Positions 1 through 34,537 of a DNA stretch of 34,537 nucleotides are shown piece after piece. Under the pieces are notes generated by a model that did no database searches, had not been told where the DNA came from, and worked only from the letters and a program-made list of their open reading frames with translations. Source of the stretch: Methanobacteriota archaeon. GTDB taxonomy: Archaea; Thermoplasmatota; Thermoplasmata; RBG-16-68-12. The stretch lies in contig VBLZ01000100.1 in the NCBI GenBank assembly GCA_005878515.1, positions 1 through 34,537 on the forward strand, given 5' to 3'. A program made the position numbers and the translations under genes. Each line of letters begins with the position of its first letter. The first letter of the stretch is position 1.

Positions 1-89
1 ATTCCACTCCGAATCTTACGCACACGATTTCATCCTGGCGGGAGCCCGATAAACGTGCCGACCTGAGAATCAGGCACGAAATCGAATGC

Positions 90-443
90 TCACGCGAGTT
101 CGGGTTGGAGCCGGCGGACGAACTCGTCGACCATCTTCTGGTCGATCCCGTAGCCGAGGATTCCGTCCAGTCGGTCGACGACCTTCCCGCCGCGGAACAG
201 CGCGAGGGTGGGGACGACGTCGACCGCGTAGTCCTCCCAGAGTGGATTGTCCTCGTCGTCCAGGTACACGGCCGCGAAGCGCCAAGGTCGCGCGGCGGCG
301 AGCTTCTCGAACTCCTGTTTGAACCGCCGACAGAACGGGCACCACGTTGCCCAAAACATGACCACGGTCGGTTCGGCGGCTTGCACGACCGACTCTTGGA
401 ATGCGTCGGGATTCCGGACCTGCAACATCGCCGTTGCGTTCAC
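90..443 (-). CDS. Thioredoxin-family protein
   Basis: 117 aa ORF with the active-site motif FWATWCPFCRRFKQEF and the cis-Pro region VVPTLALFRGGKVVDRLDG. Confidence 0.9.
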   Translation of the reverse strand: MNATAMLQVRNPDAFQESVVQAAEPTVVMFWATWCPFCRRFKQEFEKLAAARPWRFAAVYLDDEDNPLWEDYAVDVVPTLALFRGGKVVDRLDGILGYGIDQKMVDEFVRRLQPELA

Positions 444-564
444 GACATTCGAGAGCGATAAAGCTTCACACGTGAAGATTCGCGCGTCCGCGCGTCACGC
501 GGCCCAAAGACATATACGAGATACCCCGGATACGACCCGCCGCTCGCGCGCTCGAAGGGATGGA

Positions 565-3500
565 ATGGGTTCACCGATCGTGTCCGAGGAGGTCCGCGGC
601 TACTTCGCGGGCTTGCTGAAGCAGGTCGAGGCGACGTACGCGGTCGCCCGGGCCGCGCGGACGCGGGGTTTCGATCCGGAACTGGACGTGGAGATCCCGC
701 TGACGGACGACCTCGCTTCCCGCGTCGAACGGCTCCTCGAGCACTACGAGGTCGAAGGCGTCGCGCGTCGGATCCGGGAGCTGGCGAAGACCCACGACCG
801 GGAAGAGCTGGCGATCCTCGTCGCGAAGGAAATGGCCGTGCGGCCCGCGACGAGCAAGGAGAAGGCGGTCGACCGCGCCGTCCGAGTCGGACTCGCGATC
901 CTGACGGAAGGGATCCTCGTCGCGCCGCTCGAAGGCCTCGCCGGCGTCAAGATCAAGCGCAACCGGGACGGCACCTCGTACGTCGACCTGTCGTACGCCG
1001 GTCCGATCCGCTCGGCGGGCGGGACCGGCCAGGCGCTGAGCGTCCTGATCGCCGACATCGTGCGGCGGGAACTCGGCCTGGGACGGTATATGCCGACGCG
1101 AGAGGAGGTCGAGCGTTTCAAGGAGGAAATCCCGCTGTACCGCCAGGCGCAACATCTCCAGTACACGCCGTCCGACGAGGAGATCTCGCTCATCGTCTCC
1201 AACTGTCCCGTCGCGATCGACGGAGAAGGCACCGAGGACGCGGAGATCAGCGGGCATCGCGACCTCCCGCGGATCGAGACGAACCGCATCCGCGGAGGCG
1301 CGTGCCTCGTCATCGCGGACGGGATGTGCCTGAAGGCGCCGAAGATCCAGAAGCACGTGAAGAAACTCCGGATCGACGGATGGGAGTTCATCGACGAATA
1401 CCTCGCGCGGAAGGAGTCGCGGCCCGAGGACACGAAAGACGAATTGGGCGTCGAGCCGAGCGAGGCGTTCATCCAGAACATCGTCGCGGGCCGTCCGGTC
1501 CTCTGCCATCCGAGTCGGCCCGGCGGCCTGCGGCTCCGATACGGTCGGACGCGCGCCACGGGTCTTGCCGCCCTCGCCCTCCATCCCGCGACGATGCACA
1601 TCCTCGACGACTTCATCGCGGTCGGAACGCAGATCAAGACGGAACGCCCGGGAAAGGCCGGCGCCGTCACGCCATGCGACCGGATCGAGGGACCGCTCGT
1701 CGTCCTCGACTCCGGAGATTTCGTCGAGGTCACGGACGCGGAAGCCGCGAAACGTCTCACGCCGCGCGTCCGGGTCATCGCGGATCTGGGGGAGATCCTC
1801 GTGCCCTTCGGAGAGTTCCTGGAGAACAACCACGTCTTGATGCCCGGCGCATTCTCCCTCGAGTGGTACGGTGCGCTCTTGCGCGAGAAGCTCGGCCGCC
1901 TTCCGGACGGATGGGAGGACGTCGACGGACCCCAGGCGCTCGCCTGGTCTCGGGACCTCAGCATCCCGCTCCACCCACGACACAACTTATTCTTCCACGA
2001 TCTGACCGTCGAGGAATTGACACGCCTCCGCGAACTCATCGCGGCCCACGGGCGAATCGACGACGGCCGCCTGATCGTGCCCGGCGACGAGGAACCGCGG
2101 GAGTGGCTCGTCCGGCTCGGCGCGACGTACCGGGTCCGAGGAGACGAGGTCGTCGTGGAGCGTCATACCGCCGCACTGCTCGCGACGCTCGGGATCGAGA
2201 TGGGACCGGTGCTGCGTCTCGCCCCGGCTCCAGCGAGCGACGATCCGCTCGCCTTCGTGTCAGCGCTCGCGGGTCTCCCCGTGAAAGCCCGCGGGCCCAC
2301 TCGAATCGGCGCGCGGATGGCCCGCCCGGAGAAGTCGGCCCCTCGAAAAATGCAACCGGCACCCCACTCGCTCTTCCCGATTGGCCACGAGGGAGGGGCC
2401 CAGCGACTCCTGCTCGAGGCGGCCTCGAAGGAGACGATCGAGGTCGAGGTGGGCCTCCGAATCTGCGCGTCGTGCGGCAAGCGGTGGTTCCTCCCGAAGT
2501 GTTCGTGCGGCGGACACACGGTTTCCCGGAACGGGCCGACGCGGCAGCGCATCCCCTTGGCCGACGTCCTGCGGACGGCGCTCGAACGGATGGGCGAGAC
2601 GAAACCGGCGGAGATCAAGGCCGTCCAGGGGATGATCTCGCGGACGAAGACGCCGGAGCCGATCGAGAAAGGTGTCCTCCGGGCGAAGCACGACGTCTAC
2701 GTGTTCAAGGACGGCACGACACGGTTCGACATGACGAACCTGCCGCTCACGCATTTCACGCCGCACGAAGTGGGCATCTCGGTCGAGACCGCCCGACAGC
2801 TCGGGTACACGCGGGATCGCAGCGGCCGTCCCCTGGAGCGTGACGATCAGACCGTCGAGCTGCGGGCGCAAGACATCGTCGTCGCGCGCTCGTGCGGGGA
2901 ATACCTGGTCCGCGTGGCGGGGTTCGTCGACGACCTGCTCGAGCGGCTCTACGGCCTCGGCCGATTCTACGGCGCGAAGTCGCCCGAGGACTTGCTCGGC
3001 CACCTCGTCGTCACGCTCGCCCCGCACACGAGCGGCGGCGTCTTGGCGCGCATTGTCGGATTCACGAACGCAAACGCGTGTTTCGCGCATCCCTACCTCA
3101 TCGCGGCGAGACGGCGGAACTGTGACGGCGACGAAGATTCCGTGATCCTGCTCCTGGACTGCCTGGTCAACTTCTCCCGCGCGTTCCTGCCCGACAAACG
3201 CGGCGGGCTGATGGACGCGCCGCTGGTCTTGACGTCCCGCATCGATCCGAACGAGATCGACAAGGAGGCCCACAACCTCGACGTCATGTCGGCGTATCCG
3301 ACGTCGCTGTACGAGGCCGCAGAACGCTTCGCGCATCCGAAAGAGATCGAGCCGCAGATCGACACAGTGAGCAAACGGATCGGGAGCGTCTTGCAGTACG
3401 AAGGGTTCGCGTTCACGCACGAGACGACCGACGTCGCGCAAGGCCCGCTCGCGTCCGCGTACGGCGAAGGCTCGATGGCGGAGAAGATCGACAAGCAGCT

Positions 3501-3870
3501 CGAGCTCGCTCTCCGAATCCGTGCGGTCGACCCGAACGACGTCGTCGCGCGGATCGTCGTCCACCACTTCCTGCCGGACCTGATCGGAAACCTGAAGGCC
3601 TTCTCGAGCCAGCAGGTCCGTTGCACGAAATGCGGGGAGAAGTACCGCCGGATCCCGCTCCGGGGGAAATGTCTCGCGTGCGGGGGGAACCTCACCCTGA
3701 CGGTCCACGAGAGCTCGGTGAAGAAGTACCTCGAAATCTCAAAGCGGATCAGCCAGCAGTTCGAGGTCTCGAACTATCTACGCCAGCGAATCGACTTGAT
3801 CGAGGATGCGATCACGTCGTTATTCACGAACGACAAGACGCAAGATCTGAAGCTCGACGATTTCTTCTAG
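565..3870 (+). CDS. polC: DNA polymerase II (family D) large subunit DP2
   Basis: ORF track starts at 247, but homologous-looking sequence begins at ATG 565 (MGSPIVSEEVRGYFAGLLKQVEATY). Contains GPIRSAGGTGQALSVLIAD, the catalytic RRRNCDGDEDSVILLLDCLVNFSRAFLPDKRGG motif, and zinc-binding CASCGKRWFLPKCSCGG and CTKCGEKYRRIPLRGKCLACGG. About 1101 aa with no intein. Confidence 0.96.
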   Translation: MGSPIVSEEVRGYFAGLLKQVEATYAVARAARTRGFDPELDVEIPLTDDLASRVERLLEHYEVEGVARRIRELAKTHDREELAILVAKEMAVRPATSKEKAVDRAVRVGLAILTEGILVAPLEGLAGVKIKRNRDGTSYVDLSYAGPIRSAGGTGQALSVLIADIVRRELGLGRYMPTREEVERFKEEIPLYRQAQHLQYTPSDEEISLIVSNCPVAIDGEGTEDAEISGHRDLPRIETNRIRGGACLVIADGMCLKAPKIQKHVKKLRIDGWEFIDEYLARKESRPEDTKDELGVEPSEAFIQNIVAGRPVLCHPSRPGGLRLRYGRTRATGLAALALHPATMHILDDFIAVGTQIKTERPGKAGAVTPCDRIEGPLVVLDSGDFVEVTDAEAAKRLTPRVRVIADLGEILVPFGEFLENNHVLMPGAFSLEWYGALLREKLGRLPDGWEDVDGPQALAWSRDLSIPLHPRHNLFFHDLTVEELTRLRELIAAHGRIDDGRLIVPGDEEPREWLVRLGATYRVRGDEVVVERHTAALLATLGIEMGPVLRLAPAPASDDPLAFVSALAGLPVKARGPTRIGARMARPEKSAPRKMQPAPHSLFPIGHEGGAQRLLLEAASKETIEVEVGLRICASCGKRWFLPKCSCGGHTVSRNGPTRQRIPLADVLRTALERMGETKPAEIKAVQGMISRTKTPEPIEKGVLRAKHDVYVFKDGTTRFDMTNLPLTHFTPHEVGISVETARQLGYTRDRSGRPLERDDQTVELRAQDIVVARSCGEYLVRVAGFVDDLLERLYGLGRFYGAKSPEDLLGHLVVTLAPHTSGGVLARIVGFTNANACFAHPYLIAARRRNCDGDEDSVILLLDCLVNFSRAFLPDKRGGLMDAPLVLTSRIDPNEIDKEAHNLDVMSAYPTSLYEAAERFAHPKEIEPQIDTVSKRIGSVLQYEGFAFTHETTDVAQGPLASAYGEGSMAEKIDKQLELALRIRAVDPNDVVARIVVHHFLPDLIGNLKAFSSQQVRCTKCGEKYRRIPLRGKCLACGGNLTLTVHESSVKKYLEISKRISQQFEVSNYLRQRIDLIEDAITSLFTNDKTQDLKLDDFF

Positions 3871-4193
3871 GCGGCCAAGACCTTCGCCTGCTCGGATCGG
3901 ATTTTCAGGGCGGCGGTAGCGACGAGGAAGGCGCCGACCCCGAACGCGCCGAGGACGAGTAGCGGGAAGTTCGCGATTGTCACGTTAGCGAGGTCCGTCG
4001 GCACCAGGCCCGACCTCAGACCGATCTGGTCTGGACCATACACGAATGCGCCCAGGAGGGCCAAGCCAAGGACCATGAACACGATGCCGGCCTTTGCGGC
4101 GGCAGGAGTGCGGAGCGTGTACTTGCAGGTCGGGCACACCCATACCGCGTCTTCCGGGAGTTCGGCGTAACACTCGGGGCAGCGGCGCGCCAT
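3867..4193 (-). CDS. Small zinc-ribbon membrane protein (108 aa)
   Basis: MARRCPECYAELPEDAVWVCPTCKYTL zinc ribbon followed by two hydrophobic segments. The upstream part of the 385 aa ORF is low-complexity Arg/Glu and not coding-like. Stop overlaps the DP2 stop. Confidence 0.75.
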   Translation of the reverse strand: MARRCPECYAELPEDAVWVCPTCKYTLRTPAAAKAGIVFMVLGLALLGAFVYGPDQIGLRSGLVPTDLANVTIANFPLLVLGAFGVGAFLVATAALKIRSEQAKVLAA

Positions 4194-4298
4194 CGCGCGG
4201 GACAGAAAGGCCGCGGAGAAATAGTTTGCGTCGATGTTTTCTGGACGCGCGACGGACCGCGGATAACCCTTTAGTAGCGGGGGCCGGTTCGCGAGCGA

Positions 4299-5996
4299 AT
4301 GAGGAAGTCGACCGCCATCGCGCTGGCCGCGGTCACGCTCATCGCGATCGCGGTGCGGCTCTCGCCTCTCTTGTCCTTCCTCTACTGGGGCTCCGATACC
4401 GGCGAGTACCTCTCGATCCTGCGAGCGCTCGTCCGCGGAGGACGCGTCTCGACCCCGTACTACGGTTGGGGCGTGACGTATCCGTACTTCCCTGGGATGT
4501 TCTTCGCTCAAGCCGGAGTGGTCGACCTCAGCGGCCTCGACGTGCCGACGACGATCAACCTGCTCGTCCCCGTCCTCGGCGCGCTCGCGGTCCTCCCGAT
4601 GTTCCTCATCGGTCGTCGGATGACCGGCGACGATCGTTTCGCCCTCTTCGCGGCCGCGTTCCTCGCCGGCGCAATCCCGGTCGCATATACGACGGCGCAT
4701 ACGGCGCCGGCAACCGTCGGGGAGCTCCTCGCCGTCGCGGGCCTCCTTTGTTTCGTGCGTCTTCGGACGGACGGTCGAGCAATGGTGCCGCTCCTCCTCG
4801 TCACGGCGACGCTCATCGCGACGCACCACCTCTCTCTCTACTTCTTTCTCATCATGGTCCTGGGGACGATCGTTGTCGAAGGGCTCGCGCGTCCGTGGCG
4901 GTGGACGCCTGGCGCGAAGCGGGAGGTGGCGTTCGCGACCGTCCTCATGGCCGGCACGTTCGTCTACTGGCTCGGCTACGCGACGACGTTCCGGGAGTCG
5001 ATCCTTCCGGATGTGAACATCCAACCGTGGTGGGCGTTGCTCGCATTGTTCCCGGCAGGCGTCGTTCTCCTGGCGGCAATCATCTTCACCCGCTCACGTC
5101 TTGGCTGGAGGTACCAGCCGCGGTATCCGAGCCTGCGCCGGCCCTCAACCGCGTACGCGGCGGCGGCGGGGGCGATCTTGGTGATCGGCGTCGTCTCGGT
5201 CGTCGTCGGAGTGCCAGGGACCACATTTCAGGTGCCTGCGAGCGGCCTCCTCTACTTCGTCCCGCTGGTCCTCCTCTTGTCCTTCTCGTCCTCGGGCCGG
5301 CCATTTGGCGATTTCCTCGCGGACGGGCTTCAGGTGAATGGCTGGCTCGTTGCGCTCCTCGGTTCCGCGGTCGTCGGGATCGTCGCGGCCCCGCGCGTCC
5401 TGATTCCGTACCGACACACGGAGTACCTGATGATCCCCCTCGCGATCTTCGCGGGAATCGGGTTCTTCCGCCTACTGGACCTCGCAGGCCTTCGCGGCGG
5501 AAAGCGCACCCTGGCCCTCGGGGTGTGCGGTCTCCTCCTCGCCGCTAACGCGGTCGCCGGCATCCCGCCTCCATCGACCCTCGCGGGGTGGAGAGAGGGC
5601 ACGATCCCCGCGGCCTTGGACCCGGCGTATTGGGCGAGGGACTACGCGAGCGGGCTCGTCGTGTCGGATCACCAGGGGTCGACCACGGTCTTCGGATTCG
5701 GCGGATTGAACGCCACATGGGACCGGACCCGAGCTCCGTTTCTGCCCGACTCCCTCGCGGATCCGTTCGCAGGACTCGTCGGGATCGACTCGCCGTCGGG
5801 CCGGAAGAACGGCACGTACATCTGGATCGACCGCGACATGGAGGCCGGCGTCCGTCTCACGCCGTGGGAAACCGCCGCACCCATGAACACGACGGTCATC
5901 GAGAGATTCGACGCGTCCCCGTTCGTCAAGGTCTTCGACAACGGATACGCTCGACTCTACTGGATCGCCTGGGGCTGCACGCCGTCGACGTGTTGA
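4299..5996 (+). CDS. Multi-pass membrane protein, probable GT-C-type glycosyltransferase (GT39/ArnT/Stt3-like fold)
   Basis: 565 aa with about 12 hydrophobic segments, acidic SDTGEY in the first external loop, soluble C-terminal part; sits in a glycosyltransferase neighbourhood. Confidence 0.65.
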   Translation: MRKSTAIALAAVTLIAIAVRLSPLLSFLYWGSDTGEYLSILRALVRGGRVSTPYYGWGVTYPYFPGMFFAQAGVVDLSGLDVPTTINLLVPVLGALAVLPMFLIGRRMTGDDRFALFAAAFLAGAIPVAYTTAHTAPATVGELLAVAGLLCFVRLRTDGRAMVPLLLVTATLIATHHLSLYFFLIMVLGTIVVEGLARPWRWTPGAKREVAFATVLMAGTFVYWLGYATTFRESILPDVNIQPWWALLALFPAGVVLLAAIIFTRSRLGWRYQPRYPSLRRPSTAYAAAAGAILVIGVVSVVVGVPGTTFQVPASGLLYFVPLVLLLSFSSSGRPFGDFLADGLQVNGWLVALLGSAVVGIVAAPRVLIPYRHTEYLMIPLAIFAGIGFFRLLDLAGLRGGKRTLALGVCGLLLAANAVAGIPPPSTLAGWREGTIPAALDPAYWARDYASGLVVSDHQGSTTVFGFGGLNATWDRTRAPFLPDSLADPFAGLVGIDSPSGRKNGTYIWIDRDMEAGVRLTPWETAAPMNTTVIERFDASPFVKVFDNGYARLYWIAWGCTPSTC

Positions 5997-6037
5997 GCCG
6001 AACGCTTTTATCCGGGTTCACCGCATCCGCGGCGGCG

Positions 6038-7123
6038 ATGCGCGTCGCCGTCCTCCACGACCACCTTCGCTTCATCGGCGGTGGAGAGCGCGTCGCACTC
6101 ACTCTCGCCGCGGCATTCGACGCCGACCTGTACGTGACCGACCTGGATCCGACATTGCCTGAGCGCGCCGGCATGCCGAAGGTCCGGGTGACGGAAATCG
6201 CGCGGGTCCCGCAGACGCCTCCGATGCGTCAAGACCGCCAAGCGCGCGCATTTCGTGAGTACCCGATCCCCGATCACGACGTCTACCTCCTCTCGGGGAA
6301 CTGGGCGGTGTTCGCCGCCCCGAGGCTGCGCCCAAACACATGGTATTGCCACACTCCCGTACGGGTGTTCTACGATCTCCACGACTCGTTCCTTTCCTCG
6401 CTCCATCGCGTTCGGCGCTGGGCCGCGCAGCGGTGGATCGAACGGAGACGTCCCGAGTACGAGGCCGCCGCGGCGGCCGTCCAGACAATCGTCGCGAACA
6501 GCCGCAACGTCGAAGCGAGAATCGAGCGCTTCCTTCACCGGAAGGCCTCGGTGGTTCACCCTCCCGTGGATACGTCGCGGTACCGATTCGATCGCGTTGG
6601 CGACACGTGGCTTGCGGTGGGCCGCTTGTCCCACGAGAAGCGGGTGGGTCTCCTCGTCGAAACGTTCCGGCGGCTCCCTCGAGAGCGTCTCATCGTGGTG
6701 GGCGGAGCCCAGATGGGCATCGATGCGGACCGGTTCATCCGCAGACTCGCGCCCCCGCCCAACGTCGAGTTCCTCGGGGAGATTGCGGAGCCGCAGCTCC
6801 TGGACCTCTACGCGACCTGCCGCGGGCTCGTGGCCGTCTCCGTCGACGAGGACTTCGGGCTGACGCCGGTCGAGGCGATGTCCTCCGGGAAGGCAGTCAT
6901 CGCGGTGAACGACGGAGGTTACAAGGAGACGGTTATCGACGGCACGACCGGATGGCTGGTCCCACCGGACTCGGCATCCCTCGCCCTGGCCATTCGGGAC
7001 ACAGATCCGGCACGACTCGCCGCGATGAGAGAGGCGTGCGGGGCGAGGGCGCGATCGTTCGATCGATCCGTGTTCGTCGCTCGGATGCAGGAGCTCGTCG
7101 AGAGAGTTCTCGTTCTCCGCTGA
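6038..7123 (+). CDS. Glycosyltransferase family 4 protein
   Basis: Start at ATG 6038: MRVAVLHDHLRFIGGGERVALTLAAAFDADLYV. GT4 signature VAVSVDEDFGLTPVEAMSSGKAVIAVNDGGYKETVIDGTTGWLV. Confidence 0.9.
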   Translation: MRVAVLHDHLRFIGGGERVALTLAAAFDADLYVTDLDPTLPERAGMPKVRVTEIARVPQTPPMRQDRQARAFREYPIPDHDVYLLSGNWAVFAAPRLRPNTWYCHTPVRVFYDLHDSFLSSLHRVRRWAAQRWIERRRPEYEAAAAAVQTIVANSRNVEARIERFLHRKASVVHPPVDTSRYRFDRVGDTWLAVGRLSHEKRVGLLVETFRRLPRERLIVVGGAQMGIDADRFIRRLAPPPNVEFLGEIAEPQLLDLYATCRGLVAVSVDEDFGLTPVEAMSSGKAVIAVNDGGYKETVIDGTTGWLVPPDSASLALAIRDTDPARLAAMREACGARARSFDRSVFVARMQELVERVLVLR

Positions 7124-7125
7124 AT

Positions 7126-7638
7126 TCACTTCTCGCTCACGAGTGTGAAGACGAGCTTCTCAACCGTGTTGTCGAGGTACCGTTCGATCCATGGGAGAAT
7201 CCGAGGGAACGGGCGCCGAATGTAGCGATCCACGTGGTATTCATAGACCTTCTGAACGTTCGCCACGCGGAAGCGGGCGTGGGTGTAGTATGACCGCTCG
7301 TCCGCCCCGAAATAGTCGAACGATCCCTCCGTGAAGAACCGGACGTGGGTCGGATCCTTGTATGCGTTCGAGTGTTTGTAATGCGGGACCTCGATTGTGA
7401 CCGTCGCCCGGTCCCGAGTGATGCGGTGAAGCTCCTCCATCACCCGGATCGTGTCCGGGAGATGTTCGAGCAGATGAATCGCGACGACCTCCTCGATCGC
7501 GTTGTCCTTGAAGGGCCAGGGGAACCGGGAGAAATCGACGATCAACTCGACACCCGGAAGGCGGATCCGGTCGACGTTCACGTACCCCGCTCGGATGTCA
7601 CGCCCACATCCCAGATTCAACCTCCGGGGAACCGGCAC
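7126..7638 (-). CDS. SAM-dependent methyltransferase (type 11)
   Basis: RLNLGCGRDIRAGYVNVD (motif I) and IHLLEHLPDTIRVMEELHRI. Confidence 0.85.
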   Translation of the reverse strand: MPVPRRLNLGCGRDIRAGYVNVDRIRLPGVELIVDFSRFPWPFKDNAIEEVVAIHLLEHLPDTIRVMEELHRITRDRATVTIEVPHYKHSNAYKDPTHVRFFTEGSFDYFGADERSYYTHARFRVANVQKVYEYHVDRYIRRPFPRILPWIERYLDNTVEKLVFTLVSEK

Positions 7639-7670
7639 GCGAACACCGTCCCGGCGTCAGGCGGCGAGGC

Positions 7671-7682
7671 GATATATAAAAG
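7671..7682 (+). promoter_or_regulatory. Archaeal TATA/box A for the second GT4 gene
   Basis: gatatataaaag about 50 nt upstream of ATG 7730. Confidence 0.5.
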
Positions 7683-7729
7683 CGGTGCGGCGTTGCAGGA
7701 GATGGCGACTTGGCACCCCGGGTACCGCG

Positions 7730-8800
7730 ATGCGTCTCGCGATCTTCCACGACTACATGGAGACGATCGGCGGCGCGGAGCGCCTCGTCCTGACCCTTGC
7801 GCGCCATTTCGATGCGGACCTCATCACGACGTCGTACGACCCCGAGTTGCCCGCTCGGGCAGGGTTCGGGGACGTCAACGTCATCTCGCTCGGCACTCTC
7901 CACCCGGGTCCGCCGTTCAAGCAGATTGACGCGAGCTGGAAGTTCTCGCGGGCGCGGTTCCCGGGCTACGCGAAATACATACTCTCGGGGAACTGGGCTC
8001 ATTACTCCGCGCGTCGCCACCATCCGAACCTCTACTATTGCCACACGCCGACCCGGATGTTCTACGACCAGCGCGATGCGGTGCAGGCACGTCTCCCACT
8101 CGGCCGCCGGCTCTTTGCGAGCACATGGACCACCGTCCACGGAACATGGGACCGTCGTGCGGTGCGATCTTGCGACCGCATCGTCGTGAACAGCGAGAAC
8201 GTCAAGGCACGCGTTCGACGATATTACCATCGCGAGGCAGACGTCATCCATCCTCCCGTCGAGTCGTCGCGCTTTCGATTCGATGGACTCGGTGACGCAT
8301 GGCTGTCCGTGAATCGGCTCTATCCGGAGAAGCGGATCGAGCTCCAGCTCGAGATCTTTCGACGTCTTCCGAGAGAGAGACTGACGATCGTTGGCGGATT
8401 CTCGAAGGGGGACCGCGCGGAACGATACGTAGCGTCGCTGAATCCCACAGAGAACGTGACGATGGCCGGCGAGATGCCAGAGGCGACCCTGCGGGACCTG
8501 TATGCACGCTGTCGGGGCGTCATTAGTACGGCCGTGGACGAGGACTTCGGCATGACCCCCGTCGAAGCGATGGCCTCGGGGAAGTGCGTTCTCGCGACGG
8601 ATGAAGGCGGTCATCGCGAAACGATCGTCGACGGAAAGACCGGTTTCTTACTCCCGCCGACCGCGGACGCATTCGCATCGCGCATCGCGTCCCTGGACGA
8701 TGCGGGCTTGCAGTCCATGCGGGATGCATGCATCGACCGCGCCCGACAGTTCGACGTTGCCATTTTCCTGGCAAAGATGGAAACCGCACTCGGGACGTAG
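7730..8800 (+). CDS. Glycosyltransferase family 4 protein (paralogue of 6038..7123)
   Basis: MRLAIFHDYMETIGGAERLVLTLARHFDADLITTSYDPELPARAGF; ISTAVDEDFGMTPVEAMASGKCVLATDEGGHRETIVDGKTGFLLPP. Same length and motif order as the upstream GT4. Confidence 0.9.
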   Translation: MRLAIFHDYMETIGGAERLVLTLARHFDADLITTSYDPELPARAGFGDVNVISLGTLHPGPPFKQIDASWKFSRARFPGYAKYILSGNWAHYSARRHHPNLYYCHTPTRMFYDQRDAVQARLPLGRRLFASTWTTVHGTWDRRAVRSCDRIVVNSENVKARVRRYYHREADVIHPPVESSRFRFDGLGDAWLSVNRLYPEKRIELQLEIFRRLPRERLTIVGGFSKGDRAERYVASLNPTENVTMAGEMPEATLRDLYARCRGVISTAVDEDFGMTPVEAMASGKCVLATDEGGHRETIVDGKTGFLLPPTADAFASRIASLDDAGLQSMRDACIDRARQFDVAIFLAKMETALGT

Positions 8801-8981
8801 GGCCACGATCTCCGCGCCGAGGGCATCTGAAGAGGACGACATGGCTGGGGCCTCGCGGTTCGTTGAGACTCTCGTTTTGGAGAACATGAAAGGCCTCGTC
8901 AATGCGCTCAGGTAGGTCTCGCAGAACTCTCTCGCGTGTTGCGCCGATACGATAAAGAGCGGAAGACGGGTTCGCCGCGCG

Positions 8982-9962
8982 ATGGCAAAGTCCGCTCTTG
9001 TCACCGGCGCCACGGGCCAAGACGGCTCGTTCCTCATGGAACTCCTCCTGAAGAAAGGCTACGAAGTCCATGGGCTCGTCCGCCGCTTGAGCATCCCCAA
9101 TATCGGCAACATCCAGCACCTCGTGGACCGCGTCTCGCTCCTGGATGGCGATCTCATCGACCAATCGTCTTTGAACGCCGCGGTGAGAGAGAGTCAGCCG
9201 GACGAGGTATACAATCTCGCCGCGCAGTCGTTCGTTGCGACGTCCTTCGTCCAACCGGTCCTCACGGGCGAGATCACCGGCATCGGCGCGGTACGCGTGC
9301 TCGAGGCGGTTCGCGCCTATGCGCCGGATGCCAAGGTGTACCAAGCCTCGTCGAGCGAGATGTTCGGCAAGGTGGACCGGGAGCCGCAGGACGAGAGCAC
9401 GCCGTTCCATCCGCGAAGTCCGTACGGGGTCGCGAAGGTCTACGCGTACTGGGCCTGCGTGAACTACCGGGAAGCCCACGGCTTGTTTGTTTCCAACGGG
9501 ATCCTGTTCAACCACGAATCCGAACGACGCGGCCTCGAGTTCCTGACCCGCAAGGTGAGCAGCGGCGTGGCGAAGATCCATCACGGCCTCGCGAAGACGG
9601 TCACCCTCGGAAACCTCGACGCGAGGCGGGATTGGGGGTACGCCCCGGAATTTGTCGACCTGATGTGGCGGGTCCTCCAGCACAAAGAGCCGGACGACTT
9701 CGTCGGAGCGACGGGCGAGGCCCATTCGGTGCGCGAATTCGTGGAGGAAGCGTTCCGCGTCGCCGGCATCTCGGATTGGGAGGCGCATGTGACGATCGAC
9801 GAGAAGAACTTCCGACCTTCGGAGATCTACAACCTGCGCGGGGACGCGGGGAAGGCCAAGCGGATCCTCGGATGGCAGGCGAAGACCAAGTTCAAGCAGC
9901 TCGCGAAGATCATGGTCGAAGCGGACATCGAGAGCCTGAAAGGATCCCGCAAGCCGAAGTGA
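8982..9962 (+). CDS. gmd: GDP-mannose 4,6-dehydratase
   Basis: MAKSALVTGATGQDGSFLMELLLKKGYEVHGLVRRLS; SSSEMFGKVDREPQDESTPFHPRSPYGVAKVYAYW (YxxxK); ILFNHESERRGLEFLTRK. Confidence 0.93.
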   Translation: MAKSALVTGATGQDGSFLMELLLKKGYEVHGLVRRLSIPNIGNIQHLVDRVSLLDGDLIDQSSLNAAVRESQPDEVYNLAAQSFVATSFVQPVLTGEITGIGAVRVLEAVRAYAPDAKVYQASSSEMFGKVDREPQDESTPFHPRSPYGVAKVYAYWACVNYREAHGLFVSNGILFNHESERRGLEFLTRKVSSGVAKIHHGLAKTVTLGNLDARRDWGYAPEFVDLMWRVLQHKEPDDFVGATGEAHSVREFVEEAFRVAGISDWEAHVTIDEKNFRPSEIYNLRGDAGKAKRILGWQAKTKFKQLAKIMVEADIESLKGSRKPK

Positions 9963-9966
9963 TCCG

Positions 9967-10353
9967 CTACGGTCGAGGCGGCGACGGGAAGCAGGCTGTG
10001 CAGTGGGGATCGATGTCCCCCAGGCTCTTGTGGTACTCGCAGAACCGGGCCGTGAGCATGAGCCCGGAGCAGAACCCGTTCACGCTCGCGATCTGGTCCG
10101 AGAGCGTCATCCCGTGGGCGATTTGGGAGGAGAGTTCGTGCACATACGGTTTGATCTCCGGGAAGAGTCGGAGCATCTCCTGGTCCACGCCGCGGCTCTG
10201 CGTGTTGTAGTGGCTCACGGCCGCTTGCGTGATCCCCATCGAATGGGCGACGTCGACCTGCTTCATCTTGTACGTATGTAGGAGTTCACGGGCCAACCGC
10301 GCGCGGATCGTGGGCAGGAGTCGAGCGACCACGAGTTCTTGGGGTTGGAGCAT
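9967..10353 (-). CDS. HTH transcriptional regulator with C-terminal Cys/His cluster
   Basis: HTH KMKQVDVAHSMGITQAAVSHYNTQSRG; C-terminal FCEYHKSLGDIDPHCTACFP. ORF extends to GTG 10401, but ATG 10353 (MLQPQELV) is preferred because the palindrome/TATA lies over the longer start. Confidence 0.8.
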   Translation of the reverse strand: MLQPQELVVARLLPTIRARLARELLHTYKMKQVDVAHSMGITQAAVSHYNTQSRGVDQEMLRLFPEIKPYVHELSSQIAHGMTLSDQIASVNGFCSGLMLTARFCEYHKSLGDIDPHCTACFPSPPRP

Positions 10354-10397
10354 CCGGCGCGCCTCGTCCCTCCGGGGACCGGACTGAATACAGTATA

Positions 10398-10416
10398 ACA
10401 CGGTATTTAACCGTGT
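10398..10416. promoter_or_regulatory. Perfect inverted repeat overlapping a TATA-like box (putative autoregulatory operator)
   Basis: ACACGGT-ATTTA-ACCGTGT, 7-bp arms and 5-nt spacer; a half-site CACGGTAA recurs at 10433-10440. Confidence 0.6.
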
Positions 10417-10502
10417 CCCTTTTCCTCGTTGTCACGGTAATTTCAGGTTTGCATCGGTTCACATTTTCTATGGAGGGAACGGTTCCGCAGCGGGGACTCG
10501 AC

Positions 10503-11300
10503 TCACATCACGCAGCAGCGCGGACTCTCCCAATAGTCCAACCCAAGCCGGACCAACGTCGGGTCGGTCGAGGTGATCGCATACGCGTCACCGTCCGCGG
10601 TCCGGGACATCGTAAGGACCTGCTGGCCATCGACGAGCACGAGGACGCACTCACACACGATCGAGCGGATCTCCGCGGCCTTCTCGAGGTCTTTCGTGAC
10701 GGGGATCTCGGGCACCGCGAGCCGCACGCGAATTCGCCGCCGGGCCGCACGGGCGAGATCGTCTTCGAGCTTCCGGAAAATCCCTTCATCGGCGGCGAGC
10801 ACGACGATCTCCTTTCGCGCCGATGAGATCAGGGCCTTTGCTCGAGCGACGACGTTCGGGAGGCCTTTCACGATGTACGCCACATCGGTGTCGGGAGACT
10901 TTGTCGCCGCACGGAGCGGCTCGAGGAGGGAGCCAAGGCGCGCTGTGGCCGCCCGTCGCTTCTCGTATTCGGCCTCGACGAGACGACTCAGTCGGATCTC
11001 GACCTCTTTCGCCGGCACGACCCGAAACGTCTTTGGCTTGCCGTCCTGGACCTCGACGAGCCCTTTCTCGGCCAGCTCGTCGAGGGCATAGTAGATCTTC
11101 GAATCGGCGACACCGGTCTTCAGAACCAGATCGCCCGCGGTCGCATGGCTCACCCGAACCAGTGCGCAAAACGCCTCGGCAGCGTGTCCGCTGAATCCGA
11201 GGTCCCGCAAGGTGCCGCGGATCCGTTCCGCGGAAGGCCCGAACGATTCTTGGAGGAGCGCGTTCGCCCGCGCCTTGACTTCCGACATCCGGTAGGCCAA
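10503..11300 (-). CDS. TrmB-family transcriptional regulator with Cys residues in the effector domain
   Basis: N-terminal wHTH (SHATAGDLVLKTGVADSKIYYALDELAEKGLVEVQDGKPKTFRVVPAKEV) plus PLD-like C-terminal domain; CEC and C-terminal SPRCCVM. Confidence 0.85.
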   Translation of the reverse strand: MAYRMSEVKARANALLQESFGPSAERIRGTLRDLGFSGHAAEAFCALVRVSHATAGDLVLKTGVADSKIYYALDELAEKGLVEVQDGKPKTFRVVPAKEVEIRLSRLVEAEYEKRRAATARLGSLLEPLRAATKSPDTDVAYIVKGLPNVVARAKALISSARKEIVVLAADEGIFRKLEDDLARAARRRIRVRLAVPEIPVTKDLEKAAEIRSIVCECVLVLVDGQQVLTMSRTADGDAYAITSTDPTLVRLGLDYWESPRCCVM

Positions 11301-11311
11301 GGGAGGGAAGG

Positions 11312-11319
11312 TATTTAAT
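11312..11319 (+). promoter_or_regulatory. TATA-like box for the ArsM-like gene
   Basis: tatttaat about 35 nt upstream of ATG 11350. Confidence 0.5.
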
Positions 11320-11324
11320 GTTAG

Positions 11325-11344
11325 CTACTACTGATTGGTAGTAG
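11325..11344. promoter_or_regulatory. Inverted repeat operator candidate between TrmB and ArsM
   Basis: CTACTAC-TGATTG-GTAGTAG, perfect 7-bp arms, between box A and the arsM start codon. Confidence 0.6.
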
Positions 11345-11349
11345 AGACC

Positions 11350-12078
11350 ATGGAAGCAACCGCGGAGGAAGTCCGTGCGAAAGTGCGGGAACGGTATTCG
11401 ATCGCAGCGAGCAGGCGGGGTGGTTGCGAGGACGACGGCTGTTGCGCGATCGGCTATTCGCCGGTGGAGCTCGAAGGGATTCCTGCCGAATCCGTCCTCG
11501 GATTGGGCAGTGGAAATCCGGTCCGGCATGCGGAGCTGCGCCCCGGCGAGACCGTCGTCGACCTCGGGAGCGGCGCCGGAATCGACGTGTTCCTCGCGAG
11601 CCGCCTCGTCGGCCCGGCGGGGCACGCGACCGGGATCGACATGACGCCAACCATGGTCACACGCGCCACGACCGCATCGGTGGCTCACGATATCCGGAAC
11701 GCATCGTTTGTCCTCGCGCCGATCGAGAAACTGCCGCTTCCGGATGGGCATGCGGACGTGGTCCTGAGCAATTGCGTCATCAACCTGAGCCCCGACAAAC
11801 CGGCCGTGTTCGCCGAGGCCTTCCGAATCCTGAAGCCGGGCGGACGACTCGTGATCTCGGACGTGGTCCAAGAACGGGACCTGGGCCGGATCGAAGACGA
11901 CTGCGGCTGTGTCGGAAACGCGATGGTCCGTGGCGAGTATTTGGAGACGATCCGGCGTGCTGGATTTGCGGAACTCCGAATTGTGGAAGACCGGCCCTGG
12001 CGGACGGGCCCGAGCGGAATCGAGGCGTCCGCCGTCACCCTCATCGCGCGAAAGCCGGGACGGGAGGTGAAGATGTGA
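11350..12078 (+). CDS. arsM: Arsenite methyltransferase (ArsM-like)
   Basis: [120 protein letters not shown]. Confidence 0.88.
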
Positions 12079-12188
12079 TACCCATCGAGATCATGCTGGC
12101 GAAGGCGCTCGCGGAGGAACTCCGCGCAGAAGGCTGCTGCGGGAGCGGGCCGTGTTGCGCGGACTCCCGTTGTGGCTGCTGCGCCTGA
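12075..12188 (+). CDS. 37-aa Cys-rich peptide translationally coupled to the ArsM-like gene
   Basis: GTG 12075 overlaps the arsM TGA (GTGA). Translation (V/M)[36 protein letters not shown], 7 Cys in the last 18 aa. Present only as the tail of ORF 11424..12188 in the track. Confidence 0.6.
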
Positions 12189-12267
12189 GGCCGCACCCTA
12201 CTTTCGACGGCGATGGGCGGCCGATCTCACTGCGCCGTCCCGCTTGACGAGGTCCGGACGCTCGAGC

Positions 12268-12510
12268 TCAGCCGTGAGCGACAACCGAAGGGACCGAGTG
12301 CAGACTCCGGTAGATCGCGGTGAGTTCCGCCTTCTCCGCATCCCCCAGCCGAGAGTCCTGGATGTACTCCTCGTAGAGTGGGGTGACATCCTCGTCCCCA
12401 AGGCACGTGACGGACATATGGAGGATGTATTCCGTTAGAATATGCAGCGAATCGGAGGTGGGGGCTCGAGTCAACGCGTCGTCTTTGATCTTCCGCCACT
12501 GGAATCGCAT
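12268..12510 (-). CDS. Small hypothetical protein (80 aa)
   Basis: ATG 12510: MRFQWRKIKDDALTRAPTSDSLHILTEYILHMSVTCLGDEDVTPLYEEYIQDSRLGDAEKAELTAIYRSLHSVPSVVAHG; protein-like composition. Confidence 0.6.
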   Translation of the reverse strand: MRFQWRKIKDDALTRAPTSDSLHILTEYILHMSVTCLGDEDVTPLYEEYIQDSRLGDAEKAELTAIYRSLHSVPSVVAHG

Positions 12511-12533
12511 GGGTGGGCCTGCCGAAGAGCGTA

Positions 12534-12545
12534 CCACCGCGGTGG
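12534..12545. promoter_or_regulatory. Perfect palindrome CCACCGCGGTGG in a divergent intergenic region
   Basis: 12-bp perfect palindrome inside gtaCCACCGCGGTGGgtac, between the 80-aa ORF (-) and the RNase HI-like gene (+). Confidence 0.45.
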
Positions 12546-12615
12546 GTACGTAACCCTTTTCGGCCGGTTATCGCGGCGCGAACTGTGAGGACGACATGCG
12601 CAATGTGTCCTTTGC

Positions 12616-13092
12616 TTGAGTCGTCCCGCCAATCCTCAAGAGCCCGCCCGCATTCCGGGCGACACGGCCGCATCTCGCGACGGTTCGCGCACGGTGTGCT
12701 TCTTCGATGGCGCCTGTCCCGGCAATCAGTTCGCGCAGAAAGGGCCCATGAAAGCGGCCTTCGTGATTGGAGAGAAGGAATCTGTTCGCGACGTACCGGA
12801 CCTGCAGACGCCCGACGGCCCGATGCGGAGCAGCAACATCGCGGAATATCACGGTCTCATTTTCCTTCTGCGGCACTTGCGAGACCTGGATCGCGGACGA
12901 GGGTCCGACGGGGCGTATCTAATCTGCGGCGATTCTCAACTCGTCATCCGCCAGATGCGCGGGGAGTATCGGGTGCGGACGGCCCATCTAGTTCCCCTAC
13001 GCGCGGAAGCTTCACGCCTGTCGTCCGAGCTCGATGTCGAATTCCGCGCGGTCCCGCGCGCGAAGAACCGCGCCGGATTCCTCCTGGAATAG
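12616..13092 (+). CDS. RNase HI-like protein
   Basis: VCFFDGACPGNQ, SSNIAEYHGLIFLLRHL, LICGDSQLVIRQMRGEYRVRTAHLVPLRAEASRL, FRAVPRAKNRAG match the RNase HI order D/E/D. TTG start. Confidence 0.75.
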   Translation: MSRPANPQEPARIPGDTAASRDGSRTVCFFDGACPGNQFAQKGPMKAAFVIGEKESVRDVPDLQTPDGPMRSSNIAEYHGLIFLLRHLRDLDRGRGSDGAYLICGDSQLVIRQMRGEYRVRTAHLVPLRAEASRLSSELDVEFRAVPRAKNRAGFLLE

Positions 13093-13203
13093 AGAGTGAT
13101 GTCGGGAGTGGTCGATATTATACCGCTCGGTTACACTGGTACACAATCGAACACCATGTTTTCGGAAAATTCTTGAGGGGGGAGAGAAATCGTCGCCCGG
13201 CCA

Positions 13204-15360
13204 ATGCGTCATGAGGGGCTTTCGCAGGACTTTCGCAAGCATTCCGTGCTTGTCCTCGTCTTGCTGCTGATGGCATCAGCGTTAGTTGCGCTGAGTCCAA
13301 CGGCTCCGTGGGCCGGCTTGAGTGTCGACGCCCATGCCGCGGGCCTGGCCAATCCCGCGGCCCTTGAGCCGCACGCGCCCATCCACATCACGGGCGACGA
13401 CGGGTTCAACACCTCAAACGGGGTTCGCGGTGGGACCGGCACTGCTGCGGCCCCTTACCTCATCTCCGACTGGCTGGTCGACGCCGCCCTCTATCCGAAC
13501 TCCAGTGCGATGATCTGGCTCGAAAACACCGACAGGCACGTGGTCGTGCAGAATTGCCAAGTCATCCACCTGGACACCGTCGGAGAACAGTTCCAGGCAT
13601 TCTACGTGGGCAAGTATCCGGGTGAAAACATGACGCCGATCATCGGGCCGCCAACGATCGACCTGACGAGCAACGTGACGTTCCTGGACAACGACATCGA
13701 GAGTCGCTACGGATACGGGATTCAGATTGCGGAGGGCTCCTCGAACATCCTCGCGAAGGGGAATCATGTGGCGGTCCATCCGGACAACGTCAGCGGCCGT
13801 GACTGGATCTACGGGATCAACGTGGCCCGGGGTACCCACAACGTCACGATCGAGGACAATGTGGTCAACGCCGGGAGCAGCCTGTACATCACGATCGGCA
13901 TCCACTTGAGCGACTATTACGTGAGCGAGCAGCGCCGCGCGTCCCGGCTCGTCGCCCGGAACAATACCGTGATCGATGCGGCCGGTGGGATCCACGTCGA
14001 GTCTTCCCGATTTACGTTGGTCCAGGACAATACCATCTATCGGACCAACCTCAACAGCCTGGCCTACGGCTGGCCACGCGCCATCACGGTCCGCGAGAGC
14101 GCGCTGAACGCAAGCCTGGTTCACAACACGATCCGAGTCGAACTTACCGGGATCATCATTGGGGCGTCGACGGGTCGATGGGACACGTATGGATCGGTGA
14201 CCAGCGCAAACAATACAACGATCCGTGACAACGTCATCTCGAATGTGACCAGCGGCATTCAAATCGGGAACGTGAGCGGCACTCAGGTCATCGACACGAC
14301 CTTTGCAAATGTTGGACTTCAGGAGTTGAACCTGAATGGAGAGGGAGGTGCCCCCCGGAACCTGACCCTGACGGACTTGGCGTTTCCGGTCCGTATTCGA
14401 GCGCCAACCGAGGCGATACCGATCCACTGGTCTTGGACACATCTGACGCCATCGGCGGAATACAATCTCAGCGCGACCAACGGTACGACCACCGTGAACG
14501 TGTCTTTCGCGACGACGGCTGCCGGAGTCGGTTTCGTCGACGTCGAGCAGCCGCGTACCAATGCCACCAACCTCACTGTGTACCGTCTCGCGGGGCCGCT
14601 GCCTCCGCCGAATGCCCCGCCCACCGCGGACTTCGTTTGGGCGCCGACATTAGGCAACACGAGCACCATGTTCGTGTTCACCGCACAAGCAAGTGACGAC
14701 CACGATCTGCCCAGCTCGATTCAAGTCCGCTGGGACTGGACCGGAGACGGGACGTGGGATACCGCGTGGTCCACGAACAAGACCGCGACGCATTCCTATT
14801 CCTCGATAGGAAACAAAACGGTCGTCGTGCAGGCGATCGATTCCGGAGGTCTGACCGCGACCCAGTCCCACGTGGTCCAGGTGACGGCACCGCCCCCGCC
14901 ACCGCCGCCCCCGCCTCCGCCGAACGCGCCGCCCACGGTGGACTTCACATGGACGCCGAACTCCGGCGACACGACCACCGTCTTCACGTTCACGGCGCAG
15001 GCGAGCGACGATCACGATCAACCGAGCGCCATTCAGGTCCGGTGGGACTGGAACGGCGATGGGACTTGGGACACGCCTTGGTCGACCACGAAGACCGCCA
15101 CGCACACGTTCAGCGCTCCGGGCGATTACACGGTGGCGGTGCGAGCAATCGACTCGGGAGGCCTTACCACGAGCAAGTCGCACCTGGTTTCAGTAACCGC
15201 CCTCCCACCGCCGCCGAACAGGACGAACCCGGTCTCCACGCAAACGCAGATACTCCTTCTCCTCGCGAGCGTTTCGACTCCGATCATGATCGTGACGGCC
15301 ATTGGCGTAATCGTTTATGCGGTGAGTCGCGTGCGACGCAGACGGGGCCGCCGCGACTGA
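13204..15360 (+). CDS. Secreted/membrane-anchored surface protein: NosD-like right-handed beta-helix, two PKD domains, C-terminal TM
   Basis: Hydrophobic N-terminus; parallel beta-helix turns (VTFLDNDIESRYGYGIQIAEGSSNILAKGNHV..., NTVIDAAGGIHVESSRFTLVQDNTIY); two PKD-like units; C-terminal LLLLASVSTPIMIVTAIGVIVYAVSRVRRRRGRRD. Confidence 0.85.
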   Translation: MRHEGLSQDFRKHSVLVLVLLLMASALVALSPTAPWAGLSVDAHAAGLANPAALEPHAPIHITGDDGFNTSNGVRGGTGTAAAPYLISDWLVDAALYPNSSAMIWLENTDRHVVVQNCQVIHLDTVGEQFQAFYVGKYPGENMTPIIGPPTIDLTSNVTFLDNDIESRYGYGIQIAEGSSNILAKGNHVAVHPDNVSGRDWIYGINVARGTHNVTIEDNVVNAGSSLYITIGIHLSDYYVSEQRRASRLVARNNTVIDAAGGIHVESSRFTLVQDNTIYRTNLNSLAYGWPRAITVRESALNASLVHNTIRVELTGIIIGASTGRWDTYGSVTSANNTTIRDNVISNVTSGIQIGNVSGTQVIDTTFANVGLQELNLNGEGGAPRNLTLTDLAFPVRIRAPTEAIPIHWSWTHLTPSAEYNLSATNGTTTVNVSFATTAAGVGFVDVEQPRTNATNLTVYRLAGPLPPPNAPPTADFVWAPTLGNTSTMFVFTAQASDDHDLPSSIQVRWDWTGDGTWDTAWSTNKTATHSYSSIGNKTVVVQAIDSGGLTATQSHVVQVTAPPPPPPPPPPPNAPPTVDFTWTPNSGDTTTVFTFTAQASDDHDQPSAIQVRWDWNGDGTWDTPWSTTKTATHTFSAPGDYTVAVRAIDSGGLTTSKSHLVSVTALPPPPNRTNPVSTQTQILLLLASVSTPIMIVTAIGVIVYAVSRVRRRRGRRD
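14611..15205 (+). repeat. Two tandem PKD-domain repeats separated by a poly-proline linker
   Basis: NAPPTADFVWAPTLGNTS...SDDHDLPSSIQVRWDWTGDGTWDTAW and NAPPTVDFTWTPNSGDTT...SDDHDQPSAIQVRWDWNGDGTWDTPW; repeat period about 322 nt, linker PPPPPPPPPPP. Confidence 0.85.
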
Positions 15361-15407
15361 GTCAGTCGGAAGTTGCCACAGTTGCCTTGACCTCAAGTTC
15401 GTGACAG

Positions 15408-15480
15408 AGCCACCAGGGAGAATTGAACTCCCGACCTGCCGCTTACAAGGCGGCTGCTCTACCGACTGAGCTATGGTGGC
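15408..15480 (-). tRNA. tRNA-Thr (UGU)
   Basis: Folds as GCCACCA TA GCTC AGTCGGTA GAGC A GCCGC CTTGTAA GCGGC AGGTC GGGAG TTCAATT CTCCC TGGTGGC T; anticodon UGU, discriminator U, no encoded CCA. Confidence 0.95.
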
Positions 15481-15601
15481 GTACCGAGTCCATCGACCCT
15501 TTCGGTAAAAGGGTTTCCGCGTGGTCAGGCTGCACAACAACTCGAAGAGTCTCATTTTTGGAAATCATGGAAAAGCCTTTATTCGCCGCACCCGGCCTCC
15601 G

Positions 15602-17077
15602 ATGCGCTGCGTGATCAGTCTTCCTTGTCCAACCTGCGGTAGCGAACTCGCCTTCCTCGAGCAGTATCAGCGGCACTACTGCTACGCGTGCGGAAACTAC
15701 GCGCCCGAAGGCTATGGCGATCGGGGCGCGAAAATCTGTCCGACCTGCCGGGGAATCTTGTCGTACGTGGCCCAATACGACCGCCACTACTGCTACCGGT
15801 GCAATGCGTACCCCGCGGACGGCGTGGTCTTGCAATCGTTGGAGGCCACGATGCCCGTCGATGTGCGGCCCGTCGACGTTCAGCCCGTCGCCGAAGCGAC
15901 CGAGCCCGCCCCGATCGTGACGGAACCCGAGACCGCGGTGGACGTGTCGGAGGCACCCGAGGTGGCGAAGCCGACGGACGTCGAACCGACCGCAGAGGCC
16001 GAGACGACGGAAGTGCCCACCACCCCGACGACCCCCGCGCCCGCCGAAGCCTCGCCCCAGCCTGAAGAAATCGTGGAAGAAGAACTTCCCCGCGAGGAAC
16101 CGAAGGAGCCAGGACCGAGACCCCCGATCGTTCGCCTCAGAGTATTCCAGGCAAAGAAGCCGGCGCTCATGGATCTGTGCAAGGCCTACGACCTCGATCC
16201 GACCGGGACGAAAGAGCAGCTCCGCGAACGGCTCCTGAGCTATCTCGACACCTTGGAGGCGGAGGCCGAACCGGAGCCGATAGCCAAGAGTGAGGCGCCG
16301 GCCGGACCGGCTCCAATCGAACGACCCGAAGTCGAGGGTGAGTCCGTACACACGCCCGACGACGTCGCGGAAACCCCGTCAGTCGTGGAGGAACTGGAAA
16401 GCGAACAGCCCGGCAGCGCTAGTCCCGTGGTGGAGACACCGGTCGAAACGCATGCCACTCAGGAGGCCGTCGCGGAACGAATCGAAGTGCCCTCGTTCGT
16501 CTCGATCCCCGAATCCCAGCCCGCGGTCTCGGTCGCCCCCGCCGTCGAGCCGATGCGCGCGCTCCATCCATGTCCGACGTGCGGCCGGGAGCTCACATAC
16601 ATTGCCCGGTACCGGAGGTGGTACTGCTATCACTGCCGGGCGTACGCGCCGGCGAGCGAGTCGAGGTTCGCCTGTCCGACCTGCGGCGCGGCATTGCGCT
16701 GGATCGGTCAATACGAACGGTGGTGGTGCGATTCCTGCCGACGGTACGCGCCCGCGGACCTCCCGAAACCCGAGTCCGCCGCTGTCGTGACCGCGATGCC
16801 CGCGGAAGCCGTGAAACCGCTCTCTTATGCGACTGCACTCCCGGCCACCAGCGTCACACATCGACATCGAAGCCCCGGTAGCGGGATCGGCCTCGTCGGA
16901 TTCGGGGTGATCCTCTTCGTCTTGTACGAGATGCTCGTGGACCTTCCGGGCGCCCTCTCCTACAGCACAGGGATCGCCGTCCCTCAGGACCTCGCCTTCG
17001 GCCTCCGGTTCTTCGCCTTCGTTTTCGTCGCCCTCGGCGCCATCACGGGCCTGTCGGCCGTTCGCGATCGACGCTGA
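15602..17077 (+). CDS. Multi-zinc-ribbon / SAP-domain / two-TM protein
   Basis: Four CPTCGxxLxxxxxYxRxYCYxCxxYAP repeats in two pairs, SAP-like KKPALMDLCKAYDLDPTGTKEQLRERLLSYLDTL, Glu/Pro/Thr-rich linkers, two C-terminal hydrophobic helices. Confidence 0.8.
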   Translation: MRCVISLPCPTCGSELAFLEQYQRHYCYACGNYAPEGYGDRGAKICPTCRGILSYVAQYDRHYCYRCNAYPADGVVLQSLEATMPVDVRPVDVQPVAEATEPAPIVTEPETAVDVSEAPEVAKPTDVEPTAEAETTEVPTTPTTPAPAEASPQPEEIVEEELPREEPKEPGPRPPIVRLRVFQAKKPALMDLCKAYDLDPTGTKEQLRERLLSYLDTLEAEAEPEPIAKSEAPAGPAPIERPEVEGESVHTPDDVAETPSVVEELESEQPGSASPVVETPVETHATQEAVAERIEVPSFVSIPESQPAVSVAPAVEPMRALHPCPTCGRELTYIARYRRWYCYHCRAYAPASESRFACPTCGAALRWIGQYERWWCDSCRRYAPADLPKPESAAVVTAMPAEAVKPLSYATALPATSVTHRHRSPGSGIGLVGFGVILFVLYEMLVDLPGALSYSTGIAVPQDLAFGLRFFAFVFVALGAITGLSAVRDRR

Positions 17078-17119
17078 GCCGCAAAGGTTTTTCCCGGCCT
17101 CCACGTTCGACGCCGGGCC

Positions 17120-18136
17120 ATGCGGCTTCAGCAGGTGGTGAAGGACGAGCGACGTCCGCGCGAATTCGACCCGCGGGAATACATCTCCACCTGGACCGAG
17201 AAGGACCTGCTCCACGGGAAGATCGTGGACGCGTGGGTCATCATCTTCCGGACCCGCGGCTGCTACTGGGCGCGCTCAAGCGGCTGCTCGATGTGCGGAT
17301 ACGTGAACGACGTGGCCCAGGAAGTGAGTCCCGCGGACATCGGCCACCAGCTCGACGTGGTCCTGAAGAAGCATCAAGGACAGCCCCTCGTCAAGGTGTA
17401 TACTTCCGGGAACTTCTTCGACGACCACGAAGTGTCTCTAGATGTCCGAGAGCGAATCCTCACAGAACTCGGAGACCGCTGCGACAAGGTCATCGTCGAG
17501 ACGCTCGCCCACCTGTTGCGCCGCGACCAGCTCGAGCACGCCCTGCGTTTCGTCGACGAACTCGAGATTGCCTTGGGGCTCGAGTCGACGAACGAGAACG
17601 TCCTGCGGTACGCCGTCAACAAAGTCTGGGGCCTGAACGAACATGCGCGGGCCGCGACCGTCGCGCGCGAGGCCGGCGCGACCGTTAAGACGTATCTGTT
17701 GATCAAGCCGCCCTTCCTGACGGAACGGGAGGCGATCGAAGATGCCGTCCGATCGGGACACGAGGCGGATCCGCACAGCGACACGGTCTCCTTCAACCCG
17801 GTGAACGTCCAGAGCCGCACGATCGTCGACCGGCTCTTCCGCCGGGGCGAGTACCGCCCCCCGTGGCTCTGGTCCGTCGTCGAGGTCCTCGAGCGCACCC
17901 GCGACTTGAAGGCCCACGTGAAAAGCCACCCGACCGCGGGCGGCCTGGTCCGCGGGGCCCACAACTGCGGAACCTGCGATCGACGTGTCGTGAACGCGAT
18001 CGAAGAATTCTCGCTCGGCCTCCGCGCGGACTTCGGCGACCTGTCGTGCGCCTGCCAGGAGGTGTGGCGGGCCTACGGTGAGACGCAACCGTTCATGATG
18101 ACGTCCGCTGATCCACTGGCGGTCCTTGAAGCGTAA
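17120..18136 (+). CDS. Radical SAM protein, archaeosine biosynthesis RaSEA-like
   Basis: RTRGCYWARSSGCSMCGYVND (CX7CX2C), VKVYTSGNFFD, VETLAHLL, LGLESTNENVL, TYLLIKPPFLTEREAIED, C-terminal HNCGTCDRRV. Confidence 0.85.
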   Translation: MRLQQVVKDERRPREFDPREYISTWTEKDLLHGKIVDAWVIIFRTRGCYWARSSGCSMCGYVNDVAQEVSPADIGHQLDVVLKKHQGQPLVKVYTSGNFFDDHEVSLDVRERILTELGDRCDKVIVETLAHLLRRDQLEHALRFVDELEIALGLESTNENVLRYAVNKVWGLNEHARAATVAREAGATVKTYLLIKPPFLTEREAIEDAVRSGHEADPHSDTVSFNPVNVQSRTIVDRLFRRGEYRPPWLWSVVEVLERTRDLKAHVKSHPTAGGLVRGAHNCGTCDRRVVNAIEEFSLGLRADFGDLSCACQEVWRAYGETQPFMMTSADPLAVLEA

Positions 18137-18175
18137 CGTTCATCCGAGGTCCGAGAATCGGGAATCGCGATTCGG

Positions 18176-18496
18176 ATGCGCGAATACGAGTTGAAACGGG
18201 GCACGGGGAAGAACCTCGAGGGCGACGGCCTGCGGAAGATCGCCGCGGAGGTGTTCGGCGACGTCGGAACGGATGGGGCGAAGGTCATCGTCTCTCACGG
18301 CGCCCTCGAGAAGATGGTCGTGTGGACCGACGGGAAGAAGCTGTTCGTCGACACCACGATGAAGTCCGGCGTCCCGGATCATGTCGCCACGGACACGATC
18401 AAGGCGTACAACGCATTCCTCGAGCGGGCGACCGGGCTGACCGCGAAGGAGCGAGGCAAGCGGGCGCAGCAAGCGGCGAAAAAAGGCTCTGCCTGA
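18176..18496 (+). CDS. Small conserved archaeal-type protein (106 aa; possibly DUF5611-like)
   Basis: MREYELKRGTGKNLEGDGLRKIAAEVFGDVGTDGAKVIVSHGALEKMVVWTDGKKLFVDT; family name is from memory. Confidence 0.65.
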   Translation: MREYELKRGTGKNLEGDGLRKIAAEVFGDVGTDGAKVIVSHGALEKMVVWTDGKKLFVDTTMKSGVPDHVATDTIKAYNAFLERATGLTAKERGKRAQQAAKKGSA

Positions 18497-18551
18497 CGAT
18501 CGCTCCCGCTCGGCCTCCAGGAAATGGAAAAGGGTGCGGGCGGCCCTCGGC

Positions 18552-18860
18552 CTAGCCGAAGAGCGCACCCAGGCCCGCAGCCGCCTCTTCCTCGGAGACC
18601 TTCTCTTCTTCCTTCTTCTCCTCTTTCTTCTTCTCTTCCTTCTTCTCGGCGGGCGGCGCTGCCGCGGGAGCGGCGGTCGGCATCGCGACGGCGGCCTTCA
18701 GGGCCTCGTCGATGTTCACGCCTTCCAGCGCGGCGGTCAGAGCCTTCACGCGGGTCTCGTCGACCTTCACCCCGGCCGCGGTGAGGACCTTCTTCAGGTT
18801 CTCCTCGCTCACGGGCTTGCCGGCCGCATGCAGGACCAACGCCCCGTACACATATTCCAT
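18552..18860 (-). CDS. rpl12: Ribosomal protein P1 (L12e)
   Basis: [45 protein letters not shown] ... charged hinge ... [13 protein letters not shown]. Confidence 0.95.
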
Positions 18861-18885
18861 TCGTCGTCACCTCCTTGTTGTTTGA

Positions 18886-19767
18886 TCATCCGGTCATCGT
18901 GCGAAGCGCCTCGTCGGCGGCACCGGGCGCGCGGGCGACGAGGGCGAGCATCTGAGTGTGGGCTTTCGCCAAGAGAAACTTGATCGATTCTTTCGTCGGG
19001 AACTCGGACTCGACGGCAAGCTCCAGCGCCTGCGCGTGGGCCTTCGCCAGGAGCGGGCGGATCGTCTCCTTGGTCGGGTAGGCAATCGTGAGTGCGAGGG
19101 CGAGCGCCTCCCGCCAGGCCTGGGCGATCTGTCCGCGGACGACCGTGTCGTCGACCGCCAGCGCATCCCGTCGGAACACGGTGCCGGCCTCGTAGGCGCC
19201 TCGCAAATCGAGGCCGACGACCAGGGGGAAGATCTCGAGCCGCGCGAGCTGCTGGGCGACGTCCCTCGGGATTCGCTGGCCTGCCTTCACCATGAGCTTG
19301 TCTTGGCGGATCATGACCTTGCCCCGTTCGATTGCTGCCGGAATCCCGGCCTTCTGGAGTTCGCCCACGACGGGGCCGGGTTTGAACGGCGTCTCCCCGG
19401 CGCGGACCCAGAGGTCTTCCGGCGCGACCTCGCCCCCTCGGGCCGGAGCGCGCGTCTTCGTCGCCTCGAGTTCCTTGAAGAGTCGGAACGGATTGATGTC
19501 CGCCGTCACGACGGCCGTCTGCCCCTCGATCGTGTCACTGAGCTTCACTAGGTCCGGCTTCTTCTCGCTCGCCTGCTCCAACGCGAGGCGCAGTAGGTTG
19601 TTCTTCGCGACCGTGATTGTCGCGCGCCCGGAGAGCTTCTTCCGGATCGCCTGGAACTGCGGCGCGGGGATCCCGTGGATGTTGGCGATGCCGACTACAC
19701 GGGCCTGGGCGCAGCGCGTCGCGAGGCTCTCGACGAGTTGCTTCTTGTAGGGAGCGACGTGCGCCAA
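18886..19767 (-). CDS. rpl10: Ribosomal protein L10 (P0)
   Basis: MAHVAPYKKQLVESLATRCAQARVVGIANIHGIPAPQFQAIRKKLSGRATITVAKNNLLRLAL; GEVAPEDLWVRAGETPFKPGPVVGELQKAGIPA; two C-terminal helix repeats. Confidence 0.95.
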   Translation of the reverse strand: MAHVAPYKKQLVESLATRCAQARVVGIANIHGIPAPQFQAIRKKLSGRATITVAKNNLLRLALEQASEKKPDLVKLSDTIEGQTAVVTADINPFRLFKELEATKTRAPARGGEVAPEDLWVRAGETPFKPGPVVGELQKAGIPAAIERGKVMIRQDKLMVKAGQRIPRDVAQQLARLEIFPLVVGLDLRGAYEAGTVFRRDALAVDDTVVRGQIAQAWREALALALTIAYPTKETIRPLLAKAHAQALELAVESEFPTKESIKFLLAKAHTQMLALVARAPGAADEALRTMTG

Positions 19768-19776
19768 GGGACCACC

Positions 19777-20415
19777 TCAGAGGTACTTCACCGCGGGGCC
19801 CATCGTGGTCTTCACGTAGGCGGACTGGATGTTGAATCGTCCCCGTTCCAGCTTGCCAACGACGCGGCGCATCAAGGCGTCCAGATTCTCGGCGAGATCC
19901 TCGGGGGGCATGTCCCGCGTCCCGATCGCCGCATGGAACGTCCGCTTGTCGCGGCTCCGGACCCGGACCGTGTTCCGCAATGAGTTGATCAGGTTCGTCG
20001 GGTCCGCCGTGGGCGGGACGGGACGAGGCATCCTCCCTCGGGGTCCGAGGACGACGCCGAGACGCTTCCCAATTACCGGCATGAGCGGGGCCTCTGCAAT
20101 GAAGAAGTCGTACGATGTCGCGAGGGTCCTCGCCTTCCGCTTGTCGCTCGCGTATTCCTCGATCTCTTGCGGCTGAATCACGAGGTCCGCGGCGTTCCGC
20201 GCCTTCAAGGCGAGCTCTCCCGACGCGAAGACGCAGACGCGGATCGGCTTCCCCCGTCCTTTGGGCAGGACGACGTCCTCTTCGACGCGATTCTTCGGAA
20301 CCGAAAGATCAACATCGCGAAGGTTCACGGCGACCTCAACGGATTCCTTGAACGCACGGGGCTTGGCGGCCTCGAGGAGCTTCTTGATCGTCTCGACCGA
20401 ATGCTTGTCCGCCAA
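19777..20415 (-). CDS. rpl1: Ribosomal protein L1
   Basis: FKESVEVAVNLRDVDLSVPKNRVEEDVVLPKGRGKPIRVCVFASGE; LGVVLGPRGRMPRPVPP; TTG start preceded by GGAGG. Confidence 0.95.
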   Translation of the reverse strand: MADKHSVETIKKLLEAAKPRAFKESVEVAVNLRDVDLSVPKNRVEEDVVLPKGRGKPIRVCVFASGELALKARNAADLVIQPQEIEEYASDKRKARTLATSYDFFIAEAPLMPVIGKRLGVVLGPRGRMPRPVPPTADPTNLINSLRNTVRVRSRDKRTFHAAIGTRDMPPEDLAENLDALMRRVVGKLERGRFNIQSAYVKTTMGPAVKYL

Positions 20416-20417
20416 GG

Positions 20418-20462
20418 GAGATCGCCTCCTGCAGTGCGTGCAGCCGAGATGGCCTCCTGCAG
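20418..20462 (-). repeat. Duplicated Shine-Dalgarno-containing leader element upstream of rpl1
   Basis: gagatcgcctcctgcag (20418-20434) and gagatggcctcctgcag (20446-20462), 16/17 identical; mRNA sense CTGCAGGAGGC(G/C)ATCTC. Confidence 0.6.
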
Positions 20463-20608
20463 AGGAGAGGCGGCCAAAGAGCGTGGCCCTAATAAGGCTT
20501 TGCGGACGCGCGACGCCGGGTCCGTCTTCGGCGAACTACGGACGGGACTAGACGCATCTCCATCGTCCGTCGCGCGGAATCGACGATCCGAACGGCATCG
20601 CCGAGGAA

Positions 20609-20629
20609 TTATCAGTCGGCCGATGATAA
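20609..20629. promoter_or_regulatory. Near-palindromic operator candidate upstream of TrmB
   Basis: TTATCA-gTCGGCCGA-TGATAA: TCGGCCGA core palindrome flanked by TTATCA/TGATAA arms. Confidence 0.5.
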
Positions 20630-20669
20630 CTGCATAACCCTTTTGTAGCCATCGCCCCTAGCCCGATCC

Positions 20670-21488
20670 GTGCGGGAGGAGGACGTCGAGCGGGCCCTCG
20701 AGACCCTCGGTCTCACCGGCAAGGAATCGCGCGCGTACCTGAGCCTCCTCCAGAATGGGGTGGCGACCGCCCAGCACATCAGCCAACTCCTTGGCGTGCA
20801 ATATCCGGCCGTCTATCGGATCCTACAGTCCCTGCAAACGAAAGGCTGGATCGAGGTGTCGCGGGAGCGCCCGAACCGATATCGGGCCCGTGCGCCTCGA
20901 ATCGTCGCGGAAGAAGCCCATCAGTCGAGAGGGGACGATCTCGTCGCCGCGGCCGAAATGGTCGGCGGGTTGAAGGAGAGCGTCCCCCCGAAGGCACGGG
21001 AGAGTGAGACGGACCTCTGGATCTACAAGGGGACGGAGTCGATCGGTCGCAAGCTCCGCGAGGTGGTCCTCTCCAGCAGCGGACAGATCCTTTGCGTGAG
21101 TCCGTTCCCCGTCGCCCCCGAGATCCTGCGGCTCCTCTTCGACGCCCTCGGCCGGTCCCGACGAGTCGTGCGGGTCGTCTTGAACGAGGCGAACCGCCCG
21201 GACCTCGCGGAACTCGGAAGCCTCCTCGGACGGAACATGCGCGTGCAGTTCCACTTCCCGGCTCGGCCGCTGTCCGCCACCCGGCTCGCGCACACGTACG
21301 TGTTCCCGAGCGACCAGGAAGTGTTCATCCTGAATTCCTTCTACCGCGAGGGAGAGCTCGCGGCGGACAAACTCCAGGGGCTCTGGGTCGGCGACATGGA
21401 CTTCGTGAGGATCCAGCTCGAGGCGATGCTCCTCGACTTGTCGCAACCGACCGCCCGGGAGCGCAAGGCGTTCCCGAAAGCCCGCTGA
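20670..21488 (+). CDS. TrmB-family transcriptional regulator
   Basis: GTG start; MREEDVERALETLGLTGKESRAYLSLLQNGVATAQHISQLLGVQYPAVYRILQSLQTKGWIEVSRERPNRYRARAP; effector-binding C-terminal domain. Confidence 0.88.
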   Translation: MREEDVERALETLGLTGKESRAYLSLLQNGVATAQHISQLLGVQYPAVYRILQSLQTKGWIEVSRERPNRYRARAPRIVAEEAHQSRGDDLVAAAEMVGGLKESVPPKARESETDLWIYKGTESIGRKLREVVLSSSGQILCVSPFPVAPEILRLLFDALGRSRRVVRVVLNEANRPDLAELGSLLGRNMRVQFHFPARPLSATRLAHTYVFPSDQEVFILNSFYREGELAADKLQGLWVGDMDFVRIQLEAMLLDLSQPTARERKAFPKAR

Positions 21489-21490
21489 CC

Positions 21491-21970
21491 TCAGCCGGCG
21501 AGTTGCTTGTCGTACTTGCCCGACTGGATCTCCTTCGAGAACTCTTTCGCGGGCTTCCCTTCCACGGTCACCCCATTCGAGACGCAGGTGCCGACCACCT
21601 CGAGGACCCGCGCCTTCAGGGATTTCGCTTGCATCGCGTCCGCTTTCATGCCCGCAATCTTGATCGCCTGCGCAAGGGACAGGTTCCCGACCCGTGTCTT
21701 GCCCGGGTCGCCGGAGCCTTTCTCAATCTTCAACTCTTTCGCAATGAGTGCGGACGTCGGGGGGGTCCCGACCTCGATCGTGAAGGCTTTCGACTTCGGG
21801 TCGACGATCAGGGTGACGGGGACTTTCATCCCTTCGAAACTCTTCGTCTTCTCGTTGATCGCTTTGATGATCTCAACGATGTTCAGGCCGAGCGGACCGA
21901 GCGCCGGTCCCAGGGGAGGTCCGGGGGTCGCCTTGCCTCCATCGACGAGGACGTTCAGCTTCTCCACCAT
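21491..21970 (-). CDS. rpl11: Ribosomal protein L11
   Basis: LNVLVDGGKATPGPPLGPALGPLGLNIVEIIKAINEKTKSFEGMKVPVTLIVD. Confidence 0.96.
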   Translation of the reverse strand: MVEKLNVLVDGGKATPGPPLGPALGPLGLNIVEIIKAINEKTKSFEGMKVPVTLIVDPKSKAFTIEVGTPPTSALIAKELKIEKGSGDPGKTRVGNLSLAQAIKIAGMKADAMQAKSLKARVLEVVGTCVSNGVTVEGKPAKEFSKEIQSGKYDKQLAG

Positions 21971-22129
21971 CGTCCGAAACCTCGGTAGGGCGGCCGAGAG
22001 ACCGAGCCGGCATAAACGTTTCGACCGGGCTCATCGAATCATCGTTCGACCATCGAGGGGGTGACGGCGGAAGGCGCAACTCGGGCAGAAGCGCCACAAT
22101 GATGAGGATCACGGGGAGATGACGAAAGC

Positions 22130-22145
22130 AACCTTAAACAAGGTT
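22130..22145. repeat. Short inverted repeat upstream of rpl11, downstream of nusG
   Basis: AACCTT-AAAC-AAGGTT, followed directly by palindromic GGTTAACC (22142-22149). Confidence 0.5.
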
Positions 22146-22184
22146 AACCGAGCGGTATCGGCCAACCATGTCGGATGGCCCGAT

Positions 22185-23111
22185 TCACTTTTCCTCTTCC
22201 TTCTGGAGGACCCGGACGCTGTCGCCGCGGACCGTTACCGGGATGCGGACCATGGCCTCGAACAGCTCGACGGTGATCTCTTCCTTGGTCTCGTCGATCT
22301 TCATGACGCGGGCCTTTTCTCCCTTGAACGGGCCGGCGACCAGTTCGACAATGTCGCCTTCCATGATCCCGCTGACGATCGGTTTCGGGGTGAGGTACGC
22401 CTCGATTTCCGAGAAGGCGATTCCCGTCGACTCCCCCTCGCCCTTCACGACGCCGCGAGCCCGTCGCAGACCGCGGACGACTTCCTCCAGGCGATCCGGG
22501 TTCATGCTCTCGACGTAGACGTAACCGCGGAAGTTCGCGGGGACGAGGACCGAAAACACGCCGACGTCCTTTGCCTTGGCCCGGGCGTAGATGGCGTCCG
22601 CCACGGCGCGCTCATGACCGATCGAGGACTTGACCGCAAGGACCGCCTGTCGCGCGCTGAAGCTGAGGGTCTTCGCGTCGAACGCCCCGGGGTCGCCCTT
22701 TGAGATCGCATTCACGACGACGTTCAACCGGTCCCCGTACCGAGCGCCCTTCGGACATGTGACGGTCAAGGTGATCTCACGCTGGCCGTCCGCGATCAAT
22801 CGGAACTCCTTCTCCGTGACCTTCGTGAACGTGACGTCCCAGACCTTGTCCTCGACGCCGTACAGTTTGACGGTCCACTCGGGCGGATCGGGAAGCTCGG
22901 AATTGTAGACGAGGTCCACCTTGATCCGGATCGTGTCGTCCTCGGTTCCCGTGTTCGTGACGACGACAGCGTATTCTTTCGTCTGCCCGGCCGTGAGGGA
23001 GACTTTCTCTTCCTTCAGGTCCAATTTGACGGCGTAGTGGCCGACGGCGGGCGGTTCTGGCTTGGACTCCGACTTCGCCTCGCGCTTCGAGAGATCGTCG
23101 AGCAATCCCAT
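22185..23111 (-). CDS. nusG: Transcription elongation factor NusG/Spt5 with N-terminal Ig-like (NEW3/CARDB-type) domain
   Basis: NGN: AVLAVKSSIGHERAVADAIYARAKAKDVGVFSVLVPANFRGYVYVES; KOW: IMEGDIVELVAGPFKGEKARVMKID; N-terminal ~150 aa GHYAVKLDLKEEKVSLTAGQTKEYAVVVTNTGTEDDTIRIKVDL...REITLTVTCPKGARYGDRLNVVVNAIS. Confidence 0.92.
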   Translation of the reverse strand: MGLLDDLSKREAKSESKPEPPAVGHYAVKLDLKEEKVSLTAGQTKEYAVVVTNTGTEDDTIRIKVDLVYNSELPDPPEWTVKLYGVEDKVWDVTFTKVTEKEFRLIADGQREITLTVTCPKGARYGDRLNVVVNAISKGDPGAFDAKTLSFSARQAVLAVKSSIGHERAVADAIYARAKAKDVGVFSVLVPANFRGYVYVESMNPDRLEEVVRGLRRARGVVKGEGESTGIAFSEIEAYLTPKPIVSGIMEGDIVELVAGPFKGEKARVMKIDETKEEITVELFEAMVRIPVTVRGDSVRVLQKEEEK

Positions 23112-23115
23112 TCCA

Positions 23116-23367
23116 TCACAGCCCCAGGTAACCGAAAATCCCGTGGAAAACGCCGGGTCCGTATCGCATGATCAGGTAGATGACGAAGCCCAGGGCGCCG
23201 ATCGCGGCGATCCCGACGCCCGTGATCAGCACGACCTTGGAGTACTCGTCCGACGTGGGCCGGCGCGCCATCTTCAGGACACGGCCGTAGCGGCCCTTCC
23301 CGAGGCGCTTCGCACGCTCCTCAATCCGCCGTTGAACCTCCCAGCTCCGATCCACGATGTCCGCCAT
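23116..23367 (-). CDS. secE: Protein translocase subunit SecE/Sec61 gamma
   Basis: ATG 23367: MADIVDRSWEVQRRIEERAKRLGKGRYGRVLKMARRPTSDEYSKVVLITGVGIAAIGALGFVIYLIM; standard position next to nusG. Confidence 0.92.
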   Translation of the reverse strand: MADIVDRSWEVQRRIEERAKRLGKGRYGRVLKMARRPTSDEYSKVVLITGVGIAAIGALGFVIYLIMRYGPGVFHGIFGYLGL

Positions 23368-23371
23368 GGCA

Positions 23372-24478
23372 TCACCGTACGATGTCGACCCCGCCGTGGG
23401 CGCGCACGTGCTCCCCCGGGCCAAGGATCTGCTTCGATCGCACGCCGGTCAGGATGAGCATGACCCGCAGCTTGTGCTCCAAGCTCGGGTCGACCGCCGC
23501 GCCCCAGATGATTCGCGCGTTCGGCGCAATGCGACCCTGGACGATTTCGGCGACCTTCTCGGCCTCGGCGACGCTCATGTCGTTCCCGCCCGTGACGTTC
23601 ACGAGGGCTCCGGTCGCGGCGCTGATGTCGACGTCGATCAGGGGCGAATTGATCGCCTCTTCGATCGCCTCTTCCGAGCGGTTGTCACGATCGGATTCGC
23701 CCAGGCCGATCATCGCGACCCCGCCGCCCTTCATGATCGTCTTGATGTCGTTGAAGTCCAGGTTAACGAGGCCGGGCTTCGTGATGATTTCCGTGATTCC
23801 TTTGATCGCCCGCATCAGCACATCGTCCGCGACCTTGAACGCCGCATTCAGCGCCAGACGCGGGACGAGTTCAAGGAGTTTGTCATTCGGGATCACGACG
23901 ACCGTGTCCGCGAAGTTGCGGAGTTTCTCGAGGCCATACTCGGCGTTCTCGGCTCGGATCGCTCCCTCGGCCCGGAAGGGGAACGTGCAGATCGCGATCG
24001 TGAGGGCGCCCGCCTCCTTCGACAGCTGCGCGAGGACCGGGGCGCCGCCTGTGCCGGTGCCGCCTCCGAGGCCGCACGTGATGAAGACCATGTCCGCCCC
24101 CTGGACGACGGACCGGAGTTCGTCCGCCGCTTCGCGGGCGGACTCCTCGCCGACTTGGGGGAGTGCCCCGGCCCCGAGGCCCCGCGTGACGCGGCGTCCC
24201 AGGAGGAGCTTGTGAGGCGACCGGATGATCAGGAGATGCTGGGCGTCCGTGTTCGCGGCGAAGAGCTCCGCCCCGACGATGCCGGACTCGACGAGCCGGT
24301 CGATCGTGTTGCAGCCGCCCCCTCCAATGCCGACGATCTTGATGTTCGTCCTCAGGCTGGCGAGGATCCGCTCGAGTTCGGCGTCCTCCGCGCCGACGCC
24401 CATCGACTGCGTGGGGGATTCAGGGAGCCGCGGCTGAACGCCCGAACGACTCACGACTTCCCTGACAATGGAATCCAT
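23372..24478 (-). CDS. ftsZ: Cell division protein FtsZ
   Basis: ATG 24478 MDSIVREVV; IKIVGIGGGGCNTIDRL; FITCGLGGGTGTGGAPVLAQ; T7 loop NLDFNDIKTIMKGGGVAMIGLGES. Confidence 0.96.
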   Translation of the reverse strand: MDSIVREVVSRSGVQPRLPESPTQSMGVGAEDAELERILASLRTNIKIVGIGGGGCNTIDRLVESGIVGAELFAANTDAQHLLIIRSPHKLLLGRRVTRGLGAGALPQVGEESAREAADELRSVVQGADMVFITCGLGGGTGTGGAPVLAQLSKEAGALTIAICTFPFRAEGAIRAENAEYGLEKLRNFADTVVVIPNDKLLELVPRLALNAAFKVADDVLMRAIKGITEIITKPGLVNLDFNDIKTIMKGGGVAMIGLGESDRDNRSEEAIEEAINSPLIDVDISAATGALVNVTGGNDMSVAEAEKVAEIVQGRIAPNARIIWGAAVDPSLEHKLRVMLILTGVRSKQILGPGEHVRAHGGVDIVR

Positions 24479-24606
24479 TTTTCGGCCTCCGGCTGCCCGA
24501 GGAAGCGAATGAAGCAACCGCGACATTCACGTAAAGGAGGACGATTAATAAATGTTTCCGGGTTCGCGCCGTCCTCCTCGCCTCCCGTGGATCGCCACGG
24601 GGCAAT

Positions 24607-25701
24607 TCAGCGGATGACGTCGACGCCGACGCGGGCCTTCTCCTCCGAGGGATCCCGTCGCCCGACAATCTGCTTCGACTTGACGCCGGTCGCGACGAGC
24701 ATGACGCGCAACGTGTGTTCGAGCGACGCGTCGACGGTCGCGCCCCAGATGATCCGCGCGGTCGGAGAGACCTTCGATTGGACGACCTCGGCAACGCGCT
24801 CCGCCTCGGAAATCGTCATGTCGTTCCCGCCCGTAACGTTGATCAGCACGCCGTGGGCGGTCGACACATCGACCTCGAGGAGCGGCGAGTTGATCGCCTC
24901 TTCGATTGCCTCGACGGCGCGGTTGTCACCGACGGCCTGGCTCTCGCCGAGGCCAATCATCGCGACCCCGCCGCCTTTCATGATCGTCTTCACGTCGTTG
25001 AAGTCGAGGTTCACGAGGCCGGGCTTCGTGATGATTTCCGTGAGTCCTTTGATCGACCGCATGAGGACCTCGTCCGCGAACTTGAACGCGAGGTTCAACG
25101 ACTGCCGCGGCACTAGGTCGAGCAGTTTGTCGTTCGGGATCGTGATCACCGTGTCGGCCGCGTCGCGGAGCCGCTCGAGCCCCCATTCCGCGCTCTCCAT
25201 CCGGAGCTTCCCTTCGCCCCGGAAAGGCAAGGTCACGACCGCGATCGTCAGCGCGCCCATCTCCTTCGCCAGCCGGGCGACGTAGCCGCAGCTGCCGGTG
25301 CCCGTCCCGCCACCCAGGCCGCACGTCACGAACACGATGTCCGCGCCTTGCACGATCGCGCGCAGCTCCTCTTCGGCCTCCCGCGCGGCTTCCTCGCCGA
25401 TCTGCGGCAGCGCGCCGGCCCCGAGGCCCTTCGTGATCCGACGGCCGAGCAGGACCTTCTTCGGGGAAGCGATATGGAGCAGGTGTTGCGCGTCCGTGTT
25501 GCATGCGTACAGCTCGGCCCCGACAATCCCCTCGTTGTAAACGCGGCCGATCGTGTTGCAGCCTCCACCACCGAGGCCGATGATCTTGATGTTCGTCCGC
25601 ATCTTGCTGAGCATCTCTTCGAGCTCGGCGTCGACCCGGCTGTCTTCAAATGCGGGGGCACTCCCTTCCCGGGCGAGAACGTCCTCTAACATCGAATTCA
25701 T
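24607..25701 (-). CDS. ftsZ: Cell division protein FtsZ (second paralogue)
   Basis: ATG 25701 MNSMLEDVLAREGS; IKIIGLGGGGCNTIGRVYNEGIVGAELYACNTDAQHLL; FVTCGLGGGTGTGSCGYVARLAKEMGALTIAVVTLPF; NLDFNDVKTIMKGGGVAMIGLGES. Confidence 0.96.
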   Translation of the reverse strand: MNSMLEDVLAREGSAPAFEDSRVDAELEEMLSKMRTNIKIIGLGGGGCNTIGRVYNEGIVGAELYACNTDAQHLLHIASPKKVLLGRRITKGLGAGALPQIGEEAAREAEEELRAIVQGADIVFVTCGLGGGTGTGSCGYVARLAKEMGALTIAVVTLPFRGEGKLRMESAEWGLERLRDAADTVITIPNDKLLDLVPRQSLNLAFKFADEVLMRSIKGLTEIITKPGLVNLDFNDVKTIMKGGGVAMIGLGESQAVGDNRAVEAIEEAINSPLLEVDVSTAHGVLINVTGGNDMTISEAERVAEVVQSKVSPTARIIWGATVDASLEHTLRVMLVATGVKSKQIVGRRDPSEEKARVGVDVIR

Positions 25702-25849
25702 TGCAGCACCTGCAGAGCCTGCGAGTTCATCCCATCCCGCAAGATGGCCGCGTATCCGGCGGACGCTATTTAAAAGTTGTCGGACGAACGTCCGCCGCGT
25801 TGACAAACACGCGCGAATCGTCCTCGATTCGCGTGCCGATCCGCGTGCG

Positions 25850-27142
25850 TTACTCGGAGAGCGCGGCCTTCGATGCCTTGCGAACGGCGTCGACCGCTTC
25901 CGCCGGTGCGGCGACCATGACGACCCAGTCGACGACCTGACGGACCTGGAGCGCGCGGCCGAGCGGACTCACCTTCGAGAACGGTTTCACGTCGCCGTCG
26001 TCGAGGATGGGGACCTCCGTCTTTGCGATGCGAGGCTCGCTCAACAGTAATTCAGGAAGCGGGACATCGACGATGACCTGGCCCGGCTTCACGCCGGCCC
26101 GCCGCGCGATGCGGTCCTCCACGCGCCGGCGCTCGTCTGGATCTTTGAACGATGCGAGCACCGCCCGCGTGGCGTCGGTGAGATCGTCCCGGTCCGACGC
26201 GAGGACGCGCTTGTAGAGCTTGCGATATTTCAGCCGCAGCGCGATCTCCCGCTGGAGCGGCCCCTGATGGACGAGCCAGTTCAGGAGCTCATGGTCCACC
26301 ATCTTCTGGATGTCGGCGATCGGTGCGTCGGACCGTTCCACGGCGCGCGCGAGCATCTCCTCGGCGATGCGGACGGTCTTGTGGAAGTACACCGAGGAGT
26401 ACATCAGGCCCCGCGCAACGAGCATCCCCTCCAGGGCCGGAAGGCCCTTGCGATCCAGGGCGAGCTCGCCCCGGTGGGTCCGGAGCGTTTGCAGGAGGCG
26501 GGAGAAGTCGATCGTCCCGTGGGAGGCGCCCGTATAATGCGCGTCCCGCATGAGGTAGTCGATCTGGTCCGCATCCATCGGGCTATGGATGATCTGCGCG
26601 AGGTACCGTTTCAACTCCTTCCGGCCTCCGGGCACGAGCAGGCCAGCGCCCCTCTCCGAAGGCCCGCGGATTAGGTCGGCGACGGCCGCGGGATTCACCC
26701 CGTGCGCTTCGAGCACTTCGTGAATCCGCTTGACGTCCGGGAAGGCGCGCCGATCTTCCGGGGACACGTTGTCGTCGTGGCCCGTGATGATCCGCTGCGT
26801 CAGGTGCATGTGGTCCACCGCGAGCTCGCGGCTTAGGACGTGCTCCAAGGTATGGGAGAACGGACCGTGCCCGACGTCGTGGAGAAGGCCCGCCGCCTGG
26901 ACGAGCTTTCGTTCGTCGTCCGGCAGGCCGAGTGCGCGCGCCATCTCCCCCGCGACGTGGCCTACGCCGAGGCAATGCTCGACTCGAGAATGATTCGCCC
27001 CCGGGAACACGAGATACGTCAGGCCGAGCTGCCGAATCGAATTGAGTCGCTGCAGCTCGAGCGTTTCGAGGAGGTCGAGGGTGAGCGGATCGAGGCGGAT
27101 CGTCCCGTGGACTGTGTCCGTGATCGTCTTCAGATCCGCCAT
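25850..27142 (-). CDS. HD-superfamily phosphohydrolase (dGTPase/SAMHD1-like, COG1078 type)
   Basis: TVHGTIRLDPLTLDLLETLELQRLNSIRQLGLTYLVFPGANHSRVEHCLGVGHVAGEMA; AAGLLHDVGHGPFSHTLE; MDADQIDYLMRDAHYTG. Confidence 0.93.
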   Translation of the reverse strand: MADLKTITDTVHGTIRLDPLTLDLLETLELQRLNSIRQLGLTYLVFPGANHSRVEHCLGVGHVAGEMARALGLPDDERKLVQAAGLLHDVGHGPFSHTLEHVLSRELAVDHMHLTQRIITGHDDNVSPEDRRAFPDVKRIHEVLEAHGVNPAAVADLIRGPSERGAGLLVPGGRKELKRYLAQIIHSPMDADQIDYLMRDAHYTGASHGTIDFSRLLQTLRTHRGELALDRKGLPALEGMLVARGLMYSSVYFHKTVRIAEEMLARAVERSDAPIADIQKMVDHELLNWLVHQGPLQREIALRLKYRKLYKRVLASDRDDLTDATRAVLASFKDPDERRRVEDRIARRAGVKPGQVIVDVPLPELLLSEPRIAKTEVPILDDGDVKPFSKVSPLGRALQVRQVVDWVVMVAAPAEAVDAVRKASKAALSE

Positions 27143-27258
27143 CCGACGCGCCAGCCCATGCGTCCATATATAGATTCGGCGAGACCGTTCGATGCATCAT
27201 CTGCCGGATAGAGCGGCGATGAATCGTCGCGATCCGGAGCCTCGACTGAAACTCCGTC

Positions 27259-29817
27259 TTACGCTTTCGACAGTTGAGAGTAGTCAAGGCCCCTCAGCAT
27301 CGGGTTGAAGTAGTAGCCGCTGACCCATGCTCGCTCGACATGGAAACTCGTCGCCTGGAAGACCCACAGGTACGGCACGTCGTCGAGGACCGCGCGGGCC
27401 GTGAGGTCGAGGAATTCCAGCAGCCGTGTCGTCTCGTTCAACTCGCTCGCGGCGGCGTCGATGCGGGCATCGAGGGTTACGTTGCTATATCCAATCCACG
27501 TGGAATACGCGCTCCCGGTTCGAAGGAACGGCACAACGGAATCCAGCGGATCGGCGAAACGAGGCGCCCACGACAGGAGGGCGAGCGGGAGACCGCCGTC
27601 ATGCAACGCCCGATTATACACGGCCGAGTCGAGGGATCGGACGGCGACCAGGATGACACCCGGAGAACCTTCGCGCGCGTGCAGCGCCTCGAGGCCCTGG
27701 GCCAAGAGGCGGCACCCCTGTTCCTCGTACGCACTCCCCGCCCGGTAGTACAGCGTGAGGTTGAACCCCGACGTCCAGTACGGCGTCGCGTTCAGTTCGG
27801 TCGCGGCTCGAGCCAAATCGAAGGGGAAGAGGGGGATGCTCGCGTTGTATCCCGGAAGGCCGAGCGGGATCGGTCCGCGGGGTTGGAGTCCCGCATCGTG
27901 GGTCACGTTCACGAGGAAGGCGCTGTAATCGAATGCGTAGGTGAACGTCCTGCGAATGTGGACGTCCGCAAAGAAGGTCGCCAGCACCGTACTCGGATCC
28001 GGCGTCGCGGTGAGGTTGATCCTCTGGTTGTAGCCGAAAAACGACATGTCGAACGCGGGGCGGTCTTTCGCGATCCGCAAGGTCGGGGACTTCGGCGTCC
28101 CGTCCGCGTTCATCACGTCCCACTGGTGGTCCCGATCGATCGCGGCCGTATCCACGTCCCCGGCGAGGAGCAGGAACTTGCGGCTCACGACGTCGCGCAC
28201 CGGAAGGAGGTGGACGGCCGGGGCCTTGGCGGGGCCTCGCCAAGACTGATTGAACCGCGTCAGCACAATGGCTTGGTTCGGCGACCAAGTCGTCAGGGTG
28301 AACGGTCCGCTCCCGCAGTCCGCACCCCGAGCTAAGATGGAATTCGGGACGCCCCATCGGACGCTTCCGTTTTTTCCAACGCAGGCCTGTGACAGGATGG
28401 ATCCGACAGTCGAAGCGAGGATCGGCAGGAAGGCGGAATATGAGCGCAGGAGATGGAAGACGACGGTATAGTTCCCGGTTGGCTCGACCGTGGAGTTGCT
28501 CACAGCCCAGGCGGTCGAGACATTCAGCGCCGTCGTATCCCACGATGGTTCCGGTGGCAAGGCGGCGCTCATGTGCGCCGGGACCGCGGACCGCACCGGG
28601 AAGGTCACGTTGGCCCAGTCTCCGATCGTGCAGTTCTGCTTTCCCGCGACCGACGGATTGCAGTCCGCGTTCGTGAACGTGCTGATGCGATTGGTCATGA
28701 GACCTTCGAGGATCCGCGAAGGTCCGTCGGCCGGGTGGATGGCGAGCAGCCGCCGGAACGAGCTCGAGACATCCGTCGCCGTCATGTGCGTCTGATCGTG
28801 GAACATCACGTCGGTCCGCAGCTGGAAGGTGTAGTTCTTCCCGTCGGGCGACGTGCCGTTGTTGGCCATCGACGGCAAGTCTGTGGCGAGGCGAGGCACG
28901 AGCGAATCGACGCTTTCGATCCCGGACGGAACCGCGATGAGCGTTTCGTACACGTTCTGGAGGACCTCGCCGCCCGCGGAGTCGTTATCGATCGCGGACT
29001 CGAGCGAGTCCGGTTCCCGCGCGGTCGCCGCCGCGAAAATGTTGGGATACTTCACCTGGGCCAGCGGAGCGCCGGAGACAACGCGCACGGTGTAGCCCGC
29101 GGACTTCGCGAACGCCCCCGACGACAAGATCAATCGGACGAAGTAGGTCCCCGGCGAGGAGAACCGGTGTACCGTCTCACCGACCTCGAGGGCCGTGCCG
29201 GTCGTATTCGCGGTCCCGTCTCCCCACGAGTAGCTGAACGAGAACAAGGATGCGTTCTCGGCGGCGCTCACGACCGAGTACGCTCCGCCGCGGGAGACGT
29301 TCGATGCGTTGTTCCACGACCATACGTACGCCCATGAGGCATTTCCGCTGAACCGGATCTCGGAGCCGACCGTCGCGGCGGACCGGTTCGCCGTGAGCGC
29401 CGCGAGACCGTTCGCTCCGACGCACGTCACCGCGCAACCGGAGGGCGACGGCGGGCTTGCGGGGACCGTGCCGTCAGACGGAGCTGAGCGCACGTGAATG
29501 AACAGGAGCCGGTCATCGTTCGTCGCGATGCCACCCTTGCCGTCGCTCACGGTCAGGACCGCGGTGTACCAGCCGGGCACGGCATAGGCGTGGGGCTCCT
29601 GGGCCCCCGATCCGGTTCCGCCGTCGCCGAACTCCCAAAAGTAGCTCAGCGCATCGCCGTCGGGGTCGGTCGCGTGCGCGGTGAATGCGAGCTTCGTGGG
29701 AGACGCGCTCGCGATGGCAATGTCATCGCTCACCGAGACGTCGGTGATGGCCGGCGGGCGGTTGGGCTGACGAACCGCGATGGCGAATGCGGTGATCGTG
29801 ATCAGGGCCACGACCAC
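27259..29817 (-). CDS. PKD-domain-containing extracellular solute-binding protein (SBP family 5, peptide/nickel type)
   Basis: N-terminal hydrophobic segment; PKD-like SYFWEFGDGGTGSGAQEPHAYAVPGWYTAVLTVSDGKGG and FSFSYSWGDGTANTTGTALEVGETVHRFSSPGTYFVRLILSSG; SBP5 AAATAREPDSLESAIDNDSAGGEVLQNVYETLIAV... SIIL-type core. Confidence 0.85.
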   Translation of the reverse strand: MVVALITITAFAIAVRQPNRPPAITDVSVSDDIAIASASPTKLAFTAHATDPDGDALSYFWEFGDGGTGSGAQEPHAYAVPGWYTAVLTVSDGKGGIATNDDRLLFIHVRSAPSDGTVPASPPSPSGCAVTCVGANGLAALTANRSAATVGSEIRFSGNASWAYVWSWNNASNVSRGGAYSVVSAAENASLFSFSYSWGDGTANTTGTALEVGETVHRFSSPGTYFVRLILSSGAFAKSAGYTVRVVSGAPLAQVKYPNIFAAATAREPDSLESAIDNDSAGGEVLQNVYETLIAVPSGIESVDSLVPRLATDLPSMANNGTSPDGKNYTFQLRTDVMFHDQTHMTATDVSSSFRRLLAIHPADGPSRILEGLMTNRISTFTNADCNPSVAGKQNCTIGDWANVTFPVRSAVPAHMSAALPPEPSWDTTALNVSTAWAVSNSTVEPTGNYTVVFHLLRSYSAFLPILASTVGSILSQACVGKNGSVRWGVPNSILARGADCGSGPFTLTTWSPNQAIVLTRFNQSWRGPAKAPAVHLLPVRDVVSRKFLLLAGDVDTAAIDRDHQWDVMNADGTPKSPTLRIAKDRPAFDMSFFGYNQRINLTATPDPSTVLATFFADVHIRRTFTYAFDYSAFLVNVTHDAGLQPRGPIPLGLPGYNASIPLFPFDLARAATELNATPYWTSGFNLTLYYRAGSAYEEQGCRLLAQGLEALHAREGSPGVILVAVRSLDSAVYNRALHDGGLPLALLSWAPRFADPLDSVVPFLRTGSAYSTWIGYSNVTLDARIDAAASELNETTRLLEFLDLTARAVLDDVPYLWVFQATSFHVERAWVSGYYFNPMLRGLDYSQLSKA

Positions 29818-30126
29818 GACCGCGGTGATTCGACCCCAGGGCCAACGCGTGGGAGCTTCGGGCCCTGGGGGAACGGGAACGCGTCCTCCCTCCGCGTCCG
29901 TTTCGGGCTCCGTATAGGTTCCCTCCGGGCCGGAAGTCGTGGAAAGGGGGAGTCGACTCTAATAGTTTATCTGACGAAACTCGAACTCGGATGCGCGACC
30001 AAGTGCGATCGACACGCAATCCGGGAGACAGGGAGCGATTGCGCGCTCTTCGTCTCGCACCGGGCGCGCTTCAACGCCAGCGCTTCTCCAAAGTTTCAAT
30101 TACGCTGCGTCGGTTGGGCGGGCGAC

Positions 30127-30199
30127 GCCGGGGTGACAGAGCGGCTAATGTGACCGACTGCAGATCGGTTTCCAGAGGGTTCGACTCCCTCCCCCGGCA
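30127..30199 (+). tRNA. tRNA-Cys (GCA)
   Basis: GCCGGGG TG ACAGAGCGGCTAATGTG ACCGA CTGCAGA TCGGT TTCCA GAGGG TTCGACT CCCTC CCCCGGC A; anticodon GCA; weak 3-bp D-stem; no encoded CCA. Confidence 0.9.
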
Positions 30200-30364
30200 T
30201 CTTCGCATCCCGCGGCTCCGGACCGTTCCGACTCGTCGCGAGACCGATTTCGTAAGCGGAGCAAACCGAATCTGTTCGGGAGGACATCAGAGGTAACCGA
30301 CCCGCGCACGTTCTTATAGCGACCATCCTTTTCATCGAGTGTCGGTGACGGAGTCGGCCTAGCA

Positions 30365-31735
30365 ATGCGGGTCTTCGAGAGCATCCTCGACACAATCGGG
30401 AACACGCCCTTGGTCAAACTGCCGAAGATCATGGCGGGCGTCCCTTGCCTCGCGCTGGCCAAGCTCGAGATGATGAATCCCGGCGGGAGCGTCAAAGACC
30501 GAATCGGGGAGAAGATGATCGAGGATGCGGAGGCGAAGGGGCTGTTGAAACCCGGGGGAACGATCATCGAGCCCACGAGCGGCAACACCGGCCTGGGCCT
30601 CGCGATGGTCGCCGCGATCAAAGGCTACCGCGCGGTCTTCACGATGCCGGACAAGATGAGTCGGGAGAAGATCGACCTCCTGAAGGCCCTCGGGGCTCGC
30701 GTCGTCGTGACGCCCACGGCGGTTCCGCCGGAGCACCCGGATTCCTACTACCGCGTCGCGGAACGGATCCACCGCGACACTCCAAACTCCATTCTGCCCA
30801 ACCAGTATGCGAATCAGGCGAACCCCCGAGCCCACTATGAGACGACGGGCCCGGAAATCTGGCGGGACACCGACGGGACCGTCACGCACTTCGTCTGCGG
30901 GATGGGGACCGGGGGCACGATTAGCGGCGTGGGCAAGTTCCTCAAGGAGAAGAATCCGAAAGTCCAGGTCATCGGGGTCGACCCGCTCGGATCGATCTTG
31001 AAGGATTTCTTCTACAAGAAGGAACCCATGAAGGCCCACACCTACAAGATCGAAGGAATCGGGGAGGACTTCGTGCCGGAGTCCACCTGGTTCGACACGA
31101 TTGACGAGATCGTCAAGGTGGGCGACAAGGAGGCGTACCTGATGACGCGCCGCCTCGCCCGGGAGGAAGGCGTCCTCGCGGGGAGTTCGAGCGGCGCCGC
31201 CGTCGTTGCGGCCCGGCGAATTGCCGAGACGCTCGACCGGGCCGACGTGATGGTCGTCCTCTTGCCCGACACCGGCGAGCGCTACCTCTCGAAGGCCCAC
31301 AACGAGGAGTGGCTGAAGGAGCAAGGCTACCTCGAGGAACCGGTCGCGCCCCTCATGACGATCCTCCGGGCGAAGGAGCGAACGATTCCCGGCGTCGTAA
31401 CGGTCGACATCGCGGCGAAGGTCCGTGAGGCCGCCGACATGATGCGCCAGTACAACGTGTCCCAGCTCCCCGTCATGGACACGGGCATCCTCGTCGGCAG
31501 CCTGCGGGAGGAGATCCTGATGAAGGCCCTCCTCCAGAACCCGAAGCTCTACGACGATTACGTCGCCAAGGTGATGGAGAAACCGTTCCCCATCGTCGAG
31601 CCGGGTGCGGACCTCGAGCAGGTCTACAAACTCCTGTTGCGCGGCAGTCCCGCCGTCGTCGTTGGCAAGGAGAACCGACTCGAGGGGATCATCACCCGCA
31701 TCGACGTCATCGAGTACCTCGCGGGCCGCGCGTAG
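30365..31735 (+). CDS. Cystathionine beta-synthase (PLP domain plus two CBS domains)
   Basis: ILDTIGNTPLVKLPKI; KLEMMNPGGSVKDRIG (PLP Lys); PTSGNTGLGLA; GMGTGGTISGVGKFLKE; C-terminal CBS pair VTVDIAAKVREAADMMRQYNVSQLPVMD...GIITRIDVIEYLAGRA. Confidence 0.94.
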   Translation: MRVFESILDTIGNTPLVKLPKIMAGVPCLALAKLEMMNPGGSVKDRIGEKMIEDAEAKGLLKPGGTIIEPTSGNTGLGLAMVAAIKGYRAVFTMPDKMSREKIDLLKALGARVVVTPTAVPPEHPDSYYRVAERIHRDTPNSILPNQYANQANPRAHYETTGPEIWRDTDGTVTHFVCGMGTGGTISGVGKFLKEKNPKVQVIGVDPLGSILKDFFYKKEPMKAHTYKIEGIGEDFVPESTWFDTIDEIVKVGDKEAYLMTRRLAREEGVLAGSSSGAAVVAARRIAETLDRADVMVVLLPDTGERYLSKAHNEEWLKEQGYLEEPVAPLMTILRAKERTIPGVVTVDIAAKVREAADMMRQYNVSQLPVMDTGILVGSLREEILMKALLQNPKLYDDYVAKVMEKPFPIVEPGADLEQVYKLLLRGSPAVVVGKENRLEGIITRIDVIEYLAGRA

Positions 31736-31780
31736 CAAGCCTATTTACGGAGGACCCGCGACTCCGTCCCCGGCGATTCG

Positions 31781-32905
31781 ATGCGTTTTGCCACGAAGGC
31801 CATCCACGTCGGGCAGGAACCGGATCCGCGGACCGGCGCGGTGACACCGCCGCTCTACCTGACCTCGACGTATTCCCGGAAGACACAGGACGAGTACGCG
31901 TACGCGCGCTCCTCGAACCCGACGCGCGAGGCGCTGCAAAAGAGCCTCGCGGGCCTCGAGGGGGCCAAGTATGCCCTCTCGTTCTCGAGCGGCATGGGGG
32001 CCATCACGACCTCCCTCACGCTACTCAAGAAGGGAGACCACGTCGTCGTGACGGACGACTGCTACGGCGGTGTCTACCGGATCTTCACGCGGATCATGAG
32101 CAACTACGGGATCGAATCGAGCTTCGTCGACCTGCGCGACCTCGTCGACGCGGAGGACGCCTTCCGGCCGGAGACTCGGATGCTGTGGACCGAATCGCCG
32201 ACGAACCCCTTGATGAAGGTCGTCGACCTCCGCGAGCTCGCGGTCATCGCGAAGGCGCACGATGCGATCAGCGTGTGCGACAACACGTTCGCGTCCCCGG
32301 CCCTGCAGAATCCGCTGGCCCTCGGGATCGACCTCGTCGTCCACAGCACGACGAAGTATCTGGGCGGCCATGCGGATCTCCTCGGCGGAGCCCTCGTGAT
32401 GGACCGAGACGACCTACACGAGAAGCTCAAGTTCTCCCAGAACGCGCTGGGCGCGATCCCGAGCGCCTTCGATTGTTGGCTCACGCTGCGCGGGATCAAG
32501 ACCCTCGCGGTCCGCATGGAAACGCACTGCGACAACGCGGAAGCGCTCGCGAAATTCTTGAAGGCCCACAAGGCGATCGCGAAGGTCCACTACCCCGGTC
32601 TCCCCGACGACCCCGGCCACGCCATCGCGAAGAAACAGATGCGCCGCTTCGGGGGCATGCTGAGCTTCGAAGCCCGCGATCCGTCTCGGATCGTCGAGCG
32701 GCTCAAACGCCTCGAGGTCATCGTGCCGGCGGAGAGCCTGGGCGGCGTAGAATCCCTCATCGAGCACCCGGCCTCGATGACCCACGCCAGCGTGCCGAAG
32801 GAACAGCGGGAGAAGCAGGGCATCACGGACGGCCTCGTACGCTTCTCGATCGGACTCGAGGACGTCCACGACCTAACGGAAGACCTCGAACGGGCGCTCG
32901 GCTGA
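31781..32905 (+). CDS. Cystathionine gamma-lyase/gamma-synthase (Cys/Met metabolism PLP enzyme)
   Basis: MRFATKAIHVGQEPDPRTGAVTPPLYLTSTYSRKTQDEYAYARSSNPTREALQKSLAGLEG; VVHSTTKYLGGHADLLGG; ESLGGVESLIEHPASMTHASV. Confidence 0.94.
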   Translation: MRFATKAIHVGQEPDPRTGAVTPPLYLTSTYSRKTQDEYAYARSSNPTREALQKSLAGLEGAKYALSFSSGMGAITTSLTLLKKGDHVVVTDDCYGGVYRIFTRIMSNYGIESSFVDLRDLVDAEDAFRPETRMLWTESPTNPLMKVVDLRELAVIAKAHDAISVCDNTFASPALQNPLALGIDLVVHSTTKYLGGHADLLGGALVMDRDDLHEKLKFSQNALGAIPSAFDCWLTLRGIKTLAVRMETHCDNAEALAKFLKAHKAIAKVHYPGLPDDPGHAIAKKQMRRFGGMLSFEARDPSRIVERLKRLEVIVPAESLGGVESLIEHPASMTHASVPKEQREKQGITDGLVRFSIGLEDVHDLTEDLERALG

Positions 32906-33631
32906 GGCCCGGAGCGACCCAGGCTGCGTTGTCGCGATCGGCGCTTTCACGGTCGCCGATTGAGCGGTCATCCCGAAAGCGATTAGCCCGTAGCCGACCG
33001 CAGCGGCAGCAGGCAGCACCCCAAGTCCCAGGCTCCATGCTTGAACGAAGGCGCTGGCCCCGGGACTCTGGAGGATGATCACGGTCGTTGCAGCGGCGAC
33101 GGCGAAGAGGATGAGCGCTCCGAGGTCCGTGAGATATTGGAAAGGGGGTTCGAGGGAACGAGCGACGCGGCCAAAGATAATTCCATGGAGGGCAAGGGTC
33201 GGCACGAGCGACCAGCCGGCGAAGCGCATGATGGGCCAAGACACGATGAAGATCCACACGTCGGCCGAAGCGAGTGCATGGTACTGGAGCAGAAGAACGA
33301 CGACAGTGGCGACCGCCACGAGGAGGGAAAGCGAGAACGCCCGCCATGCAACGACGCCGTTGGAATCCGTAGGCTGCCGGGCCTGGAGGTCCCGCAACCC
33401 TGCCCAGAGGTTCGGCCAAGCCGAGACATAGGCGACCATCCCGATCCACGCGAGGAGAACGTCTCCGTAGATGAACTCGGAGCCTGGAAGGGAAACAGTC
33501 CATCGACCGACGGCGAGCGAGGACCCGAAGAGGGCGACGCTCGCGGCGAGTAGGAGCGCGGCTCGTTGGAGGGCGCGGGCCCAGGAGGGGCGAACCGCGG
33601 ACGCACGCCTCGAGAGAAAGGAATCCCGCAT
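32873..33631 (-). CDS. Multi-pass membrane protein (hypothetical)
   Basis: 252 aa with about six hydrophobic segments; 3' end overlaps the preceding gene by 33 bp convergently. Confidence 0.7.
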   Translation of the reverse strand: MRDSFLSRRASAVRPSWARALQRAALLLAASVALFGSSLAVGRWTVSLPGSEFIYGDVLLAWIGMVAYVSAWPNLWAGLRDLQARQPTDSNGVVAWRAFSLSLLVAVATVVVLLLQYHALASADVWIFIVSWPIMRFAGWSLVPTLALHGIIFGRVARSLEPPFQYLTDLGALILFAVAAATTVIILQSPGASAFVQAWSLGLGVLPAAAAVGYGLIAFGMTAQSATVKAPIATTQPGSLRASAERPFEVFR

Positions 33632-33773
33632 GATCGTCCCAACATGGCGGACCGAGGGTCAATAAGACTTGCGCGTCAAATGTACCCACGACTTGACAAA
33701 CGGAGCATCCGACCGCGGTGGCGTCGTCGACCTTCAAGAACCTTAATACCCGACGCCTAGATGCGACCGCGCG

Positions 33774-34537
33774 ATGCCCATCCGAGTGTACAACACCCTG
33801 TCGAGGACGAAAGAGGAGTTCGTTCCCCTCCAGGCGAACCGCGTATCCATGTTCGTCTGCGGCCTCACCCCACAAGACGAGACGCACATGGGCCATGCGA
33901 AGACGTACGTCGCGTTCGACGTCGTCGCACGGTTCCTTCGACACAAGGGATACCATGTGTTCTACCTCCAGAATGTCACGGACATCGAGGACCGGATCAT
34001 CGAGAAAATGCAGAAGACCGGACGGGAGTGGAAGGACATCGTCAACCAGTATTTCGCCGAATACCTCGAGGTCATGGATGCCCTCCGCTGCAATTCGGTC
34101 GACGTGTACGCGTTCGCAACCGATTATATCGACGACATCATCGCGCAGATCCTGGGGCTAGTCAAGAAGGGCCACGCATACGTCGCCGAAGACGGAAGCG
34201 TCTACTACGACACGACGACGTTCTCCGGCTGGGGCAAGCTGAGCGGACAGAAGGTCGAATCGCTCCGGCCTGGGGCCCGAGTCGCCATCGAGGAACGGAA
34301 ACGGCATCCCGCCGATTTCGTCCTGTGGAGGGCCCGGAAGCCGGGGGAGCCCGCGTGGGACAGCCCGTGGGGCAAAGGCCGGCCCGGATGGCACATCGAG
34401 GACACGGCGATCACGATCCGACACTTCGGGCCACAGTACGACCTCCACGGAGGGGCGACGGAACTGATGTTCCCTCATCACGAGGCAGAGATCGCCCAGG
34501 CCGAAGCGTACACCGGGATCACGCCCTTCGTGAAGTA
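33774..34537 (+). CDS. cysS: Cysteinyl-tRNA synthetase (5' part, truncated by window end)
   Basis: MPIRVYNTLSRTKEEFVPLQANRVSMFVCGLTPQDETHMGHAKTYVAFDVVARFLRHKGYHVFYLQNVTDIEDRIIEK ... WGKGRPGWHIEDTAITIRHFGPQYDLHGGATELMFPHHEAEIAQAEAYTG; no stop before window end, hence absent from the ORF track. Confidence 0.95.
   Translation, partial: MPIRVYNTLSRTKEEFVPLQANRVSMFVCGLTPQDETHMGHAKTYVAFDVVARFLRHKGYHVFYLQNVTDIEDRIIEKMQKTGREWKDIVNQYFAEYLEVMDALRCNSVDVYAFATDYIDDIIAQILGLVKKGHAYVAEDGSVYYDTTTFSGWGKLSGQKVESLRPGARVAIEERKRHPADFVLWRARKPGEPAWDSPWGKGRPGWHIEDTAITIRHFGPQYDLHGGATELMFPHHEAEIAQAEAYTGITPFVK

Follow-up and report, generated by a model that had tools for sequence, protein, structure and literature searches.

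A Cys-rich micropeptide of 37 aa is encoded immediately behind an arsM-like gene on a contig of a soil archaeon and, judged from its sequence, is the product of a real gene that is translationally coupled to arsM. We consider it probable that the product is a cytosolic metallothionein-like thiol peptide that serves as a buffer for As(III) or methyl-As(III), or for some similar soft metal, is coupled to ArsM, and is regulated through a palindrome by a TrmB-family protein. The stretch of DNA analyzed here (34,537 nt, hereafter the window) corresponds to contig C206 in an assembly of 1.84 Mb and 75% completeness, and the close relatives of its genome include the Euryarchaeota MAGs EA_11, EA_12 and EA_17. 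These relatives and the presence of DNA polymerase D assign it to the archaea, where its class is probably Thermoplasmata.

A Cys-rich ORF overlaps the 3′ end of an arsM-like gene

The window gene at 11350..12078 (+) encodes a 242 aa protein predicted to be an S-adenosylmethionine-dependent As(III) methyltransferase. Since its score against NCBIfam PRK11873 (238 bits) is below the cut-off of 263, we refer to it as ArsM-like. The best PDB matches, both by sequence and by fold, are the ArsM structures 5evj (5.5e-27 by sequence), 4fr0 and 6cx6. All 15 relatives compared share C26, C142 and C187, and the latter two align with the Cys of the SNCVxNL segment and that of the (G/E)CxxGA segment, which we take to be the equivalents of the As-binding C174 and C224 in ArsM numbering. 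The sequence-only reading had named this enzyme ArsM-like; sequence, fold and the three conserved Cys agree, and methyltransferase activity on As(III) is predicted. The enzyme thus shares its fold and three Cys with CrArsM (5evj) and CmArsM (4fr0) of the PRK11873 group, but it differs from the ArsM/AS3MT group in its score below the PRK11873 cut-off, in a C-terminal end devoid of Cys and in the separate peptide gene behind it.

The 3′ end of arsM reads GTG AAG ATG TGA, and the stop codon (12076-12078) is overlapped by a GTG codon (12075-12077) to form a GTGA junction. As the sequence-only reading had pointed out, this GTG opens an un-called Cys-rich ORF of 37 aa that ends with TGA (12075..12188, +), and we confirmed it in the sequence. 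A perfect Shine-Dalgarno sequence, GGAGGTGA (12063..12070, +), is located 4 nt 5′ of the GTG. The leader segment comprises residues 1-19 (12075..12131, +) and is followed by the Cys cluster CC-x4-CC-x4-C-x-CC (12135..12185, +), so that seven Cys fall within 16 residues; aromatic residues are lacking. AlphaFold2 predicted a helix at residues 4-18 with a pLDDT of about 75-80, while the whole-peptide model, made with four sequences, is of low confidence (pLDDT 68) and leaves the Cys tail flexible and mostly unstructured.

The openness of this frame is no evidence by itself, because it is already open from 11424, as a 254 aa ORF in GC-rich DNA. We therefore rely on composition and conservation. 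In dinucleotide shuffles of the window, an ORF that spans 25-60 aa and equals or exceeds the mini-ORF in Cys number arose with P = 0.00025, and the same test in five relatives gave P from <0.00005 (0/20,000) to 0.02. The mini-ORF is the sole ORF of 25-60 aa with at least seven Cys in the window, where the two matches fit two start codons of one ORF. Translation from the internal ATG at 12093 was ruled out, as this codon is ACG in the G010 locus (L010), whereas GTG or TTG and the ribosome-binding site are kept. We also disfavour the idea that the ORF encodes a leader peptide regulating a gene farther downstream, since the next window ORF with apparent conservation in relatives (12268-12537, minus) is convergent.

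The coupled ORF is conserved behind arsM in one archaeal family

The frame and the Cys richness singled out by the sequence-only reading recur at the arsM loci of relatives: six of the seven testable genomes of the archaeal family have, 3′ of the orthologous arsM, a coupled Cys-rich ORF that encodes 35-37 aa, 4-8 of which are Cys. In addition to the window, these are G014, G010 (VIPTETTLAKALADDLREQGCCGGATCCCGDCCTCGG), G009 (VITLSLAQALGEEREQHGCRCESACCADCCRSECKRR), G003 (VISTALVDALVREKAREARGCGPCDPGCRLECRPR) and G001 (LILIAMAEALVREKARARCCGGPCCEEWCRLECRDC, with a TTG start), the five loci of the relatives being L009-L012 and L014. The coupled ORF is absent behind the orthologous arsM of G002, and G016 was excluded from the count as its contig terminates within arsM. 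All six loci have the ribosome-binding site 4 nt before the start, one of them as the variant GGAGGCGA, and frame, start, Cys richness and stop are likewise retained down to about 62% ArsM identity. At L011, the micropeptide starts 4 nt past the arsM stop and in a different relative frame. Cys residues make up about 19-30% of most peptide members; the L012 peptide has four Cys only (11%), and the L014 peptide contains one Trp.

Between the window and G014, the dN/dS of the coupled ORF is 0.17 (one-sided Fisher P 0.012). The value against G010 is 0.39 (P 0.017), with the leader segment below the Cys part, and nucleotide identity to the same genome falls from 0.71 within the ORF to 0.35 over the first 74 nt of the 3′ flank. 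The Ka/Ks ratios of homologues, which had been proposed as a check on this ORF, are thus not neutral, and on these comparisons the coupled ORF is under purifying selection.

Outside the six arsM loci, a profile built from the six coupled peptides returned only weak partial matches in the order and in 399 genomes of the class, and this absence elsewhere is the informative part of the search. The genomes are mostly available as fragmented assemblies, and a single order accounts for all of the loci. No convincing Cys-rich ORF was found behind arsM at 75 bacterial loci or in the other families of the order. A Cys run downstream of L029 has no in-frame start codon and looks like chance.

A TrmB-family regulator and a palindrome accompany arsM

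A gene divergent from arsM (10503..11288, -) encodes a 261 aa TrmB-family regulator (Pfam TrmB 1.8e-13; Regulator_TrmB 5.9e-13), in which the winged helix PF01978 and the C-terminal domain PF11495 both score above cut-offs. The protein carries a CxC motif and a C-terminal SPRCC; C213, C259 and C260 are invariant in 20 of 20 sequences and C215 is present in 18. Between the two genes lie a TATA-like TATTTAA (11312..11318, +), the putative arsM promoter element that is also found in orthologous promoters, and downstream of it the operator-like palindrome CTACTAC-N6-GTAGTAG (11325..11344, no strand), which occurs once in the window genome.

A TrmB-family regulator is divergent at 10/10 arsM loci examined, and at all ten the TATA-like box and the arsM ATG are separated by the palindrome or by a near match to it (CTACTATATTCCGGTAGTAG at L029). 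The strict palindrome was found in nine genomes of the order, once each and at the regulator promoter; the reversed control matched one genome. When one position per half was relaxed (CTACTNC-N6-GNAGTAG), 17 genomes contained a single match each, 16 of which are at the regulator-facing promoter, and the reversed control matched six genomes. The match in G035 is unexplained; we found no such regulator in this genome, and the lone palindrome (L190, G035:C24:2490-2509) is probably there by chance. G006 and G031 harbor diverged variants that escape the relaxed pattern.

The TrmB group is best known for sugar sensing. Our observations suggest that the regulator described here is a candidate sensor of As(III) or another soft metal. 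We found no metal-sensing TrmB in the open-access literature searched.

Several related genes were noted besides. G030 has a second regulator copy on contig C73 (L191) with an imperfect palindrome, CTACTACCGTGAAGTGGTAG, and with neither arsM nor a Cys peptide adjoining. Distant TrmB-like regulators with a CC C-terminus are located beside arsM-like genes in class-level relatives (L180, L181 and L182); the palindrome is absent from these three loci and no Cys micropeptide was found there. In the window, a 144 aa ORF at 9967-10401 (-) has an HTH-like N-terminus and several Cys but no Pfam match, and a similar ORF is found near the arsM of G016 (L016).

The same putative promoter precedes stand-alone Cys-rich ORFs in relatives

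A search with the regulator retrieved orthologues in eight further genomes in which arsM does not adjoin. At each of these loci, an ATG just past the palindrome or its variant opens a stand-alone peptide of 33-40 aa with 8-12 Cys: G017 (MEPSRPSDAPQERAAEEPKARGCCSGGCCCACCGCCG), G012 (MEPSHASDVSQERASPEPKARGCCGAGCCGPGACCACCG), G007 (MEPSRPSDKPPERGPQDSKARGCCGGACCCACCGCCG), G011 (MDLSRGSDVSQERASPEPKARGCCGAGCCGAGGCCACCG), G006 (MDPSQASDRPREQTPPTSADRGACNACCASSCCACCCCG), G020 (MNGEPKTAQATSCCCCGPCCAGCGCCTGCVGPRDVRQPCC), G022, which belongs to another family (MSPKEPTDEGRNADACCGPGCCGGAPCCSACCC), and G015 (MEPSRPSDAPQERAAAQEPKTRGCCGGGCCCACCGCCG). Several of the genus-level loci share the flanks of the window, with a GDP-mannose dehydratase-like gene on one side and an RNase-H-like gene on the other. 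The dN/dS of the stand-alone ORF is 0.19 between L168 and L170 (P = 0.0008) and 0.36 between L169 and L171 (P = 0.1). A class-wide search with a profile of the stand-alone peptides returned seven of the loci from which it was built and nothing else.

The profiles of the coupled and the stand-alone peptides do not detect each other, and the leaders differ; what the two forms have in common is position, promoter and Cys richness. One promoter is thus found in three states, namely with arsM and peptide (six genomes), with peptide alone (eight) and with arsM alone (three: G002, G030 and G031). The regulator tree is poorly resolved on the number of arsM gains or losses. Because eight genomes retain a stand-alone peptide at the regulator promoter, we regard the regulator and the Cys-rich micropeptide as the conserved unit, to which arsM is optional.

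Many bacterial ArsMs carry Cys tails in the same chain

We compared these loci with 75 bacterial ArsMs with complete ends (L045-L121), a pattern-retrieved set rather than a census. In this set, the last 35 residues of 47 proteins contain two or more Cys, with a CC pair among them, and in many the Cys tail starts straight after the ..KP end of the fold, near which the archaeal enzyme terminates without Cys. The Mariprofundus (..KPGGCCSGASC) and Streptomyces (..CCGVTACC..CGCQ) enzymes, like the window unit, place a CC-type cluster right after the ArsM fold. In the bacterial proteins, however, the cluster belongs to the same chain, whereas in the window it is on a separate coupled chain. The ArsM-fused selenoproteins of NCBIfam (NF041536, NF041537 and NF047649) likewise combine an ArsM-like enzyme with an extra soft-ligand module, but as one chain with selenocysteine instead of a separate Cys peptide. 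The parallel between fused bacterial tail and separate archaeal peptide suggests a common chemical need. We found no explanation of the Cys-rich tails of bacterial ArsMs in the literature searched. A different Cys-rich neighbour was seen at the Mariprofundus locus L055, where a predicted exported peptide with repeated NPCNPC is encoded about 68 nt behind arsM.

The fused tails, together with the exact translational coupling and the predicted helix in the leader of the arsM-form peptide, would fit a dedicated ArsM partner, that is, a detached counterpart of the bacterial tail whose helix docks on the enzyme and which either delivers As(III) to the Cys of the active site or recycles the enzyme as a dithiol reductant. 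We consider such a partner rather unlikely, because the Cys-rich peptide is kept at the promoter without arsM in eight genomes, three arsM loci have no peptide, and homology to the fused tails cannot be demonstrated. The sequence-only reading had offered a metallothionein-like chaperone or buffer handing substrate to ArsM. A thiol buffer stands as the best function class for the peptide, but the same eight peptide-alone and three arsM-alone loci make an obligatory chaperone unlikely and are better accounted for by an autonomous metal(loid)-binding peptide.

The Cys pattern fits a proposed thiol buffer

The peptide has the traits of metallothioneins in being small and Cys-rich, with CC and CxC motifs and few or no aromatic residues. 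No Pfam or NCBIfam model matches the window peptide at E up to 1, metallothionein models included, and no convincing PDB match was found. We infer the identity of the metal from arsM alone.

A zinc-finger-type micro-protein, whose Cys would sit on structural zinc and which would serve as a regulator or an interaction module, appears improbable. Micro-proteins with C(P)XCG motifs are common in Haloferax volcanii (PMC6562870) and resemble the window peptide in being archaeal, Cys-containing and under 70 aa. However, paired C(P)XCG motifs are absent from our aligned peptides, which have CC and CxC clusters instead, and the Cys spacing drifts among relatives, with up to 12 Cys in 40 aa. Since the positions of the Cys drift while their number stays high, the family would fit a metallothionein-like buffer better than a defined finger.

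It is very improbable that no separate gene exists and that the ORF is either open by chance, given the GC-rich DNA, or fused to arsM by -1 frameshifting. The window frame is indeed open far upstream, but the ribosome-binding site, start and stop are conserved, the ORF shows purifying selection, and in the stand-alone versions the promoter is followed by an ATG that belongs to the peptide itself. A frameshift fusion with ArsM is ruled out by the relative frame at L011, where the start is 4 nt past the arsM stop, and by the conserved ribosome-binding site and start.

A RiPP precursor, in which the helix would be the leader and the Cys part the core, the modified-peptide option of the sequence-only reading, is scarcely credible: a leader-like N-terminus does precede a Cys-rich segment, but among the neighbours examined (part of the window genes are annotated) we found neither a cyclase or radical-SAM enzyme nor a protease or exporter, the Cys positions drift, and the stand-alone forms carry unrelated leaders.

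Discussion

For the metallothionein-like buffer, we propose the following mechanism. A single transcript would be translated into ArsM and then, by termination-reinitiation at GTGA, into the peptide; the coupling is visible in the sequence, and translation is presumed. The peptide, predicted to consist of a short helix and a flexible Cys-rich tail, would buffer As(III), methyl-As(III) or a similar soft metal. The regulator would bind CTACTAC-N6-GTAGTAG near the transcription start and repress its single target until a thiophilic metal(loid) occupies the thiols of its CxC and CC and releases it. Methyl-As(III) is more toxic than As(III), and beside ArsM the peptide could hold both. In relatives without arsM, the promoter would make the Cys-rich micropeptide only, sequestration being the core job and methylation an added option. 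Buffering is the likelier core function because the peptide persists without arsM.

The unit is similar to known pairs of a metal-sensing repressor and a small Cys-rich peptide, smtB-smtA of Synechococcus and AzuR-NmtA of Anabaena, in which the repressor acts on an inverted repeat near the transcription start; in the window unit, repressor action is presumed. The smtB-smtA genes form a divergon of repressor and metallothionein (PMC8790569), and in the window the regulator and the Cys-rich gene likewise diverge, the promoter of the latter carrying an inverted repeat. In contrast to smtB-smtA, the regulator belongs to the TrmB family and not to ArsR/SmtB, the repeat has a 7-6-7 instead of a 12-2-12 architecture, no metallothionein model matches the peptide, and arsM can join the unit. 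The likeness is a parallel layout and not homology, as the protein families and the operator are unrelated.

A more far-reaching reading is that a TrmB protein has turned into a thiol-based sensor of As(III) and methyl-As(III) with a single chromosomal target, a metallothionein family whose genes are so short that routine gene calling passes them over, in some lineages coupled so that the peptide loads or protects ArsM, and that this unit is previously undescribed. We put this forward tentatively, as a possibility that we rather doubt. In the open-access literature searched, we found neither an ArsM-linked Cys peptide nor a comparable archaeal metallothionein.

Standard annotation readily overlooks genes of 35-40 aa, and this locus provides a testable archaeal case that comes with regulator, operator and peptide. 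Its relatives offer a natural contrast at one promoter, which is followed by peptide and arsM, by peptide alone or by arsM alone. If the TrmB-type regulator senses thiophilic metal(loid)s, it would add an extra family to the known arsenic sensors. The locus also raises the question of why Cys-rich tails go with ArsM, fused to the enzyme in many bacteria and separate in this archaeon.
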